NCBI RefSeq assembly: GCF_009708035.1
Contig: NZ_WMBQ01000001.1
Span: 2,051,501 to 2,115,500 of the forward strand
Reading direction: 5' to 3'
DNA length: 64,000 nucleotides
From: Hyphomicrobium album
GTDB taxonomy: Bacteria > Pseudomonadota > Alphaproteobacteria > Rhizobiales > Hyphomicrobiaceae
This document shows, one piece after another, positions 1 to 64,000 of this stretch. The notes under the pieces are model-generated. The model saw only the letters and a program-made list of their open reading frames with translations. It had not been told where the DNA came from and did no database searches. Position 1 is the stretch's first letter; every line of letters starts with the position of its first letter. The position numbers were made by a program, and so were the translations under genes.

Positions 1-419
1 GTGCGCGCCTTGACCACGCGGCGGCGGGTCGCGACTTGCGCCTGACCGTCCCCGGGAACGGACGCCTCGCGTGCGTGGCGGATGAGCCCGTCGAAATCGC
101 CGGCGCCAATCGGCTCGCCGGCGGATGCCCGCTTATAGAGCTGCTCCAGCACGGAGCGGGCGATGTCGGTCGCCCCCTCCGGCCCGGTCAGCGTGACGAC
201 ATTGCCGTGGGCATGAGCCTCGATGCCGAGGCGATCCTCGATGAGGGCCAGGTTGGCGTCGTATTCCCCGAGGAGACGGGTGAGATGACGGTTGTCCTCG
301 AAGGGCACTACGAGGCGCTTGTTTGCGACCTGCGACTTGGGCGATCGCCCCGGTCCTGCGACCGGATTCCCGCGAAATGCTGCCAATCGGCGCTCCAGAC
401 GTTGGCTTCGAATCGTCAC
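1..419 (-). CDS. phoH: PhoH family ATPase, N-terminal part (cut by window edge)
   Basis: Only the first ~139 codons are present; the gene continues beyond the left edge. The reverse strand reads from a GTG at 419 into KRLVVPFEDNRHLTRLLGEY, then a KH-like segment with GNVVTLTGPEG, the usual N-terminal region of PhoH/YbeZ proteins ahead of the P-loop domain. An in-frame stop lies five codons upstream of the GTG, so that start is nearly forced. PhoH-type proteins are cytoplasmic ATPases tied to RNA metabolism and usually precede ybeY. The position directly downstream of miaB is the standard alphaproteobacterial order and supports the call. The ATPase motifs themselves are outside the window. Confidence 0.85.
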   Translation of the reverse strand, partial: MTIRSQRLERRLAAFRGNPVAGPGRSPKSQVANKRLVVPFEDNRHLTRLLGEYDANLALIEDRLGIEAHAHGNVVTLTGPEGATDIARSVLEQLYKRASAGEPIGAGDFDGLIRHAREASVPGDGQAQVATRRRVVKAR

Positions 420-500
420 TTCCGACGATCAACTTAGCACATGCATTCGCCGCGGCTGCACACCGGGGCGGGATAACTCAGGCTAGGGGTTACCGGATGT

Positions 501-1928
501 TCACTCCGGCCGTATGACACCGGCCAGACTATTGGGCCCAAACGAAGAAATTTCAACCGGCACGAGCCGGCCGAGCATATTTGCGGGCGCTTCGGCATGC
601 ACGGACTGCAGATAAGGTGAGCGTCCGATGAGCTGCCCGGGGCGGCGGCCCTGCTTTTCGAACAGTACGGGCAGCGTGCGCCCGACGCAGCGCGCCGCGA
701 ATTCCTTCTGCTGGCGCTCGATCTGGCGTTGCAGGCGCGCGAGCCGTTCCGACTTCACGTCCTCCGCTATCTGGTCGCCGAGCTTTTCGGCCGGCGTTCC
801 CGGACGCGGGCTGTATTTGAATGAGTAGGCGGCGGCGAAGCCGACCTCGGCGAACACGGCGAGCGTCTCTTCGAACTCTTCGTCAGTCTCGCCCGGGAAG
901 CCGACGATGATGTCGGTCGACAGCGTCAAGTCGGGCTGCGCGGCGCGAATGCGGCTGACAAGGTCGACGTACTCGCGCGCCGTGTGCTTGCGGTTCATGG
1001 CGGCGAGGATGCGATCGGCGCCCGACTGGAACGGCAGATGCAGGTACGGCATCAGCTTCTTCTCGCCGGCGTGCGCGGCGATCAGGTCGTCGCTCATGTC
1101 GCGGGGATGGCTGGTCGTGTAGCGCAGGCGTTCCAGGCCATCGATCTGCGCGAGATGGCGGATGAGGTCGGCGAGCGAATAGGTGCGCCCGTCCGGCCCA
1201 ACGCCGTGATAGCCGTTGACGTTCTGCCCAAGCAGTGTCAGCTCGCGCACGCCGCTCGCCACCAGAGAGCGCGCTTCGCGCTCGACGTCGGCGACGGCGC
1301 GCGAATATTCCATGCCGCGCGTGTACGGCACGACGCAAAACGTACAGAACTTGTCGCAGCCTTCCTGCACCGTGAGGAACGCGGTCACGCTGCGCGACGG
1401 TGCGCGGGCGGGAAGCTGCGCGAACTTTTCCTCCTCGGAGAACTCCGTCTCGACCAGCGGGCGGTTCTCCGCCCGCGTCCGTGCGATCAGCTCCGGCAGG
1501 CGATGATAGCTCTGCGGCCCGACCACGAGATCGACGGCCGGCGCGCGGCGCAAGATCTCGCTGCCCTCGGCTTGCGCGACACAGCCGACGACCGCGACGA
1601 CGGTGTCGCTACCGGCTTCGGCACGCGCGTCCTTCACCTGGCGGATACGGCCGAGATCCGAATAGACCTTGTCCGCCGCCTTCTCGCGGATGTGGCAGGT
1701 GTTGAGAATGACGAGGTCGGCGTCCTCCAGCGCATCCGTGCCGGCGTAGCCCTGGGCCGACAGCGCTTCCGTCATGCGCTCGGAATCATAAACGTTCATC
1801 TGGCAGCCGAATGTACGCACGTAGACCTTGCGCGCCCTGGATGCGCCCGCGCCAGCGTGCGCGGCAACAGCCACGTCCTGGTCAGAAGTCGCGTCCGTCG
1901 TCAGCCGATCGTCCATGCCTTCGTGCAT
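501..1928 (-). CDS. miaB: tRNA-2-methylthio-N6-dimethylallyladenosine synthase MiaB
   Basis: Radical-SAM methylthiotransferase that converts i6A37 to ms2i6A37 in tRNAs reading UNN codons. The 475-residue protein has the UPF0004 N-terminal domain with three cluster cysteines ([22 protein letters not shown]). The radical-SAM motif CDKFCTFC follows, and a C-terminal TRAM domain comes after FSYRPGTPA-like [11 protein letters not shown]. Length is normal for the family. The first ~30 residues are a poorly conserved extension, and an internal Met five codons in is an alternative start. It lies between plsC and phoH on the same strand, as in other Rhizobiales, and is probably co-transcribed with them. 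Confidence 0.96.
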
Positions 1929-1996
1929 CCGCTGCCTGATCCGGCTAAGCAGCCCGAGGGCTGCGGCCTTGTCCAGTCCCTACAGTGGCCTATCCG

Positions 1997-2905
1997 TTAC
2001 GTCCATTTCTGCCCCCGCTCCGCCGCCCGGGGGCGCACGCGGACGGGGGACGGCACGGGATCGGGCGCCGTTACGACAATGGCCGTACCCGGCGGCCTCG
2101 CCCGCAGGATGCGCACCACGTTCTCGCGCACCTGTGCTTCCGAATGCCGCGCCAGCGCCTTGCGGTCGGCGAAGCTCGCCAGCGGCACTGGATCGCCGAC
2201 CTTGATGACCACGTCGAGGGGGCCAGACTTGAGCAGCGCCCAGGCGTGGCCGCGCATCTCCATGTCGCCGTACCACGCGACCGCTGGGCGCCCCGATCGT
2301 CCGAGCGGCAAACCGTGCAGGCGCGTGTAGACGACCGACAGTGTCTGCACCACCGCGTCGGGGGCCGCGTTCGCCTCCCCCGTCGCCGGCCTGGCGGCGG
2401 CGAACAGCGAGGTCATGAACGGCAGCACCCGGTTGCCGTCGCTCGACGTCCCTTCCGCGAAAAGGACGATCGCGTCGCCCTGCCCGAGACGCTCGCCGAT
2501 CTCGCCCGTCGTCTGCCCGACGGCGGTGCGCCGGTTACGGTCGACAAAAACGGTGCGCTGCAGCCGTGCCAGCGAGGCGACGAACGGCCAGGAACCAACC
2601 TCCTTCTTGGCGACGAACGATACCGGCGCGACGGCCGACAGCACCGGGATGTCGAGCCACGTCGTGTGATTGGCGACGAGCAGCACGGGGCGATCGCGCA
2701 TAACCGCGCCCTCGATGTGCAGGCGGATGCCGAGTAGCCGGCACACTTGGCGGTGGTACCAATGCGGGAAGTTGCGCGCGCCCTTGATGCTGGTTCGCAC
2801 CAGCAGCGCCTGCACCGGCATCAACGGCACGGTCAGGGCGAAAAAGCCGGCGAGGACCGCGCCGCCGCGAATCGCACCCATTCTCGATTGCCGCGCGCCG
2901 CTCAC
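1997..2905 (-). CDS. 1-acyl-sn-glycerol-3-phosphate acyltransferase family (PlsC or OlsA)
   Basis: Membrane-associated acyltransferase of 302 residues. It has an N-terminal hydrophobic segment (GGAVLAGFFALTVPL), the HX4D catalytic motif in ANHTTWLD and the substrate-binding motif FAEGTSSDGNR. PlsC family members acylate lysophosphatidic acid. In Rhizobiales the copy beside fur and miaB can be OlsA, which acylates lyso-ornithine lipid; the OlsB-type gene at 29112-30080 makes that role plausible here. Sequence alone does not separate the two. The start codon overlaps the fur stop by four bases, so the two genes are translationally coupled. The last ~30 residues are rich in Arg and Pro and are not conserved. 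Confidence 0.85.
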   Translation of the reverse strand: MSGARQSRMGAIRGGAVLAGFFALTVPLMPVQALLVRTSIKGARNFPHWYHRQVCRLLGIRLHIEGAVMRDRPVLLVANHTTWLDIPVLSAVAPVSFVAKKEVGSWPFVASLARLQRTVFVDRNRRTAVGQTTGEIGERLGQGDAIVLFAEGTSSDGNRVLPFMTSLFAAARPATGEANAAPDAVVQTLSVVYTRLHGLPLGRSGRPAVAWYGDMEMRGHAWALLKSGPLDVVIKVGDPVPLASFADRKALARHSEAQVRENVVRILRARPPGTAIVVTAPDPVPSPVRVRPRAAERGQKWT

Positions 2906-3345
2906 GCCTTTTTCACCGGCTTAACGCGCAGGCCGTAGAGCTCGAGCCGGTGGCCGACGAGCTTGAAGCCCAGCTCGCGCGCGATCCTGTCCTGAAGTGC
3001 CTCTATGGCCTCGTTGCGGAACTCGATGACGCGGCCGGTCTCGACATCGATCAGGTGGTCGTGATGTCCGCGCGCGGCGTCCTCGTAGCGGCCGCGCTTG
3101 TGGCCGAAGTCGTGCCGCTCGAGGATGCCCTTCTCGGCGAACAGCTTCAGCGTGCGGTAGACGGTGGAGAGTGAGATGCCGCGATCGATCTCGTTAGCGC
3201 GCTGGTAGACCTCCTCGACGTCGGGGTGGTCCTTGGCGCTCGACAGAACGCGGGCGATGACACGGCGCTGTCCGGTCATGCGCAGCCCCTGCTCGGCGCA
3301 CAGGAGCTCGATACGGCTCTGGTTGGAACTTGCAGATTCTGCCAT
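2902..3345 (-). CDS. fur: Fur-family metalloregulator (Fur/Mur type)
   Basis: Cytoplasmic, 147-residue repressor. The N-terminal winged helix contains GLRMTGQRRVIARVL and ISLSTVYRTLKLF. The dimerisation/metal domain follows, with the His cluster GHHDHLIDVETG. The C-terminal CxxC zinc site of gamma-proteobacterial Fur is absent, as in rhizobial Mur proteins, which respond mainly to manganese while Irr/RirA take over iron control. The genomic position rimI-fur-plsC-miaB is the usual rhizobial one. It overlaps the downstream acyltransferase gene by four bases. Manganese rather than iron sensing is inferred from family knowledge. Confidence 0.92.
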   Translation of the reverse strand: MAESASSNQSRIELLCAEQGLRMTGQRRVIARVLSSAKDHPDVEEVYQRANEIDRGISLSTVYRTLKLFAEKGILERHDFGHKRGRYEDAARGHHDHLIDVETGRVIEFRNEAIEALQDRIARELGFKLVGHRLELYGLRVKPVKKA

Positions 3346-3444
3346 GCGGCGGCTGTCGCTCCGCTCTCGCTCGGTGCTTGGCTTTATAGGAAAGCGGTCG
3401 CGGCCCGTCCACCGCTGGCATCGGCCTCGACACGCAGGCGGCAG

Positions 3445-3930
3445 CTAGAGGCCGAGCGCCAGAATGACGGCATCGGCCTTTTCACTGCCGGCGCGCTGGT
3501 AGTACCCGTTGCGCGTCCCGGCCTTCTTGAACCCGAGGCTCTTATAAAGGGCGACCGCCGCCGTATTGTCGGTGGCGACCTCGAGGAACAGACGCTTCAC
3601 TTCGGCGCGGCGGGCGGCGCGCACGAGACCCTCGACCATCTGCCGGCCGACGCCGCGGCGCTGCCATTCCGGCGCGACGCCGATGGAGAGGATCTCCGCC
3701 TCGTCGGCGGCAATGCGGCCGATGATGAAGCCGGCGAGCGAGCGGGGGTCACGCACCTGCGCGATGAATGACGCGGATGCGGGATGCTCGATCGACTCCG
3801 TGATGCTAGAGGCATCCCACGCCGGATCGAACAACTGAGCGTGCAGGGCAGCGATCTCCTCGGCGCGATCAGGGCTCGCCCACAGCAGGCTCAGATTCTT
3901 CGGATTGAGCGGGGTATCGGCCGGGCACAT
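3445..3930 (-). CDS. rimI: Ribosomal-protein-alanine N-acetyltransferase RimI-like GNAT
   Basis: GNAT-fold acetyltransferase, 161 residues. The acetyl-CoA pyrophosphate loop is seen in GVAPEWQRRGVGRQMVEGL, and the C-terminal motif in NTAAVALYKSLGFKKAGTRNGYY. RimI acetylates the N-terminal alanine of ribosomal protein S18 in E. coli. Identification rests on the GNAT motifs plus the tsaB-rimI pairing, which is conserved across bacteria; only three bases separate the tsaB stop from this ATG. The substrate is inferred and not visible in the sequence. Confidence 0.88.
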   Translation of the reverse strand: MCPADTPLNPKNLSLLWASPDRAEEIAALHAQLFDPAWDASSITESIEHPASASFIAQVRDPRSLAGFIIGRIAADEAEILSIGVAPEWQRRGVGRQMVEGLVRAARRAEVKRLFLEVATDNTAAVALYKSLGFKKAGTRNGYYQRAGSEKADAVILALGL

Positions 3931-3933
3931 GGC

Positions 3934-4626
3934 TCAAACTCTCGCGATCGCCTTGTCCTGCGGCTTGGCATCCGGAGGCCGCAGATAGAAGGGGGCTAGG
4001 GGCGCGTCCGACGCTTCGAGTCCCGCGGCAATGCTGGCCAGTGCTACCGCATCCGGCAGCAGATCGGGAAGCGCCGCGCGCGCGGCGCGGCCGTGGCGCA
4101 CGGCGGCTTCCGCCACCGCGGCCGCACCTGACCCGACAAACACGATCGCTCCGCGACCGCCGAGCCGCGCCGCGTCATCGATCGGCAGGAGCAGCGGCTC
4201 GGAGTAGGCGTTTCGGCCGCCGCGCCCACTGAACAGCTGTGCATAGACCTCGCCACGGCGCGCATCCGTCACGACTGCCAGCATCTCGGCATCGATTGTT
4301 CGGCCCGCGACTTCGGCCATCACGGCGAGGCTGGACACACCCACGGTCGGCGCGCTTGTCGCCAGTGCCAGGCTGCGCGCGGCGGCGATGCCGATGCGCG
4401 TGCCGGTGAAAGTGCCAGGTCCGACCGTCACCGCGATGCGGTCGAGGTCACCGAAGGCGACGCGCGCCTCCTCCATCGTTTCGCCGATCATGGGAATGAG
4501 ACGCTCGGCGTGACCGGTCTCGAAGCGCTCCATGCGGCTGCTCAGCGCGACAACTGAATTGTCGCGCAGTTCGGCAACGCAAACCGAGCAGCCGTCAAAA
4601 CACGTATCGAAGGCCAGGATCTTCAT
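3934..4626 (-). CDS. tsaB: tRNA threonylcarbamoyladenosine biosynthesis protein TsaB
   Basis: ASKHA-fold, catalytically inactive partner of TsaD in t6A37 synthesis on ANN-decoding tRNAs. The 230-residue protein starts with the typical MKILAFDTCFDGCSV. It contains the conserved segment VTVGPGTFTGTRIGIAAARSLA and the mid-protein VVTDARRGEVYAQLF. Length is normal. It heads the tsaB-rimI pair. The C-terminal extension ending LAPFYLRPPDAKPQDKA is typical of alphaproteobacterial members. Confidence 0.95.
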   Translation of the reverse strand: MKILAFDTCFDGCSVCVAELRDNSVVALSSRMERFETGHAERLIPMIGETMEEARVAFGDLDRIAVTVGPGTFTGTRIGIAAARSLALATSAPTVGVSSLAVMAEVAGRTIDAEMLAVVTDARRGEVYAQLFSGRGGRNAYSEPLLLPIDDAARLGGRGAIVFVGSGAAAVAEAAVRHGRAARAALPDLLPDAVALASIAAGLEASDAPLAPFYLRPPDAKPQDKAIARV

Positions 4627-4687
4627 GGCCGAACCCTATACGCAGGGCCCGGCACTTTCACCATACGAAAATGAAGCGCGGGAGCGC

Positions 4688-5274
4688 TCAGATGATCTCG
4701 GCGATTTCCGCGAAGTCGAAACGCGGCAGCCGCTGCTTGACGGCCGATGGGTCGCCGTAGCCGAGGTTGCAGAGGAAATTCGATCTGATGCTCGTGCCGG
4801 CGAAGAAGGACTTGTCCACTCCGGCATTGTCGAAGCCCGACATCGGGCCGCAGTCCAGCCCGAGAAGCCGCGCAGCGACAATGAGGTAGGCGCCCTGCAG
4901 GGTGCCGTTGCGAAACGCGGTCTCGTGGATCTTCTCCGGCTTGCGGGCGTAGGAGCTTTTCATGTCCTTGTGCGGAAAGAGCCGCGGCAGGTGCTCGTAG
5001 AACTCCAGGTCGTAGCCGATGATGGCGCAGACCGGCGCCTGCATCGTCTTGGCACGATTGCCGTCGCTCAGCAGCGGCGCGAGTTTCTCTTTCGCCTCCT
5101 TCGACTTCACGAAGACAAACCGGGCAGGCAGGCAATTGGCGCTCGTCGGTCCCATCTTCACGATGTCGATGAGCCTCTGCAGCACGTCGTCGGGACATCG
5201 CCGGGAAGCCACGCATTCTGGGTGCGCGCGTCGAGAAAGGCGCGGCGAAGCGCTTCATCGTTGGCTAGCTGCAT
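4688..5274 (-). pseudogene. Malonic semialdehyde reductase / nitroreductase (RutE/HadB family), apparent frameshift
   Basis: Two reading frames join to one nitroreductase-family protein of about 196 residues, the family's usual length. The reverse strand starts at ATG 5274 with [20 protein letters not shown] and AW. The frame is then lost near 5192-5196. The rest continues in another frame with [44 protein letters not shown] and NLGYGDPS. One extra base in the GGG run at 5192-5194 would restore the frame. RutE-type enzymes reduce malonic semialdehyde with NAD(P)H and FMN. Every other conserved block looks intact, so this is either a very recent inactivation or a base-call error in the assembly. 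Confidence 0.8.
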
Positions 5275-5307
5275 GTCGCCCTCATCGCTATCGATACGTC
5301 GAAAATG

Positions 5308-5335
5308 AAAAACCCCACCGAGTCGGCGGGGTTTC
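5308..5335 (-). terminator. Rho-independent terminator downstream of nfu
   Basis: Read on the minus strand, a GC-rich stem (AACCCCGCC pairing with GGTGGGGTT around a short GACTC loop) is followed by TTTTTCATTTT. It lies 25 bases beyond the nfu stop. The plus strand has a poorer T-tract, so the main direction is minus. It separates nfu from the nitroreductase gene downstream. Confidence 0.75.
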
Positions 5336-5359
5336 CTTTGATCTGGGCTTCAGCCGGCG

Positions 5360-5911
5360 TCAAACGGCCTGGACCTGCTGAACCTCGGGGCAGAAATGCC
5401 GTAGCAGGTTCTCGATGCCGTGGCGAAGCGTGGCGGTCGAGCTGGGGCAGCCCGAGCAGGCGCCGCGCATGCGCAAATAGACGACACCGTCGCGGAAGCC
5501 CGAGAAGGTGATGTCGCCGCCGTCCTGCGCCACCGCCGGACGCACGCGTGTCTCCAGCAGTTCTTTGATCGTCGCCACGACGGCCTCGTCCTTGGGATCG
5601 AAGGAGCCCGTCTCGTCGTCGTTGGCAGTCTCGGCGACGACCGGCGAGCCCGACATGAAATGTTCCATGATCGCGCCGAGGATCATCGGCTTCAGGTGCT
5701 GCCATTCCTCTTCGCCCTTGGTCACCGAGATGAAGTCGGAGCCGAGGAAGACGCCGCGCACACCCTTGATGTCGAATAGGCGCGAGGCGAGCGGGGAGGC
5801 CAGCGCGTCGCTCTTGTCGGTGAAGTCGGCGGTGCCCTCGGACAAGACCGACTTGCCGGGAATGAACTTCAGCGTCGCCGGATTGGGGGTCGCTTCGGTC
5901 TGGATGAACAT
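5360..5911 (-). CDS. nfu: NifU-like Fe-S scaffold/carrier protein (Nfu)
   Basis: Iron-sulfur cluster carrier of 183 residues with two domains. The Nfu N-terminal domain begins MFIQTEATPNPATLKFIPG. The NifU C-terminal domain has the cluster-binding CSGC motif in RGACSGCPSSTATLRHGIE, preceded by VAQDGGDITF. The ATG at 5911 is chosen over the in-frame ATG six codons upstream because MFIQTE is the conserved start and GAAAGG sits at ribosome-binding distance. A strong terminator follows. An ICE-like palindrome lies about 53-69 bases upstream of the start, hinting at Irr control. Confidence 0.93.
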   Translation of the reverse strand: MFIQTEATPNPATLKFIPGKSVLSEGTADFTDKSDALASPLASRLFDIKGVRGVFLGSDFISVTKGEEEWQHLKPMILGAIMEHFMSGSPVVAETANDDETGSFDPKDEAVVATIKELLETRVRPAVAQDGGDITFSGFRDGVVYLRMRGACSGCPSSTATLRHGIENLLRHFCPEVQQVQAV

Positions 5912-5963
5912 CGGCTGGCCTTTCAGCATTTCGTCGCCGGGGGGCCGGCGGAGTGATCTCTAC

Positions 5964-5980
5964 TTTAGAACCACTCTAAG
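5964..5980. promoter_or_regulatory. Candidate Irr box (ICE-like palindrome) upstream of nfu
   Basis: TTTAGAACCACTCTAAG is a 17-bp near-palindrome (TTTAGAA / CTCTAAG, two mismatches between arms). It resembles the iron control element TTTAGAA-N3-TTCTAAA bound by Irr in Rhizobiales. It lies in the leader between uspA and the nfu start. Fe-S assembly genes are plausible Irr targets. The site is predicted by eye only. Confidence 0.4.
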
Positions 5981-6022
5981 ATAGGCGATAGGGGCTGGGA
6001 TTTCGAGTGCCTTGGCAGCCTT

Positions 6023-6529
6023 TTACGCCATGGTGCGGACGTCCTCCAGACCCAGTGTCCCGGGCACAATGGTTATGGGGATCGGGAAGCTGCCCATCGA
6101 GGCCCCGGTAGCCAGGGTCGATACGAGCGGCCCAGGACCCGCCGCGTCCGCCGAGGCGCCCAGCACGAGGACGGCAATGTCCTCGTCCTCGTCGATCAAC
6201 TTGCGGATTTCCTCGCCCTTGGCGCCCTCGCGGACGATCTCCTCGCAGGCGACGTTCTCGTAGCCGGCCACGTTCAGCTTGCGGCGCATGAGGCGGAACA
6301 GCGCTTTCGCCTTGGCCGTCTCCTCCTCGATCTGCTGCTGGCGCACGTTAATCCAGTGCTGAAACTCCTGCGGGACGATGACGTAGAGCATGACGAGCGT
6401 GCCCGCCGAGCGCTGCATGCGGCTCGCGGCGTAGTAGAGCGCACTTTCCATTTCCGGGCTCTCATCGATGACGATGAGGAACTTGCGGAAATGGTCGGCC
6501 TCGAAGGATCGGCGCTTCTTCGTCGTCAT
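6023..6529 (-). CDS. Universal stress protein (UspA family)
   Basis: Single Usp domain, about 168 residues. It has FLIVIDESPEMESALYYAA at the first strand, a long coiled helix (RQQQIEEETAKAKALF) and the C-terminal ATP-loop-like segment VLVLGASADAAGPGPLVSTL ending in ITIVPGTL. In-frame starts exist at 6550 (GTG), 6535 and 6529 (ATG); none has a clear ribosome-binding site, and 6529 sits closest to the conserved region. The gene lies between trpS and nfu, a common Rhizobiales arrangement. The stress it answers to cannot be read from sequence. Confidence 0.88.
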   Translation of the reverse strand: MTTKKRRSFEADHFRKFLIVIDESPEMESALYYAASRMQRSAGTLVMLYVIVPQEFQHWINVRQQQIEEETAKAKALFRLMRRKLNVAGYENVACEEIVREGAKGEEIRKLIDEDEDIAVLVLGASADAAGPGPLVSTLATGASMGSFPIPITIVPGTLGLEDVRTMA

Positions 6530-6575
6530 GAGCATATGCTGCCACGCCACCCGGGCGCTAACAACTCCGCCAGCA

Positions 6576-7634
6576 TCAGGAGCGCACGAAACCGACGACG
6601 TCCTTCACCTCGGCATAGATCGGCCCGGCAATCGCCCTGGCGCGCTTGGAGCCGTCGGCGAGAATGCGATCGATCTCGGCCGGGTCGTTCATGAGGCGAA
6701 TGATTTCGGCGCGGATCGGCCCGAGCCGCGCAACTGCGACCTCGGTCAGCGCGCGCTTCAGACCCGTGTAGATGCTCGGTCCCTCCGTGGCGGTCGAGAT
6801 CAGCAGGTCCAAAGCCGCCTGCTTGGAGATACCGGCCAGCGCCGCGTAAATACCGACGAGGTTGTCGATTTCCGGGCGTGCCCCCAGCTCCTCGAGGCCG
6901 CTCGGCGGCGCAGGCTCCATGTCGGTCTTGGCGCGCTTGATCTTGTCGGCGATGGCGTCGGCGTCGTCCATCAGGTTGATGCGCGACATGTCGGAAGGCT
7001 CCGACTTCGACATCTTCTTGGTGCCGTCGCGCAGGCTCATGACGCGCGTCGCCGGACCGGTGATCACCGGATCGGGCGGCGGGAAGAAGATGCCGTCCGC
7101 GTAGCCCTTCTCGACGATGCCGTCGCGGAAGTCGTTGTTGAACTTCTGGGCGATGTCGCGGGCCAGCTCGAGGTGCTGCTTCTGGTCTTCGCCGACCGGC
7201 ACGTGCGTGGCGCGGTAGGCGAGAATGTCGGCGGCCATCAGGTTCGGATAGGCATAGAGACCGACGGACGCGTTCTCGCGATCCTTGCCGGCCTTCTCCT
7301 TGAACTGCGTCATGCGGTTGAGCCAGCCGAGGCGGGCGACGCAGTTGAACACCCAGGCGAGCTCGGCGTGCTCGGGCACCTGGCTCTGGTTGAAGAGGAT
7401 GCTCTTCTTGGGGTCGAGGCCGGACGCGATGTAGGCGGCCGTGACCTGCCGGATCGCGTTCTTGAGCTCCTTGGGGTCCTGCCAAACGGTGATCGCGTGC
7501 AGGTCGACGACGCAATAGATGCACTCGTGCGTCTTCTGCATCTCGATCCAGTTGACCATGGCGCCGAGGTAATTGCCGAGGTGCAGGCTGCCGGTCGGCT
7601 GCATGCCGGAGAACACGCGCTCTTTGAATGCCAT
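6576..7634 (-). CDS. trpS: Tryptophanyl-tRNA synthetase
   Basis: Class I aminoacyl-tRNA synthetase charging tRNA-Trp, 352 residues. It shows the HIGH-equivalent in [18 protein letters not shown], the family segment CVVDLHAIT, and the KMSKS loop in [18 protein letters not shown]. The ATG at 7634 begins [12 protein letters not shown] and has AAGGG-type ribosome-binding sequence upstream; a longer in-frame extension to 7691 has no conserved content. It is followed by uspA and preceded by murJ on the same strand. Confidence 0.97.
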
Positions 7635-7833
7635 GGTGGACCCTTGCTTCGATAGGCGCGGGTTTATGGCGCGCCCTTGTCGGACGCGCAAGGCGGACCG
7701 AATGGCTGGGAGTATTCCTCGGCCGCGAAGCGGCGGGGGCCCAAGGGGCTTAGCGGCTTAGGCGCGGCCATCAGCTCGATCAACGGTGGCCGCACTGAAA
7801 GCTTCTCTCTCCTCGTGTCACCAGTCAGAGTGC

Positions 7834-9432
7834 TCAGGTGGGGCCGGGCGGCGGAGTGCGGCGGGTCAGGAAGCGCTTGAGCTGCTTCCCATCGAGCGCC
7901 CCGGTGGCGAATACGGCGACCGCGTAGGCGAGGAAGCCGGCGCCCACGAGAACCGTCAGCGCGAGCGCGCGCTCCAGCTCCGGTGTCGGCGGCTCGAACT
8001 TCGAGCCGAGAAAGTCCGCGATGAGCCACAGGACGGCGCCCATGATGGCACTCGCCAAAAGGATGCGCGGCAAGTTCCGCTTCAGGCGGGTGTCGGCGAC
8101 GAAGTGGCCATTCTTGGCCAGCGTTGCATAGAGCAGGCCGGCGTTGAGGTAGCCGCCGAGCGTGGTCGCCACGGCGATGCCGAGATGCGGCATCCACCCA
8201 TAGGACCGGAACAGGAAGAAGAGCGCGATCGAGCCGATCGTGTTCGCCGTCAGGCTGATGGTGGCGTAGACCATCGGCGTGCGGGTGTCCTCGCGCGCGA
8301 AGTACGCCGGCGAGAACACTTTGATGAGCACGAAGCTCGGCAAGCCGATGGCGAAGATGCCGAGCGCCCAGGCGGTGGCCGGCGTGTCGGTCGCCGTGAA
8401 GGCGCCGCGCTCGAACAGGGCGGCGACGATCGGCGTCGGCACCACGGCGAGCGCCACGGCGGCCGGCAGCGTCAACAGGGCGGCGAACTCGAGCGAGCGG
8501 TTCTGGCTGTCCATCACCGCTTCGTGGTTCTCCGCGCGCAGGTGGCGGGCTACATCGGGGAGCAACACGACGCCGATGGCGATGCCGACAATGGCGAGCG
8601 GCAGCTCGTACAGCCGGTCCGCATAGTAGAGATAGGAGACGGCGCCATTCTGCATCGAGGCGATGACGGTGCCGATGACGATGTTGATCTGTGTCACGCC
8701 GCCGGCGATCACGCCGGGGATGCCGAGGCGGATCAGCCGGCGCATGCCTTCGGACATCCGCGGCCACCGCAGCTTCAGCCAGATGTTGTTGCGGCGCAGG
8801 CCGTCCATCAGCAGCGCGAGCTGCAGGATGCCGGCGACGAATACGCCCCACGCCTGGATGACGCCGGCCATCGGCTCGTTCTGGTAGCCGAGCGCCATGC
8901 CGATGAGCGTGGCGATCATCATCACGCCGTTGAGCACGATGGAGACGGACGAGCTCTCGACGAACTTGCCGAACGAGTTCAGCACGCCCGACATCAGTGC
9001 CACCAGCGACATGCACAGCAGGTACGGCATGGTGATGCGCGTCAGGAGCACGGCGAGATCGAACTTCTCCGGGTTCGCGCTGAAGCCCGGAGCCAGGCCG
9101 TACATGAGGAACGGCATGGTGATTTCGGCGATGATGGTGAGGATGAGGAGGATAAAGACGAGACCCGCCATCGCCTCCTCGGCGAACTGACGGGCAACCT
9201 CGCGCCCTTCGCCCTCTAGGCGCTTGGCAAACAGCGGCACAAACGCCGCATTGAATGCGCCTTCCCCGAACAAGCGCCTGAACAGATTGGGAAATCGAAA
9301 CGCGACGAAAAACGCATCCGCCACCGCGCCGGAACCGAGGATGGCCGCGATGAGAATATCGCGCAAGAATCCGAACACGCGGCTCAGCAAGGTGAGGCCG
9401 CCGACGGTCGCGAATGAGCGGTAGAGCTTCAT
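7834..9432 (-). CDS. murJ: Lipid II flippase MurJ (MviN)
   Basis: Integral membrane protein of 532 residues with about fourteen hydrophobic segments, of the MOP exporter superfamily. It flips undecaprenyl-linked peptidoglycan precursor. The start MKLYRSFATVGGLTLLSRVF (ATG 9432) and AFRFPNLFRRLFGEGAFNAA are family signatures. Other typical blocks are LGIPGVIAGGVTQIN and SYLYYADRLYELPL. The reading frame runs 24 codons further upstream without conserved sequence. About 200 bases without an evident gene separate it from trpS downstream. Confidence 0.96.
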   Translation of the reverse strand: MKLYRSFATVGGLTLLSRVFGFLRDILIAAILGSGAVADAFFVAFRFPNLFRRLFGEGAFNAAFVPLFAKRLEGEGREVARQFAEEAMAGLVFILLILTIIAEITMPFLMYGLAPGFSANPEKFDLAVLLTRITMPYLLCMSLVALMSGVLNSFGKFVESSSVSIVLNGVMMIATLIGMALGYQNEPMAGVIQAWGVFVAGILQLALLMDGLRRNNIWLKLRWPRMSEGMRRLIRLGIPGVIAGGVTQINIVIGTVIASMQNGAVSYLYYADRLYELPLAIVGIAIGVVLLPDVARHLRAENHEAVMDSQNRSLEFAALLTLPAAVALAVVPTPIVAALFERGAFTATDTPATAWALGIFAIGLPSFVLIKVFSPAYFAREDTRTPMVYATISLTANTIGSIALFFLFRSYGWMPHLGIAVATTLGGYLNAGLLYATLAKNGHFVADTRLKRNLPRILLASAIMGAVLWLIADFLGSKFEPPTPELERALALTVLVGAGFLAYAVAVFATGALDGKQLKRFLTRRTPPPGPT

Positions 9433-9572
9433 GGGCGCTGAGCGGTAGCGGAGCCTTGGCCGGAGAGCAAGCGGCCAGATGCAGCACGCCCCTTGTCGCC
9501 GCATAGGGCGTCGTTGACATCGGCAAGGTGAGCGCCGACAAGTTTTTCAAAGGACAGGTGGAGGACCAGCCC

Positions 9573-10235
9573 ATGTTCCCGCTCGGCGATGACGATTCCA
9601 CGCGGCGCTCAACGCCGTTCGTCACCTACGCGCTCATCGCCATCAACGTCGTCGTCTTCCTCCTCGAGCTGCAGAACGGTGATGAATTCATCCGGCAATG
9701 GTCGTTTGTGCCGGCACGCTTCGCGGCCGATCCCGCTGGCAACCTAGTGACCATTTTTACTGCCATGTTCATGCACGGCAGTTGGATGCACCTCGGCGGC
9801 AACATGCTCTATCTGTGGATCTTCGGCGACAACGTCGAGGACAACTTCGGACACGCCAAGTATCTGTTCTTCTACCTGCTCGCCGGCATCGCCGCGACTT
9901 TCGCGCAGTATCTGATCATGCCGGATGCCAACATTCCGAACCTCGGCGCATCGGGCGCGATTGCGGGTGTACTTGGCGCCTACCTGCTGATGTTCCCGCA
10001 GGGACGCGTGAACGTGCTGATGCGGGGCGGGGTGGTCGCGGTCCCGGCAATCATCGTCCTCGGCCTCTGGTTTGCCCTGCAGTTGTTCTCGAGCGTCGGC
10101 TCGATAGCCGACACGAGCGGCACGGAGGGCGGCGGCGTCGCGTTCATGGCGCACGTCGGCGGCTTCGTAGCCGGGTTCCTTATGGCCTTCCTGTTCCGCA
10201 GCGGCGGCGGCACTAATCCTCGCATTTCCGCTTAG
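9573..10235 (+). CDS. Rhomboid family intramembrane serine protease
   Basis: Six-helix membrane protein of 220 residues. The catalytic Ser lies in NLGASGAIAGVLGAYL (GASGA), and the catalytic His in MAHVGGFVAGFLMAFLF. Extracytoplasmic-loop residues follow the MFMHGSWMHLGGNMLYLWIFG block typical of rhomboids. The ATG at 9573 is preferred over the GTG at 9528 because GGAGG lies eight bases upstream of it. It points away from murJ. No substrate candidate is evident; the next gene has a single N-terminal membrane anchor and could be tested. Confidence 0.93.
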   Translation: MFPLGDDDSTRRSTPFVTYALIAINVVVFLLELQNGDEFIRQWSFVPARFAADPAGNLVTIFTAMFMHGSWMHLGGNMLYLWIFGDNVEDNFGHAKYLFFYLLAGIAATFAQYLIMPDANIPNLGASGAIAGVLGAYLLMFPQGRVNVLMRGGVVAVPAIIVLGLWFALQLFSSVGSIADTSGTEGGGVAFMAHVGGFVAGFLMAFLFRSGGGTNPRISA

Positions 10236-10347
10236 CCGGAAACCACGTCTATAGGCGGCCATGCGATCGCCTTGAACGGCGCGCTGAGTTGCCCGAGAAT
10301 GCCCTACCTGCCACGGCCGGGGGGCCTAGAGCTCGGGACGAATTGCT

Positions 10348-11436
10348 ATGCTGCGCCTTGCCGGAACCCTGATCCTTCTCCTGCTGATGCTGTTCAGCGC
10401 GACCGTCTATCTGTTGGACATCGATCCCCGGAACCTCCAGCCATCAAAGCCGGCGGGGACCACCAAGCAAGAGGATGCAAAGGCGCCTGGCGAGTCGCCG
10501 AAGGGCGAGATCGAGGCCATGCAGGATGCCCTCGCTCCGGCCAAGCCCGGCGATGGCCAAGCGCCGGCATTCGACATCGCCCGCATCGATCCCAACGGCA
10601 CGTCGGTGTTCGCGGGACGCGCCGAACCCAAGTCCTTCGTCACCATCACCGCCGACGGCAAGGAGATCGGCACGGCGGAGGCGGACGAGAACGGCGAATG
10701 GACGTTCACCACCGAAGCGAAGATTCCCAATCCGGACGCGAAGCTCGCGCTCTTCAAGGCGCCCCACGGCGCCAGGGTAGCGGAGGTGGCGCCGCCTGCT
10801 GCACGCACCGAATCCGCGGCACCGGGCACTCCAGGGAAGCCCCAGTCGGCCGGAACCGTTACCTCGAAATTGATCCAGAACCTCGAGGGCATGGTCGCCG
10901 ATGCGCGCAAAGAGGACGGCAAGCAGGTGGCGACAGCGACGCCTCCCCCGGCGGCGTCGGGGGCACCCGTGCCGGAGCCGGCGCTGCCTTCGGCCGCCCC
11001 GGCGACGGCGCCTGCCACGCCTGCAAACCCCGCTGCACCGGCAGCACGCGGCGACGTACCGACGTCGCTGCCGCCCCGCGTCGAGACCGTGACCGTCCCG
11101 GTCCCGGTGACATTCGTCTTCAATGAGGCGACGCTCACCGGCGACGGCGAACGGGCAGCACGCCTCCTGCTCGAGTATCTCCAGCTGAAGCGCTTCCCCA
11201 AGGTGAAGCTCACCGGCCATGCCGACGAGCGCGGCACGGACGCCCTGAACCTCGCCCTGTCGGCGCAGCGGCTGCAGACGGTCGCCCGCTTCCTGCGCGA
11301 CGGCGGCTTCAAGGGACAGCTCGACCTAGTACCGAAGGGCAAAGCCGAACCGTATTTAGGCGTCGTGCGGGCCGACTTCAGCCAGGAAGACCTTTGGCAG
11401 CTCGACCGGCGCGTCGAGCTCATGGTCTCGCGCTAG
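10348..11436 (+). CDS. Membrane-anchored OmpA-domain protein with Ig-like and Pro/Ala-rich regions
   Basis: Envelope protein of 362 residues. A hydrophobic anchor covers residues 1-25 (LILLLLMLFSATVYLL). An Ig/BON-like module with DPNGTSVFAGRAEPKSFVTI and GEWTF covers residues ~85-130. A long Pro/Ala-rich linker follows (~145-245). An OmpA C-terminal peptidoglycan-binding domain closes the protein (~255-360, LTGHADERGTDALNLALSAQ). The usual OmpA peptidoglycan contacts (Asp in GHADERG, Arg in AQR) are present. It is convergent with glnD, whose stop is six bases away. Together with the rhomboid gene it interrupts the usual glnD-murJ adjacency. Confidence 0.8.
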   Translation: MLRLAGTLILLLLMLFSATVYLLDIDPRNLQPSKPAGTTKQEDAKAPGESPKGEIEAMQDALAPAKPGDGQAPAFDIARIDPNGTSVFAGRAEPKSFVTITADGKEIGTAEADENGEWTFTTEAKIPNPDAKLALFKAPHGARVAEVAPPAARTESAAPGTPGKPQSAGTVTSKLIQNLEGMVADARKEDGKQVATATPPPAASGAPVPEPALPSAAPATAPATPANPAAPAARGDVPTSLPPRVETVTVPVPVTFVFNEATLTGDGERAARLLLEYLQLKRFPKVKLTGHADERGTDALNLALSAQRLQTVARFLRDGGFKGQLDLVPKGKAEPYLGVVRADFSQEDLWQLDRRVELMVSR

Positions 11437-11441
11437 GAGGG

Positions 11442-14219
11442 CTACGCCGGCGGCGCCGTCTTCTCCAACTTGTCCTCGAGCACGGCGACAATGCGCTTGC
11501 GGATCGCCTCCTGCCGCGGCTCGCTGTCGATCTTCTTGCCGGTCAAGTCGGTGACATAGAACACGTCAACGGCCTTCTCGCCGAAGGTCGTGATGTGGGC
11601 CGAAGTGATGTCGAGCAGCAGGTTGGACAGCGTGCTGGTCAGCTCGTAGAGCAGGCCGGGCCGGTCGCGTCCCGCCACCTCGATGACGGTGAACTGGTCG
11701 GACAGCGCGTTGTTGATGATCACGTCCGGCTCGACCGTGAAAGCCATGACGCGGCGTGGCGGGGGGCCACGCTCGGCCAGTAGCGTATCGAGCCACGCAT
11801 CGCCGCGCAGCAGGCGCCCGATCAGTTCGCCGATGCGCTTGCCGCGCCGCAGCTCGTCCTCGTCGTCCTTGAAAGCACGGTTGAGCAGGAAGGTGTCGAG
11901 CGCGTAGCCGTCGCGCGTCGTCATGATGTGGGCGCCGGCGATGTTGGCGCCCGTCGCAGCACAGGCACCGGCGAACAAAGCCAGCAGGCGCGGGTGGTTC
12001 GGCGCCACGACCGTCAGCTCGGTGATGGCGGTGAATGCATCCGTGCGCGTATCGGTGGCAACGTGCAGTCCATCGCGCTCCGCGCGGCGCAACAGCTTGG
12101 CGTGCTCGACCCGTCGCTCGGCGTCGGTGCGCAGCCAGTAGTCGGGATAGTGCCGGTCGACATAGCTGTCGATGTCGGCCGGCTTCCAGTCGGCAAGATC
12201 GAGGCGCAGCTGGTCCTGCGCCGCCGCCGTGCGCTGACTGCGCTTCACCTGCGTGTGGCCGCCGGCGACCAGCGGCTCGGTCTCGTAGTACAGCGTGCGC
12301 AGGAGCTGGCCCTTCCAACCGTTCCACACTCCGGGACCGACAGCGCGAATGTCGGCGACGGTGAGCAGCAGCAGCAGCTTCAGCCGCTCCGGGCTCTGCA
12401 CGACGTCGGCGAAATCACGGATGGTCTTGGCATCGGACAGATCGCGGCTCTGGGCAATGTTGCTCATCGTCAAATGCTGCTCGATGAGCCAGACCGTCGT
12501 CTCCGTCTCGGCCGGCGTCAACCCTAGGCGCGGGCACAGCTCACGCGCGACGCGGGCACCGACGATCGAATGGTCCTCGGTTTGGCCCTTGCCGATGTCG
12601 TGCAGGAACGCGGCGACGTAGAGAGCGCGCCGGTTCCTGATGGTGCTGATGATCTCGGTCGACAGCGGCAGCTCGTTGCTCGCCCCGCCGCGCTCGATAT
12701 CGGTGAGCATGCCGACGGTGCGCACCAGATGCTCGTCGACCGTGTAGCTGTGGTACATGTTGAACTGCGTCATGCCGACGACGCGCCCAAACTCGGGCAC
12801 GAAGCGGCCGAGCACGCCCGCCTCGTTCATCCGCCGCAGCGACATTTCCGGATTGGTGTCGCCGGTGAGCAGCTCGACGAAGATGCGGTTGGCCTCCGGA
12901 TTGTTGCGCAGGTCGTCGTCGATCAGCCGCTTCGACTGGCGCAACAGGCGGATCGCGTCCGGATGCAGGAACGAGTTGGAAAGATGCGCTTCGGCGAAGA
13001 AGCGGATGAGGTTCACCGGATCGCGCTTGAACACGTCCTGGTCGGCGACATTCAGCCGGTCGTTGTCGATGCGGAATTCCGTGCGCGTGCGCAGCTGCCG
13101 TCGCTGCTTCCAGCTGAGCGGCCGGAAATATCGGCTGATCCCCGGCGACGCCTTGAGCTGCTGCATCTCCAGCGCCGAGCATAGGATCGTCGTCAGATCG
13201 CCGACGTCCTTGGCGATGAGGAAGTAGTGCTTCATGAAGCGCTCGACGGCGAGCAGGCCGCCGCGGTCGTTGTAGCCGAGCTGGGCGGCGAGCCAGGGCT
13301 GCAGGTCGAACGTCAGCACCTCTTCCGCGCGACCGCTGGCGAAATGCAGAAAGCAGCGAATGGTCCAGAGGAAATCCTCGCACCGGCGGAACGTCGCCAC
13401 CTCCTCCGAACGGAAGATACCGGCCGCCACCGTCGCCGCGCCGACGCCCTGCCCGTAGAGGTACTTGGACAGCCAATGCAGCGTGTGCAGGTCGCGCAAG
13501 CCGCCCTTGCCGTCCTTGACGTTGGGCTCGACCTTGTAGCGGCTCTCGCCCGTCACGCGGTGCCGGGCATCGTGCTCGGCCATCTTCGCGTCGATGAAGG
13601 CACGCGCCGTACCGGCGACGACGTGGGTATGGAAGCGCTCCTCGAACTCGCCGTAGAGCTGCCCGTCACCGTGGATGAGGCGCGCGTCGAGGAGCGCAGT
13701 GCGCACCGTCACGTCCGTGCTCATCTTGACGCACTGATCGACGGTGCGCGTCGCGTGTCCGACTTTGAAGCCCAGATCCCAGAGGATGTAGAGCATGTAT
13801 TCGGCGACGCTCTCGCCCCACGCCGTCTTCTTGTAAGGAAGCAGGAACAACAGGTCGATGTCGGAGCCCGGCGCCAGCAGGCCACGGCCGTAGCCGCCGG
13901 TGGCGACGATGGCCATGCGCTCGGCGTCGGACGGATTGGTCGCACGGTAGATGTGCGCGACGGTGTAGTCGAAAAGGACACGCGTCAGCTCGTCCTGGAA
14001 GTGCGACAGCCCGGCGGCGCAACGGCGACCGCTGTGGTCGGTCTGCAGCCCCAGGCGCGCCGCGGCGCGCGCCTCGGCGACGAGCACCTTGAGGCGCTCG
14101 ACCATCGCCGGCCGCGCCTTGGCGGCGTCGTCGCCATTGGCACGGAAATTCGCCGTCAGCTCGGCGCGGAGCGCGCGCGAGTCGAAGTAAGGCGCGGTGT
14201 GTTGGATCGCTTTATCCAT
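11442..14219 (-). CDS. glnD: Bifunctional PII uridylyltransferase/uridylyl-removing enzyme GlnD
   Basis: Nitrogen-status sensor of 925 residues that uridylylates and deuridylylates PII proteins according to glutamine. The nucleotidyltransferase site is GGYGRGLLAPGSDIDLLFLL, with GSDIDLL carrying the metal-binding Asp residues. The HD domain has AAFLHDIGKG. Two C-terminal ACT domains contain LTVVAPNHPRLLALFAGACA and IEVAGRDRPGLLYELTSTL. Length matches alphaproteobacterial GlnD. The gene is flanked by mutS upstream on the same strand, as in other Rhizobiales. Confidence 0.97.
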   Translation of the reverse strand: MDKAIQHTAPYFDSRALRAELTANFRANGDDAAKARPAMVERLKVLVAEARAAARLGLQTDHSGRRCAAGLSHFQDELTRVLFDYTVAHIYRATNPSDAERMAIVATGGYGRGLLAPGSDIDLLFLLPYKKTAWGESVAEYMLYILWDLGFKVGHATRTVDQCVKMSTDVTVRTALLDARLIHGDGQLYGEFEERFHTHVVAGTARAFIDAKMAEHDARHRVTGESRYKVEPNVKDGKGGLRDLHTLHWLSKYLYGQGVGAATVAAGIFRSEEVATFRRCEDFLWTIRCFLHFASGRAEEVLTFDLQPWLAAQLGYNDRGGLLAVERFMKHYFLIAKDVGDLTTILCSALEMQQLKASPGISRYFRPLSWKQRRQLRTRTEFRIDNDRLNVADQDVFKRDPVNLIRFFAEAHLSNSFLHPDAIRLLRQSKRLIDDDLRNNPEANRIFVELLTGDTNPEMSLRRMNEAGVLGRFVPEFGRVVGMTQFNMYHSYTVDEHLVRTVGMLTDIERGGASNELPLSTEIISTIRNRRALYVAAFLHDIGKGQTEDHSIVGARVARELCPRLGLTPAETETTVWLIEQHLTMSNIAQSRDLSDAKTIRDFADVVQSPERLKLLLLLTVADIRAVGPGVWNGWKGQLLRTLYYETEPLVAGGHTQVKRSQRTAAAQDQLRLDLADWKPADIDSYVDRHYPDYWLRTDAERRVEHAKLLRRAERDGLHVATDTRTDAFTAITELTVVAPNHPRLLALFAGACAATGANIAGAHIMTTRDGYALDTFLLNRAFKDDEDELRRGKRIGELIGRLLRGDAWLDTLLAERGPPPRRVMAFTVEPDVIINNALSDQFTVIEVAGRDRPGLLYELTSTLSNLLLDITSAHITTFGEKAVDVFYVTDLTGKKIDSEPRQEAIRKRIVAVLEDKLEKTAPPA

Positions 14220-14280
14220 GCTGCACGTAGATGCGATGTCTCCAACAATTTAGCCGCGGCTGGCCAATTGCCAAACCGGC

Positions 14281-17106
14281 TTATGCGCCGCCCTGACGCA
14301 GCGCCTTCAGCCGATAGATGGCGTCGAGCGCGGCGCGCGGGGTGAGCTCGTCAGGCTTCAACTCGTCGACCGCGTTCTCGATCGGCGAGGGGCCGGCGGG
14401 TTCGGCGGGTCCGGGCCGGCTTACCGCAAATAGCGGCAGCTCGTCGAGGCCGCCGTTGCGGGCGTTCTTGCGGCTTTCGGTCTTCTCGAGCAGGGCGAGC
14501 ACCTCGCGCGCCCGCCCGACGACCTCGGCCGGCAGGCCGGCAAGCTTGGCGACCTGGATGCCGTACGAGCGGTCGGCAGCGCCGGTCTTGACCTTGTGCA
14601 GGAAGACGATCTCGTCCTGCCATTCGCGCACGTCCATCGTCACGTTGGCGACGCCGCCCAGACGCCGGGCCAGCGCCGTCAGCTCGTGATAGTGGGTGGC
14701 GAACAGCGCTCGCGCCTTGAGAACGTCGTGCAGGAACTCGACCGTCGCCCAGGCAATGGACAGACCGTCGAAGGTTGCGGTGCCGCGCCCGATCTCGTCG
14801 AGGATGATGAGCGAGCGGTCGCTCGCCTGGTTGAGGATGGCAGCTGTCTCGACCATCTCCACCATGAAGGTCGAGCGTCCGCGCGCCAGGTCGTCCGAGG
14901 CGCCGACGCGGCTGAACAGGCGATCAAGGGCGCCGATCGTCGCCGCCCGCGCCGGAACGTAGGAGCCGACCTGGGCGAGGACGGCAATGAGCGCGTTCTG
15001 ACGCAGGAAAGTCGACTTGCCTGCCATGTTAGGCCCGGTGACGAGCCAGATGCGATTGTCGGCGATCTCGTCGTCCGAGCCGGCACCGCCAGCGGCTCCT
15101 AACGCGCAATCGTTCTCGATGAAGGCGCCGGCTCTCGCCGCTTTCAGCGCCTGCTCGACCACCGGATGCCGACCGCCGCGTATGTCGAACGCCTGGCTGT
15201 CGTCCACCATCGGACGCGCGTATCCCTCGACCCGCGCCAGTTCCGCAAGAGACGCCGTCGCGTCGAGATCAGCCAGGGCGGCGGCGACCCGCCCCAACGC
15301 ACCAGCCTCGCGCTCGATGGCGCTCGCCAATTCGGCGAAGATCTCCTGCTCCAGGCTCAATGCCCGCTCAGTCGCCGAGGCGATGCGCCCTTCGATGTCG
15401 ATCAGCTCGGCGGTCGAGAAGCGCACCGCGTTGGCCATCGTCTGGCGATGGCGGAATTCGTCCGCCAGCGGCGGCTCGAGCAGCGGCTTGGCATTGACCT
15501 GCGTCACCTCGATGTAGAAGCCGAGAATATTGTTGTGGCGCACCTTCAGCGACTTGACCCCGGTGCGCTCGACGTACTTGGCCTCTAGCCCGGCCATGAA
15601 CCCGCGGCCGTCCTCCTTCAGGCGCCGCGCCTCGTCCAGCTCACTGCGATATCCCTCCCGCACGAAGCCGCCATCGCGTTTCAGGTGCGGAGGATCATCG
15701 ACGATCGCTGCCGCCAGGTCGGCGCGTAGCTTTCCACTCGCCGAGGCAAGCTCCCCGGCGATGCGTCCGAGCTCCAGCGGCAACCCCATTCCGGCCCCTT
15801 CACCGGCGAGCAGCGCTGCACCGCGTTCTGCTGTGGAGAGCCCCTCGCGCACCGCCGCCAGATCGCGCGGCGAGCCGCGGCCAAAGCCGAGACGGGAGAT
15901 GGCGCGGGCGATGTCGGGCGCCGATTTGAGCGACGCGCGCAAGTCGCTGCGCAAATTCTCCTGGTCGACCAGAAAGCCTACAGCGTCGAGGCGCTCATTG
16001 ATGCGGCCCACGTCGCGCAGCGGGCTCGACAGCCGGGCCGCCAATTCGCGCGCGCCGGCACCGGTGACGGTTCGATCGATTGCGGCGAGCAGGCTGCCTT
16101 GCTTGTCCCCGGCGACCGAGCGCACCAGCTCGAGGCTGGCCCGGCTCGCCGCGTCGATGAGGAGGATGGCGTTGGAGCCGGAGCGCTTCGGCGGCCTGAT
16201 CGCCGGCATGCGCCCCAGCTGCGTCAGCTCCACATACTTGATCAGCGCGCCGAGGGCCGCGAGCTCTGGCCGCGTGAAACTGCCGAAGCCGCCAAGCTCG
16301 GCCACCTTCAATTGCTTCTTGAGCGCGGCTTCGCCCGCCAGGCTGTCGAAATAGGCGCCGGGAACCGGGGTGGTCGAGGCGCCGACGCGCGTCACGCAAC
16401 CGCGCAGCTCCGCATCGGCGAGCATCATGTCCGAGGCGATCACCTCGCTCGGCGCCAACCGCGCCAGCTCGCCCGAGAGATCGGCGCCCGTGACCTCGCC
16501 GACCTCCACCTCGCCGGTAGAAATGTCGATCGAGGCGAGCGCGAGTGGAGCCTCCGCCTGCCCGCCGGCGCGGAACAGCGCCGTGAGATAGTTGCGCGCC
16601 TTGGCGTCGAGCAGCGTGTCCTCGGTGAGCGTGCCGGGCGTGACGACGCGCACGACGTCGCGCTTGACGACGGCCTTGGCGCCACGCTTGCGCGCCTCAG
16701 CCGGGTCTTCGAGCTGCTCGGCGACGGCGACCCGGTGCCCGGCCTTGATCAGGCGGTGCAGATATTCGTCGGCGCGATGGATGGGCACGCCGCACATCGG
16801 GATGTCCTGGCCGAGATGCTTGCCGCGCTTGGTCAGCACGATGCCGAGCGTGGCCGAGGCGGCGACCGCGTCTTCAAAGAACAGCTCGTAGAAGTCGCCC
16901 ATCCGGTACCAGAGGAGGCAGTCGGGGTTTGCCGCCTTGATCTCCAGAAACTGGGCCATCGACGGAGTCGCGTCGGCCGCAGGGGACGGCGCCGGCGGAG
17001 GCTCGGCAGATGACGCCGCCTCCGCGCACGGCTTCTCGGCCGCCGCAACCTCCGGCGCGTCCTCAAGCGGCTCCACCAGCTTGCGTCGTGTCTGTTTGCC
17101 CGCCAT
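14281..17106 (-). CDS. mutS: DNA mismatch repair protein MutS
   Basis: Mismatch-recognition ATPase of about 941 residues. The N-terminal mismatch-binding domain carries the Phe-x-Glu region (MGDFYELFFEDAV). Core and clamp domains follow. The ATPase has Walker A GPNMAGKSTFLRQNALIAVL, Walker B LIILDEIGRGTATFDGLSIA and a conserved FATHYHEL. ATG 17106 (MAGKQTRRKL) has GGGGGAAG upstream and is preferred to the in-frame extension to 17184. The first ~55 residues form an acidic Ala/Pro-rich tail ahead of MAQFLEIKAANPD. It diverges from maeB. Confidence 0.97.
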   Translation of the reverse strand: MAGKQTRRKLVEPLEDAPEVAAAEKPCAEAASSAEPPPAPSPAADATPSMAQFLEIKAANPDCLLWYRMGDFYELFFEDAVAASATLGIVLTKRGKHLGQDIPMCGVPIHRADEYLHRLIKAGHRVAVAEQLEDPAEARKRGAKAVVKRDVVRVVTPGTLTEDTLLDAKARNYLTALFRAGGQAEAPLALASIDISTGEVEVGEVTGADLSGELARLAPSEVIASDMMLADAELRGCVTRVGASTTPVPGAYFDSLAGEAALKKQLKVAELGGFGSFTRPELAALGALIKYVELTQLGRMPAIRPPKRSGSNAILLIDAASRASLELVRSVAGDKQGSLLAAIDRTVTGAGARELAARLSSPLRDVGRINERLDAVGFLVDQENLRSDLRASLKSAPDIARAISRLGFGRGSPRDLAAVREGLSTAERGAALLAGEGAGMGLPLELGRIAGELASASGKLRADLAAAIVDDPPHLKRDGGFVREGYRSELDEARRLKEDGRGFMAGLEAKYVERTGVKSLKVRHNNILGFYIEVTQVNAKPLLEPPLADEFRHRQTMANAVRFSTAELIDIEGRIASATERALSLEQEIFAELASAIEREAGALGRVAAALADLDATASLAELARVEGYARPMVDDSQAFDIRGGRHPVVEQALKAARAGAFIENDCALGAAGGAGSDDEIADNRIWLVTGPNMAGKSTFLRQNALIAVLAQVGSYVPARAATIGALDRLFSRVGASDDLARGRSTFMVEMVETAAILNQASDRSLIILDEIGRGTATFDGLSIAWATVEFLHDVLKARALFATHYHELTALARRLGGVANVTMDVREWQDEIVFLHKVKTGAADRSYGIQVAKLAGLPAEVVGRAREVLALLEKTESRKNARNGGLDELPLFAVSRPGPAEPAGPSPIENAVDELKPDELTPRAALDAIYRLKALRQGGA

Positions 17107-17277
17107 CGGCGGCTTCCCCCGCTGCAAACGTCCGCCCTGAGCGGCCCGCCACGATAGCGACCCTCCCCCACGGGTCAAACGCACCTCAGGGGTTGTTCAC
17201 CGCCACGGGCGCCAATCGATTGTTTCGCCGCGGCCACAAGCCTAATCTTCCACCAGTTTTTCAACTGGACAGTGCCC

Positions 17278-19566
17278 ATGACCTCCCCGCGCAGTTCGAA
17301 GGCCGCACAAGCGCGGTTCACGGAACAGGAAGCGCTGCAGTTCCATGCGCAGGGCAAGCCTGGCAAGCTCGAGATCACGCCGACCAAGCCGCTGACGACC
17401 CAGCGCGATTTGTCGCTCGCCTATTCGCCGGGGGTCGCCGTGCCCGTGCACGCGATCGCAAACGACCCGGCGACCGTCTACGACTACACGAGCAAGGGCA
17501 ACCTCGTGGCCGTTGTCTCCAACGGCACCGCGATCTTAGGTCTCGGCAATCTCGGCGCGCTCGCTGCCAAGCCGGTCATGGAGGGCAAGGCCGCGCTGTT
17601 CAAGCGCTTCGCCGACATCGACGCCATCGATCTGCTGGTCGACACCGAGGACACCGAGCAGTTCATCAACGCCGTTCGCTATCTCGGCCCGACGTTCGGC
17701 GGCATCAACCTGGAAGACATCCGCGCGCCCGACTGCTTCATCATCGAGCAGCGGCTGAAAGAGCTGCTCGACATCCCCGTATTCCATGACGACCAGCACG
17801 GCACGGCGATCATCGCCGCCGCCGGCCTGATCAACGCGTTGGAGTTGACCGGCCGCGATCTCGAGAGCTGTAAGCTGGTGGTCAACGGCGCCGGGGCCGC
17901 TGGCATCGCCTGTCTCGAGCTCGCGGTATCGATGGGCATTCCGAAGTCCAACGTCATCCTGTGCGACACCAAGGGCGTCGTCTATCAGGGCCGCAAGGAA
18001 GGCATGAACCAGTGGAAGTCGGCGTTCGCCGCCAAGACCAAGGCGCGCACGCTTGCCGAGGCATTGAAGGGCGCCGACGCCTTGTTCGGCCTATCGGTGA
18101 AGGGCGCCGTCACGCAGGACATGGTGCGCTCCATGGCGCCCAAGCCGATCATCTTCGCCATGGCCAACCCCGACCCGGAGATCACGCCCGAGGAGGTCTA
18201 TGCGGTGCGCGACGATGCCATCGTTGCCACCGGCCGTTCCGACTACCCCAACCAGATCAACAACGTATTGGGCTTCCCGTTCATCTTCCGCGGCGCCCTC
18301 GACGTACAAGCCTCGACCATCAACGAGGCAATGAAGGTCGCTGCCGCCGAGGCGCTCGCCCAGCTCGCCCGCGCCGAAGTACCCGACCAGGTCGCCGCTG
18401 CGTTCCACGGCCGGCGCGCCACGTTCGGGCCGGAGTACATCATCCCGGCCCCGTTCGACCCGCGCCTCATCGTCAACATACCGACGGCAGTGGCCAAGGC
18501 CGCGATGGATTCCGGCGTCGCGCGCAAGCCGATCGTCGACATGGACGCCTACGTGGCGAAGCTCGAGGGGCGCCTCGATCCGCTGGCGGGCTGGCTGCAG
18601 TCGACGTTCAGCGCCGTGCGCGCCGATCCCAAGCGCGCCGTCTTCGCCGAGGGCGAAGAGCCGGCGGTGATCCGCGCCGCACACAGCTATTTCAGCCAAG
18701 GTTTCGGCGTGCCGATCCTCATCGGCTCGGCCGACGTGGTACGCGAGCAATTCCGTGCCCTCGGCATGGTGATCCGCCCCGAGTACGAGATCATCGACAC
18801 GCATAAGAACGCGCACATCGAGGAGTTCTCCTCCTACCTCTATGCGCGGCTGCAGCGGCGCGGCTACCTGAAGCGCGACTGCCAGCGGCTCGTCGCCAAC
18901 GAGCGTAACGTAGTGGGTGCGCTAATGGTGGCGCACGGCATGGCGGACGCGCTGGTCAGCGGCGTCACGCGCAACTGGACGAGCGTCTACGACGACGTAC
19001 AGCGCGTGCTCGACCCGGAGCCTGGCCGCAATGTCATCGGCGTCTCGCTGGTGCTACTGCGTGGCCGCGCCGTGCTCGTCGCCGACACCAGCGTGCACGA
19101 CATGCCAACGTCGACCGAGCTGGCCGACATCGCCACGGAAGCAGCTCGGTCGGCGCGCAACTTCGGCATCGAGCCGCGCGTGGCGCTGCTCGCCTACTCG
19201 ACCTTCGGGCAGCCGCGCGGAGAACGCTCGGACGTGGTGCATGAGGCCGTCGCCATCCTGGACGAGCGCCAGGTCGACTTCGAATACGACGGCGACATGG
19301 CAGCGGACGTGGCCCTCAATCGCGACCTGATGCGGCACTATCCGTTCTGCCGGCTGTCGGACACTGCGAACGTACTGGTCATGCCGGCGTTTCACGCCGC
19401 CTCGATCTCCACCAAGATGCTGAAGGAGCTCGGCGGCGCGACGATCATCGGGCCGATCCTGGTGGGCCTGTCGCGCTCGGTGCAGATCTGCGGCTTCGGC
19501 GCCAAGGACAGCGACATCGTCAATATGGCCGCCATCGCCGCCTACGATGCGGGCCGGCGCGGCTAG
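17278..19566 (+). CDS. maeB: NADP-dependent malic enzyme with C-terminal phosphotransacetylase-like domain
   Basis: Oxidative decarboxylation of malate to pyruvate; 762 residues, the long bacterial MaeB/TME architecture. The malic domain (~1-420) has LAYSPGVAVP and the metal-binding region FHDDQHGTAIIAAAGLINAL. Its Rossmann loop is VVNGAGAAGIACLEL. The C-terminal half (~430-762, LVANERNVVGALMVAHGMADALVSG) is a phosphate-acetyltransferase-like regulatory domain. ATG 17278 is taken rather than the GTG two codons upstream. Adjacency to mutS in divergent orientation is the rhizobial arrangement. Confidence 0.95.
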   Translation: MTSPRSSKAAQARFTEQEALQFHAQGKPGKLEITPTKPLTTQRDLSLAYSPGVAVPVHAIANDPATVYDYTSKGNLVAVVSNGTAILGLGNLGALAAKPVMEGKAALFKRFADIDAIDLLVDTEDTEQFINAVRYLGPTFGGINLEDIRAPDCFIIEQRLKELLDIPVFHDDQHGTAIIAAAGLINALELTGRDLESCKLVVNGAGAAGIACLELAVSMGIPKSNVILCDTKGVVYQGRKEGMNQWKSAFAAKTKARTLAEALKGADALFGLSVKGAVTQDMVRSMAPKPIIFAMANPDPEITPEEVYAVRDDAIVATGRSDYPNQINNVLGFPFIFRGALDVQASTINEAMKVAAAEALAQLARAEVPDQVAAAFHGRRATFGPEYIIPAPFDPRLIVNIPTAVAKAAMDSGVARKPIVDMDAYVAKLEGRLDPLAGWLQSTFSAVRADPKRAVFAEGEEPAVIRAAHSYFSQGFGVPILIGSADVVREQFRALGMVIRPEYEIIDTHKNAHIEEFSSYLYARLQRRGYLKRDCQRLVANERNVVGALMVAHGMADALVSGVTRNWTSVYDDVQRVLDPEPGRNVIGVSLVLLRGRAVLVADTSVHDMPTSTELADIATEAARSARNFGIEPRVALLAYSTFGQPRGERSDVVHEAVAILDERQVDFEYDGDMAADVALNRDLMRHYPFCRLSDTANVLVMPAFHAASISTKMLKELGGATIIGPILVGLSRSVQICGFGAKDSDIVNMAAIAAYDAGRRG

Positions 19567-19569
19567 CGA

Positions 19570-20784
19570 TCAGTCGCTGGCAAGGATCATGTTGCGCACC
19601 AACGGATAGATCTGTCCTTCCCACTTGCGTCCGCTGAACACGCCGTAGTGCCCGACACCCGCCTGCATGTGGTGCCGCTTCATGTGCGGGCGCAGGCTGG
19701 TGCAGAGGTCGTGCGCGGAGGCCGTCTGCCCCAGCGCGCAGATGTCGTCGCGCTCGCCTTCGACCGTCAGCAGCGCCGTCTTGCGGATCGCCTTGAGATC
19801 GACCGGCGCGCCCCGGTAGGTCAGCTCGCCCTTTGGCAGACGCGCTTCCTGGAACACCCACTGCACCGTCTCGAGATAGAACTCGGCGGAGAGATCGAGC
19901 ACGGCGAAATACTCGTCGTAGAACGTCTTGATGACCTGCGCCTTCTCGTGCTCGCCGTTGCGCAGGTGCTCGTAGAGTTCCTGGTGCGCGTTGTAGTGCC
20001 GATTGATGTTCATCGACACGAAGGCGGTGAGCTGCACGAAGCCCGGATAGACGCGGCGCCCGGCGCCCGGATATTTCCACGGGACGCGGGCGATGAGGTT
20101 GCGCTCAAACCAACTCATCGGCTTGCCCGTCGCCAGCTTGTTCACTTTGGTCGGGTTGACGCGCGTGTCGATAGGGCCGGCCATCAGCGTCATGCTGGCG
20201 GGCTGCGCGGCGTTGCCATCGGCCGCCATCACTGCCACGGCGGCGAGTGCCTGTACGCAGGGCTGGCAAACGGCGACGAGGTGCGCGCCGGGGCCTAACG
20301 CTTCGAGGAAGCGGATGACGTAGGCGATGTAGTCGTCGAAGCCGAACTGGCCGGCGTCGGCGCTCACGTCGCGCGCGTTGTGCCAATCGGTGATGTAGAC
20401 GTCATGATCCGGAAGTAGCGTGCGCACCGTGTTGCGCAACAGCGTCGCGAAGTGGCCCGACAACGGCGCCACGACGAGGACGCGCGGCTGCTCGAGGTCG
20501 ATGTCCTTCTTGAAGCGGAGGAGCGTGCCGAAGGGCAGCGCGAGCACCGGCTCCTCGGTGACCTCGACCTCGCGATTGCCGACCGTAACGGCCGGAATGG
20601 CGTATTCCGGCCTGGCGTGGGTCAGCCCGGCGCGGGCGATCAGCTCGTAGGCGGCCGACAAATTGCGGACGATCGGCACGTTCACCTGGCTACCCCAGGT
20701 GCCGAGCATGGCGAGCGATGAGCGCGCGAGCGTCTTGGCCGGCTCAACCAGGTCGGCGTGGGCTTGATAGGCGAGGTAGAGCAT
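19570..20784 (-). CDS. phaZ: Intracellular poly(3-hydroxybutyrate) depolymerase
   Basis: Alpha/beta-hydrolase-like enzyme of 404 residues that mobilises storage PHB granules. The start MLYLAYQAHADLVEPAKTLA is typical of the PhaZ1/PhaZ2 family. The nucleophile is a Cys rather than Ser, in HLVAVCQPCVQALAAVA, as in the Cupriavidus intracellular enzyme. Further active-site blocks are VEGERDDICALGQTASAHDL and the His segment AGVGHYGVFSGRKW. It is convergent with maeB (three bases between stops). Presence implies a PHB-storing organism; synthase genes are not in the window. Confidence 0.93.
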   Translation of the reverse strand: MLYLAYQAHADLVEPAKTLARSSLAMLGTWGSQVNVPIVRNLSAAYELIARAGLTHARPEYAIPAVTVGNREVEVTEEPVLALPFGTLLRFKKDIDLEQPRVLVVAPLSGHFATLLRNTVRTLLPDHDVYITDWHNARDVSADAGQFGFDDYIAYVIRFLEALGPGAHLVAVCQPCVQALAAVAVMAADGNAAQPASMTLMAGPIDTRVNPTKVNKLATGKPMSWFERNLIARVPWKYPGAGRRVYPGFVQLTAFVSMNINRHYNAHQELYEHLRNGEHEKAQVIKTFYDEYFAVLDLSAEFYLETVQWVFQEARLPKGELTYRGAPVDLKAIRKTALLTVEGERDDICALGQTASAHDLCTSLRPHMKRHHMQAGVGHYGVFSGRKWEGQIYPLVRNMILASD

Positions 20785-20942
20785 CTCGTCTCATTCGGCG
20801 GAGGGGCCACAACGCGGCTGAATCTTGCGATTGCCTATTGTGCGGCGCACAAACGCTAGTGCAATCTGGGTCCCGGTGCGAGAGCTTTTTTGCAACATGC
20901 GTGATGAAGCCCCCGCCGGGCCGTGATTAAAGGATAGGCACA

Positions 20943-21599
20943 ATGGCAACAGCGGTGCTCACCATCAGCAGCAAGAACTACTCGTCGTGGTCGCTACGCG
21001 GCTGGCTGCTCTGCAAGATGGCGGGGCTCGAGTTCCACGAGGAGGTGATGTCGGCAGACGACCCGTCGACCCGCGCCGAGCTGTTGCTGCTGTCGCCGTC
21101 GTTTCTGGTCCCCTGCCTCGTGCACGAGGGGATCAAGGTCTGGGACACCCTGGCCATCGCCGAATACTTGGCCGAGCTCAGCCCCGAGGCGGGCCTGCTG
21201 CCCACGGACGCCGCCGCGCGGGCGCACTGCCGGGCCGTATCGGGCGAAATGCACTCGGGCTTCCACAATCTCCGCTCGGCGCTGCCGATGAACCTCAAGG
21301 CCCAGCACGAGGGTTATTCCGTGTGGTCAGGCGCCCGCGGCGACATCGAGCGCGTCTGCGCGATTTGGCGCGAATGCCTCGACACCTATGGCGGTCCGTA
21401 TCTCTTCGGGGGCGCGCCCACCATGGCCGACGCGATGTATGCGCCGGTGTGCACGCGTTTCCTAACATACGATGTGAAGCTAGATAGCGATTGTGCCGGA
21501 TATTGCAGGACAATTTCAGATTGGCCGGCGATGATCGAATGGACCGAGGCGGCGCGACTGGAGCCTGACGAGCTCGAGGAACTCGATGTTGAGTTTTGA
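20943..21599 (+). CDS. Glutathione S-transferase family protein
   Basis: Thioredoxin-fold N-terminal domain (1-~80, TISSKNYSSWSLRGWLLCK, then FLVPCLVHEGIKVWDTLAIAEYLAE) and all-helical C-terminal domain; 218 residues. The Ser/Tyr-rich SSWSLR segment is typical of the YfcF/zeta-like or uncharacterised proteobacterial GSTs that act on varied electrophiles. AAAGGA sits six bases before the ATG. The preceding ~150 bases form a divergent promoter region with phaZ. Substrate unknown. Confidence 0.88.
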   Translation: MATAVLTISSKNYSSWSLRGWLLCKMAGLEFHEEVMSADDPSTRAELLLLSPSFLVPCLVHEGIKVWDTLAIAEYLAELSPEAGLLPTDAAARAHCRAVSGEMHSGFHNLRSALPMNLKAQHEGYSVWSGARGDIERVCAIWRECLDTYGGPYLFGGAPTMADAMYAPVCTRFLTYDVKLDSDCAGYCRTISDWPAMIEWTEAARLEPDELEELDVEF

Positions 21600-21925
21600 G
21601 CCCTAAAGCGGCTTGCATTTCTCACATTCCGCAACAGGCAGCCTCAACAAGCCACTGAATTTACTGGCATTAATAAATTGCAAAACGTTCGGCAATTTCG
21701 GCCGGAATTCTTCCCCCGTGCCCCATTGATGCTTTTCGCCGCAGCGACGCGATCACAAATTGCGTCGTGGCAAACGTTAATGGTTTCTTAACGCCAGCCC
21801 CACTTCCGAGCGATTTAGCGGCTAAGGTGCAAATGCAAGCCATTCCGCTATCGGTTAGCTGAATTGGGGTTGAATTAACCTTTTCTTTTCCTTAATTAAG
21901 GTCCCATTACCAGTGGGGGTCTTGA
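21600..21925 (+). promoter_or_regulatory. AT-rich upstream region of cqsA with three inverted repeats
   Basis: No gene is visible in these 326 bases. The stretch is clearly more AT-rich than its surroundings. Dyads seen: CGACGC-N11-GCGTCG at 21745-21767, CGTTAA-N7-TTAACG at 21775-21793, an imperfect GGTTGAATTAACC at 21868-21880, and the perfect 12-mer CCTTAATTAAGG at 21890-21901, only 24 bases before the cqsA GTG. The GGGGGT at 21914-21920 is the likely ribosome-binding site. The dyads are candidate operators; the factor that binds them is unknown. Confidence 0.5.
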
Positions 21926-23368
21926 GTGCTGTTTCGCGTCACAAATAAGCGGCCTGCTTTACGGCCAAAAGAGCTCGCTGGGCCGGTAATCCCGCGGGAG
22001 CCGGAATTCCTCCGTGCTCGCGTTGACGATTACCACGTTCGCCGGAAAGTCGACCTTTGGCAGGGGTGCCATCCCCTGCAGGGCCGGACACCGCGTCCTG
22101 GCGACATCAAGGTCCGCAGCAACGACTATCTTTGTCTTGCCGACCATCCCCACGTCATCGAAAGCGAGATCGCCGCGCTGCGCACCGGCGGTCATGGCGA
22201 TGCCGTCTCCCGCGTTTGGGTGCATCACGAGCGCGATGTCATTTGCGAGTTCGAGCAGCGCGTCGCCCAGCTGATGCGCGCCGAGGACTGCGTCGTTTGC
22301 GCGTCGGGCTATACGGCGAACGTCGGCCTCATCCAGTCGTTCGCGACCCGGGGCGCCCCCGTCTATCTCGACATGAAGGCGCACATCTCGCTGCACGAAG
22401 GCGTGGTGAGCGCCGGCGCGCGGCCCGTATTGTTCCGCCACAACGACCCGCAATCGCTCGATCGCATGCTGGCGCAGAACGGCCCCGGCCTCGTCTGCGT
22501 CGATGCCCTGTACAGCACCGACGGAGACCTCGCACCGCTCAAGGAGTTCGTCGAGGTTTGCGAGCGCCACGGCGGCGCCCTCGTGGTCGACGAAACGCAC
22601 TCTTTCGGTGCCCAGGGACCCGGCGGAGCCGGTCTCGTCGTCGCTGCTGGCCTCGCTGAGCGCGTTCACTTCCGGACGGTAGGACTTTCCAAGGCCGTCG
22701 CGAGCCGTGGCGGCCTCGTGGTGTCATCGCGCCGCAACATCGAATACTTCCGCTACGAGTCCCTGCCGACGATCTTCAGCACCTCCGTGATGCAGCACGA
22801 GGTTGCTGGATTCGATGCCGTGCTCGACATCTTGCAGCGCGAGGATTGGCGCCGCGACAAGCTGCATGCCAACCACACGTACCTCCGCCAGGGGCTCGAC
22901 GCGCTCGGCTACAACGTGGCGGCGTCGAAGACGCAGATCATCGCCCTCGAGCCGGGCGACATCCGCCAGACGACCGTCTTGCGTGATGCGCTCGAGAAGC
23001 GCGGAGTCTTCGGCGCGATCTTCTTTCCGCCGGCGACACCGGACAAGCGGTGCATCATCCGCTTCACGGTGAACTGCGGACTGAGCCGGCACGAGCTCGA
23101 TCGCATCATCGAGGTTTGCGGCGAGATCCGCGAGGAAGTGGGGATGGCCGAGTGGCGCTCCACGAAGCGCAAGTTCGCGGGCGGTGCGGGCACGGTACAA
23201 GCGACCAAGCAGCGCGAGAAAGCGGCAGCCTCTCGCCTAGGCCGCAGCCGCGTTCTCAATAGCTGGCTGAACAACCGGAAGCTCAATCGTGAAGGAGGTT
23301 CCGACGTTGACCTTGGAACGACACGAGATCGTGCCTCCGGCCCCCTCGACAATCATCCGGCAAAATGA
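21926..23368 (+). CDS. cqsA: CqsA/LqsA-type alpha-hydroxyketone autoinducer synthase
   Basis: PLP-dependent alpha-oxoamine synthase fold, 480 residues. CqsA/LqsA enzymes condense an acyl-CoA with an amino acid or SAM to make CAI-1/LAI-1 type signals. Blocks align with Vibrio cholerae CqsA rather than with ALAS or KBL: SNDYLCLADHP (65-75), CASGYTANVGLIQSF (125-139), KAHISLHEG (151-159), CVDALYSTDGDLAPLKEFV (191-209), VVDETHSFGAQGPGGAGL (220-237), Schiff-base Lys256 in VGLSKAVASRGG and LPTIFSTSVMQHEVAGF (280-296). GTG start with GGGGGT upstream. The core ends near residue 405; the ~75-residue tail is unusual and its last 44 codons overlap the convergent kinase gene. Other oxoamine synthases remain a less likely alternative. 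Confidence 0.88.
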   Translation: MLFRVTNKRPALRPKELAGPVIPREPEFLRARVDDYHVRRKVDLWQGCHPLQGRTPRPGDIKVRSNDYLCLADHPHVIESEIAALRTGGHGDAVSRVWVHHERDVICEFEQRVAQLMRAEDCVVCASGYTANVGLIQSFATRGAPVYLDMKAHISLHEGVVSAGARPVLFRHNDPQSLDRMLAQNGPGLVCVDALYSTDGDLAPLKEFVEVCERHGGALVVDETHSFGAQGPGGAGLVVAAGLAERVHFRTVGLSKAVASRGGLVVSSRRNIEYFRYESLPTIFSTSVMQHEVAGFDAVLDILQREDWRRDKLHANHTYLRQGLDALGYNVAASKTQIIALEPGDIRQTTVLRDALEKRGVFGAIFFPPATPDKRCIIRFTVNCGLSRHELDRIIEVCGEIREEVGMAEWRSTKRKFAGGAGTVQATKQREKAAASRLGRSRVLNSWLNNRKLNREGGSDVDLGTTRDRASGPLDNHPAK

Positions 23369-24592
23369 CAAGCCGAGACCGGTGCCGACACCCGGACGCT
23401 GGGCCGACACGAAGGGGATGAACACGTAGTTCAAGATTTCCGGCGGAATGCCGTCGCCCGTATCGGAGATGACGATCGTGTTGGCGTGGCCGCCGCGCCG
23501 AAGCTCGATCGACAGATGATTCTCGTCGCCGTCGCGCGCCTCGATTGCCCGCAGGCCGTTCTTCAACAGGTTGAACAGCACGTGGGTCATCAGAAGATCC
23601 GACCCGCGGAACTCGAAGTCCTCCTCGAGACTGGTGCGCACGAGGTCGCGCTGGTTGGGTTTGAAGCTGTACCGCTCCAGCGCCAGCGAGACGATCTTGC
23701 TCATGCTGTGCAGTTCGGCGGTCGGGGCGCCGCGGTGATGCTGCGCCACGTTGGTGAGCAATAGATCGATGACTGAGTTTGCCGCGGTGATGTGCTGACG
23801 CACGCGCCGGTGCGAGGCGGTCAGCTTGTCGCGAATTGGCGAGTCCGGCAGGCGTGCCAAGAGACGCTCGCAGCCGTCTGCCTCGAACCGAATACCGGTG
23901 AGCGGAGTACGGCATTCGTGAGCAACCTGGCTCGCCAGCGACGCCGCCGCCTTGAGCTTCTCCCGCGCGATGAGGTTGTCGCTGTAGGCAAGGCCGAGGA
24001 AGCCGGTCAGTGCGAAGATCAGGATCGGCAACGTCATCCAGTAGCCCGCCGGGATTGGGGCGCCCCCGGTCACCATGAGGTAGGCAACGAGCGCCGCGAC
24101 GGAACCCAAGATCAGCACGACGATCGCGTTGACGAGGTCATAGAGCAGGACGACGTAAATCAATGCCGCGAGTGTCGACATCTCCCACGCGTTGCTGTCG
24201 TTCAGGAGCAGCATCAGCGTGAAGAAGAACGGCAGGCAGTAGAGGAAGGTGAAGTACGAGAACGGCACGGTGTAGGCCCGCCAGGCGTACGGCCACCACT
24301 GGGTCAGGGCCAAGGCGAGGCAGAGGCCAGTGCCAATGCCACGCAGCCACATGCTTTCGTACGGCTGAGGTAGGACGTACGTCCACACCAAGTAGAAAAC
24401 CGGAAAGCCGATGACGCCGATGATCGCCGCGGCTTGAATCTTGCGCTGAGCGTGCGCGTGATACTCGACGTATCGGCGGGAAAGATCGTGAATCAGACGC
24501 GTCAAAATGGACGGCCGCGGCTTCGGCTCGTTAAGGCCGCCGATGCCTCTCGCACCAGACTTTAGCGAAAGTCGTTCTGACAATTGAAACAT
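23237..24592 (-). CDS. cqsS: CqsS/LqsS-type membrane sensor histidine kinase without receiver
   Basis: 451-residue kinase with six predicted membrane helices (~52-205), then HisKA and HATPase domains. The sensor matches V. cholerae CqsS: GFPVFYLVWTYVLPQPYES (62-80), YCLPFFFTLMLLLND (118-132) and WEMS (136-139); the last matches CqsS W104-x-x-S107, known to contact CAI-1. The phospho-accepting His is H225 (QVAHECRTPL), with N box NLLKNGL (341-347) and G boxes DTGDGIPPE (377-385) and GTGLGLSF (403-410). Unlike Vibrio CqsS there is no C-terminal receiver, as in Legionella LqsS. It diverges from the receiver gene at 24691 and converges on cqsA with a 132-bp overlap. Confidence 0.9.
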   Translation of the reverse strand: MFQLSERLSLKSGARGIGGLNEPKPRPSILTRLIHDLSRRYVEYHAHAQRKIQAAAIIGVIGFPVFYLVWTYVLPQPYESMWLRGIGTGLCLALALTQWWPYAWRAYTVPFSYFTFLYCLPFFFTLMLLLNDSNAWEMSTLAALIYVVLLYDLVNAIVVLILGSVAALVAYLMVTGGAPIPAGYWMTLPILIFALTGFLGLAYSDNLIAREKLKAAASLASQVAHECRTPLTGIRFEADGCERLLARLPDSPIRDKLTASHRRVRQHITAANSVIDLLLTNVAQHHRGAPTAELHSMSKIVSLALERYSFKPNQRDLVRTSLEEDFEFRGSDLLMTHVLFNLLKNGLRAIEARDGDENHLSIELRRGGHANTIVISDTGDGIPPEILNYVFIPFVSAQRPGVGTGLGLSFCRMIVEGAGGTISCRSKVNVGTSFTIELPVVQPAIENAAAA

Positions 24593-24611
24593 TTAAACTT
24601 TTAACCGTCGC

Positions 24612-24629
24612 CGTACCGGATCCGATACG
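24612..24629. promoter_or_regulatory. Candidate operator in the divergent cqsS / response-regulator promoter
   Basis: CGTACCGGATCCGATACG is an 18-bp near-perfect dyad centred on GGATCC. It lies in the 98-base gap between the divergent starts of the sensor kinase (24592) and the receiver protein (24691). A single regulator bound here could control both genes. The prediction rests on symmetry and position only. Confidence 0.35.
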
Positions 24630-24690
24630 AAACCGTAGTACGAAAGGTCCTTACGGAAAGTGCATTCACCCGGCTAGGGCTTAAGCTTCC

Positions 24691-25662
24691 ATGACGCCGT
24701 TCTACCACCCGACTTCGATCCTCGTTCTCGATGATGATCCGCTTTTTCTAGAAAGCCTGGATTTTCAGTTTAGCGAGGAAGTGTCGTGTCAAACGTTTAC
24801 TCGTCCCGACGCCGCCCTCGAGCATCTGCGCGCCCAGTCGACGCAGCATCCGAATTTTGCCCGTTACTTCAAAGACGTCTCGGACATGGACCTGGGATCT
24901 GAGACGCGATTCGGCGACCGCCTTCTGCGCCTACAGCTTTCGGAGTTGCGCTCGGTGATCGAGGACAGAGCGCGCCAGCAGCGCGTCTCGGTCGCCGTCG
25001 TCGATTATGACATGCCGAAAATGACGGGCGTCGAGTTCTGCCGCGCCATTCGCGACTTGCCGGTGAGAACCATCCTGCTGACCGGCAAGGCCGGTCTGGA
25101 GACCGCGATCTCGGCCTTCAACGAGGGCGTCATCGATTGCTTCCTGCAGAAGCAGGACTCTGGCGTCACGGTTGCCCTACGCCGCGAGATCAAACGCCTC
25201 CAGGAGGAGTACTTCGCCGACATCTCGGCGCCCATCGCCAGCGCGTTGGCCCTGCAGCGGCCTTGCTTCTTCTCCGACCCGAGCTTCGTCGCGCTCCTCA
25301 AGGAGGTCATGGAGAAAAACAGTATCGTCGAGCACTACGTATGCGCGGGGCCACCCGGCGTGATGATGCGCGACGCTGACGGCAACGAGTCGTTCCTCTT
25401 GGTCTCGGACGGCGAGCGGGTGAACAACCAGTGCGAGGCAGCGGAGACCCAGCAGGCGCCCGCCGACATGGTTCAGCTGCTGCGCACACGCAAGGCACAG
25501 GCTTGGTTTCCGACGCAAGAGGGCCTCTACCATCCGGATTACGAAAAGAACTGGGCCCGCTTCATCTGGCCGGCACAGTTGCTGCCGGGATCGGGGGCAT
25601 GGAGCTACAGCGTCATCCGCCACGGCCAGACGGTTGAAGAACCGCTGAGTCGCACGGCCTGA
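24691..25662 (+). CDS. Atypical response regulator paired with the CqsS-like kinase
   Basis: 323 residues. The receiver has the acidic pocket LVLDDDP (11-17), phospho-acceptor Asp105 in VVDYDMPKMTG, conserved Thr in ILLTGKAG and Lys in CFLQKQD. Between the first helix and the phosphorylated strand it carries an insertion of roughly 40-50 residues (~45-98), so the receiver is longer than usual. The C-terminal ~160 residues show no recognisable helix-turn-helix or enzymatic motif and end in PGSGAWSYSVIRHGQTVEE. Legionella LqsR is likewise an atypical receiver protein beside LqsS. The likely job is to receive phosphate from the kinase encoded divergently; the output is unknown. Confidence 0.8.
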   Translation: MTPFYHPTSILVLDDDPLFLESLDFQFSEEVSCQTFTRPDAALEHLRAQSTQHPNFARYFKDVSDMDLGSETRFGDRLLRLQLSELRSVIEDRARQQRVSVAVVDYDMPKMTGVEFCRAIRDLPVRTILLTGKAGLETAISAFNEGVIDCFLQKQDSGVTVALRREIKRLQEEYFADISAPIASALALQRPCFFSDPSFVALLKEVMEKNSIVEHYVCAGPPGVMMRDADGNESFLLVSDGERVNNQCEAAETQQAPADMVQLLRTRKAQAWFPTQEGLYHPDYEKNWARFIWPAQLLPGSGAWSYSVIRHGQTVEEPLSRTA

Positions 25663-25779
25663 GCGAAATTCGCTACTATTGAACAGGAATAACTCTGCCG
25701 GACCGCAACTTCGTGCTCCTCGGCGAGCGTCCGATTCTGCGTAATTGCTTGAGGTGATTCGGGCGCGCGCGGGGGAACG

Positions 25780-27057
25780 ATGCTTGCACGGTCGGCATGG
25801 CGAGGCGGTATTGCTGCCGCGCTGACGGGTTTTGTGTTGAGCGCACAACCGGCCTGTGCCCTGGAAGGATACTTCCAGCACGCCTATGGCGCGCGCCACA
25901 AAGGACTTGCCGGTGCCGGTGCCGCCGACGGCCGCGACGCCACGATCGCCATCATCAACCCGGCTGGCCTCGTACACGCTGGCAACGAGCTCGACCTCGC
26001 CTTCGGCCTGTTCAGCCCTACCCGCGAGATGGAAGGATCGGGCACTCTCGGCCTGACACCCATCGGCAAGTACGAGAGCAACACGCTCGAGTTCTTCATC
26101 CCGAATCTCGCGGCCGCCTATCGCGTCACGGGCAACCCCTATGTCGACGTTGTCGGCGTCGCCGTGTGGGGCAACGGCGCGGGCACGAACTACCGCAACT
26201 TCGATCGTACGGCGTCTCCGTGCGCCAATGGCGGCACGGGCATGTATTGCGGCGGCGCTGCGGGCGTCGACCTGCAGCAGACGTTTCTCACGCTGTCGCT
26301 GGCCAAGAACATCACACCGGACTTCGCCGTCGGCATCGGCCCGACACTCGCCCGCCAGCAATTCCGCGCGAAAGGCTTGTCGTTGTTCGCCCCCGTGTCG
26401 AACAGCATCGACGCGGAATGGGGTTATGGCATCAGCGGTGGCGTCGACTGGCACATCGCCCGACATCTGCGCTTCGGCGCCGCGATCGCGTCACGCACCT
26501 ACATGGGCTCGTTCGAGAAGTACGCAGATCTCCTCGCCGACCACGGCGATTGCGATGTGCCCGCCTACGGACAAGCCGGCATCGCCTACGACGTGCTGGC
26601 CAATCTGACGCTCATGCTCGACTATCAACACATCGCCTATGGTTCGGTACCGTGCGTCGCCAATCCGGCGACCAACATGCTGACCGCCCCCTTCGGCGCC
26701 GCCAACGGACCGGCTTTCGGGTGGCGCGACGTCAATGCGGTGAAGCTCGGTGCGGAATGGTGGTATCGCCCCGACGTGGCGCTGCGCGCTGGCTATGCCT
26801 ACAACACACCCCTGTTCGGCTCACGCGATGTGCAGCTCGACATTCTCGCACCTGCGACAACGCAGCATCACCTGACGGTGGGCGGCGAGTGGCGCTATGA
26901 CAAGGACTGGTCGTTCGAGTTCGCGGGGATGTATGCGCCGGAAGCCACTGTCATCGGCGTCGAGATCATTCCGGGCCCCGGGCACGGCGTCGCGGTCTCG
27001 TCAGAACAGTACGAGATTACACTCGGCGTTAAGTACTTCTACGACGATGCGCAATGA
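25780..27057 (+). CDS. FadL/OmpP1 family outer-membrane channel
   Basis: 425 residues with a signal peptide ending near ALTGFVLSAQPACA. The FadL-type N-terminal hatch region reads GLAGAGAADGRDATIAIINPAGL, including the NPA motif. A long beta-rich region follows, with alternating aromatic strands and a terminal aromatic strand (VKYFYDDAQ). FadL proteins move hydrophobic compounds such as long-chain fatty acids across the outer membrane. GGGGGAAC precedes the ATG. Its place directly behind the Cqs/Lqs-like genes suggests, but does not prove, a link to a lipophilic signal or precursor. Confidence 0.85.
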   Translation: MLARSAWRGGIAAALTGFVLSAQPACALEGYFQHAYGARHKGLAGAGAADGRDATIAIINPAGLVHAGNELDLAFGLFSPTREMEGSGTLGLTPIGKYESNTLEFFIPNLAAAYRVTGNPYVDVVGVAVWGNGAGTNYRNFDRTASPCANGGTGMYCGGAAGVDLQQTFLTLSLAKNITPDFAVGIGPTLARQQFRAKGLSLFAPVSNSIDAEWGYGISGGVDWHIARHLRFGAAIASRTYMGSFEKYADLLADHGDCDVPAYGQAGIAYDVLANLTLMLDYQHIAYGSVPCVANPATNMLTAPFGAANGPAFGWRDVNAVKLGAEWWYRPDVALRAGYAYNTPLFGSRDVQLDILAPATTQHHLTVGGEWRYDKDWSFEFAGMYAPEATVIGVEIIPGPGHGVAVSSEQYEITLGVKYFYDDAQ

Positions 27058-27203
27058 AACCGACGCGCCGACGATCCTAAACTCGCTGCGTGCCCCTCAA
27101 CTCTCGGCAATGGGCATCCATTCAGCCGCAGGACGGATTAGGAATGTAGAGACCATCGCTGGTCTAGAATTGCTTAACTGCTGCGGCGACAGGAAGGCCA
27201 CAC

Positions 27204-29102
27204 GTGAGTCAAAGTGCGCTCAAGCTTGCCCGAGGCGCTCGGCGGCAAGACAGCCCACGTCGTGATGAGGATCCCGCGACCTTCTCGACCGAGGAGGTCG
27301 CCGACCTGCAGTTTTCGCTCGAGCAGCAGCTTGATGCGGTGCTCCAGCGCAACGAGAAACTCGAACAGCTCAACTCTTGCTTTGAAGCCGCCCTCAATCA
27401 TATGGGCCGCGGCTTGTCGATGTTCGACAGCGAGCAGCGTCTGGTCGTCTGCAACAAAGCCTACGCCGACGTCTATGAGCTACCGCCCGAGCTGACGCGC
27501 GCGGGGACGCCGCTCGTCGAGATCGTGCGATATCATATGAGCCGCAGCGCCGGACAGGAGCCGGCCGGAGACGCCCCAGTAGAGTGGATCAAGCAACAGG
27601 TCGCTCGTCTGCAGCAGGGCGGGCATTTGGAGCAAATTCAAAGCCTACCCGACGGGCGCATCATCCGCGTCACCTACGAGCCGCTCGCCGGCGGCGGCTG
27701 GGTCGACATGCAGGAGGACATCACCGCGCAGCGCCAGGCCGACGAAAAGATCGAATGGCTGGCGCACCACGATACCCTCACCGAAATTCCCAACCGCTTT
27801 CACTTCCGCGAGCGGCTCGAGCATCAGTTTGAGACCTACGATCCGCGGCAGGGCTTCGCATTGCTGTGGATCGACCTCGACCACTTCAAGGAAACTAACG
27901 ATCGGCTCGGCCATCTCGTGGGCGACGGATTGCTGAAGAGCGTCGCCGCTCGATTGAAGAACTCGCTGCGTGCCGGCGACGTCGTCGGGCGGCTCGGCGG
28001 CGACGAGTTCGCTATTTTGCAGGTGGGCGTCGATCGCGAGGAGCTGGCGGCCAACCTCGCGCGCCGGGTCCTGCAAAACATCCGCCGGCCGCACGAGGTC
28101 TATGGCCATTCTCTGCACACCGAGGCGAGCATCGGCGTCGCACTCGCTCCGCATCACGGGCAGACGCCGGAGCAGCTTTTTGCCTGCGCCGACATGGCCC
28201 TCTATCGCGCCAAGTCGGCAGGACGCGGCGTGCATGCCGTCTATTCGCCCGGCACGGTCGACTCGGCGTCCGCAACACAGAACCCGCTGCGCGCCGAGCT
28301 GAAGAAGGCCGTGGAGCGATCCGAGCTGGCGCTGCACTATCAGCCGATCGTCGACCTGCGCGAAGGCAGGGTTTCGAGCTTCGAGGCGCTGATGCGCTGG
28401 AAGCACCCGAGTCGCGGCATGATCCCGCCTTCGGAGTTCATTCCGATCGCCGAGGAGACACGCCTGATCGTGCCGATGGGCACCTGGGCGCTGAAGCAGG
28501 CCTGCACCGACGCCAAGGACTGGCCGGACTCGACCAAGGTCGCGGTGAACCTTTCGGCCGTGCAGATCGAATGCTGCGACATGTTCGAGATTGTGACCGA
28601 AGCGCTGCACGAGACGGGACTGGAGCCGGAACGGCTGCAGCTGGAAATCACCGAGACCGTCCTCATGCGAGACCAAGCGCGGACGCAGGAGGTGCTGCGC
28701 AAGCTGCACGATCTCGGTGTCCTAATCACTCTCGATGACTTCGGAAGCTGCTTCGCCACCCTCAACTATCTCCGCAGCTTCCCGTTCCGGAAGATCAAGA
28801 TCGACCGCAGCTTCGTGCGCGACATTCCCGAGCACCACGACTGCGTCGCGATCGTCAAGTCGGTGGCCGATCTCGCGCGCGAACTCAACATGCGCTCGGT
28901 TGCCGAAGGCGTAGAGACGGCCGCCAGCCTCCTCGCTGTGCGCAATGCGGGCTATACCGAGGCGCAGGGCTTCTATTTCAGCCCGCCGGTGCGCGCGAGC
29001 GGCATCAAGCGCGCAGTCAAGCAGTGCGCGCTACGCCTGGCGGCGCTCGATACCGCGATCGCCGAGGACAAGGCGGGCAAGGGCAAGGCGCCCCCCGCCT
29101 AG
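27204..29102 (+). CDS. PAS-GGDEF-EAL cyclic-di-GMP turnover protein
   Basis: 632 residues, no membrane segment. An N-terminal Glu-rich coiled segment (SLEQQLDAVLQRNEKLEQLN) leads into a PAS domain (MGRGLSMFDSEQRLVVCNKA). The GGDEF domain has an intact RLGGDEFA (GGDEF at 265-269). The EAL domain carries FEALMRWKHP (EAL at 394-396) plus ITLDDFGSCFATLNYLRSFP and the late motif VAEGVET. Both catalytic motifs look complete, so synthesis and hydrolysis are both possible. GTG start with AGGAAGG upstream. It lies downstream of the FadL-type gene in the same orientation but with a 146-base gap. Confidence 0.93.
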   Translation: MSQSALKLARGARRQDSPRRDEDPATFSTEEVADLQFSLEQQLDAVLQRNEKLEQLNSCFEAALNHMGRGLSMFDSEQRLVVCNKAYADVYELPPELTRAGTPLVEIVRYHMSRSAGQEPAGDAPVEWIKQQVARLQQGGHLEQIQSLPDGRIIRVTYEPLAGGGWVDMQEDITAQRQADEKIEWLAHHDTLTEIPNRFHFRERLEHQFETYDPRQGFALLWIDLDHFKETNDRLGHLVGDGLLKSVAARLKNSLRAGDVVGRLGGDEFAILQVGVDREELAANLARRVLQNIRRPHEVYGHSLHTEASIGVALAPHHGQTPEQLFACADMALYRAKSAGRGVHAVYSPGTVDSASATQNPLRAELKKAVERSELALHYQPIVDLREGRVSSFEALMRWKHPSRGMIPPSEFIPIAEETRLIVPMGTWALKQACTDAKDWPDSTKVAVNLSAVQIECCDMFEIVTEALHETGLEPERLQLEITETVLMRDQARTQEVLRKLHDLGVLITLDDFGSCFATLNYLRSFPFRKIKIDRSFVRDIPEHHDCVAIVKSVADLARELNMRSVAEGVETAASLLAVRNAGYTEAQGFYFSPPVRASGIKRAVKQCALRLAALDTAIAEDKAGKGKAPPA

Positions 29103-29111
29103 CCTCCGCGT

Positions 29112-30080
29112 CTAGGCGTCGACGGCAACGCGGCTTTTCACTTCGTTGGGCGTCCCGAAGTGCTCGAAGTAGCGCGGATCGATCTTTTCCACCGGCAGGA
29201 TGATCAGCACGTCGGTCGTGCCGAACTGCCGGTCGATGACCGCGCCATCGCCCACGAAGGCGCCGAGCCGCAGATACCCTTTGATCAGCGGCGGCAGCGT
29301 CTTTAGCGCGGCTTTCGCATCCACTTTCTCGCGTGGCAGACGGTCCATGCTGACATGCAGATTGCTGTGAGCCCGGCAGCGCCACTCGATAGGCGCCAAT
29401 GCATTGTGATGCAGGAAGCTCAGCGCCATCGCGTGCTGGTCAGGATCGGTGCCGGGGAGGCTGGCGCAGCCGATCATGACGTCGACTTTGTGCTCGCGCA
29501 CGTAGGTCCACAGCCCGTGCCAAAGCAGCTCGACGGTGCGCTTGTTGCGGTAGGGTTCGAGCACGCAGGAGCGACCCAACTCCATGAAGTTGTAGCGAGA
29601 CCTCGCAGCGACAAGCGGCGCGATGTCGTATTCGCTCTGCGTATAGAAGCCGAGTGTGCGCTCGGCCACCTCCTGACGCAGCACGCGATAAGTGCCAACT
29701 ACTTTCTGCCGGCGCAGGCCGCCCCAGGGCTCACTGGCCGGAACTGCCGCCTCGTCGACGACGAGGAGATGGTCGCAGACGGCGTCGTAGGGATCCTCGT
29801 CGCGACGGCGCAACTCGGCCCGCAGCGACGGCACGGCTGACATCTCTTCGTAGAAGACTTGGTAGCGCAAACGCTGAGCGCGCTTGATGTCGCGCCAGCG
29901 CCGCGTCAGACGTACCTCGAGATTGCCGATCTTGCCGTAGACTTTGTCCGGCTTGCGCAGCGGGAAAACATCGCCGCTCGCGTCGCTCAGAGTGCGAAGC
30001 GCCAGAAGACCACCGGGGACCGACTGCAACTTGGGACTGCGAGCCAATCGGCTGGCCATGCGCCGCGCGGCATATCTCAT
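29112..30080 (-). CDS. olsB: L-ornithine N(alpha)-acyltransferase OlsB-like
   Basis: GNAT-like acyltransferase of 322 residues, the enzyme that puts a 3-hydroxyacyl chain from ACP onto ornithine in phosphate-free membrane lipid synthesis. Family blocks: RLRYQVFYEEMSA, VGTYRVLRQEVAER, NFMELGRSCVLEPYRNKRTV and IGCASLPGTDPDQHAMALSFLHHN. The start at 30080 (MRYAARRMASRL) has GAGAGG upstream; the frame is open to 30353 but without conserved content. The partner OlsA could be the acyltransferase at 1997-2905. It converges on the GGDEF-EAL gene with nine bases between the stops. Confidence 0.82.
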   Translation of the reverse strand: MRYAARRMASRLARSPKLQSVPGGLLALRTLSDASGDVFPLRKPDKVYGKIGNLEVRLTRRWRDIKRAQRLRYQVFYEEMSAVPSLRAELRRRDEDPYDAVCDHLLVVDEAAVPASEPWGGLRRQKVVGTYRVLRQEVAERTLGFYTQSEYDIAPLVAARSRYNFMELGRSCVLEPYRNKRTVELLWHGLWTYVREHKVDVMIGCASLPGTDPDQHAMALSFLHHNALAPIEWRCRAHSNLHVSMDRLPREKVDAKAALKTLPPLIKGYLRLGAFVGDGAVIDRQFGTTDVLIILPVEKIDPRYFEHFGTPNEVKSRVAVDA

Positions 30081-30307
30081 TTGCTCAGCCTCTCCCCTAC
30101 CCTGTCCGCCATCATACGGCGCCCGCGGCTCGCCTTGAAGCGGCTCGCGCCGCCCCCACACACCGGCTTCGACTCGGCTGATTTTCCCAACGGCCGCGGG
30201 TGGATACCACGCTTCCATGACAGACTTTTTACCGCCGGCCAATGGGCTGCGAACAACTTTACACTCACTAAACCGACACGGAATTGCGGGCTCCCGATGG
30301 CAAGCCC

Positions 30308-32707
30308 TCAGGCCGCCGCGTCGGTATTGCCGCCGGGGCGCCGCCCGAACCAACGGACGAGCACGGTTTCAAGGCTCGCCTTGTCGAACGGCTTGGCCAG
30401 GTAGTCATCCATCCCGGCGTCGAGATACCGCTGCCGGTCCTCGGCAAAGGCATTGGCGGTGAGCGCGACGATCGGAGGCGAGGCGCCCAGGGCACTGCCA
30501 GCAAAGAGTTGCTTGATGGCACGCGCCGCCTCGACGCCATCGAGCTGCGGCATGAAGATGTCCATAAGGATCAGGTCGACGTCGGGCGACTGGCCTTCAA
30601 GGATGCGGCGAACGGCGGCAACGGCCTCGGCGCCGTTGGTAACCGCAGTGTAGTCGCAGCCGCATTTCTCGAGAACGCGTTTGGCGAGCAGCGAATTTAT
30701 CTCGTTGTCTTCCGCCAGTAGTACGCGTCGCCTAGCTGCGACGCCCGGCGTAGCTTGCAACGTGTGGTCGACATGTTGAGCACAATCGGGTGGAGGCGGC
30801 CCCGGCGAGCGACGCAGACCAAGCTGCAACAGCAAGGAGGCCGGGCGCACTGGGCGCACCAGATACGCGTCGAACCCGGCGGCGCGAAACTCCGAGAGAC
30901 TGGCGCGCTCCAGCACATTGACAAGCACGATGCAGCGAACCTTGCCGAGCTGATTGAGCGCCCGCGCCTTGGCAACAAGATCGCCGGCAGTGGCTGGGCC
31001 CACTGCTCCATCGACGATCAGCCGGTCGAACGGCGACCCATCCTTGGCGGCAGATTCCAATGCGCTGGTCGCCAGCGCGAATTCGCATTCGACGGTGCCT
31101 ACGCCAGCCGAGCACAACGCCTCGCGCAGGGCACGCCGCTCGAGAGGCCGGTCGAAAGCGAGGAGCACGCGGGCGGAGCTTGGGGCGATCGTCGGCCCGT
31201 TGTCGTCGGCGAGCGCGACCGGAGCCAGAACGAGCTCCGCCGTGAACGTCGATCCCTTGCCGGGCTGGCTTACAACGCGTATCTCGCCGCCCATGGCGCG
31301 CGCCAGCTGCCTCGAGATGGCGAGCCCCAGGCCGGTGCCGCCGTTGCGCCTGCGGATCGCCGGCTCGGCCTGCTCGAACTCCGTGAAAAGCCCGCGCATG
31401 TCCTCCGGCGTAAGGCCGATACCCGTGTCCTCCACGGCGATGATGATTCGCGTTTCATCGGTCGGCGACGGCGCATCCGTGGTGGCGACTTTCACGCTCA
31501 CGCCGCCGACATCGGTGAATTTCACCGCGTTGGACAGAAGATTGAGCAGGATCTGACGAACGCGCGCCTCGTCGCCGAGCACAACGTGCGGCAGCTGCGA
31601 ACTGACTGACCAGGCGATCTCCAGACCTTTCTCATGCGCGCGCGGCGCGAGCAGCTCCACCACCCCCTGGACGCACGTCTCCAGTTCGAACGGCGCCTCC
31701 ATCAACTCGAGCTTCCCGGCTTCGATCTTGGAGAAGTCGAGAATCTCGTCGATGAGCGCCAACAACGTGCGCGCCGATTGATCGATGGCGCGAACGTACG
31801 TCTGCTGCTCGGGCGTCTGCTGCGTGTCCGATAGCAGGCTCGCCATACCGAGGATGCCGTTCATCGGCGTCCGTATCTCGTGGCTCATGGCAGCGAGGAA
31901 GCGGCCCTTGGCGCGGTTGGCGGCCTCTGCCTGATCCCGCGCCTCGGCCAGCTGGGTCTCGCCCCGCCGCTGCTCGGTCACGTCCCGGCCGACACTCTGC
32001 ACCTCGAACCGGCCGGCGGCCGGCGCGGGCACCAGCTGTTCCTCCCACTCGATCCAACGCGACCCAGAAGCGGTGAAGATGTGCTGCATGAAGCGCTGGT
32101 GGCGGATCTCGTCATTGACGGAAAGCGGAACGACGTCGCTCGCCTCGCACAGCTCGACGGCAAATGGCTTGCCGAGCACCTCATCCGCCGCAACGGCAAA
32201 CATGTCGAGGAACGCCTTGTTGGCGAAAGTCAGATGGTTGTTCTCGTCGCGCCGGACGATCGCATCCTCCTGCGTGTCGAGCAGGGCGCGATAGCGCGAC
32301 TCGTTCTCGCTGAGCTCCCATTGGGCGTCCTGCAGCCGCTCGAGGCGACGCTCGATGCGAGAGCCCAAACGTTCCAACTGGTCTGCTCCCGAGCGAGCGG
32401 GAGTCATGACAGCGAGAAAGACGGCGATGAGGATGAACCCGAAACCCAGCGCCAGAAATACCTCCAGGGTCTTCACCGGGCCGGGCAGGATGACGAAGGC
32501 TGCGACGAGAAACGCTAGGCCCGCGAAGAGGGCGCCGAGCGACACGCCATTGAGCGAGCCGGGCGCACGGGCCGCGCGCACACGCTCAAAGCTCGCTTGC
32601 AGCTCGGCGAGGCGCCGCGCCACGGCGGCCGGCGCGGGGTGCGGCCCCTCCTTGCCAGCGTGCTCGGCACCCGGCGGAACCGAGAAATGCGAACCCTTGT
32701 CGCTCAC
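30308..32707 (-). CDS. Hybrid sensor histidine kinase (2TM-PAS-HisKA-HATPase-REC-REC)
   Basis: About 800 residues. Two adjacent membrane helices (LFAGLAFLVAAFVIL, FLALGFGFILIAVFLAVM) are followed by a PAS domain (YRALLDTQEDAIVRRDENN) and HisKA with H276 in AAMSHEIRTPMNGILGM. HATPase motifs are NLLSNAVKF, VEDTGIGLTPED and GTGLGLAISRQLA. A first receiver (VLLAFDRPLERRA) lacks the paired N-terminal acidic residues and ends in VRPV, so it looks inactive. A second receiver is canonical (LLAEDNEIN, LILMDIFMPQLDG, LTANA, KPFDK). GTG 32707 is chosen; the frame extends to a TTG at 32755. Its input signal and partner regulator are not evident. Confidence 0.92.
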   Translation of the reverse strand: MSDKGSHFSVPPGAEHAGKEGPHPAPAAVARRLAELQASFERVRAARAPGSLNGVSLGALFAGLAFLVAAFVILPGPVKTLEVFLALGFGFILIAVFLAVMTPARSGADQLERLGSRIERRLERLQDAQWELSENESRYRALLDTQEDAIVRRDENNHLTFANKAFLDMFAVAADEVLGKPFAVELCEASDVVPLSVNDEIRHQRFMQHIFTASGSRWIEWEEQLVPAPAAGRFEVQSVGRDVTEQRRGETQLAEARDQAEAANRAKGRFLAAMSHEIRTPMNGILGMASLLSDTQQTPEQQTYVRAIDQSARTLLALIDEILDFSKIEAGKLELMEAPFELETCVQGVVELLAPRAHEKGLEIAWSVSSQLPHVVLGDEARVRQILLNLLSNAVKFTDVGGVSVKVATTDAPSPTDETRIIIAVEDTGIGLTPEDMRGLFTEFEQAEPAIRRRNGGTGLGLAISRQLARAMGGEIRVVSQPGKGSTFTAELVLAPVALADDNGPTIAPSSARVLLAFDRPLERRALREALCSAGVGTVECEFALATSALESAAKDGSPFDRLIVDGAVGPATAGDLVAKARALNQLGKVRCIVLVNVLERASLSEFRAAGFDAYLVRPVRPASLLLQLGLRRSPGPPPPDCAQHVDHTLQATPGVAARRRVLLAEDNEINSLLAKRVLEKCGCDYTAVTNGAEAVAAVRRILEGQSPDVDLILMDIFMPQLDGVEAARAIKQLFAGSALGASPPIVALTANAFAEDRQRYLDAGMDDYLAKPFDKASLETVLVRWFGRRPGGNTDAAA

Positions 32708-32790
32708 GCCGAAAGCACCCGCTACGCAACACTCAATTGTTCGAGTGTGAAGCAACCATAGGGGCGTTTCGAAACGCTGAAGCAGCTTGG

Positions 32791-33009
32791 TTAACGCGGA
32801 GCGCGCGGCCGCTGCGGACCTTCGTCCAGCTGCCGCGCATCCTCTAGACGCATGCGCGGTATGCCGTCGCGAATGGGAAAAGCCAGACTTGCCGCCCGGC
32901 TGATGAGCTCTTGGGCCGCAGCGTCGTATTCCAAGGTCGACTTCGTCAGCGGGCAGACGAGGATCTCGAGCAACTTGGGATCGACCTTGTCTGGGGACGC
33001 ATCGGCCAT
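32791..33009 (-). CDS. Trm112-like / UPF0434 small protein
   Basis: 72 residues. The segment [20 protein letters not shown] and the later [19 protein letters not shown] are the hallmarks of the YcaR/Trm112 family. Only one Cys remains of the zinc site of eukaryotic Trm112. It is the last gene of a conserved alphaproteobacterial trio: thioredoxin-like, LON-domain protein and this one, all on the minus strand with gaps of 12 and 41 bases. A methyltransferase-activating role is known for archaeal and eukaryotic Trm112, but is only a possibility here. Confidence 0.88.
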
Positions 33010-33021
33010 CGGACTACCTAC

Positions 33022-33705
33022 CTATTGCAGGGTCGTGCCGCTGCTGCCGCTGGAGGCGAGCTCCATCTCGGCCAGAGCGACCAGCACGTCCGCCCGGCAC
33101 TTGAGGTCCTCCGCCTCGAGTAGGGCCTGCTTCTCCTCGGGCCCATACGGGCACATGACGCATAGCGCATTGATGAGGAACTCGCTCGATGCGCGTTGTA
33201 TGGCGGCCCAGTCGGCCTCGAGCTTGTTGGCATCGAGATACGAGCGTAGCACCCGCAAGAGGTTGGTTCGGTCGACCTGCTCCTCACCGAGCCCCTCGTT
33301 CAAATCGGTTGCGTAGCGGTCGTAGCTGACGCTCATCGTGCGATAGGGCAGATCGGTGACGGCCTCGTCGAGGATGTCGTAGCGCATCACCCCCGTCAGG
33401 GTAATCATACGCCGCGCGTGGTCGACCTCTTGATAGCTCGTCACGCGACCGACACAGCCGACGTTGCGCAATCCCACCGGACCGCGCGGGCTTTCCTCTT
33501 CGTCGGAAGGGTCGTTGATAGCGGGCTGAACGATGCCGATGAGCCGGTCGCCCGACATCACGTCGTCGAGCATTTCGAGATAGCGCGGCTCAAACACGTT
33601 GAGCGGCAGGGTTGCGCGCGGCAGCAGGATGGCGCCGCGCAGCGGAAATACGGGAATGCGTGGCGGAAGATCTGCCGGACGCCGGTAGCGATCGGTAGGG
33701 GACAC
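33022..33705 (-). CDS. LON peptidase substrate-binding (LON N-terminal) domain protein
   Basis: About 228 residues consisting of the LON N-terminal domain only: IPVFPLRGAILLPRATLPLNVF, EPRYLEMLDDVM, GLRNVGCVGRVTSYQEVD and GVMRYDILDE. No AAA+ or protease domain follows. The GTG at 33705 has AAGGA at a suitable distance; an in-frame GTG at 33744 would add 13 residues and nearly abut the upstream stop. Such stand-alone LON-N proteins are thought to bind unfolded or substrate proteins, but their role is poorly known. It sits in the trx-LON-Trm112 group. Confidence 0.9.
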   Translation of the reverse strand: MSPTDRYRRPADLPPRIPVFPLRGAILLPRATLPLNVFEPRYLEMLDDVMSGDRLIGIVQPAINDPSDEEESPRGPVGLRNVGCVGRVTSYQEVDHARRMITLTGVMRYDILDEAVTDLPYRTMSVSYDRYATDLNEGLGEEQVDRTNLLRVLRSYLDANKLEADWAAIQRASSEFLINALCVMCPYGPEEKQALLEAEDLKCRADVLVALAEMELASSGSSGTTLQ

Positions 33706-33746
33706 GTTCCGTAAATCCTTCCGTCTCGGGCGAGCCCGCGTCACGC

Positions 33747-34658
33747 CTATGAGAAGAGTATGGACGACAAGCGCCGCCGCCCGTCGATGGCCGCCGGGTC
33801 CTTGAAGCCCCAGGCCTCGAACAGCTGAACCAACTGCTTGCGCGCCGCCTCATCGTTCCACTTGCGGTCGCGCCGCACAAGTTCGAGAAGATGGTCGACC
33901 GCTTCGGCTTTCTGCCCGCGGGCGGCCAACGCCACCGCCAGATCGAAGCGCGCCTGCAAATCCGCCGGATTGGCCTTGAGCTTCTGCTCGAGCTCGCCGC
34001 GGTTGTCGGCCGGGCCCGCCTTGCGGGCCAATTCCAGGGCCGCCTTCACCTGCTCGACAGCCGCGATTTTCTTTTCCTCGGGGGGAACGAGGGCGATCAT
34101 TTGTTCGGCCCGATCGAGGTCGCCGGTCTGCAAATAGCAACGGGCGAGGCCGGCGAGCGCGATGGGGTTGTGCTTATGCTCCTGCAGCACCGCCGCGAAG
34201 ACCTCGGCCGCGGTCTGCACGTCGCCTTCCTCCAGCGCCTCTTCCGCCGTGGCGAGCACGCTGGCGATGTCGGCTTCGGCATCCTCGCCGACCAGGCGGT
34301 CGACAAATGCGCGTACGGCGCTTTCGGGTTGCGCGCCCGTGAACCCGTCGAGGGGACGGCCATCGCGGAAGGCATAGACGGTCGGCAGCGACTGTACGCG
34401 CAGCTGCCCGGCAATGCCCGGATGCTCATCGACGTTGACTTTGACGAGGCGAACCTTGCCCCCGTGGCTCTTGACGACCTTCTCGAGCAGGGGAGTGAGC
34501 TGTTTGCACGGCCCGCACCAGGTGGCCCAGAAGTCGACGATCACCGGGACCGTACGTGACGCTTCGAGCACGTCCTTGGCGAAGCTCGCCGTCGTCGAAT
34601 CCTTGATGATGTCGGCGTCGCCAGCCCCGCCCGGCGATGCCTTCAACCCGATGTCCAT
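33747..34658 (-). CDS. Thioredoxin-domain/TPR co-chaperone (YbbN/CnoX type)
   Basis: 303 residues. The N-terminal thioredoxin fold has the active site FWATWCGPCKQLTPLLEKV and a cis-Pro at VQSLPTVYAF. The C-terminal half is made of TPR-like helices (ALAGLARCYLQTGDLDRAEQ and FDLAVALAARGQKAEAVDHL). The intact CGPC distinguishes it from E. coli CnoX and resembles redox-active alphaproteobacterial members that protect substrates for GroEL under oxidative stress. ATG 34658 has AGGAG upstream; the open frame to 34706 is unconserved. Confidence 0.9.
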   Translation of the reverse strand: MDIGLKASPGGAGDADIIKDSTTASFAKDVLEASRTVPVIVDFWATWCGPCKQLTPLLEKVVKSHGGKVRLVKVNVDEHPGIAGQLRVQSLPTVYAFRDGRPLDGFTGAQPESAVRAFVDRLVGEDAEADIASVLATAEEALEEGDVQTAAEVFAAVLQEHKHNPIALAGLARCYLQTGDLDRAEQMIALVPPEEKKIAAVEQVKAALELARKAGPADNRGELEQKLKANPADLQARFDLAVALAARGQKAEAVDHLLELVRRDRKWNDEAARKQLVQLFEAWGFKDPAAIDGRRRLSSILFS

Positions 34659-34822
34659 GCCTCTTCTCCTCGCGCGCGAGCCAGTAAGCCTAACGCCGGC
34701 GCGCACTCAATAGCAAAAAACGCAAAAGCCGGCCCAAATCAGGGCGTAACGGGGCCACCGCCCCCACATCGTGACGCCTCACCGCGAGTGCAAGTCACGC
34801 CATGGTCAGATTTTTTGCCCGC

Positions 34823-35344
34823 TCAACCAGTCTCGGGGCGCGTCGGCGCGGCAGGGCCCAGTGCGACAATTCTCGGCTCGTGACCGCAGGCGCGGACGAA
34901 GCGCAGCAGGGCCTCGCGTCCAATGCTAGTTGTCGCGGTGTTCTCAAGCGGATGACAATTGATTGTATCGTGCTGCATCAGGTCCGTATCGACGATAAGG
35001 CTCACCCGCTGCGCTGTGTCGTTGATGACCGCGAACGCCGTCACCGATCCCGGCGGCACACCGAGGGTGTCCAGTAGCAGCTCGGGCTTGCCGAAGCTCA
35101 GCCGCCCCGCGTCAAGCTTGCGCGCCAGCCCTTTGAGGTCGACGCGCGTCGATGACATGGCGACGACGAGGAACAGCAAGCCGTCCTCGTCCTTGAGGAA
35201 TAGGTTCTTCGTGTGGGCGCCGGATAGTTGGCGTTCGAGCTCGGCGCTTTCCGCCACCGTAAACACCGGCGGATGCTCCAGCGTAGTGGTCTCGATGCCG
35301 AGGCCGGCGAGCAGGTCGAAGAGGTCTTGGCGCGATGCGGGCAT
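34823..35344 (-). CDS. Prolyl-tRNA editing protein ProX (YbaK/EbsC family)
   Basis: 173-residue trans-editing deacylase that hydrolyses misacylated Ala-tRNA-Pro. Visible family blocks: EHPPVFTVAESAEL, GAHTKNLFLKDEDGLLFLVV with the catalytic Lys, GVPPGSVTAFAVIND and INCHPLENTATTSI. Length matches stand-alone ProX. It is monocistronic, with 164 bases to the thioredoxin-like gene downstream, and diverges from the small secreted-protein gene at 35502. Confidence 0.9.
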   Translation of the reverse strand: MPASRQDLFDLLAGLGIETTTLEHPPVFTVAESAELERQLSGAHTKNLFLKDEDGLLFLVVAMSSTRVDLKGLARKLDAGRLSFGKPELLLDTLGVPPGSVTAFAVINDTAQRVSLIVDTDLMQHDTINCHPLENTATTSIGREALLRFVRACGHEPRIVALGPAAPTRPETG

Positions 35345-35501
35345 TTGTGACGAATGGGAGAGGATTCGGGGTTGGCGACCTACTTAAGCGACCAGCCAGC
35401 TGTCGCCAATCGGCAATCCCTCCCGCGCATTCCCGCTGCCCCCGCTTGCTGGCGGCGGGGGCCAAGGGTAGCATCGAACGAGCCCGACCGCAGGAGATCC
35501 G

Positions 35502-35912
35502 ATGCTCACGAGAGCCTTCGCCCCACTGACGTTTGTCGCCCTGGCACTGCTGACCATCACGACCATGTCGCGTGAAGCGGCAGCCCAGGATCGGTGGGCC
35601 GCTATCGCCCCGAACCTCGAAAACTCGTCGACGGTCGTTTGGGCGACCAGCAAGGACCAGGCGAAGAAGCTCGCCGTACTTGCGTGCAAGCAGGTCTCCT
35701 CGACCTGCGCCGATACCCCGGCCAGCACCAACGGCATGGACCACGTATTCGCCGTCATGTGCTGCACCGACCCCAAGAGCGGCTGCGCCGCTGCCGTCGG
35801 CTCGACGCGAGAGATTGCGCTGAAAGAGGTCAAGCGGCTGTTCAACGAGGGCGGCTACGCGCAGTGCAGCCTGAAGAGCTACTTCAAGGCCGGAACCGGC
35901 GAAAAGGGCTGA
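35502..35912 (+). CDS. Small secreted Cys-rich protein (DUF4189-like)
   Basis: 136 residues with an N-terminal signal peptide (LTFVALALLTITTMSREAAAQ) and a mature part of about 107 residues carrying six or seven cysteines. The arrangement WAAIA...VVWATSKDQAKKLAVLACKQ resembles the DUF4189 repeat pattern, in which an Ala-rich helix follows a short strand pair. AGGAG lies at good distance before the ATG. Disulfide bonding in the periplasm is likely. No function is assigned; it is isolated between proX and the tRNA gene. Confidence 0.72.
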   Translation: MLTRAFAPLTFVALALLTITTMSREAAAQDRWAAIAPNLENSSTVVWATSKDQAKKLAVLACKQVSSTCADTPASTNGMDHVFAVMCCTDPKSGCAAAVGSTREIALKEVKRLFNEGGYAQCSLKSYFKAGTGEKG

Positions 35913-36027
35913 AAAGCGGCGCCATAAGTGGGCCGACGGGAGCCCTCTTTGGAGCGCTTGCAAAGGCCGCGTAGTTGCGCCATAAGGCGGGTCCGCCGCG
36001 CATAGCGGCGCCAATACCCTAATGGAT

Positions 36028-36102
36028 GCGGGCGTAGCTCAGGGGTAGAGCATCACGTTGCCAACGTGAGGGTCGACGGTTCAAATCCGTTCGCCCGCTC
36101 CA
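36028..36102 (+). tRNA. tRNA-Gly (GCC)
   Basis: A complete cloverleaf can be folded: acceptor GCGGGCG with CGCCCGC, D-arm GCTCAGGGGTAGAGC, anticodon stem TCACG/CGTGA with loop TTGCCAA giving anticodon GCC, T-arm with GGTTCAAATCC, discriminator T and encoded CCA at 36100-36102. It marks the transition from core genes to the accessory region. No duplicated 3' end was seen downstream within the window. Confidence 0.97.
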
Positions 36103-36232
36103 ATTTGCAAACTCGAACTGCCTTTTGATACGCGCCGGCGCAGCCTTTGCGACGAAGGCGCTTGCGCGGAGAGTCCAGGCGTTGATCCGACCTGAGGCCG
36201 CTGGTACGACAAGCGCGTCGCCAGGCGCATTG

Positions 36233-37375
36233 GTGCAGGGGCTGAGGTTGGCCGCGGACATCGAGACAGTTGTCGTCGGCGGGGGCGTCGTCGGGCTGTC
36301 TATTGCGCGGGCGCTGACGCTCGCCGGCCAAGAAGTGCTGCTCATCGAGCGGCACGGCCGCCTCGGCACCGAGACAAGCTCGCGCAATTCCGAAGTGATC
36401 CACGCCGGTATCTACTACAAACCGGGCAGCTTGCGCGCGCGGTTGTGCGTCGCCGGCAAGGAGATGCTCTATCGGTTCTGCGCGGAAAACGGCGTAGCGC
36501 ATCAGCGCTATGGCAAGCTGCTTGTCGCGACGCAGGAGGCCGAGGTTCCCGCGCTAGAGGCGATCGCCGATAACGCGGCAAAAAACGGCGTCGGCGACTT
36601 GCAACGCCTCACCGCCGCAGGGGCGCGGGCATTAGAGCCGGAGGTCGCCTGCGTTGCGGCCTACCTGTCGCCGTCAACCGGCGTCATCGACAGTCACGGA
36701 CTCATGCAGGCGCTCGACGGACACTTGACGGCGCAAGGCGGCAGCGTCGTGCTCAATACGGCGGTGACAGGCATCGCGGCGAGCACCGACTGCTTCACGC
36801 TGCAAACGCAGAGTAGCGGCGAGGAGGGCTCGCTCACCGCGCGCAATCTGGTGCTCGCCGCCGGGCTTAGCGCAACCCTCGTTGGCCGGATGCTGAGCTA
36901 CCGCGCCGGCTACACCGTGCCGGAGACCTACCCCGCGCGCGGGCACTATTTTGCGCTGTCGGGCAAGTCCCCTTTCCGACATCTCGTCTATCCGATGCCG
37001 GCGGGTGCCTGGCTCGGCGTGCATGTCACGCTGGATGTCGCCGGGCGCGCACGCTTCGGCCCCGACATCGAGTGGAGTGACAGTGTCGACTACAGCTTCG
37101 ATGAGGCGAACGGTAGCCGCCTCGCAAACTTCGAAAGCGAGATCCGCCGCTACTGGCCGGGACTCCCTGCCGGAGCGCTGCACCCCGACAGCGTCGGCGT
37201 GCGGCCGAAGATCTACCGCGCAGGCGAGCCGACCCCCGACTTCGCCATTCACGGTCCGCGCGACCACGGCATCGATCGACTGGTCGCACTGTACGGGCTG
37301 GAAAGCCCAGGCCTCACGTCGTCACTCGCTATCGGCGATTTCGTCACCGAACTGTTGGGGGCAAAAGAGGATTGA
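36233..37375 (+). CDS. FAD-dependent oxidoreductase, L-2-hydroxyglutarate oxidase (LhgO) family
   Basis: DAO-superfamily flavoprotein of about 380 residues. The FAD dinucleotide fold is ETVVVGGGVVGLSIARALTL with the acidic end of strand two in VLLIERHGRLGTETSSRNSE. The next block, VIHAGIYYKPGSLRARLCV, is typical of LhgO/L2HGDH, which oxidises L-2-hydroxyglutarate. The C-terminal FAD contact is in GLESPGLTSSLAIGD. The start is uncertain: GTG 36233 and TTG 36248 both lie close to the conserved region, and the frame is open back to 36125 beside the tRNA. Precise substrate is inferred from family. Confidence 0.82.
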   Translation: MQGLRLAADIETVVVGGGVVGLSIARALTLAGQEVLLIERHGRLGTETSSRNSEVIHAGIYYKPGSLRARLCVAGKEMLYRFCAENGVAHQRYGKLLVATQEAEVPALEAIADNAAKNGVGDLQRLTAAGARALEPEVACVAAYLSPSTGVIDSHGLMQALDGHLTAQGGSVVLNTAVTGIAASTDCFTLQTQSSGEEGSLTARNLVLAAGLSATLVGRMLSYRAGYTVPETYPARGHYFALSGKSPFRHLVYPMPAGAWLGVHVTLDVAGRARFGPDIEWSDSVDYSFDEANGSRLANFESEIRRYWPGLPAGALHPDSVGVRPKIYRAGEPTPDFAIHGPRDHGIDRLVALYGLESPGLTSSLAIGDFVTELLGAKED

Positions 37376-37498
37376 ACAGCGGTTGGGCCGGCTGGTGTAA
37401 CCTTACCGCCACTATCCTCCGCCAAACCCGCACGGGGCGCGTTCTCCTCGCTAACGACGGGAGCTATTCTTCGTCCCTAGCTAGGGGGATGACAAAGC

Positions 37499-37714
37499 AT
37501 GGTGAAGGGCTGGGAATTCCGCGAGGCATCCTGTCGGTACTTCGTCGGCGCCCCCGATGCCGCGACGGCAAAGCACTATCTCGGCAGAATTTTCCCTGAG
37601 GTCGAGAGCGCCGAGCCGGCCGAAATCACGTCCCAACTTGTTCTTGCCTACGCGGAGCTCGGCAACGGCACCGTTCGAAAAGTCGAATCCCTTTCCGGTG
37701 TTGAGGGCCAGTGA
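37499..37714 (+). CDS. Small hypothetical protein
   Basis: 71 residues starting MVKGWEFREASCRYFVGAPD, with a strong GGGGGAT upstream of the ATG. It is soluble and mildly acidic, with the pattern of a small alpha/beta protein (CRYFVGAPDAATAKHYLGRI). I do not recognise a family. The good ribosome-binding site and unbiased composition favour a real gene, but it stands alone in a gene-poor stretch. Confidence 0.45.
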   Translation: MVKGWEFREASCRYFVGAPDAATAKHYLGRIFPEVESAEPAEITSQLVLAYAELGNGTVRKVESLSGVEGQ

Positions 37715-38053
37715 GCTCGTAGGCTACTAGCGCCACGCGACGCCCATCATCGTCCCTTAAGTTTTGATTGCCGCGCGCACCGGAGCGCCCTGGCGGGAGG
37801 TTTCGGGAACTCTTCCCTAGGCGATCGGGGGCCACTTGCAGCCCAAAATGAGTGAAGAAAGAGGGTACGGCTCGCGGCTTGCCTCCCACGAAATGATGAC
37901 TTGCCGTATAGCTCAATCCTTGCCTATCTGCCGCGAAGCGGCCCGATGGACCAGCCAAAGGCGCAACGCTCCGCTTACCTAAAATTTGCCCCTAACTTGC
38001 ATAAGGTGGAGCCGCTCCACTATTGGCATTCGTCTGAGTGTACCCAGGACCCC
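37715..38053. other. Intergenic stretch with no recognisable feature
   Basis: About 340 bases between the small ORF and the VanZ-like gene. The frame of the VanZ-like gene is open through part of it (from 37901), but the upstream codons have no conserved content and the better start is at 38054. No convincing promoter, repeat or RNA structure was seen. Confidence 0.5.
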
Positions 38054-38476
38054 ATGCATCCATTCCTGCTCCGCTGTGCCGCGTGCGCCTCTCTTGTCGC
38101 GCTTCCGATACTTTCGTGGTTGCCCGCCGAGGATATGGTGCGGACCGGGGTCCTTACACCGGGCCAGGAGCACTTCCTCGCCTACATGGCCAGCGCCTTG
38201 CTTCTGGCGATGGCGGTTCCACGCTACCGCTTCGTACAAGTCGCCTGCTTTTACGCCCTCGTCGCCGGTGTGCTCGAGGCGGGACAAATGTATTCGCCCG
38301 GTCGTAGCCCCGAAGTGGTGACGGCGGTGGTGAGCATGGCAGGCGCGGTGATGGGCGAGATCGTCGCGCGGTTGGCGACGGGCGTATGGCGCAAAAAGTA
38401 TGGCTTCCCCGGCTCGTTTGTATCAGCACAGCTGCCGAGCCTTCCGAGCGAAGCGCCACAGCCTGCTGCCGACTGA
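38054..38476 (+). CDS. VanZ-like family membrane protein
   Basis: 141 residues with about four hydrophobic segments. The order SWLPAEDMVRTGVLTPGQEHFLAY, AVPRYRFVQVACFYALVAGVLEAGQMYSPGRSPEVVT matches VanZ-like proteins, including the conserved Glu of the GVLEAGQ helix and the S-P-G-R loop. The ATG at 38054 follows AGGA. VanZ-like genes often accompany exopolysaccharide loci in alphaproteobacteria; this one precedes the O-antigen ligase fusion. The molecular role is unknown. Confidence 0.78.
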   Translation: MHPFLLRCAACASLVALPILSWLPAEDMVRTGVLTPGQEHFLAYMASALLLAMAVPRYRFVQVACFYALVAGVLEAGQMYSPGRSPEVVTAVVSMAGAVMGEIVARLATGVWRKKYGFPGSFVSAQLPSLPSEAPQPAAD

Positions 38477-38820
38477 GCTAGTGCGTGCTGCGGACTGACG
38501 ACGTCAGAGCACCGGAAGATGCCCCACGCAGTTCGCTGAGGTAGGTCGAACCCTGCACCGCCCCGTCGGGACGGCTCAGTCTTGTGCCCGGGCGAAGATT
38601 ATCCCCCAAGGCACCATGAGCTCCGACCTCTTGCTCTCCCAGCAAGCCACACGGGCGCGGTGTCGTGCACGATATAAGGGAGGCACTGCCCATCTGCCTC
38701 ATGCTGCAGGTTCTGGATGCGAGCTAGGGGCCTCGGTGTCACCTCTCCGAACTTGTAACTGCTCCTTACTTTGTGGATACCAACTCTTGTTTTGCACGAT
38801 CGAGATTCCGAGGGGCGGGG
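38477..38820. other. Intergenic region upstream of the O-antigen locus
   Basis: 344 bases without a supported gene. It contains the odd-centred 13-bp palindrome CTGACGACGTCAG at 38494-38506, just after the VanZ-like stop. It ends in the CGAGGGGCGGGG that serves as ribosome-binding site for the ligase fusion gene. Promoter elements could not be assigned by eye. Confidence 0.4.
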
Positions 38821-40806
38821 ATGCCTACTGGCCTCAATGGCATTGGGCAAGCTGAGGTTCCGTTTTGGTGGGCGTTGGCGCTGTTTTGCGCTTTCGTGGC
38901 GTCGATCAATCTCATCCCTCACGGCAACGGCGTAGCCATCGTCACCTTTGCCGCGGCGTGGTGCACCATCGTCCTTCGAAATAGGGACGCGGCCAGCATG
39001 GACGCTGCTGCGGCATTGCTTCTAGCTGCATTTGCCGTTCGAACGGTGTTGCCGCCCTACGGCACAGAACCGGACGCCTTTGCAATCAAAGGGGTTGGCA
39101 ACGTTTTGTTCCTCGTGGGACTCTACGGGCTGGTGCGAGTCGCAGCCCTACACTTGACCTTCCCGACCATATTGCGCGTACTCGGCATCGCCGCGTTCTT
39201 GTGCGCGGTTGCGTCCTTGACGTACTACTTCTGGGGTCACCAACCGAGACTGGAGTTCATCGGACGGAGCGGCAATCCGATTCTCGGCGCTGGTGGCGTG
39301 GTACCCGGACTTGCAGGACTGTGGGTGCTAGGGATGCAAAGTTCGCATCCTCGAGAGCGGGTCCTCGCCTGGAGCATGTCGGTCCCGATCCTACTCTCTC
39401 TCTATTGTGCTGGGAGTCGGGGGCCACTGTTGGCGATGATCGTGGCCGCCTGCGCAACTCCCCTAGTCCTCCGGATGCGCGGAGGTTGGCCGATCGTTCT
39501 TGCGGCCGGTGTCGCTTGGGTGATCGTTAGCAGTGCAGTCCTTTTGGATGGTCCAATCTCACGCTCGTTGTGCGAGGCGGTGCCGTTGGCGTGCCGAGGA
39601 TCGCATCGAATGCAAGCCTGGACAGAAGCCTTTCAATCTATCAAGGACCATCCGTGGCTTGGGGTCGGGATCCACTATCGGTTCGATAGCGACGTGGCCG
39701 TGCACGCTCACAACGGTCTCATCGGTCTCGCAATGCTCTACGGACTTCCACTGCTGTTGGTATTTTTGGCGTTTCTTATGGTAGTCGCGCGGTCGATTTC
39801 ACGAGAGCGCTCACGAGCGGAGCGCACGTGGCTTACGTTTATGGTCGTATTTGCGTTCGGCTACATGGGATCGGACCTTAGCGACCCACTAAGATTCGTG
39901 AACACGCACTACCTTTTCCTATGGCTTCCGTTGTTCATGGCACGCAACACCAGCATGGTCGAGGGCCGATTCGAATCGATGCAATCAAAGCTGACAGGGC
40001 CCGCAGAATCGCGGAGCGACACGCTGCCGGTCTACTTTATCAATATGGATCGTGCCACAGACCGGCGCGCCCACATTGAGCAAGCGCTCAGCCAACCCGG
40101 GCTCCTCCCAGCACGGATCGCGTCTGTGACCTGCCCAGACGATATCGCAGGCATTTCGTTCGCTAAGGTCTCGACCGCTGAGGCATCATGCTATGCAAGC
40201 CACATCACAGCATGGCGTGCACTTCTTGCAGGGACCCATCCATATTGCTTGGTAGTCGAGGATGACGCCAAGCTGCCGCTCGAGCTGGCATCAATCATTG
40301 GGGCTATCGTTGCCTCACTCCCCCCCGGTTGGGGTATCGTCCACCTGTACAGTGACGAGCGTCGAGCTGTTCGGCCCCTGCGGTCAATCGAGGGAAGACA
40401 TACGCTCGTCCGGTATTCGCGTGTCCCCAGCGGGGCCGTGGGTTATCTAATTAGCCGCGAGGGCGCCAAGCGCATGAGCGTTCCCGGGACGCGAACATGG
40501 CCAGTCGACACAGACACCCGGCGGCCGTGGGTTTGGGGGTTGGAGAGCTACGGGGTGGTTCCACCGATTATCTCGCACTCGGGCATATTCACCGGCAGCA
40601 TCGTGGAGCGGTCCCGTCGCCGACGCGGTTTGCGACTTGGCAGCCCATTGAGAACGCCCGTGAGCGCGCTGTGGAATGTGCGGCGACTCGGTTTCGGCTG
40701 GTGGCTCTACTGTCTCTGGGCTAATTCCACGCTTCGCCTGAGCACTGGGCCAAATTCACGCTCTTCAATGACCACTCAGCCTTCACTCGAATCGACTCGA
40801 GATTGA
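38821..40806 (+). CDS. O-antigen ligase/polymerase domain fused to GT25 glycosyltransferase
   Basis: 661 residues in two parts. Residues ~10-370 form a multi-helix WaaL/Wzy_C-type membrane protein with CAGSRGPLLAMIVAACA, a periplasmic loop including GIHYRFDSDVAVHAHNGLIG (the HAHN motif of the family) and further helices. Residues ~402-590 form a GT25 LPS glycosyltransferase with LPVYFINMDRATDRRAHIEQ, CYASHITAWRALL and the acidic motif CLVVEDDAK (E480-D482). ATG 38821 follows GAGGGGCGGGG. The two activities are normally separate and on opposite membrane faces. Base composition appears lower in GC than the core genes, suggesting acquisition with the locus. Confidence 0.85.
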   Translation: MPTGLNGIGQAEVPFWWALALFCAFVASINLIPHGNGVAIVTFAAAWCTIVLRNRDAASMDAAAALLLAAFAVRTVLPPYGTEPDAFAIKGVGNVLFLVGLYGLVRVAALHLTFPTILRVLGIAAFLCAVASLTYYFWGHQPRLEFIGRSGNPILGAGGVVPGLAGLWVLGMQSSHPRERVLAWSMSVPILLSLYCAGSRGPLLAMIVAACATPLVLRMRGGWPIVLAAGVAWVIVSSAVLLDGPISRSLCEAVPLACRGSHRMQAWTEAFQSIKDHPWLGVGIHYRFDSDVAVHAHNGLIGLAMLYGLPLLLVFLAFLMVVARSISRERSRAERTWLTFMVVFAFGYMGSDLSDPLRFVNTHYLFLWLPLFMARNTSMVEGRFESMQSKLTGPAESRSDTLPVYFINMDRATDRRAHIEQALSQPGLLPARIASVTCPDDIAGISFAKVSTAEASCYASHITAWRALLAGTHPYCLVVEDDAKLPLELASIIGAIVASLPPGWGIVHLYSDERRAVRPLRSIEGRHTLVRYSRVPSGAVGYLISREGAKRMSVPGTRTWPVDTDTRRPWVWGLESYGVVPPIISHSGIFTGSIVERSRRRRGLRLGSPLRTPVSALWNVRRLGFGWWLYCLWANSTLRLSTGPNSRSSMTTQPSLESTRD

Positions 40807-41200
40807 CTCTCTGCTCCGCTCATAGACGGTTCGTGATCTGATCGTTGCCCCTCCGGACAACGCGGCCGGGTCTCACCGAGAGATAGACGCTCGTGGGGTG
40901 CAGCGACTACAACGGGAATCCTCACGCCTACGAGGCAGCAAGGAGGTTCAAATCGAACGCCCCTCAGCTACGAGTACCTTCCGAGTGAAACCTCAAGGCG
41001 CGAGCCACATCTTCACCCACCTTTTCACTGGCGAGCAAGGTACCTGCGAGCTATCCACCAGTGGCTCGTTGCACCGGTAGACCGATATTGCTTGTAGTCG
41101 CCCCTCATTTTAAGGCAAAGCCGTCGATGCTCAATCCGACATTTCACAAGCTGGGCCAAAAGCAACCGCTAAGGGGGTCTCGCGCATCGAGTTGCGGACT
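40807..41200. other. Intergenic stretch upstream of wzx
   Basis: About 390 bases. A 60-codon open frame at 40898-41080 has no ribosome-binding site of note or recognisable content. No repeat, RNA gene or ops-like element was found. It may contain the promoter for wzx-wzy. Confidence 0.4.
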
Positions 41201-42499
41201 ATGCGTTGTCAGCTAATGCGACCCAATGTGAGAGCGGTCGTTGGCCACTGCGTACGAGGTCTACGCCTTTTGGGCTTCACTGCCGTCGCAGTGCTACTCG
41301 CACGTTTTCTCTCCCTTGCGCTTTTTGCTTTGTCAGCGCGCGCGCTTTCTCAAACTGAGAACGCTGGGTTCATCTACATAACTGGCGTATCGGGATTGGT
41401 CGTGCACCTGGGCACGCTCGGTTGGCTCGCCTTGTGTCGAAAGATGGCATCCAGCTTCGATTTTATCGGCCCGGAACTCGCGAAGGGATTTTTGCTTCGG
41501 TCAATTCAGATTCCCGTCGTTTCGGTGCTGTCAATTTGCTTCGGCCTCCTCATCCTGGCTGCATCGGGCGTGTTAGGCCCAAGCCTAACAGAGCCGATTG
41601 CATACACGGCGGTGGCAAGCGTACCGCTTCTCGCCAATTACATGCTCAAGGAATACCTATCGGGCCTCGGTCGGCCTGCGCTGAGCGTCTTCTCAAGTGA
41701 AACCGTACCGCTGGCTCTGGCTGTTGTGCTCATGCTGGTCTTCGGCGTCACCTCGCTGCCAGAGGCGGTGCTCTGTGTGATTGCGGGTTCCGTAGCCGGT
41801 GCGATTCTTCAGCTGGTGGTAGCCAGCAAGCTGCTCGAGGACGTTCTTGCCTCACCGGTTCGAACCTACCAAACGGCGGCATGGTCGAGAATGGCCGCAT
41901 TCACTTTCGTCGGAGTTGGCGGAAAGCTCTTGATGGATCGACTTGACAGCCTGCTCCTGGCGCCCCTTGCCGGGCTCGAACAATTGGCCCAATACAATTC
42001 CGCCGTCCGAACCGCAAACCTTCTGCTGCTAATGCCGGTGATCCTGCTCCCCGTTTTCGCTCCGCGCGTCAGTCGCGCGTTTCTACAGGGAGACGTGCGT
42101 CGGCTACGATTCGAGATTCTCGTGCAGCTTGCGATCATAGCGGCCGTGCTAGTGCCAGCGGCAATCGCCCTTATCGCCTTTCCGTCCTTTTTCCTGAGCA
42201 CCCTTTTCGGCGAGCCGTATGCGCGGGCAAGCTCGTACATGTGGCTCGTGGTTCTGTCGCAAGTGATTTTTGCGGCCACTTTGCCTCTCAGCAATATGTT
42301 GGTCATGACCGACGGTGAGTACCCCTACGCCGCAGCCAGCGTTGTCGGACTGCTGGTGAATGTCGTCGCCGGTGTCCTCCTGATCCCGCACCTATCTGCG
42401 ACCGGAGCTGCTATTGCTTCGTTCATTGCTATGGCAGCAATGGCGGCAATTCTCACCTCTGCAGCTGCCCGGCGACTCGGTCTGGCGCGGTCGATTTGA
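41201..42499 (+). CDS. wzx: Oligosaccharide flippase (Wzx-like)
   Basis: About 432 residues with a dozen hydrophobic segments of the MOP/polysaccharide-transport superfamily. The N-terminal block VLLARFLSLALFALSARALSQ and the mid-protein MDRLDSLLLAPLAGLEQLAQYNSA are typical of Wzx proteins, which move undecaprenyl-PP-linked repeat units to the periplasmic face. ATG 41201 is used; a TTG at 41192 and an ATG at 41216 are also in frame. Its last four bases overlap the polymerase gene. Composition is less GC-rich than the core. Confidence 0.82.
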   Translation: MRCQLMRPNVRAVVGHCVRGLRLLGFTAVAVLLARFLSLALFALSARALSQTENAGFIYITGVSGLVVHLGTLGWLALCRKMASSFDFIGPELAKGFLLRSIQIPVVSVLSICFGLLILAASGVLGPSLTEPIAYTAVASVPLLANYMLKEYLSGLGRPALSVFSSETVPLALAVVLMLVFGVTSLPEAVLCVIAGSVAGAILQLVVASKLLEDVLASPVRTYQTAAWSRMAAFTFVGVGGKLLMDRLDSLLLAPLAGLEQLAQYNSAVRTANLLLLMPVILLPVFAPRVSRAFLQGDVRRLRFEILVQLAIIAAVLVPAAIALIAFPSFFLSTLFGEPYARASSYMWLVVLSQVIFAATLPLSNMLVMTDGEYPYAAASVVGLLVNVVAGVLLIPHLSATGAAIASFIAMAAMAAILTSAAARRLGLARSI

Positions 42500-43743
42500 T
42501 GCCGATCCGGTCCGGACCTGCCAACCCTGATCGCGATACCCAGACCCGCACAATGATCGTTCTGCGGTCTCTCGCCGTTGCGATCTCCATCTCCGCATCT
42601 GCGATTGTTGTCATCATTTTCGGTGCGCTTGGCATCACCAGCAATCCCCTATTGACTGCTGTCGTGCTCGCTGCGCCTCTGGCATTCCTGGTGGCGACGT
42701 CGCCCAGAGTAAAGCTTGTGCCGGCAGACTTCGTCTTCGCCGCCTTTGTCGGACTTGCTATGGTCTCGATCGCGGTGAACGGAATGACGGCCAGCGGCAA
42801 AGCTTTTGTCCTCTTCTTGCTCTCGCTCGCCGCATACCCCGCTTTTCGTGGCATCAGACGCGAGTTTGACCTTGTCACGTTCGTCGCGACAACCGGCGCC
42901 GTCGTCGCGATCGGAACCATCGCTACGGCCCTCGCCATAGGTCCCCAGGACGTACTTAGCCATCCCGCTGTGTTCGGCTTTGAAGAGGCGGCGATCTACT
43001 TTTCGATTTCGTTCGGTCTGCTAGTGCTCGCGTTCGTTTCATCCGGCACGTCGGCCGTTGCACTCTTCACCCTGGCTATCCCTTGTATCGTCTACGCCGC
43101 GGCGATGGTTCGCCATCCCATTATTGCACTGCTCGCGGGGCTCGCATCGATGCTCTCGGTTCCCGGTCGCAGAGTCTGGGCCGTGGCAGCTATCGCGACT
43201 ATTGTTGTCGCCTACGCGCTTGGCTCGCTTATTCACCCGGAGAAATCGCAACGGCTTATCAGGTATGCGGTCTCGTCGATTTCAACGGGTGCTTCCCCCG
43301 AGAAGCTGAAGCTCGACCCGCAAGCGTCCGTTTCCCCCCATGCACCGGCCTGCGGAGCGATCAATTGGCGAAACTCCATCGCGTTGAGGATGGTGCTCAC
43401 TCGCGAAGCCATCGAGATGATTCCGCATGTCGGTCCGGTGGGGAGCGGCCTAAACAGCTTCGCGACGGCCTCGTGCATGAAAATGTATCCGCATAACATC
43501 TTTCTTCAAGCGGCAGTCGAGCTTGGAGCGACCGCCACTGTTCTGCTCGTCGTTTTACTCATGCTCGCGCTACGCGCTGCGTTCCTTGCGGGCGATTCCT
43601 TTGTGCTCGCCGGGCTCGTCTTCGCTTGTGTCGAGGCAATCTTTTCCGGCGCGTTGACGGGCGCGATACTTCCTTTCGCGTTTATCGGCTGGGCAGCTGG
43701 CTTACCGGGACGCGCGGCAGGCGCCGCACGGAACACTATCTGA
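42496..43743 (+). CDS. wzy: O-antigen polymerase (Wzy-like)
   Basis: 415 residues with about eleven hydrophobic segments and one large periplasmic loop (~250-320) containing RMVLTREAIEMIPHVGPVGSG. The later NIFLQAAVELGATATVLLV block matches the Wzy_C/O-antigen ligase fold. It overlaps wzx by ATGA, so the pair is coupled. A second ligase-like domain sits in the fusion protein at 38821, so polymerase here and ligase there is the simplest division, though the roles could be swapped. Confidence 0.72.
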   Translation: MMPIRSGPANPDRDTQTRTMIVLRSLAVAISISASAIVVIIFGALGITSNPLLTAVVLAAPLAFLVATSPRVKLVPADFVFAAFVGLAMVSIAVNGMTASGKAFVLFLLSLAAYPAFRGIRREFDLVTFVATTGAVVAIGTIATALAIGPQDVLSHPAVFGFEEAAIYFSISFGLLVLAFVSSGTSAVALFTLAIPCIVYAAAMVRHPIIALLAGLASMLSVPGRRVWAVAAIATIVVAYALGSLIHPEKSQRLIRYAVSSISTGASPEKLKLDPQASVSPHAPACGAINWRNSIALRMVLTREAIEMIPHVGPVGSGLNSFATASCMKMYPHNIFLQAAVELGATATVLLVVLLMLALRAAFLAGDSFVLAGLVFACVEAIFSGALTGAILPFAFIGWAAGLPGRAAGAARNTI

Positions 43744-43875
43744 TCGGCTGCTTCGGCGGCAGGCGTGGTCGAACGCCGATGGCGCGGCTGAGCTAGTAAC
43801 CCTTTTTCCCCCGGCGCAGTTGACGTTCATCGTGTGAACACGCTAGAACGTCCTCTCATTTCAGGGGGTGGAGAC

Positions 43876-44502
43876 GTGGCGCGCAAACTACCCACACTCG
43901 ATGGCGAAATCGTACGCGGATTGCTCGATGCATTGGCCGAGGATCGCGCCAAATCGCAACGCGGCTTGGCGTCCGAGCTAAATGTGGCCCTCGGTCTTGT
44001 GAACGCCTACCTGAAGCGATGTGTGACTAAGGGCCTAGTTAAAGTCTCTGCGGTCCCCGCGCGACGCTACGCCTACTATCTGACGGCCAAAGGCTTCTCC
44101 GAGAAAGCGCGGCTAACGACAGTCTATCTGAGCAACAGCTTCGCCTTTTTCCGCGAAGCTCGGGCCGACTTCGAAGCCATTTTTTCCACGTTGGCCGCCA
44201 AGCAGTCGACACGCGTGACACTGGTCGGCAGATCAGAACTGGCCGAAATTGCCGTGATCTGCGCCTTGGACAAGAATATCCAGGTCGTAGCGATTGTCGA
44301 TAAGGAGCATGCCGGCGGCGCCGTGGCTGGCGTGCCTGTGTTCGCCGACTTTGCGCGCTGTCCACAGCATATCGATGCCGCGGTCATCACCGGTCTACTC
44401 GACCCCGACGCTCTGTATTTGCAGGCCTGCAACCGCTTCGGGAAGGATCAGGTCTTCATTCCGAAAATGCTCGCGGCGACCTTGGTGAGGACGCTCCGAT
44501 GA
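43876..44502 (+). CDS. Winged-helix regulator with C-terminal Rossmann-like (PglD-N type) domain
   Basis: About 208 residues. A MarR-like winged helix covers ~1-75 (KSQRGLASELNVALGLVNAYL, then KGLVKVSAVPARRYAYYLTAKG). The second domain has TLVGRSELAEIAVICAL and VVAIVDKEHAGGAVAGVPVF, the nucleotide-binding pattern seen in the N-terminal domain of PglD-like sugar acyltransferases. GTG 43876 with GGGTGGAGAC upstream is preferred to GTG 43834. The stop overlaps the start of the RfaH-like gene (ATGA). The architecture suggests a DNA-binding protein that senses a nucleotide-sugar-like ligand; that is inference. Confidence 0.72.
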   Translation: MARKLPTLDGEIVRGLLDALAEDRAKSQRGLASELNVALGLVNAYLKRCVTKGLVKVSAVPARRYAYYLTAKGFSEKARLTTVYLSNSFAFFREARADFEAIFSTLAAKQSTRVTLVGRSELAEIAVICALDKNIQVVAIVDKEHAGGAVAGVPVFADFARCPQHIDAAVITGLLDPDALYLQACNRFGKDQVFIPKMLAATLVRTLR

Positions 44503-44993
44503 AGTCCGACTGGTACGTCGTGCAGACGCTAGTCCGCTCCGAGGTCAAAGCCTGCGCCAATCTGGAGCGCCAAGGGTTCACTACATATTTTCCGAGGTAT
44601 TCAAAGCGGCGCCGACATGCGCGCCGCACCGAGATCGTCACCGCGCCGCTGTTTCCGCGCTACCTGTTCGTCAAGGCCGAGACCGGCTTGCACAGGTGGC
44701 GCTCCATAAACGGTACGTTCGGGGTATCGCGCATCGTCGAGTTTGGCGGCGAGCCAGCTTGTATCGACAGCGACATCGTCAATGGAATTAGAAGTCGCGA
44801 ATGCGAAGGGCTCGTGGTGCTGGCACCGCAAGTAAGAACTGGCGCGGCCGTTCGCTTCCGCGACGGAGCCTTCTACGAAAGTATCGGGCTCGTCGAGGAG
44901 GCGGACGATGAGCGACGGGTGCTGGTGCTGTTGGATATTCTCGGCCGCAAGGTACGAGTAAACGTCGACGTTGCCGCCTTGGAAGCGATCTGA
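44499..44993 (+). CDS. RfaH-like specialised NusG paralogue (transcription antitermination)
   Basis: 164 residues with a NusG N-terminal domain (DWYVVQTLVRSEVKACANLE, TAPLFPRYLFVKAE, INGTFGVSRIVEFGGEPACI) and a KOW-type C-terminal domain (RFRDGAFYESIGLVEEADDE). The APLFPRYLFV and IN-T-GVS blocks parallel E. coli RfaH (EPLFPNYLFV, INATRGVS). RfaH is recruited at ops elements in leaders of long surface-polysaccharide operons and stops Rho-dependent termination. An ops-like sequence begins 51 bases after this gene's stop, and another lies before the second operon at 55539. It is translationally coupled to the upstream winged-helix regulator. Confidence 0.88.
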   Translation: MKSDWYVVQTLVRSEVKACANLERQGFTTYFPRYSKRRRHARRTEIVTAPLFPRYLFVKAETGLHRWRSINGTFGVSRIVEFGGEPACIDSDIVNGIRSRECEGLVVLAPQVRTGAAVRFRDGAFYESIGLVEEADDERRVLVLLDILGRKVRVNVDVAALEAI

Positions 44994-45022
44994 GCGGAAG
45001 TGCCTCCAGCGCCACTGTTGTT

Positions 45023-45055
45023 CCGAGTGATTTTCACCCGGAGGGCGGTAGCTTT
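45023..45055 (+). promoter_or_regulatory. Hairpin + ops-like element in the leader of the first sugar operon
   Basis: A short inverted repeat, CCGAGTGA-TT-TTCACCCGG (45023-45041, one A.C mismatch), is followed directly by GGCGGTAGCTTT (45044-45055). The core GGCGGTAGC equals the E. coli ops element bound by RfaH on the non-template strand. It lies about 105 bases upstream of rfbB and downstream of the RfaH-like gene. The same hairpin-plus-core arrangement recurs at 55519-55550. Likely a pause and recruitment site for the antiterminator. Confidence 0.7.
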
Positions 45056-45159
45056 GGTAGAATCCCAGTTGGACGGCTGCGCGGGTTGCGCACGTGAGAC
45101 CCGGATAAGCGAATTGCTCCCCACCTCAAGTTGCCACGTTTGTAATCGACGGTAGATCA

Positions 45160-46224
45160 ATGCTCCTTGTCACCGGCGGCGCCGGATTTATCGGTACCAA
45201 CTTCATTCACAGCTGGCTGCGTACGCGGGACGAGCCGATCCTCAATTTGGACTCGCTCACTTATGCGGGCAACCTGGAGAATCTCGCGGCTCTGTCCGGC
45301 GATCGCCGCTACATATTTGCGCATGGCGACATAGGTGACGCAAACCTGGTCGGCGAATTGCTGCAAAGCTACAAGCCGCGCGCCGTGCTGAACTTCGCGG
45401 CAGAGTCGCATGTGGACCGCAGCATCGCCGGTCCCGAAAGCTTCATTCAGACAAACGTGGTGGGAACGTTCCGTCTCTTAGACTGCGTGCGCGCGTACTG
45501 GGGGGGTATGGATGGCGGCCGTCGCGAGAGCTTCCGCTTCCTGCACGTGTCCACGGATGAGGTCTACGGGTCATTGGGGAGCGACGACCCGGCCTTCACG
45601 GAGGCCAATGCATACTGTCCCAATAGCCCCTATGCGGCGAGCAAGGCGTCGAGCGATCACTTGGTCAGGGCCTATAGGCATACCTACGGTTTGCCAGTGG
45701 TGACGACAAACTGTTCCAACAACTACGGGCCGTATCAGTTCCCGGAAAAGCTCATCCCGCTATTGGTGCACAATGCGCTGACGGGGAAGGCCCTGCCCAT
45801 CTACGGCGATGGTCAGAATGTGCGCGATTGGCTCTATGTTGAGGATCACTGCACCGCCATCCAGCGTGTCCTGGAGGAAGGCACGATCGGCGACACGTAT
45901 AACATTGGCGGCGGCAACGAGAAGACGAACCTGGAAGTGGCGCAGACGCTGTGTGCAATCCTTGACGAGATCAGGCCGCATGCGCAGGGCAAGTCATACC
46001 GTGAGCAGATTGTTTTCGTCGCTGATCGCCCCGGCCACGACCGCAGGTATGCCATAGACGCAAGCAAGATTGCCGCCGAGCTCGGTTGGCGCCCGGCCGA
46101 ATCGTTCGAGAGCGGGATACGAAAGACGGTCCTGTGGTACGTAGAAAACAGCGCCTGGGTGAGCGGCGTCACGAGCGGTGCCTATCGCCAGTGGATCAGG
46201 CAGCAATATGGAGTAGCGCTGTGA
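45160..46224 (+). CDS. rfbB: dTDP-glucose 4,6-dehydratase
   Basis: Extended SDR of 354 residues producing dTDP-4-keto-6-deoxyglucose. NAD-binding loop [15 protein letters not shown]; catalytic region [10 protein letters not shown] with the Asp-Glu pair, and Tyr-x3-Lys in [20 protein letters not shown]; nucleotide-sugar contact [11 protein letters not shown]. It is the first gene of the operon behind the ops-like leader and overlaps rfbA by four bases. With no rfbC/rfbD nearby, the product is channelled to the 3-amino sugar pathway (fdtA/fdtB) and not to rhamnose. Confidence 0.96.
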
Positions 46225-47171
46225 AGCCAAGGAAGGGAATCATCCTGGCCGGCGGCTCAGGCACACGGCTTTACCCAGCGAGCCGGGCGATCTCGAAGCA
46301 GCTGATGCCGGTCTACGACAAGCCCATGATCTACTACCCCCTCAGCACGCTGATGCTGGCGGGGATCAGGGACGTGCTGCTTGTTTCCACGCCAGCCGAT
46401 ACGCCGCGCTTCACCGACCTGCTGGGCGACGGCAGCCAATGGGGGGTCAACTTTTCCTATGCGGTTCAGCCATCTCCCGATGGACTGGCTCAGGCGTTCC
46501 TGATCGGGCGCGATTTCATCGGTGGTCATCCGAGCACGCTCATCCTCGGCGACAACATATTTTATGGTAACGAGCTCATCGCGCAGCTGCAGTTCGCCAG
46601 TGCCCGCGCCGATGGCGCGACTGTGTTCAGCTATCACGTGACGGATCCTGAACGCTACGGGGTGGTCGCCTTCGATCACATGCAGCGTGCCATAAGCATC
46701 GAGGAGAAGCCGGCCACTCCGAAAAGCAACTTCGCGGTCACCGGCCTCTACTTTTACGATGCCCAGGTCTGCGACATGGCAAGGGAAGTGAAGCCGTCGG
46801 CGCGGGGCGAGCTCGAGATCACCGATATCAACCAGCGATACCTGGATTTGGGTCAGCTGTATGTCGAGCTGTTGGGCCGCGGCCACGCCTGGCTCGATAC
46901 GGGAACGCACGACAGCATGCTCGAGGCATCGAGCTTCATCGCGACCCTGCAAAGGCGGCAGGGGCTCATGGTGTCGTGTCCCGAGGAAATCGCGTACACG
47001 AATGGTTGGATCGACGCCGAACAGCTCCTGAGGCTAGCGTCGGATCTGCAAAAGAACGCGTATGGCAAGTATCTCTTGAGCATTCTCGAGCGTTCGCAGA
47101 AGACGCGATTTGCGGCGCCGGCCACAGGCGCTTTGGACGCGCAGTCAACGACCGCCGCGGCTCGAGCGTGA
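46221..47171 (+). CDS. rfbA: Glucose-1-phosphate thymidylyltransferase
   Basis: Nucleotidyltransferase of 316 residues forming dTDP-glucose. Signature [20 protein letters not shown], active-site Lys-containing [40 protein letters not shown] and [10 protein letters not shown]-like [14 protein letters not shown]. The GTG at 46221 overlaps the rfbB stop (GTGA) with GGAG eight bases upstream, and the next residues [11 protein letters not shown] fit the usual N-terminus. The in-frame upstream extension inside rfbB is discarded. The C-terminal ~20 residues are Ala-rich and unconserved. Confidence 0.96.
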
Positions 47172-47242
47172 GGGCCGAGAAAGACCAGCGCAACGTGGTC
47201 CTTGGCTTGTAGTATCGATTGGCGCGAGCCTAGGAACGGCAG

Positions 47243-47623
47243 ATGCACTTCCCGATCTTGAGCTTGCCCACCTTCGCGGACGCGCGCGGCGCGCTGACCG
47301 TGCTCGAAGGCGCACTACCTTTCGCAATCGCCCGCATCTACTGGATCCACGCCGCCGATGGACAGACCCGCGGCGGCCATCGCCACAAGGAGACCAGACA
47401 GGCTCTGGTTGCGGTGCACGGCTCGGTCAGCGTCTACATGAACGACGGCGTGAGGGAGGAGACGATTAAGCTCCAGAGACCGAGCGATTGCCTTTTGGTG
47501 GAGCCGAAAGATTGGCATACGTTTACCCTAGCCGACGATGCGGTCGTACTCGTACTGGCCTCGCATCCCTACGACCGGGCCGACTATATCGACGAGCCCT
47601 ATGTCGACGCGCCGCATGATTGA
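47243..47623 (+). CDS. fdtA: dTDP-4-oxo-6-deoxyhexose 3,4-ketoisomerase (FdtA/QdtA type cupin)
   Basis: 126-residue single cupin (WxcM-like). It moves the keto group from C4 to C3 of dTDP-4-keto-6-deoxyglucose. Blocks: LPTFADARGALTVLEG, FAIARIYWIH, the His pair in RGGHRHKETRQALVAVHGSV and the late WHTFTLADDAVVLVLASHPYD. Family enzymes give either the galacto (FdtA) or gluco (QdtA) product; the sequence as read by eye does not settle which. It overlaps the next gene by eight bases, pairing isomerase with aminotransferase. Confidence 0.88.
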   Translation: MHFPILSLPTFADARGALTVLEGALPFAIARIYWIHAADGQTRGGHRHKETRQALVAVHGSVSVYMNDGVREETIKLQRPSDCLLVEPKDWHTFTLADDAVVLVLASHPYDRADYIDEPYVDAPHD

Positions 47624-48725
47624 GTACGAGAGCCTCGTCGCATCGAATGCGGCGCTCATGTCGGAATTGGAGGCGGCCGCCAGCCGGGTCATTCGCAGCG
47701 GATGGTACGTCCTGGGACAGGAAGTCGCCGCGTTCGAGAATGAGTTTGCGGCGTACGTGGGAGCTAAGCACTGCATCGGAGTCGCCAACGGCCTCGACGC
47801 TCTTATTCTCTCCATCGAGGCTCTCGATCTTCCGCGCGGCAGCGACATTCTCGTTGCCTCGAACACGTACATTGCGACGATCCTTGCAATTGTGCGCACT
47901 GGCCATAGGCCCGTCTTGGTTGAGCCAGACCGGGAGACGTTCAACATCGATCCCGCACTCTTGGCTCACGCGATCACGCCGGGGACGAAGGCTGTGTGCG
48001 TGACGCATCTCTTCGGTAAGCCGTGCCGCATGGACGCGATCGGCTCATTCGTTCGCGAGCACGGTCTGAAGCTGATCGAGGACTGCGCCCAGTCGCACGG
48101 AGCCAGACTCGCCGGGCAGATGACTGGGACATTCGGCGATGCGGGTTGCTTCAGTTTCTATCCGACCAAGAACCTGGGCGCGCTCGGCGACGGCGGAGCA
48201 GTTGTCACGGACAGTGACGACCTGGCTGAGCGGCTTCGCCATCTGCGCAACTACGGTTCGAAGCAGAAGTACGTAAACCGCTACATCGGCACGAACTCCC
48301 GGCTCGACGAACTACAGGCCGCTCTCCTGCGCATCAAGCTAAGTCACTTGGACCAGATCACCGCCCACAAACGGCAACTCGCCGAAATCTACTTTGAGCG
48401 TCTTCCGGACTGGCTGTCATTGCCGCGGCGGCGCGATGACGAGTTCGATGTCTTCCACATCTTCGCCGTGCGCCACGCCGCACGTGACGCACTACGCCAA
48501 CTGCTCCTTGAGCGCGGCGTCAAAACAGAGATCCATTATCCGATCGCGCCCCATCGTCAGGAAGCGATGGAGGGCATCTTGCAGGGAAACTTCCCCATCG
48601 CAGACGACCTGCACGACACCGAGCTTAGCCTGCCGATCTCGGCCGGCCATTCGCCGACAGAGATCATCGAAGTGTGTGACGCTGTTGCGAGCATCAATGC
48701 AGGAAGCCTGCGTGGACAAGGCTAA
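47616..48725 (+). CDS. fdtB: dTDP-3-keto-6-deoxyhexose transaminase (FdtB/QdtB type, DegT family)
   Basis: PLP aminotransferase of 369 residues. The PLP Lys is in CFSFYPTKNLGALGDGGAVV, preceded by LKLIEDCAQSHGARLAG; the N-terminal block RSGWYVLGQEVAAFENEFAAYVG is the usual DegT/DnrJ/EryC1 start. It aminates C3 to yield dTDP-3-amino-3,6-dideoxyhexose (Fuc3N or Qui3N). ATG 47616 lies inside the end of the cupin gene. No N-acyltransferase of the FdtC/QdtC type is seen in the window, so the amine may stay free, be methylated by a neighbour or be acylated by an enzyme outside. Confidence 0.92.
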   Translation: MIEYESLVASNAALMSELEAAASRVIRSGWYVLGQEVAAFENEFAAYVGAKHCIGVANGLDALILSIEALDLPRGSDILVASNTYIATILAIVRTGHRPVLVEPDRETFNIDPALLAHAITPGTKAVCVTHLFGKPCRMDAIGSFVREHGLKLIEDCAQSHGARLAGQMTGTFGDAGCFSFYPTKNLGALGDGGAVVTDSDDLAERLRHLRNYGSKQKYVNRYIGTNSRLDELQAALLRIKLSHLDQITAHKRQLAEIYFERLPDWLSLPRRRDDEFDVFHIFAVRHAARDALRQLLLERGVKTEIHYPIAPHRQEAMEGILQGNFPIADDLHDTELSLPISAGHSPTEIIEVCDAVASINAGSLRGQG

Positions 48726-48791
48726 ATCATCTGCGATCGCAACTGCCGCGGGGCGTAGAAGAGCCCGCTATCGGCCGGTGAAAGGCCGCCC

Positions 48792-49847
48792 GTGACAAGC
48801 AAGATGTCGGCGAACGGAAGTCTGGGACAGGGCGCGCAGTGTCCCGTCTGCGGGGAGTCCAAGCATCGCTCTGTTGCGGACGTGATTGACGACCGCTACG
48901 GCTGCCCGGACCTCTTCCAGCTCGTACGCTGCGAAGGCTGCGGCCACCTCATGACCGCACCCCGCCTCGCGGAGGGACAGCTCGGCCAACTCTACAGCAC
49001 GTACTATCCTCGCAAGGAGGTGAGCACGCCGAGCCTTGTTGAAGAGGCTGATGCGGTGCAGCGCGCCGGCGCCAAATGGCGCCGGTGGCTGGAGGGCACC
49101 GACAATCAGGGACAATACCTAGCCAAGCCGAACGATACTGTGCTGGACATCGGTGCCGGTAGCTGTCTATCGCTGCTCGAAGCCCAGAACCTGGGCGCCA
49201 AGGCCTACGGTATTGAAGCTGATCCGAGCGTCCGTCGCATTGCCGACGAGTTGGGGCTCAACGTCCACATCGGCAGCCTGCACGACGACCCCTTCCCGGG
49301 GATCAAGTTCGACCTGATCGTGCTCAATCAGGTTATCGAGCACATACCCGAGCCGCATCTCGCACTCGACGTGCTCAAGTCCAGGTTGAAGCCGAACGGT
49401 CGCATCGTTCTCGCCTTCCCAAACCAAAATTCGTTGTCGCGCCGCCTTTTCGGAACGCGCTGGATCCACTGGCACATCCCATTTCATTTGCATCACTTCG
49501 ACCTCGCACACTTCCGTCGCCTGGCCGATAGGCTTGAGTTCGACGTCATCGGCCATCGCACGGTCACGCCCAATATCTGGACCATCCTTCAAATACTCAC
49601 CTTGCGCCATAAGCCGCGTCGCGGCGTCCCGAGCCCCCTCTGGATCAGCCGGTCGGTCCGCGAAGGCGCGATCGGCGACGGGACAACGGGCGCAAAGGTA
49701 CTTTCCGGCACAGGTCGTGGAGCCGGCCTGAAAAAGATCGTGCGCACGGCGCTAACGTGGTCGATCGCATTTTGGAATCGCGCCATCGACCTGGCAGGTC
49801 AAGGCGACAGCATTCTGATCGAGTTGCGCACACGAGGACGCACGTGA
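48792..49847 (+). CDS. SAM-dependent methyltransferase with N-terminal zinc ribbon
   Basis: 351 residues. Two Cys pairs (CPVCGESKH and CEGCGHL) form a zinc ribbon at ~17-52. A class I methyltransferase fold follows with motif I VLDIGAGSCLSLLEAQNLGA and motif IV IVLNQVIEHIPEPHLALDVL. Zinc-ribbon methyltransferases of this shape are common in sugar clusters and include C- and N-methyltransferases of deoxysugars. Given the preceding fdtA-fdtB genes it may act on the 3-amino sugar or on the growing glycan. It overlaps the next gene by four bases. Confidence 0.82.
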   Translation: MTSKMSANGSLGQGAQCPVCGESKHRSVADVIDDRYGCPDLFQLVRCEGCGHLMTAPRLAEGQLGQLYSTYYPRKEVSTPSLVEEADAVQRAGAKWRRWLEGTDNQGQYLAKPNDTVLDIGAGSCLSLLEAQNLGAKAYGIEADPSVRRIADELGLNVHIGSLHDDPFPGIKFDLIVLNQVIEHIPEPHLALDVLKSRLKPNGRIVLAFPNQNSLSRRLFGTRWIHWHIPFHLHHFDLAHFRRLADRLEFDVIGHRTVTPNIWTILQILTLRHKPRRGVPSPLWISRSVREGAIGDGTTGAKVLSGTGRGAGLKKIVRTALTWSIAFWNRAIDLAGQGDSILIELRTRGRT

Positions 49848-50656
49848 CGGTTTACGTCCTGGTTCCGGTGTTCAACCGACTGGCGATGACGCAAACCGTC
49901 ATCGGCTGCCTGCGGCGTCAGGTGCTGGACGATCCTCTGAGTATCGTCGTGATCGACGACGGGTCCACGGACGGAACGGCCGAGTACTTCGCGGCTCAGC
50001 CCGACGTGAAAGTTCTCAGTGGCGATGGGAACCTGTGGTGGGGCGGTTCCATCGACTTGGGAATGCGCGCAGTTCTCAGGGAAGCAGGAGCCTCCGACTG
50101 GGTGGCGCTGGTCAACAACGATACGCGGTTCGGGCCTGACTTTCTCCAGAGCCTGCTCGACACCGCAAGGAGCGCTGCGCCAGCCGCCACCGGCAGCGCT
50201 CTATGCGATGAGGACGCTCCCGAAACGCTTCTCTCCATCGGACCCGTTTTCAACAGCTGGTATTCCAAGATTCAAGACAAGCTGGCCGCGCCACGCCCCG
50301 TCGATCCGCAAAACCCGCCGCATCAGGTCGATGCCCTGAGCGGTCGCGGCACGCTCTATCCGGTCGCAGCCATCAGGGCAGTGCACGGCATGCGCCCCAA
50401 GGTGCTCCCGCACTACCTGGCCGACTACGAGCTTGCTGCGCGCGTGCGCCGCGCGGGCTACCAGCTGCTCGTCAGTGAAAGGGCCATCACCTACTCCGGC
50501 AACGACTACGGCAACGCGCGCAGGCCGAAGAATCTCTGGCGCCGATACTTCTCTCGCAGCTCGCCGCAGTTTCTGCCGGCGCTCATTTGCTTCTGGTGGA
50601 GTGCCGCTCCGATCGCTTGGCGCCAGGCGCCCATCGAGCGCCGAGGTGCAACTTGA
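49844..50656 (+). CDS. Family 2 glycosyltransferase
   Basis: 270 residues, GT-A fold. VYVLVPVFNRLAMTQTVIGCL, IVVIDDGSTDGTAEYFAAQP, the substrate-facing GDGNLWWGGSIDLGMR and the DxD-like WVALVNNDTRFGPDFL are seen. The C-terminal HYLADYELAARVRRAGYQL is typical of rhamnosyl/GT2 enzymes of O-antigen loci. GTG start at 49844 overlaps the methyltransferase stop (GTGA), with GAGGA upstream. Donor and acceptor are unknown; it probably adds one residue of the repeat unit on the cytoplasmic face. Confidence 0.87.
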   Translation: MTVYVLVPVFNRLAMTQTVIGCLRRQVLDDPLSIVVIDDGSTDGTAEYFAAQPDVKVLSGDGNLWWGGSIDLGMRAVLREAGASDWVALVNNDTRFGPDFLQSLLDTARSAAPAATGSALCDEDAPETLLSIGPVFNSWYSKIQDKLAAPRPVDPQNPPHQVDALSGRGTLYPVAAIRAVHGMRPKVLPHYLADYELAARVRRAGYQLLVSERAITYSGNDYGNARRPKNLWRRYFSRSSPQFLPALICFWWSAAPIAWRQAPIERRGAT

Positions 50657-51777
50657 AGATAGCGATCGTCGACACCTACTACGCAGCGTTTCTCAAGACC
50701 CACTACGCCGCTTCGGGAGGCTTGCAGCGACAGGACTTCCAAGACCAGCGCGATGCGCTTCTGGCAAGCTGCTTTGGCACATCCGATTTCTACTCGCGCC
50801 ATTTGCAAAAGCTCGGCTGGGACGCGCAGGACTTGATCGTCAACTGCGTTCCGTTGCAGGTCGCCTGGGCCGACGAGAACGGCGTGCCCTACAGCAAGCT
50901 CGCGATGCAGTTGCCGCACAGGCTATTCCGCGTTCCTATGATCGGCCCGTGGCTGGCGGCACTTCCGGGGTTGATGGAGATCGCCGTCGCCCAGCTGAAG
51001 ACGCTTAAGCCCGACGTGCTCTACTGCCAGGATCTGAGCTTCTTCCCGCCGCATGCGCTGAGGGAGCTGCGCGAGCACGTCCGGCTGATCGTGGGTCAGA
51101 TCGCCTGCCCCTTGCCTTCCAATGATTTCCTGCGCGGCTACGATCTGATCTTGACGTCGTTTCCCCATTTCGTCCCGCGCCTGCGCGCGCTCGGTGTGGC
51201 GTCGGAATACTTCCGTATTGGTTTCGATACTCGGGTGCTCGAGGAACTAGGCAGCGTCGAGAAGACCGTGCCGATAAGCTTTGTGGGAGGCATCAGCCGT
51301 CACCACACGAACGCCATTCCCACGCTCGAGTACCTGGCGCGTGAAACGCCCATCCAATTTTACGGCTATGGCGTCGGGGCATTGGACCGCGGATCGCCTA
51401 TCGTTGCCCGACACCATGGCGAGGTCTGGGGGCTTGGAATGTACCGCGCCCTGGCGAGGAGCCGAATGACGCTGAACCGTCATATCGGCGTAGCCGAGAA
51501 CAACGCCAACAACATGCGTCTCTATGAAGCCACGGGCGTTGGCACACTTCTCATCACCGACGAGAAGGACAATCTTGGCGAGCTGTTCGAGCCCGGCAAG
51601 GAGGTTGTCGCCTACACAAGCAAAGAAGAAGCAGCCGAGGTCATTCTCCACTTTCTCGAGCACCCACGTGAAGCCGAAGATATCGCGAGGGCCGGTCAGA
51701 AGCGTACGCTGTCGGAGCATACCTACGAAATGCGCATGATCGAACTGAACGACATCCTCAAGCGGCATATGGGGTAG
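50653..51777 (+). CDS. GT-B glycosyltransferase with CgeB-like C-terminal domain
   Basis: 374 residues. The N-terminal half begins KIAIVDTYYAAFLKTHYAAS and contains LKPDVLYCQDLSFFPPHALR. The C-terminal half has ISFVGGISRHHTNAIPTLEY, NRHIGVAENNANNMRLYEAT and GVGTLLITDEKDNLGELFEPG, the Glyco_trans_1_2/CgeB nucleotide-sugar-binding pattern with the conserved Glu of the E-x7-E-like region. The TTG at 50653 overlaps the previous stop (TTGA) and has GAGGTG upstream; other in-frame starts lie far inside the previous gene. Specificity unknown. Confidence 0.8.
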   Translation: MKIAIVDTYYAAFLKTHYAASGGLQRQDFQDQRDALLASCFGTSDFYSRHLQKLGWDAQDLIVNCVPLQVAWADENGVPYSKLAMQLPHRLFRVPMIGPWLAALPGLMEIAVAQLKTLKPDVLYCQDLSFFPPHALRELREHVRLIVGQIACPLPSNDFLRGYDLILTSFPHFVPRLRALGVASEYFRIGFDTRVLEELGSVEKTVPISFVGGISRHHTNAIPTLEYLARETPIQFYGYGVGALDRGSPIVARHHGEVWGLGMYRALARSRMTLNRHIGVAENNANNMRLYEATGVGTLLITDEKDNLGELFEPGKEVVAYTSKEEAAEVILHFLEHPREAEDIARAGQKRTLSEHTYEMRMIELNDILKRHMG

Positions 51778-51781
51778 TTGC

Positions 51782-52570
51782 ATGCTGCGGCATCTCGTCA
51801 GGCAAAGTTCGCTTGGCAAGTTCCTCGCTCGTTTGAAGCAGAAGCTCATGTCCGCGGGCGTCTCCACGGACTATGCGACGCTCGCGCCGGGGGAACTTGA
51901 CGACGAATCAGCCCGCTTGCGCGACGCCTGGAAGAACGAAGATATTCCGCAAAGCCAGCGCCAGCTTGTCGACCGTCAGCTCGACGCCTTTCGCAGGGGA
52001 AGCCGCATCGATGTCTTCGACGTGCTCATCGCGGCCCTGAGAAGCCTGCCGGAGATGTCGAGCACCTCAACGGTTCTCGAGATAGGCTGCTCGAGTGGAT
52101 ACTACTCCGAAGTTCTGCAGATTGCGGGCATTCCATTGGAATATTCGGGTTGCGACTACTCTCCGGCCTTTGTCGACCTCGCCAAAAGGAGATATCCAGA
52201 TCTCAACTTCAACGTGGAAGACTCAACGATGCTCAGCTATCCCGAAGAGGCCTTCGATGTCGTTGTCTCGGGTTGCTGCCTGCTGCACATTCCTGAGTTC
52301 GGGAAAGCGGTTGAGGAAACAGGACGTGTCGCGCGCCGCTTCGCGATCTTCCACCGAACGCCTGTCGTGCTGGGCCAGCCTACCACGTGGTATCGCAAGA
52401 AAGCCTACGGCGTCGAGACCATCGAGATCCACTTCAACGAGGACGAGTTCACCGCCTTGTTGGAGAAAAGCGGCCTGCCCATCATCGGCACACACGTTCT
52501 GAGCAATGAGGTTCAGGGTGGCGTGACGAGCGCAGTGAAGACCTACGTTTGCGAGAAGCGCGCCCGATGA
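51782..52570 (+). CDS. SAM-dependent methyltransferase
   Basis: 262 residues, class I fold. Motif I VLEIGCSSGYYSEVLQIAGI, post-I acidic residue in YSGCDYSPAFVDLAKRRYPD, and motif IV DVVVSGCCLLHIPEFGKAVE are clear. The first ~85 residues form a helical extension. It sits four bases after the CgeB-like glycosyltransferase and overlaps the next glycosyltransferase by four bases, so it most likely caps or decorates a sugar of this operon's glycan. Target atom unknown. Confidence 0.85.
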   Translation: MLRHLVRQSSLGKFLARLKQKLMSAGVSTDYATLAPGELDDESARLRDAWKNEDIPQSQRQLVDRQLDAFRRGSRIDVFDVLIAALRSLPEMSSTSTVLEIGCSSGYYSEVLQIAGIPLEYSGCDYSPAFVDLAKRRYPDLNFNVEDSTMLSYPEEAFDVVVSGCCLLHIPEFGKAVEETGRVARRFAIFHRTPVVLGQPTTWYRKKAYGVETIEIHFNEDEFTALLEKSGLPIIGTHVLSNEVQGGVTSAVKTYVCEKRAR

Positions 52571-53541
52571 CCAAGCACCACTTCTGCACTCTCTTCGACA
52601 GCAACTACCTGCTGAAGGGAGTTGCAATGATCCAAAGCCTGCAAAAATTCTCTCCCGGAGCGCACGTCCATGTGCTGTGCATGGATGATGATGTGCGATC
52701 CGTTCTTACAACGCTCGGTATCGCCGATCTGACCCTAATCTCCCTGCATGATATCGAGAATGCAGCCCTCCTCGTAGCAAAGGCAAATCGCGGCCCCGTG
52801 GAGTACTGCTGGACACTGTCTTCATCCCTGCCCTGGTACGTGCTGGACACCAGCCCGGACATCGATTTCATAACCTACCTCGACGCCGATCTCCTCTTCT
52901 ACTCGCCTTTGGCCCCTCTCTTCGATGAAATCGGCAACGCGTCGATTGCGATCATCGAGCATCGCTTCAGTGAGCGGCTGAAGAATCGTGAGGTCAACGG
53001 CCGCTTCTGCGTGGAATGGGTTAGCTTCCGGCGCGACGCTGAGGGAATGGCGTGCCTGTCACGATGGCGCGAGCAATGCATTGAGTGGTGCTACTACCGT
53101 CTCGAGGACGGAAAGATGGGCGACCAAAAATATCTCGACGAGTGGCCCGATCGCTATGCCTCATGCCACATCCTGCAACACCCCGGTGCAGGTATCGCGC
53201 CGTGGAACTACTCCAAGTACCGCTTCGGGAAAGATGCGTTTGGCAACATCGTCGTCGATGAAGCGCCCCTGATCTTCTACCATTTTCACCAGTTTCAGCT
53301 GCTACCGGGTCGAAAGTTCGATAGGCTTTCGAAATTCTATACCTTGGAGTGCAAGGAGCCCGACGACGTTTACGCCGCGTACGAGTCGGCGCTTACGCAC
53401 ACCCTTCAAGGAGTGCGCGCGCATTTTCCCACGTTCAACAAGGGTATAAAGCCAAGGGGCCTCGTCAGCGGGCGCCGGTTCGCACAGAAGTTTCTGCCCG
53501 ACCCTGTGAAGCAGTTTCTGCGCAACTACGTCCGGTACTGA
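52567..53541 (+). CDS. GT8-like glycosyltransferase
   Basis: 324 residues. FCTLFDSNYLLKGVAMIQSL starts a GT-A fold, with the metal-binding DxD in FITYLDADLLFYSPLAPLF and a late His in LQHPGAGIAPWNYSKY, as in GT8-related retaining transferases of polysaccharide clusters. ATG 52567 lies in the stop of the previous gene (ATGA). It is the last gene of the first plus-strand operon and converges on the minus-strand GT2 gene with four bases between stops. Confidence 0.8.
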   Translation: MTKHHFCTLFDSNYLLKGVAMIQSLQKFSPGAHVHVLCMDDDVRSVLTTLGIADLTLISLHDIENAALLVAKANRGPVEYCWTLSSSLPWYVLDTSPDIDFITYLDADLLFYSPLAPLFDEIGNASIAIIEHRFSERLKNREVNGRFCVEWVSFRRDAEGMACLSRWREQCIEWCYYRLEDGKMGDQKYLDEWPDRYASCHILQHPGAGIAPWNYSKYRFGKDAFGNIVVDEAPLIFYHFHQFQLLPGRKFDRLSKFYTLECKEPDDVYAAYESALTHTLQGVRAHFPTFNKGIKPRGLVSGRRFAQKFLPDPVKQFLRNYVRY

Positions 53542-53545
53542 GAAC

Positions 53546-54301
53546 TCAGGCGAAGCGCGCAAGGAGCTCTGCCGCCTTGGCGGGGTAACGCAACATCAGC
53601 GTAAGATAGCTGGCGTCGATTGCATTTTCCTTTAGCGCCCGCAGTATTTCACTGTTGGTTGTAAGTCTGCTGCGGAGACCGCCCGTGCTTATTCCGCCGG
53701 TCCGCATTCTCACGAGAACGCGTCCTAGGTATTCGTATTTGAGCGCGTCCTCGGCGAAGGCCCGCACGATGAACTCGAAGTCGCCGGCGATCCTATAAGT
53801 CGTCTTGAAGCCGTTCAGCGCGGTGTAGATCGACCTACGCATAAACAGAGCGGGATGAGCAGGCATAATTCCAAATCGAAGCTGGTTCGGCGTGAACTTG
53901 TCAGATCGGTATCGGCGCGTCACGCGGCTCAGGTTCTTAGGCGACACAAACTCGACATCGCCAAATAGCGCGTCCAAACTTTTCTGCCGCATTCGCTCGA
54001 CCGCCACCGCGACAACGTCCGGGCTGCTATAAAAATCGTCGGAATTCAGGAATGCGACGATCTCGCCGTCGGCATGCATCAGGCCCTTGTTCATCGCGTC
54101 GTAGATGCCCGTGTCCGGCTCGCTGCTTAGATAGCTTAGGCGATGACCGACGCGTTTCACGATATCTACAGTGGCGTCAGAAGAGGCTCCGTCGATCACG
54201 ACATGGTCGATATTTTGATATGTTTGCCTATTCACCGAATCCACGGCGTCGGCAACTGTCCGTTCGGAATTGCGGGTAACCGTAATAATGCTGATTTTCA
54301 T
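53546..54301 (-). CDS. Family 2 glycosyltransferase (WcaA/WcaE-like)
   Basis: 251 residues, GT-A fold with KISIITVTRNSERTVADAVD, VVIDGASSDATVDIV, the block LSSEPDTGIYDAMNKGLMHA and DxD-equivalent VAFLNSDDFYSSPD. This EPDTGIYDAMNKG pattern is typical of colanic-acid-type WcaE transferases. It lies against the direction of the two flanking operons and two bases after the FkbM methyltransferase stop, so the two minus-strand genes form their own unit. Confidence 0.88.
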   Translation of the reverse strand: MKISIITVTRNSERTVADAVDSVNRQTYQNIDHVVIDGASSDATVDIVKRVGHRLSYLSSEPDTGIYDAMNKGLMHADGEIVAFLNSDDFYSSPDVVAVAVERMRQKSLDALFGDVEFVSPKNLSRVTRRYRSDKFTPNQLRFGIMPAHPALFMRRSIYTALNGFKTTYRIAGDFEFIVRAFAEDALKYEYLGRVLVRMRTGGISTGGLRSRLTTNSEILRALKENAIDASYLTLMLRYPAKAAELLARFA

Positions 54302-54303
54302 CG

Positions 54304-54987
54304 TCAGGCCTGATCGCCCTGGGCAAAAAACACCGTATTGAACGCCTTAGCAACAGGCTTGTACCCCACTCCCCCGAGCAGGAGGCTGACCGGACAATTG
54401 GCGATGCTCAGCAGATCGGCACGAAGCGTCTCGGCAAGCACCAGCCGCGGGCGAAACTTCGTCCAATCGTTGGAAGAAAGCACCTCCGCGTCCTTCCCCT
54501 CGACATCCACACTCAATAGGTCGATCGTCTGCGACGGTGGCAGGTGCCGCTCCAGCAAGGAGTCGAGGCGCTCTACGCAAACGTCCACAGTCTCTATGAT
54601 CTTATAGGGTGAGCGGTCCTTCAAGGCAGCCTCAGCGGAATCAAACGTGTTCAACGCCGGCTCGTTGAACCGATGGAATTTCAGTTGCCCCGCACGAGCC
54701 GCCACGCCGCATTCGATATTGATGTCGAGCGGCCGATAACGTTGGAAGAGCCGCATTGAACCCGGCTCCGCGTCGATGTTGATGCCACGCCAGCCGCGCC
54801 GGTAGAACATATAGGTGTTCGAAAAGCGGACAGGATGATGCGCGCCTACATCAACGTAGAAGCCGACTTGCTGTCGACCCAGAATACGGTCGACGATCAA
54901 ATCCTCTCCGTCCTGACCATAGCATTTCTGCGGCTCGAAATTTGGGTCGCGACGCAAGATGCGGCGGATTACAGAGTGAACGTTCAT
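54304..54987 (-). CDS. FkbM family methyltransferase
   Basis: 227 residues. The block YGQDGEDLIVDRILG leads into the SAM-binding segment GFYVDVGAHHPVRFSNTYMF and GWRGINIDAEPGSMRLFQRY, and the later IDLLSVDVEGKDAEVLSSND is the other FkbM hallmark. FkbM enzymes O-methylate sugars or polyketides; in O-antigen loci they commonly methylate terminal sugars. It is transcribed with the GT2 gene on the minus strand. Specificity unknown. Confidence 0.88.
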   Translation of the reverse strand: MNVHSVIRRILRRDPNFEPQKCYGQDGEDLIVDRILGRQQVGFYVDVGAHHPVRFSNTYMFYRRGWRGINIDAEPGSMRLFQRYRPLDINIECGVAARAGQLKFHRFNEPALNTFDSAEAALKDRSPYKIIETVDVCVERLDSLLERHLPPSQTIDLLSVDVEGKDAEVLSSNDWTKFRPRLVLAETLRADLLSIANCPVSLLLGGVGYKPVAKAFNTVFFAQGDQA

Positions 54988-55005
54988 GGCTGTTTCCAGT
55001 GTGCA

Positions 55006-55494
55006 TCAGCCGACAAAGTCGCTGCTACGTGCTGACGCGTTCGCGATTGTCCGTCGCATTGTCTCCGGCCGTCGCTCCAGGACGCGCCCGCCGCGTCCGC
55101 AGTAGATGGCAGCCGGAGCGAGATTGTCCAGGACCTCTTGATAGAGACGTTGATTGCAATGCTCCACGGAGTGGCAATCAGCGCGTTCGAGGTGCCAGGG
55201 TAGGTTGTAGTGTTCACGCAGGTTCGGTTCTCCAGCGCGGCCGCCGGCGCACCACTTCGCGATTCCGCACAAGCTCAGCCCATCGACGGACTCGACGGGA
55301 TCGCACTCCGTATAGCGGCAGTGATCAGGAAGCCGGCTGGCGGTCTTGCGAACCCCGGAGAACGGGCTCCGCAGTTGACGTTCACGAGGTGAACATGCTA
55401 ACCAGTCGCTGGAAGAAATGTACCTGAGCACGTCGGATTCTATTGGATTGGCTGGGTGCTTTGCACCTTCCTGTGGCGGTTCGACAGGAGCCAT
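55006..55494 (-). CDS. Hypothetical protein or gene remnant
   Basis: 162-codon frame upstream of the FkbM gene on the same strand. The C-terminal half, with EHYNLPWHLERADCHSVEHC and QRLYQEVLDNLAPAAIYCG, looks like constrained protein sequence. The N-terminal half is less convincing. I do not recognise a family. It may be the 3' part of a transferase gene truncated when the second operon was inserted. The ATG at 55494 lacks a strong ribosome-binding site and abuts the ops-like leader of the opposite strand. Confidence 0.4.
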   Translation of the reverse strand: MAPVEPPQEGAKHPANPIESDVLRYISSSDWLACSPRERQLRSPFSGVRKTASRLPDHCRYTECDPVESVDGLSLCGIAKWCAGGRAGEPNLREHYNLPWHLERADCHSVEHCNQRLYQEVLDNLAPAAIYCGRGGRVLERRPETMRRTIANASARSSDFVG

Positions 55495-55518
55495 CTTGCG
55501 ACTGGAAGCGACTATGCT

Positions 55519-55550
55519 CCGGGTGAATTCACCAGGAGCGCGGTAGCATT
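55519..55550 (+). promoter_or_regulatory. Hairpin + ops-like element in the leader of the second sugar operon
   Basis: CCGGGTGAATTCACCAGG (55519-55536) contains the perfect dyad GGTGAATTCACC. It is followed at the same spacing as the 45023 site by CGCGGTAGCATT (55539-55550), which matches GGCGGTAGCTTT at 10 of 12 positions and keeps the ops core GCGGTAGC. It lies 42 bases before the amidotransferase GTG. The repetition of hairpin, spacing and core in both leaders argues for function. Confidence 0.68.
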
Positions 55551-55592
55551 CGTTGGGGTCAGAATCCTTAATCCTACCAACCGGAGCATGCT

Positions 55593-56795
55593 GTGACGCA
55601 AGAAGCCTTATTCGGGCTGCCGCGTGATGTGGTCTTTTGCAAGAAATGCGTCATCTCGAACCAGAGACCGAGCTCGACTGTCGAGTTCAGCAGCGACAAG
55701 GACGATAAAAAACGAACGATCGCATTCGCAGACGGGCTCTGTTCGGCCTGTGCCTACGCCCAGGAGAAGGAGTGCAATATCGACTGGGCAGAGCGCGAAA
55801 AGAAGCTCATGGCCTTATTGGCGCGGTTTAGGCGCAATGATGGCCGCTATGATGTGATTGTGCCCGGAAGCGGCGGCAAAGATAGCGCCTACACGGCACA
55901 TGTCCTCAAATACAAGTTTGGTATGAACCCGCTCACGGTGACTTGGGCGCCGCACATGTATACCGAGATCGGGTGGAGGAATTTCAATAATTGGATGCAT
56001 GTGGGCGGACTCGATAACGTCCTCTACACGCCGAACGGACGGCTCCACCGCCACTTGACGGGGCTCGCGTTCAGGAACCTCTTGCATCCCTTCCAGCCAT
56101 TCATCATTGGCCAGCGCATTATCGGTCCCGCGATGGGCGCGAAGTTCGGTGTGCCGCTGGTGATGTACGGTGAGAATCAAGCCGAATACGGAAACAAGGT
56201 CGACGACAATAAGCTGCCGACCATGGACCCGGCTTTCTTCTCGGCCGGAGACGCGCTCGATATGAAATTCGGTGGGGTCGCCATGCGCGACATCATCGCT
56301 GGCGGCGACTACACGCTCGGTGATTTCATGCCCTACATCCCACCGGCGCGAGAGACGTTGGAGAAAGCCGGCACCGAGGTCCACTACCTAGGCTACTACC
56401 TCAAGTGGGACCCGCAGGAATGCTACTACTACGCCGTGGAGCATACGGGATTTCAGGCCAATCTCGAGCGCACCGAAGGTAGCTACTCGAAGTACAGCAG
56501 CATCGATGACCGGATAGATCCGTTTCACTACTATACGACACTCATCAAGTTCGGACTCGGCCGCGCGACCTATGACGCGGCACAGGAAATCCGCAACGGC
56601 AAGATCACGCGGGAGGAAGGGGTCAACCTCGTACACAAGTTCGACCAGGAGTTTCCCAAGAAGTACTTCGAGGAGTTCCTCGAATACGTCGACATCTCCG
56701 AGCAGGATTTCTGGGCGACCGTCGATCGATTCCGTTCCCCCCATCTTTGGGAGCAGGATGGCAACAAGTGGCGCCTCAGGCACCAAGTGAGCTGA
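55593..56795 (+). CDS. N-acetyl sugar amidotransferase (WbpG/PseA/LegX-like)
   Basis: 400 residues. The N-terminal Cys pairs FCKKCVIS and CSACAYAQEK precede a PP-loop ATPase site IVPGSGGKDSAYTAHVLKYK. FQPFIIGQRIIGPAMGAKFG and VPLVMYGENQAEYG are family blocks. WbpG-type enzymes use ammonia supplied by HisH/HisF paralogues to turn an acetamido group into an acetamidino group on surface sugars. HisF and HisH paralogues are encoded at 61943-63309 in the same operon. GTG start with CGGAG upstream. Target here is probably a nonulosonic acid precursor. Confidence 0.9.
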   Translation: MTQEALFGLPRDVVFCKKCVISNQRPSSTVEFSSDKDDKKRTIAFADGLCSACAYAQEKECNIDWAEREKKLMALLARFRRNDGRYDVIVPGSGGKDSAYTAHVLKYKFGMNPLTVTWAPHMYTEIGWRNFNNWMHVGGLDNVLYTPNGRLHRHLTGLAFRNLLHPFQPFIIGQRIIGPAMGAKFGVPLVMYGENQAEYGNKVDDNKLPTMDPAFFSAGDALDMKFGGVAMRDIIAGGDYTLGDFMPYIPPARETLEKAGTEVHYLGYYLKWDPQECYYYAVEHTGFQANLERTEGSYSKYSSIDDRIDPFHYYTTLIKFGLGRATYDAAQEIRNGKITREEGVNLVHKFDQEFPKKYFEEFLEYVDISEQDFWATVDRFRSPHLWEQDGNKWRLRHQVS

Positions 56796-56804
56796 GAAAG
56801 TGGC

Positions 56805-57854
56805 ATGCCCGAGATTGAAGTCAATGGACGCAAGATTGGCGCTTCACACCCGCCGCTGGTGATCGCGGAAATCGGCATCAACCACGAAGGCAGCTTCGAC
56901 AAGGCTGTCCGCATGGTGGATGACGCGCTGGCGGCCGGGTGCGAATGTGTGAAGTTCCAGTATCACGTGGTCGAAGACGAGATGATTCCCAACGACGTCG
57001 TGCCGGGTAACGCGACCGAGTCTATCTGGGACATCATGGTGCGCTGTGCGCTTTCGCGGGAAGAAGAGCGCAGGCTCAAGGACTATGTCGAACAGCGCGG
57101 ACTGATCTATCTGAGCACCCCATTCTCACGCGCTGCCGCCAACGAGCTCGAGACGTTAGGTGTCGCATGGTACAAAATCGGCTCCGGCGAGTGTAACAAC
57201 TATCCGCTCATTCGCCACGTTGCCGGCTTTGGCAAGCCGGTCGTGATCAGCACGGGCATGAACGACCTCAATTCAATTGGCCATTCAGTCGAAATATTGC
57301 GCGCCGCGGGCGTCCCGTTTGGTCTGCTCCACTGCACGTCGATGTATCCGACGCCCTATGACAAAGTGCGGCTCGGCGCCATCGCCGAATTGGCAGCAGC
57401 TTTCCCCGATGCGGTGCTCGGCCTCTCTGACCATTCGCTCGGCCCCTACACCTGCTTTGGCGCCGTGGCTCTTGGCGCGTCGATCGTCGAGAAGCACTTC
57501 ACGTCAAGCTTTGACTGGCCGGGTCCAGACATTCCGATTTCCGTTGATCCGCTTCAGCTTTCAGAATTGGTCAAGGGGTCGAGAGCGATCCACGCCGCAC
57601 TTGGTGGCAACAAGCAAATCCTGCCTGAGGAACAGCCCACCATCGATTTCGCTTACGCTTGTGTCGTCACCACCCGCTCCGTGTCTGCGGGCGAAGTTTT
57701 CAGTGCGGACAATATCTGGGTGAAGCGTCCCGGCACCGGCGAGATTAAGGCGTTGGATTATGAGACCGTGCTTGGACGCGCGGCGGTGCGCAACTTGCCA
57801 GCAAACGCTCAGGTGTCGTGGGGCGACACGGAAGTCGCCGACGCAGGCAAATGA
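56805..57854 (+). CDS. N-acetylneuraminate/legionaminate synthase family (NeuB/LegI-like)
   Basis: 349 residues. The TIM-barrel NeuB domain has PLVIAEIGINHEGSFDKAVR, metal and PEP contacts in CVKFQYHVV, YKIGSGECNNYPLIRHVA, LLHCTSMYPTP and LGLSDHSLGPYTCFGAVALG. The C-terminal SAF antifreeze-like domain (~290-349) starts VVTTRSVSAGEVFSADN. It condenses PEP with a hexosamine to make a nine-carbon sialic-like acid. The NeuC-like epimerase and CMP-transferase in the operon fit legionaminic rather than pseudaminic acid, which would need PseC/PseG genes; that is inference. Confidence 0.92.
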   Translation: MPEIEVNGRKIGASHPPLVIAEIGINHEGSFDKAVRMVDDALAAGCECVKFQYHVVEDEMIPNDVVPGNATESIWDIMVRCALSREEERRLKDYVEQRGLIYLSTPFSRAAANELETLGVAWYKIGSGECNNYPLIRHVAGFGKPVVISTGMNDLNSIGHSVEILRAAGVPFGLLHCTSMYPTPYDKVRLGAIAELAAAFPDAVLGLSDHSLGPYTCFGAVALGASIVEKHFTSSFDWPGPDIPISVDPLQLSELVKGSRAIHAALGGNKQILPEEQPTIDFAYACVVTTRSVSAGEVFSADNIWVKRPGTGEIKALDYETVLGRAAVRNLPANAQVSWGDTEVADAGK

Positions 57855-59008
57855 CATCCCGCAACCGGCGACTGAGGGTCTTGCATCTGGCCAGCTTCGC
57901 TGGAAACATCGGCGATGTAGCAAACCATGCTGGCGCCCGCCGCATGCTCGGCGAGCATTTGGATTTCGCGTTAGAATATACTGAGCTTGAGATCCGCGAG
58001 TTCTATTGGACGAAGCGTCCGTTCGATGATGCCTTCGTCGACTACGCTAACACGTTCGATCTGCTTCTGATCGGCGGCGGAAACTATTTCGAGCTCTGGG
58101 TGGAGAGGTCGGCGACGGGGACCTCGATAGACATCTCACCTCAATGCCTCGCGCGATTGAAAGTGCCGACCCTATTCTTCGCTATCGGCGTAGACATCGG
58201 TCAGGGGTATAGCAAAGCTACGGCGCAGCGCTTCGACGACTTCATCTCCGAGGTCCTTGCCCGCAGCGATATGTTTGTATGCGTCCGCAACGATGGCTCC
58301 TCTAAAGCTTTATGCGAGGTGCTGGGAGCGGCCCGAGCACAGACTATCCCGGTTCTCCCCGACGGTGGTTTCTTTGCCGTCCCGAGTCCCGATGTGGCTG
58401 CAGAGCGGCCAGCGTCACGTCGGATCGGAATAAATATCGCCGGCGACATGCTCGAACGCAGGTTCAACGCGGAGTTGTCGGCCGGCGAGTTTCTCAAGGA
58501 ACTCGCTTCCGCCTGCACCACACTTCTGGATGCCGACCCTACGCTGGGCATCGACTTGCGGGCGCACATCTGGCGCGACGTTGCCCTGCTCGCGGAGCTG
58601 ATGTCGCTCTTGCCCGACCGATACCTCAGGCGCCGTATCTTCGTTGGCCAGTTGGTGCCTTCGCGCGAGGGGCTTGATGATTTCCTCGACAGTTATGGGG
58701 CTTTCGATCTGGTGCTCGGCATGCGCTTTCACGCCAACGTATGTCCGCTCGGCATGGGAGTTCCGGCGCGTGGCCTGCTCAACTATCCCCAAGTCGCGCT
58801 GCTATATGAGGAGCTGGAGATGACGGATCGTCTCGTCGATGTGCGTCATCCTGGCTGCGGGGTTGCGATCGCGGATGCCGTAGTCGCCGACCTTGCCAAC
58901 TTGGCCCCTTTGCGTCGCCGGTGTCTTTCGCTTAGGGCCGGTTTGGACGCGCAGGCCTGCGACACCCTCGCGTCCATAAATACCTGGCTGCACGCTGGGT
59001 TGCGGTGA
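57851..59008 (+). CDS. Polysaccharide pyruvyl transferase family protein
   Basis: 385 residues, CsaB/WcaK-like GT-B fold. LHLASFAGNIGDVANHAGAR at the N-terminus, DLLLIGGGNYFELW, and the C-terminal FDLVLGMRFHANVCPLGMGV with the conserved Arg-x-His, followed by PARGLLNYPQ. These enzymes transfer pyruvate from PEP onto sugars as a ketal. ATG 57851 overlaps the NeuB-like stop (ATGA) and has GCAGG upstream. It adds an acidic substituent in addition to the nonulosonate. Confidence 0.83.
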   Translation: MTSRNRRLRVLHLASFAGNIGDVANHAGARRMLGEHLDFALEYTELEIREFYWTKRPFDDAFVDYANTFDLLLIGGGNYFELWVERSATGTSIDISPQCLARLKVPTLFFAIGVDIGQGYSKATAQRFDDFISEVLARSDMFVCVRNDGSSKALCEVLGAARAQTIPVLPDGGFFAVPSPDVAAERPASRRIGINIAGDMLERRFNAELSAGEFLKELASACTTLLDADPTLGIDLRAHIWRDVALLAELMSLLPDRYLRRRIFVGQLVPSREGLDDFLDSYGAFDLVLGMRFHANVCPLGMGVPARGLLNYPQVALLYEELEMTDRLVDVRHPGCGVAIADAVVADLANLAPLRRRCLSLRAGLDAQACDTLASINTWLHAGLR

Positions 59009-59012
59009 GCAC

Positions 59013-60782
59013 GTGGAAGTACTGTTCTTCACACCACATGCGGCGTTGTGGCCGCACACGGCACCCGAAGCCTACCTGGCGCGAGCGCTTGCCGAATACG
59101 GTCACGAGATCCGCTATCTATCGTGCGGAAAAGCCCAATCATACTGTTCGGTGATGACAGCGCGACGCATTCCAGCGGGTGGTGCGGCCGAAACGCGGCA
59201 TCGCGTGTGCTCGGATTGCACGGCGGCCGCGGCCGCTATTGCGAGAGTCTATAGATTTCCTCTCGATATGTTGATCGACTTCATAAGCGCCGAGGAGCGC
59301 GCCGCCTGTGAAGCGACAGCGGCGAGGGCAGTGGCGGCGAGATCGCTCGATACCACCTCGATGGGACTGAACATCGGGCGCATCGCACTTTACGAGTTCA
59401 CTCTGACGCACAAGAAGATGTCCACCGACCTCACCGAGACTCAATGGGAGGAGTACGGAATCATCTTAGCCAACGCGCTCGTCTCGCTCACAGCCTTTGC
59501 CGCGCATTTGCGTAAGCATCGGCCGCAAGCGATTGTCGCGTTCAGTCCGCAATATTCGAATATCAATTCCTGCATGCAGCACGCTATCAAGCAGGGCGTG
59601 CGTGTGCTGTTCATAGAGAGCGGCACCAATCTGAGCCACCGGCTCGGCACTATGCGTGTATGGGACTGGAAGGTTCACAAGCTGGTCAATCCCGCCCTCA
59701 CTTACTGGGGCTCGAGCAGCGACAATCCGCTGACGGCAGAAGCCGCTGCAAGCGTCACCGGTCATTTCAGGCAATTGCTCACCGGCTCGCATTTCGCCGT
59801 GTTCTCGGCGCCCTATGCTGGCACGAGAGGAATACGCGAACGCTGGGGCATCAAGCCGGGACAACGCGTTCTGTTGCTAACGCTCTCCAGCTACGACGAG
59901 GCTTACGCTGCGCTCTTGATCGGCGCTTTTCCGGAGCAGAAGGTTTTTAGCGACGTCTTCCGCACACAGGCCGACTGGTTGCGTGCGACGATCCAATGGG
60001 CGGCTTCACGCCCCGATCTTTTTGTCGTGATTAGGGTGCACCCACGCGACTTTCCCAACAAGCGGGAAAGTTTTCGGTCTGAGCAATCATACATGCTGGA
60101 GGATTTGCTGGCCGACACGCCATCAAACGTGCACGTCAACTGGCCCGGTGAGAACGTCTCTCTATACGAGTTGCTGGAAGACACGGACGCTGTTCTTACG
60201 GGCTGGTCTGTCACGGCGATGGAGGCACTGGTGCTTGGGATCCCCGTCGTCACCTATGACGCGAGGCTCCCCTCGTATCCTCCCGATATCATGTACACCG
60301 GTCGCAGTGCAGACGAGTATTTCGATAACATCGACCGCGCTTTGTCCGACGGTTGGCGGCTCGAGAATGCAGTGAACGGGTTCCGTTGGCTCGGATACAA
60401 TTTCGTTACCTGCACGACGCCGGTATCGCAAACATTCGGACGACAGGAGAGTCGCCAAATCTCCTATATCGGACGCCTGTGGATGCGGATAAAAGGGCGC
60501 TTTCCGCAGCTGGATAATAGCATCGATCTGCTCAACTGGCGTGACGCTCTGCCGGGTGCGCAGTTTGTCTCGGATATGCTAGAGCGCGGCTATGACGCGC
60601 TCCCACCTGCAAAGCGGGCACGTCTGGGTAATCCCGCAACGACGGATGACCTTGCGACAGTGATGGCGGGTCTCAAAGAGCTCCATGACATGTTGAACGC
60701 CTCCGCCCCGCTGCCTGACGACAAACCGGGTCTATCACGCAACATTCGTCGCGCGCTTGCGAACAATGGCGTTGCCCCATGA
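59013..60782 (+). CDS. Capsule-type GT-B glycosyltransferase-like protein
   Basis: 589 residues. N-terminal FFTPHAALWPHTAPEAYLAR, a central segment KQGVRVLFIESGTNLSHRLG, then LLLTLSSYDEAYA and the C-terminal nucleotide-sugar-like region VVIRVHPRDFPNKRESF, NVHVNWPGENVSLYELLEDT and VLTGWSVTAMEALVLGIPVV, which resembles the Capsule_synth/CDP-glycerol transferase fold. It could be the transferase for the CMP-nonulosonate made by the neighbours, but this is inference from position. GTG start; overlaps the NeuC-like gene by four bases. Confidence 0.62.
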   Translation: MEVLFFTPHAALWPHTAPEAYLARALAEYGHEIRYLSCGKAQSYCSVMTARRIPAGGAAETRHRVCSDCTAAAAAIARVYRFPLDMLIDFISAEERAACEATAARAVAARSLDTTSMGLNIGRIALYEFTLTHKKMSTDLTETQWEEYGIILANALVSLTAFAAHLRKHRPQAIVAFSPQYSNINSCMQHAIKQGVRVLFIESGTNLSHRLGTMRVWDWKVHKLVNPALTYWGSSSDNPLTAEAAASVTGHFRQLLTGSHFAVFSAPYAGTRGIRERWGIKPGQRVLLLTLSSYDEAYAALLIGAFPEQKVFSDVFRTQADWLRATIQWAASRPDLFVVIRVHPRDFPNKRESFRSEQSYMLEDLLADTPSNVHVNWPGENVSLYELLEDTDAVLTGWSVTAMEALVLGIPVVTYDARLPSYPPDIMYTGRSADEYFDNIDRALSDGWRLENAVNGFRWLGYNFVTCTTPVSQTFGRQESRQISYIGRLWMRIKGRFPQLDNSIDLLNWRDALPGAQFVSDMLERGYDALPPAKRARLGNPATTDDLATVMAGLKELHDMLNASAPLPDDKPGLSRNIRRALANNGVAP

Positions 60783-61927
60783 AGAAAGTTCTCTTTCTGA
60801 CTGGGACGCGTGCAGATTTCGGCAAGCTGAAGCCTCTCATCCAATCCTGTGATGCGGCGGGTCAGTTCGAGACTGCAGTGTTCATCACGGGAATGCATAC
60901 GCTCGCCCGCTATGGCTATACCGTGGATGAAGTTTATCGCACGCTGCCCGAGCATCGGCTCCGCGACGGCACCCGCAGCGTCTACGTGTACCACAATCAA
61001 GTTCAAGGAGAGCCCATGGAACGGGTTCTCGCCAACACGATCGAGGGGCTTTCCCGCTACGTCACCGAGTTCCGGCCGGACCTGATCGTTATCCATGGCG
61101 ACCGCGTGGAGGCGCTTGCAGGCGCAATCGTCGGCGCTCTGCGCAATATTCTGGTTGCGCACGTGGAAGGGGGCGAAGTGTCGGGTACGGTCGATGAACT
61201 CATCCGGCATGCGGTTACGAAAATGTCCCACCTTCACTTCGTAGCGAACAACGAGGCATGCCGGCGCCTGCTCCAGCTCGGCGAGATCGCCAAAACCATT
61301 CACGTTGTCGGCTCGCCAGACATCGATCTGATGTTGTCAGAATCGTTGCCGGATCTTGCCGAGGTCAAACGCTACTACGATGTCCCCTTTGACGCGTACG
61401 GCATCGCGATGTTCCATCCTGTCACGACCGATCTCGAAGATACCGGGCGCTCGGCGCGGGCGATGGTCGATGCACTGCTCGCGAGCGGGCGCGAGCATGT
61501 CGTCATCTACCCCAACAACGATGAGGGCTGCGAGCTCATCTTCGACGCCTACAAGCAGCTCGAGACTTGCGCGGCGATCAAAATGCTGCCGTCGATGCGG
61601 GTGGAGTATTTCCTTGTTCTGCTCCGCAACGCGCGCTATCTGGTCGGGAATTCCAGCGCGGGGATACGAGAATGTCCCGTATTCGGCATACCCGCCGTCA
61701 ATATCTCGACGCGGCAAAACGGACGCGCCGACGCCAAGTGTATCGTGAACGTGGCGGGACAACGCGACGCCATACTCGGCGCGATAGACCAAATTTGGCG
61801 TGAAAACACTCGCTACGAGCCTGACATGCAATTCGGCGCCGGCAACAGCGCCGAACGTTTCATAGCAGCGCTGCGGCAGCCCGACTTCTGGAATGTCTCC
61901 ACGCAAAAGACGTTCAACGATATCTGA
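60779..61927 (+). CDS. UDP-sugar 2-epimerase, hydrolysing (NeuC/LegG-like)
   Basis: 382 residues, GT-B-like epimerase fold. Start KKVLFLTGTRADFGKLKPLI is the NeuC/LegG/NnaA signature; LIVIHGDRVEALAGAIVGAL, VAHVEGGEVSGTVDELIRHA, KMSHLHFVANNEA, GSPDIDLM and YLVGNSSAGIRECPVFGIPA follow. It releases a 2-epimerised free hexosamine from its NDP-sugar for the NeuB-like synthase. The DELIRHAVTKM variant is typical of the sialic/legionaminic-acid group. The start overlaps the previous stop (ATGA). Confidence 0.92.
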   Translation: MKKVLFLTGTRADFGKLKPLIQSCDAAGQFETAVFITGMHTLARYGYTVDEVYRTLPEHRLRDGTRSVYVYHNQVQGEPMERVLANTIEGLSRYVTEFRPDLIVIHGDRVEALAGAIVGALRNILVAHVEGGEVSGTVDELIRHAVTKMSHLHFVANNEACRRLLQLGEIAKTIHVVGSPDIDLMLSESLPDLAEVKRYYDVPFDAYGIAMFHPVTTDLEDTGRSARAMVDALLASGREHVVIYPNNDEGCELIFDAYKQLETCAAIKMLPSMRVEYFLVLLRNARYLVGNSSAGIRECPVFGIPAVNISTRQNGRADAKCIVNVAGQRDAILGAIDQIWRENTRYEPDMQFGAGNSAERFIAALRQPDFWNVSTQKTFNDI

Positions 61928-61942
61928 GTGGCGTGACGGGTC

Positions 61943-62707
61943 GTGCAAAGGTTGATCGCCAGATTGGACGTGAAGAACGGGATCGTCATCAAGGGCATTC
62001 ACCTTGAGGGTCAGCGCCGCATCGGTGCGCCGGTGGAGCTTGCAGCAAACTACTATGCGCAGGGCGTCGACGAGGTGCTGTTCATGGACTCGGTCGCCAG
62101 CCTATATGGGCGTAGCAATCTATTCGATACGATAACCGAAGCGTGCAAGCAGGTGTTCGTGCCGATAACCATCGGTGGTGGCCTGCGCAGCGTCGAGGAC
62201 GTGGAGCTTGCGCTGGCCGCTGGTGCCGACAAAGTGGCGGTGAACAGCGCGCTCGTGCGTACGCCGGAGCTGGCGACCCAGATCGCGACGCTCTATGGCC
62301 GCCAGTGCCTAGTGGCGTCCATAGAGGCTAAGCGCGTCGCGAGCGGCTGGGAAGCCTACATCAGCAACGGTCGTGAGCCGACTGGTCGTGACGTTCTTGA
62401 TTGGGTTCGCGAGCTTGAGCGGCGGGGAGCGGGCGAGATTCTGCTGACGTCGGTTGATCAAGAAGGAACGCAGCGCGGCTTTGATATCGAGCTCTGCGAG
62501 GCTGTTGAGAAAGCCGTACGCATTCCTATTGTTGCCTCGGGAGGAGCGGGCAAGGTGCGGCATCTGTCACAGCTTGATCAGACGGTGCACCTGCAGGGCA
62601 TCGCGATCGCGTCTTTGCTGCACTATGGAAAGGCCACGGTGGCGGAGCTGAAGTCGGCCCTCTCGGACGCTCACGCGAGGAAGTGGGTTGGTGCGTGCTC
62701 GCAATAA
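61943..62707 (+). CDS. HisF paralogue of the amidotransferase system
   Basis: 254-residue TIM barrel of the imidazole-glycerol-phosphate synthase cyclase family. The first catalytic Asp is in ARLDVKNGIVIKG and the second in NGREPTGRDVLDWVRELE. PITIGGGLRSVEDVELALAAGADKVAVNS and LLTSVDQEGTQRGFD are conserved. In surface-sugar loci such HisF paralogues deliver ammonia to WbpG/PseA-type enzymes rather than making histidine. GTG start at 61943; the stop overlaps hisH. The usual his operon neighbours are absent, supporting the specialised role. Confidence 0.9.
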   Translation: MQRLIARLDVKNGIVIKGIHLEGQRRIGAPVELAANYYAQGVDEVLFMDSVASLYGRSNLFDTITEACKQVFVPITIGGGLRSVEDVELALAAGADKVAVNSALVRTPELATQIATLYGRQCLVASIEAKRVASGWEAYISNGREPTGRDVLDWVRELERRGAGEILLTSVDQEGTQRGFDIELCEAVEKAVRIPIVASGGAGKVRHLSQLDQTVHLQGIAIASLLHYGKATVAELKSALSDAHARKWVGACSQ

Positions 62708-63309
62708 TTGACTATGGCCTAGGCAATGTTCGCAGCGTCCTGAACGCCCTTGAGCACATCGGCGCGAAAGCTTCCATCACGCGTGACGCAGCAGTTCTCA
62801 AAAGCGCCGACGGTCTCATTCTACCTGGCGTTGGCGCATTCGGCGCCGGCATGAGTCGCTTGCGGCAATACGGTCTCGCTGACTTGATCACGCGGATGGT
62901 GGGTGAGGGACGACCACTCCTCGGGATCTGCCTTGGATTTCAAATGCTGATGCGTTCGAGCACGGAGGATGGCGAGACCGAGGGGCTCCACCTGATGCCG
63001 CATCCGGTCGTAAGGTTGCCGGTCGAAGCCCGTCTGCCCCACTATGGCTGGTCGCAGGTCATCTCTGAATCACGCGAGAAGGCTCCCGCCCTCATGAAGG
63101 GACTGGAAGGAGATTGGTTCTACTTCGTGCATAGCTACGGTGTCGTTCGGCCCCAGGCGCCAATGGTTGGCGGAATTACCCGGTACGATGGTTGTGAGCT
63201 CCTTGCGCTGGTCGAGCATGGGAATGTTTTCGGCACCCAGTTCCATCCGGAGAAGAGCGGCGAGGCGGGTCTCGAGATGCTCCGCAATTTCGTGGATTTG
63301 GTGCGGTGA
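62695..63309 (+). CDS. HisH paralogue, glutamine amidotransferase
   Basis: 204-residue class I glutaminase. Catalytic Cys in PLLGICLGFQMLM, with oxyanion loop GVGAFGAGMSRLRQYG; catalytic His and Glu in NVFGTQFHPEKSGEAG. It opens with LAIIDYGLGNVRSVLNALEH. It pairs with the HisF paralogue to release ammonia for amidination by the operon's WbpG-like enzyme. GTG 62695 fits the conserved N-terminus and a GAGGAAG site at 62676-62682; GTG 62683 is also in frame but directly abuts that site. Confidence 0.9.
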   Translation: MLAIIDYGLGNVRSVLNALEHIGAKASITRDAAVLKSADGLILPGVGAFGAGMSRLRQYGLADLITRMVGEGRPLLGICLGFQMLMRSSTEDGETEGLHLMPHPVVRLPVEARLPHYGWSQVISESREKAPALMKGLEGDWFYFVHSYGVVRPQAPMVGGITRYDGCELLALVEHGNVFGTQFHPEKSGEAGLEMLRNFVDLVR

Positions 63310-64000
63310 CGGCTGACGGACATACAGGCAAGGGCTATCTGGCGATCGTGACCGCGCGGGCCGGCAGCAAACGCCTGCCGGGAAAAAATGTCAGGGATCT
63401 GTGCGGCAAGCCGCTCTTCGTATGGTCTGTGGCGTCAGCATTGGATTGTCCCGAGATTGCACGGGTCATCGTGACCACCGACTCCCGGGAATATCAGAGC
63501 ATCGCCCGCGAGGCGGGCGCGGATTGCCCGTGGCTACGCGATGCGGCTCTGGCGGCCGACAGCAGTACAAGTGCGGATGTGGTGCGTGATGTGCTGGACC
63601 GGCTCGGTGCCGAATCGGCCACCTACAAAGGTCTCGTTCTCTTACAGCCGACTTCCCCATTGCGGACCGCCGCCGATATTTCGGCCGCGATAGCCTTGCG
63701 AGAGTCGCACGGCGCATCGGCGGTCGTGTCAGTCAGTGAAGCTGAATGTCCACCCGCCTGGGTGGGACGGATCCCGGAAAACCTATGCATGGACGGATTT
63801 CGGAGTTCCGCCCCCGCTGGAAACGCAGGCGGCGGGACGTGGTGGCGGCTAAACGGTGCCGTCTATGTCATCGGCATTGCCGATTTCCTAAGTGCGCACG
63901 ATTTCATGCCGCAAGGCACATTGGCTTACCAGATGCCGCGCGAGCGTTCCGTTGATGTCGATACCGAGTTCGATCTTGAACTCGCTCGGCTTCTGATGAG
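63306..64000 (+). CDS. CMP-nonulosonate (acylneuraminate/legionaminate) cytidylyltransferase, cut by window edge
   Basis: Open to the right edge, about 231 codons present. The GTG start overlaps the HisH stop (GTGA). Signature LAIVTARAGSKRLPGKNVR with the CTP-binding Arg/Lys residues, RVIVTTDSREYQSIA, LVLLQPTSPLRTAADI and WRLNGAVYVIGIADFL, then DVDTEFDLELARLL near the expected C-terminus. NeuA/LegF enzymes activate the nine-carbon acid as a CMP-sugar. The family length of ~230-235 residues implies that only a few codons are missing. Confidence 0.92.
   Translation, partial: MTADGHTGKGYLAIVTARAGSKRLPGKNVRDLCGKPLFVWSVASALDCPEIARVIVTTDSREYQSIAREAGADCPWLRDAALAADSSTSADVVRDVLDRLGAESATYKGLVLLQPTSPLRTAADISAAIALRESHGASAVVSVSEAECPPAWVGRIPENLCMDGFRSSAPAGNAGGGTWWRLNGAVYVIGIADFLSAHDFMPQGTLAYQMPRERSVDVDTEFDLELARLLM

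What the first reader, a model, noticed from the sequence alone, without database searches (positions are those of the whole stretch)
21926..25662. A minimal Cqs/Lqs-type alpha-hydroxyketone quorum-sensing module in an alphaproteobacterium
Three adjacent genes form synthase (cqsA/lqsA-like), membrane kinase (cqsS/lqsS-like) and a stand-alone receiver protein. The synthase aligns block by block with V. cholerae CqsA from recall (SNDYL-LA-HP, SG-NANVGL, GPG-VVD-YST-G-APL, VDE-HS-G--GP-GAGL). The kinase sensor has the distinctive GFPV-Y-VW...PQ-YE and LPFFF...LND blocks of CqsS. The receiver is separate and diverges from the kinase. Cqs/Lqs systems are best known from Vibrio and Legionella; a version in a rhizobial-type chromosome with this gene order looks little described.
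Basis: partly seen in the sequence, partly recalled or inferred. Interest (0 to 1): 0.9.

Follow-up and report, generated by a model that had tools for sequence, protein, structure and literature searches.

The report
Lqs-type hydroxyketone signalling genes in Hyphomicrobium
Three neighbouring genes in a soil and water bacterium very likely make, sense and respond to a hydroxyketone chemical signal of the kind known from Legionella and Vibrio; the kind is known, but this branch is uncharacterised, and close relatives without the signal-making gene have worn-down sensors, which makes the link testable.

Summary
At 21926-25662 a Hyphomicrobium-type chromosome carries genes for an alpha-hydroxyketone (AHK) synthase, a membrane histidine kinase with a CqsS-type sensor and no receiver, and a response regulator. 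The synthase passes the NCBIfam AHK cut-off (452.6 v 428 bits) and sits in an AHK clade (44 rows, 100/100) apart from 12 other family members. The kinase keeps the CqsS ligand residues W104, S107 and F162, invariant in 32 of 32 kinases aligned. The third gene is a full LqsR-type regulator, so the module is Lqs-type, not Cqs-type. It is rare (8 of 297 genomes of the order, own included) but recurs as a unit in alphaproteobacteria. As a kind it is known: a 2013 tree held R. vannielii and a 2023 paper reports lqs clusters in Alphaproteobacteria. New here: two same-genus genomes lack the synthase at the same locus, keep kinase and regulator, and have lost 8 of 16 conserved sensor columns but only 1 of 25 kinase-core columns. 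Signal and effects are untested.

The parts
21926..23368 (+). AHK autoinducer synthase (LqsA/CqsA family, PLP enzyme). Core about residues 23-415; K256 aligns with a Lys of 3hqt that I recall as the PLP lysine. The last 43 or more residues are probably unselected read-through over the kinase gene.
   Evidence: NF005526 452.6 bits over cut-off 428; 3hqt E 2.9e-76, aligned 23-400; AHK clade 100/100; overlap test.
23237..24592 (-). Membrane sensor histidine kinase (LqsS/CqsS-type sensor, HisKA and HATPase_c, no receiver). H225 is the phospho-acceptor by alignment; W136, S139, F193 equal CqsS W104, S107, F162.
   Evidence: Pfam, where HisKA is below its cut-off at 23.9 v 26.9 bits; sensor match to Vibrio kinases; residue mapping over 32 kinases.
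24691..25662 (+). LqsR-type response regulator: receiver with D105 plus LqsR-type C-terminal part.
   Evidence: Pfam Response_reg; 6sy9 E 1.5e-32 over residues 4-310, D105 aligned to chain residue 128; tree.
24593..24690 (.). 98-bp divergent control region between kinase and regulator, partly conserved in six Hyphomicrobium-genus genomes with or without synthase; holds the near-palindrome GTACCGGATCCGATAC at 24613.
   Evidence: Alignment of 6 genomes; the 20-base pattern occurs once in the genome with up to 3 mismatches, and its reversed control also once; once in the window, 0.02 expected.
23237..23368 (.). 132-bp 3'-3' overlap of synthase and kinase frames, same length in four Hyphomicrobium genomes.

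Best explanation
This is an Lqs-type alpha-hydroxyketone quorum-sensing module of an alphaproteobacterial branch. The PLP-dependent synthase joins an acyl-CoA to an amino-acid-derived donor (SAM in Vibrio, by analogy) to give a lipophilic 3-hydroxy- or 3-amino-4-ketone. The ketone crosses membranes and binds in the membrane bundle of the kinase next door, touching the conserved Trp/Ser/Phe set. Binding shifts the kinase between kinase and phosphatase states, so phosphate flow from H225 to D105 of the LqsR-type regulator depends on cell density. Shown here: family membership of all three proteins, conservation of the ligand-contact and phosphotransfer residues, conserved clustering, shared tree structure, and wear of the sensor motif in two relatives that lack the synthase. 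Inferred: the product, its detection, the direction of the switch, the pairing H225 to D105 and the output, which cannot be named. The residues that set head and tail preference in Vibrio CqsS differ here (C170/F175 is L201; F166 is G197; F160 is L191), so a ligand with a different tail is likely.
For: Synthase over the AHK cut-off and in the AHK clade. Kinase carries the CqsS ligand residues (roles of these residues from PMC3376566 and PMC3285556, passages). Regulator is LqsR-like over nearly its whole length. All three genes lie together in 8 of 8 synthase genomes of the order sample, own included, and in 15 of 17 close loci of the named-genome scan, the other 2 being cut by contig ends. Alpha rows are one clade in the kinase tree (18 rows, 100/98), the module's synthases one clade (20 rows, 99/92), and the regulator tree has the same smaller groups. 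No other match in the genome covers the sensor (16 others start at residue 204 or later) or the whole regulator. Two same-genus genomes without synthase keep kinase and regulator at the same flanked locus but have lost S139, F193 and most of PQxYE; 24 of 25 conserved kinase-core columns are kept against 8 of 16 sensor columns.
Against: No chemistry or expression data. The synthase scores only just above the NCBIfam cut-off and the alpha clade is a deep branch, so its product may differ from known AHKs. 4 of 8 genomes of the genus lack the synthase, so the trait is dispensable. Hydropathy did not resolve six membrane helices. The wear of the sensor rests on one lineage (two genomes whose kinases are 91% identical), and sensors generally change faster than kinase cores. 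LqsR-type regulators also occur without a synthase nearby. [quoted passage not shown]
Confidence: 0.86

Rival explanations
1. The synthase is a metabolic alpha-oxoamine synthase (ALAS, BioF, KBL or SPT type) beside an unrelated two-component pair.
For: Same PLP enzyme family; the genome holds six other matches of the wider family; BioF scores 248 bits on it.
Against: BioF 248 v cut-off 426, ALAS 164 v 339, KBL 200 v 460, SPT 235 v 500, AHK 453 v 428; separate clade 100/100; the genome already has two ALAS copies over the cut-off; sensor and regulator are AHK-type.
Confidence: 0.03
2. The module is a Cqs-type system like that of Vibrio, with the regulator an add-on.
For: Synthase and kinase genes converge as in the two named Vibrio records.
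Against: In 8 of 8 Vibrio-type loci (2 named, 6 grouped with them by tree) the kinase has 681-729 aa and no LqsR match was found nearby; the window kinase has 451 aa and no receiver and an LqsR-type partner; Vibrio-type synthases and kinases are clades of their own.
Confidence: 0.04
3. The synthase makes an AHK-like lipid that serves another purpose (membrane or antimicrobial), and the kinase senses membrane state rather than the product.
For: Five alphaproteobacterial synthase loci showed neither kinase nor regulator in the stretches fetched (L154, L155, L157, L158, L108).
Against: Those synthases lie on the other side of the AHK tree; here synthase, sensor and regulator travel together, and the sensor motif is worn where the synthase is missing.
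Confidence: 0.07

Closest known systems
Legionella Lqs system (LqsA, LqsS, LqsR; LAI-1)
   Same: Same three families; kinase and LqsR-type regulator as separate genes.
   Different: In Legionella hdeD lies between convergent lqsS and lqsR (PMC3376566, passage); here kinase and regulator diverge from a 98-bp gap. Legionella has a second sensor, LqsT (PMC10653808, passage); no second such sensor was found in this genome. No named Legionella LqsA or LqsS was compared.
Janthinobacterium Jqs system (JqsA, JqsS, JqsR)
   Same: Synthase next to kinase next to regulator; deletion of jqsA cuts violacein by 83% and cqsA or lqsA partly restores it (PMC3566124, passages).
   Different: Betaproteobacterial; a phenotype is known there and none here.
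Vibrio CqsA/CqsS (CAI-1)
   Same: Synthase 34-39% and sensor 28-31% identical to two named Vibrio records, same convergent layout, same ligand residues.
   Different: The Vibrio kinase carries a receiver of its own and has no LqsR next to it (PMC3310172, passage).
PhcX/LqsR family of Ralstonia and lqs clusters of Proteobacteria
   Same: PMC10653808 (passages) reports LqsR orthologues in 310 of 6,937 genomes, 16 of them Alphaproteobacteria, and lqs clusters in Alpha-, Beta- and Gammaproteobacteria.
   Different: PhcX stands with the phc genes where the lqs synthase and kinases are missing; the passages I saw characterise no alphaproteobacterial cluster.
R. vannielii synthase in the JqsA tree
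   Same: Probably the same synthase group as the Rhodomicrobium rows here (name in the legend, PMC3566124; my tree, holds other Rhodomicrobium rows, not this one).
   Different: A leaf in a tree in the passages I saw.

Membership tests
Lqs-type AHK module | AHK synthase over the curated family cut-off | tested here: met
   NF005526 452.6 v 428 bits; the only one of 7 matches in the genome that passes.
Lqs-type AHK module | Synthase groups with CqsA/LqsA and not with ALAS, KBL, BioF, SPT | tested here: met
   44-row clade, 100/100, against 12 rows: 2 ALAS and 4 BioF over their cut-offs, 6 unassigned. KBL and SPT tested by profile and PDB scores only.
Lqs-type AHK module | CqsS/LqsS-type sensor with ligand residues | tested here: met
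   W136, S139, F193 in columns invariant in 32 of 32 kinases; sensor match to Vibrio kinases E about 1.5e-18. No named Legionella LqsS was compared.
Lqs-type AHK module | Six transmembrane helices | tested here: inconclusive
Lqs-type AHK module | Kinase without receiver, separate LqsR regulator | tested here: met
   Pfam; 6sy9 over residues 4-310. That 6sy9 is Legionella LqsR is recalled; the table says only 'Response regulator'.
Lqs-type AHK module | Synthase, kinase and regulator clustered | tested here: met
   8 of 8 synthase genomes of the order sample, window included; 15 of 17 close loci.
Lqs-type AHK module | Product is an AHK, sensed by the kinase, relayed to the regulator | not testable with these tools
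   Needs chemistry and biochemistry.
Cqs-type (Vibrio) | Hybrid kinase with its own receiver | tested here: not met
   HisKA and HATPase_c only, 451 aa.
Cqs-type (Vibrio) | LuxU/LuxO phosphorelay | not tested
   Not searched.

The most novel reading that the evidence does not exclude
Alphaproteobacteria hold an old, separate branch of AHK signalling with its own ketone; in Hyphomicrobium the synthase was lost in one lineage and its receptor then lost the ligand site while keeping kinase and regulator, so the genus contains both senders and natural signal-deaf or retuned relatives at one and the same locus.
Probability: 0.45. Interest if true: 0.6.

Novelty: new member of a known kind. Interest (0 to 1): 0.42.

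Why it matters
In the papers I saw, AHK signalling has a tested function in Vibrio, Legionella and a few betaproteobacteria; the 2012 review called it apparently restricted to aquatic gammaproteobacteria, though it lists homologues elsewhere (PMC3376566, passages). A harmless genus with senders and synthase-less relatives would give a safe model for what the signal does and which sensor residues bind it. It also bears on an idea in that review, that lqsS and lqsR came from a cqsS-like gene split by hdeD. Here kinase and regulator genes are separate and adjacent, with no room for a gene between them, in 16 of 18 full alphaproteobacterial loci. Vibrio receivers score 6-13 bits against an LqsR profile, no better than two unrelated receivers of this genome (10 and 21 bits). 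That weakens the split idea but does not exclude it.

Tried and rejected
Metabolic enzyme reading rejected on scores and tree. Cqs-type filing rejected because the kinase has no receiver. 'Stand-alone receiver' rejected. A selected synthase tail over the kinase gene rejected: variation follows the kinase frame. FadL-like neighbour as a signal importer: not kept, no match at E 1e-10 in the 19 other alpha loci shown. A genome-wide operator for the intergenic motif: one site, and the reversed control also gave one. AHL synthase PF00765 in the genome: no hit, but no control genome rang either, so absence is not shown. LuxS: no hit, with 5 of 14 controls ringing. Sigma-70 promoter scan: none found, 0.9 expected; terminator-like sites 4 against 3.8 expected. 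My first residue mapping used a wrong offset and was redone. A strict regular expression for the W..S block was too narrow (2 of 37) and is not used; PQxYE in that call was found in 36 of 37 synthase-linked kinases (L150 reads VQPYE). The count of kept sensor columns in the two synthase-less genomes (8 of 16 in each) comes from adding them to a fixed alignment; the full alignment shows PQxYE slightly more worn.

Rows dropped. Synthase tree: L015, L017, L018, L020, L021 (same contigs as named loci), the own-genome copy L006 with a stop, and 55 of the 62 distant loci. Of the matches of the phylum search (17, own included) I fetched and used 15 regions, leaving out a fragment; of the class search (10, own included) 5 regions. 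The 32-kinase alignment leaves out 5 near-copies of the 37 kinases at hand (L016, L044, L140, L141, L144). L033, cut by its contig end, was left out of the kinase tree and has no regulator.
Full report
Check of the observation. The three frames are present at the stated places: synthase 21926-23368 (+), kinase 23237-24592 (-), regulator 24691-25662 (+). The genome (3.9 Mb, 3 contigs) belongs with Hyphomicrobium: the nearest named loci are three Hyphomicrobium records at 76-83% synthase identity, and 4 of 8 genomes of its genus, own included, carry the gene.

Synthase. NCBIfam's AHK autoinducer synthase model scores 452.6 bits against a cut-off of 428; BioF, ALAS, glycine C-acetyltransferase and serine palmitoyltransferase models all stay far below theirs. 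The best solved relatives are entries named CAI-1 autoinducer synthase (E about 3e-76; that they are V. cholerae CqsA is recalled), then serine palmitoyltransferase (E 4e-44). Of 7 matches in the genome only this one passes the cut-off; two others are ALAS over theirs. In a tree of 56 rows, 44 AHK synthases form one side of a branch with support 100/100 against 12 others: 2 ALAS and 4 BioF over their cut-offs and 6 not assigned. No verified KBL or SPT row was in that tree. Twenty alphaproteobacterial synthases of this module type form a clade (99/92), apart from the Vibrio type, the other rows of the phylum and six alphaproteobacterial synthases of another kind.

Kinase. Pfam finds HATPase_c and, a little under its cut-off, HisKA, and nothing else. 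The sensor part matches the kinases beside cqsA in two named Vibrio records. Over 32 kinases (16 alpha, 6 Vibrio type, 10 other) the columns of V. cholerae W104, S107 and F162 are invariant, and in the window are W136, S139 and F193; H194 is H225 (one of the 32, L156, lacks the His). Mapping went through V. campbellii numbering (plus 5, from the C170/F175 pair in PMC3285556, passages), and the expected letters were found at all seven positions checked. Positions that set head and tail preference in Vibrio (F160, F166, C170; PMC3376566, passages) are L191, G197 and L201 here, which suggests another tail length; this is inference. Of 17 matches to the kinase in the genome, the 16 others begin at residue 204 or later, that is, in the kinase part.

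Regulator. The best solved match is 6sy9 over residues 4-310, which I recall as Legionella LqsR; its aligned Asp sits at chain residue 128, which fits D108 of LqsR (PMC3376566, passage) if the chain has a 20-residue tag. It is thus a whole LqsR-type protein. The 2020 structure paper was not held; PMC10653808 (passages) says that the output part resembles a diguanylate cyclase with a degenerate motif and that no activity was detected.

Spread. In the order 8 of 297 genomes have the synthase at E 1e-90 (7 over the cut-off), in the class 8 of 385, in the phylum 17 of 398, the own genome counted in each. All 8 of the order have kinase and regulator beside it. Of 79 loci from the named-genome scan, 17 are close (48-83%); 15 of these have all three genes and 2 are cut by contig ends. 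Among 18 distinct full loci, window included, 9 have the window's layout (Hyphomicrobium, Rhodomicrobium and its unnamed kin, an uncultured Hyphomicrobiaceae), 7 have a kinase-regulator pair divergent from the synthase (Magnetovibrio, Niveispirillum, Oleisolibacter, Aerophototrophica, two Kordiimonas and one unplaced), 2 another order. In 8 Vibrio-type loci the kinase is long (681-729 aa) and no LqsR was found nearby. Trees of kinase and regulator show the same smaller alphaproteobacterial groups as the synthase tree; the kinase tree has the alpha rows as one clade (100/98), the regulator tree needs two changes because a long-branched plasmid row falls among them.

Synthase-less relatives. Six of 8 genomes of the genus have the regulator, 4 have the synthase. 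In the other two, G1002 (L172) and G090 (L173), kinase and regulator sit between the same flanks (MutS and malic enzyme on one side; PAS-GGDEF-EAL and GNAT on the other), and the PHB depolymerase, GST and synthase genes that lie between malic enzyme and kinase in the window are missing together, as one deletion would leave. They are orthologues by place and tree (quick trees). These four flanking proteins are 71-84% identical to the window's, kinase 48% and regulator 51-52%; the hybrid kinase farther out is 56% in L172, so the module is not alone in changing fast. Their kinase keeps 24 of 25 conserved core columns but 8 of 16 conserved sensor columns; S139 is V, F193 is A, PQxYE is gone, W136 stays (Fisher p 0.001 for L172). 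Even the most distant synthase-linked kinases keep nearly all of what these close ones lost. The cautions: this is one lineage, and synthase-linked kinases were found partly by sensor similarity. Five genomes of the family outside the genus have an LqsR-type regulator and no CqsS-type kinase in the stretch fetched.

Overlap. The 132-bp overlap of synthase and kinase frames has the same length in four Hyphomicrobium genomes; variation follows the kinase frame, so the synthase tail is probably not selected.

Novelty. The 2013 Janthinobacterium paper lists R. vannielii ATCC 17100 in its synthase tree (PMC3566124, legend passage), and a 2023 paper reports 16 Alphaproteobacteria among 310 genomes with LqsR orthologues and lqs clusters in Alpha-, Beta- and Gammaproteobacteria (PMC10653808, passages). 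The listings of my searches showed no title on a functional study in an alphaproteobacterium: LqsA with LqsR and Alphaproteobacteria (2 papers), alpha-hydroxyketone with Rhizobiales (none), Hyphomicrobium with autoinducer synthase, Rhodomicrobium, quorum sensing, LqsA (12 of 65 listed), alpha-hydroxyketone with Alphaproteobacteria, CqsA with alphaproteobacter. Most subscription papers are not in that library. So this is a new member of a known kind. The synthase loss with sensor wear did not appear in what I saw; I made no search aimed at it.

Noticed in passing
window 25780-27057: FadL/TodX-type outer membrane protein gene sits between the regulator and a PAS-GGDEF-EAL gene here but has no match in the loci of the three other synthase-bearing Hyphomicrobium genomes.
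   Followed up: partly
window 24593-24690: Conserved non-coding stretch with a near-palindrome and repeated TACGAAA-like words between kinase and regulator, kept also in synthase-less relatives; single site in the genome.
   Followed up: partly
L172 (5530-7987) and L173 (6962-9419): Same-genus genomes with kinase and regulator but no synthase at the same locus; sensor motif worn.
   Followed up: yes
L156 7188-8552: A synthase-linked kinase whose H box reads SKELRPPL, lacking the phospho-acceptor His, and with no LqsR match in the stretch fetched.
   Followed up: no
L154 (G575 contig 86): Two AHK synthase matches about 3.6 kb apart, one inside an open frame of about 1200 residues, with no kinase or regulator match in the stretch fetched.
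   Followed up: no
L174, L175: LqsR-type regulator divergent from a 463-aa protein with a methyltransferase domain; no CqsS-type kinase found in the stretch.
   Followed up: no
L177, L178: Distant LqsR-type regulators beside a gene with a LuxR-type DNA-binding domain (in L178 with a below-cut-off Autoind_bind match) and a GntR-type gene.
   Followed up: no
G000 C2:985601 and C1:2191906: Two 5-aminolevulinate synthase genes, both over the family cut-off.
   Followed up: no
L108, Tistrella mobilis plasmid pTM3: AHK synthase over the family cut-off on a plasmid typed as conjugative, with no kinase or regulator match within about 5 kb.
   Followed up: no
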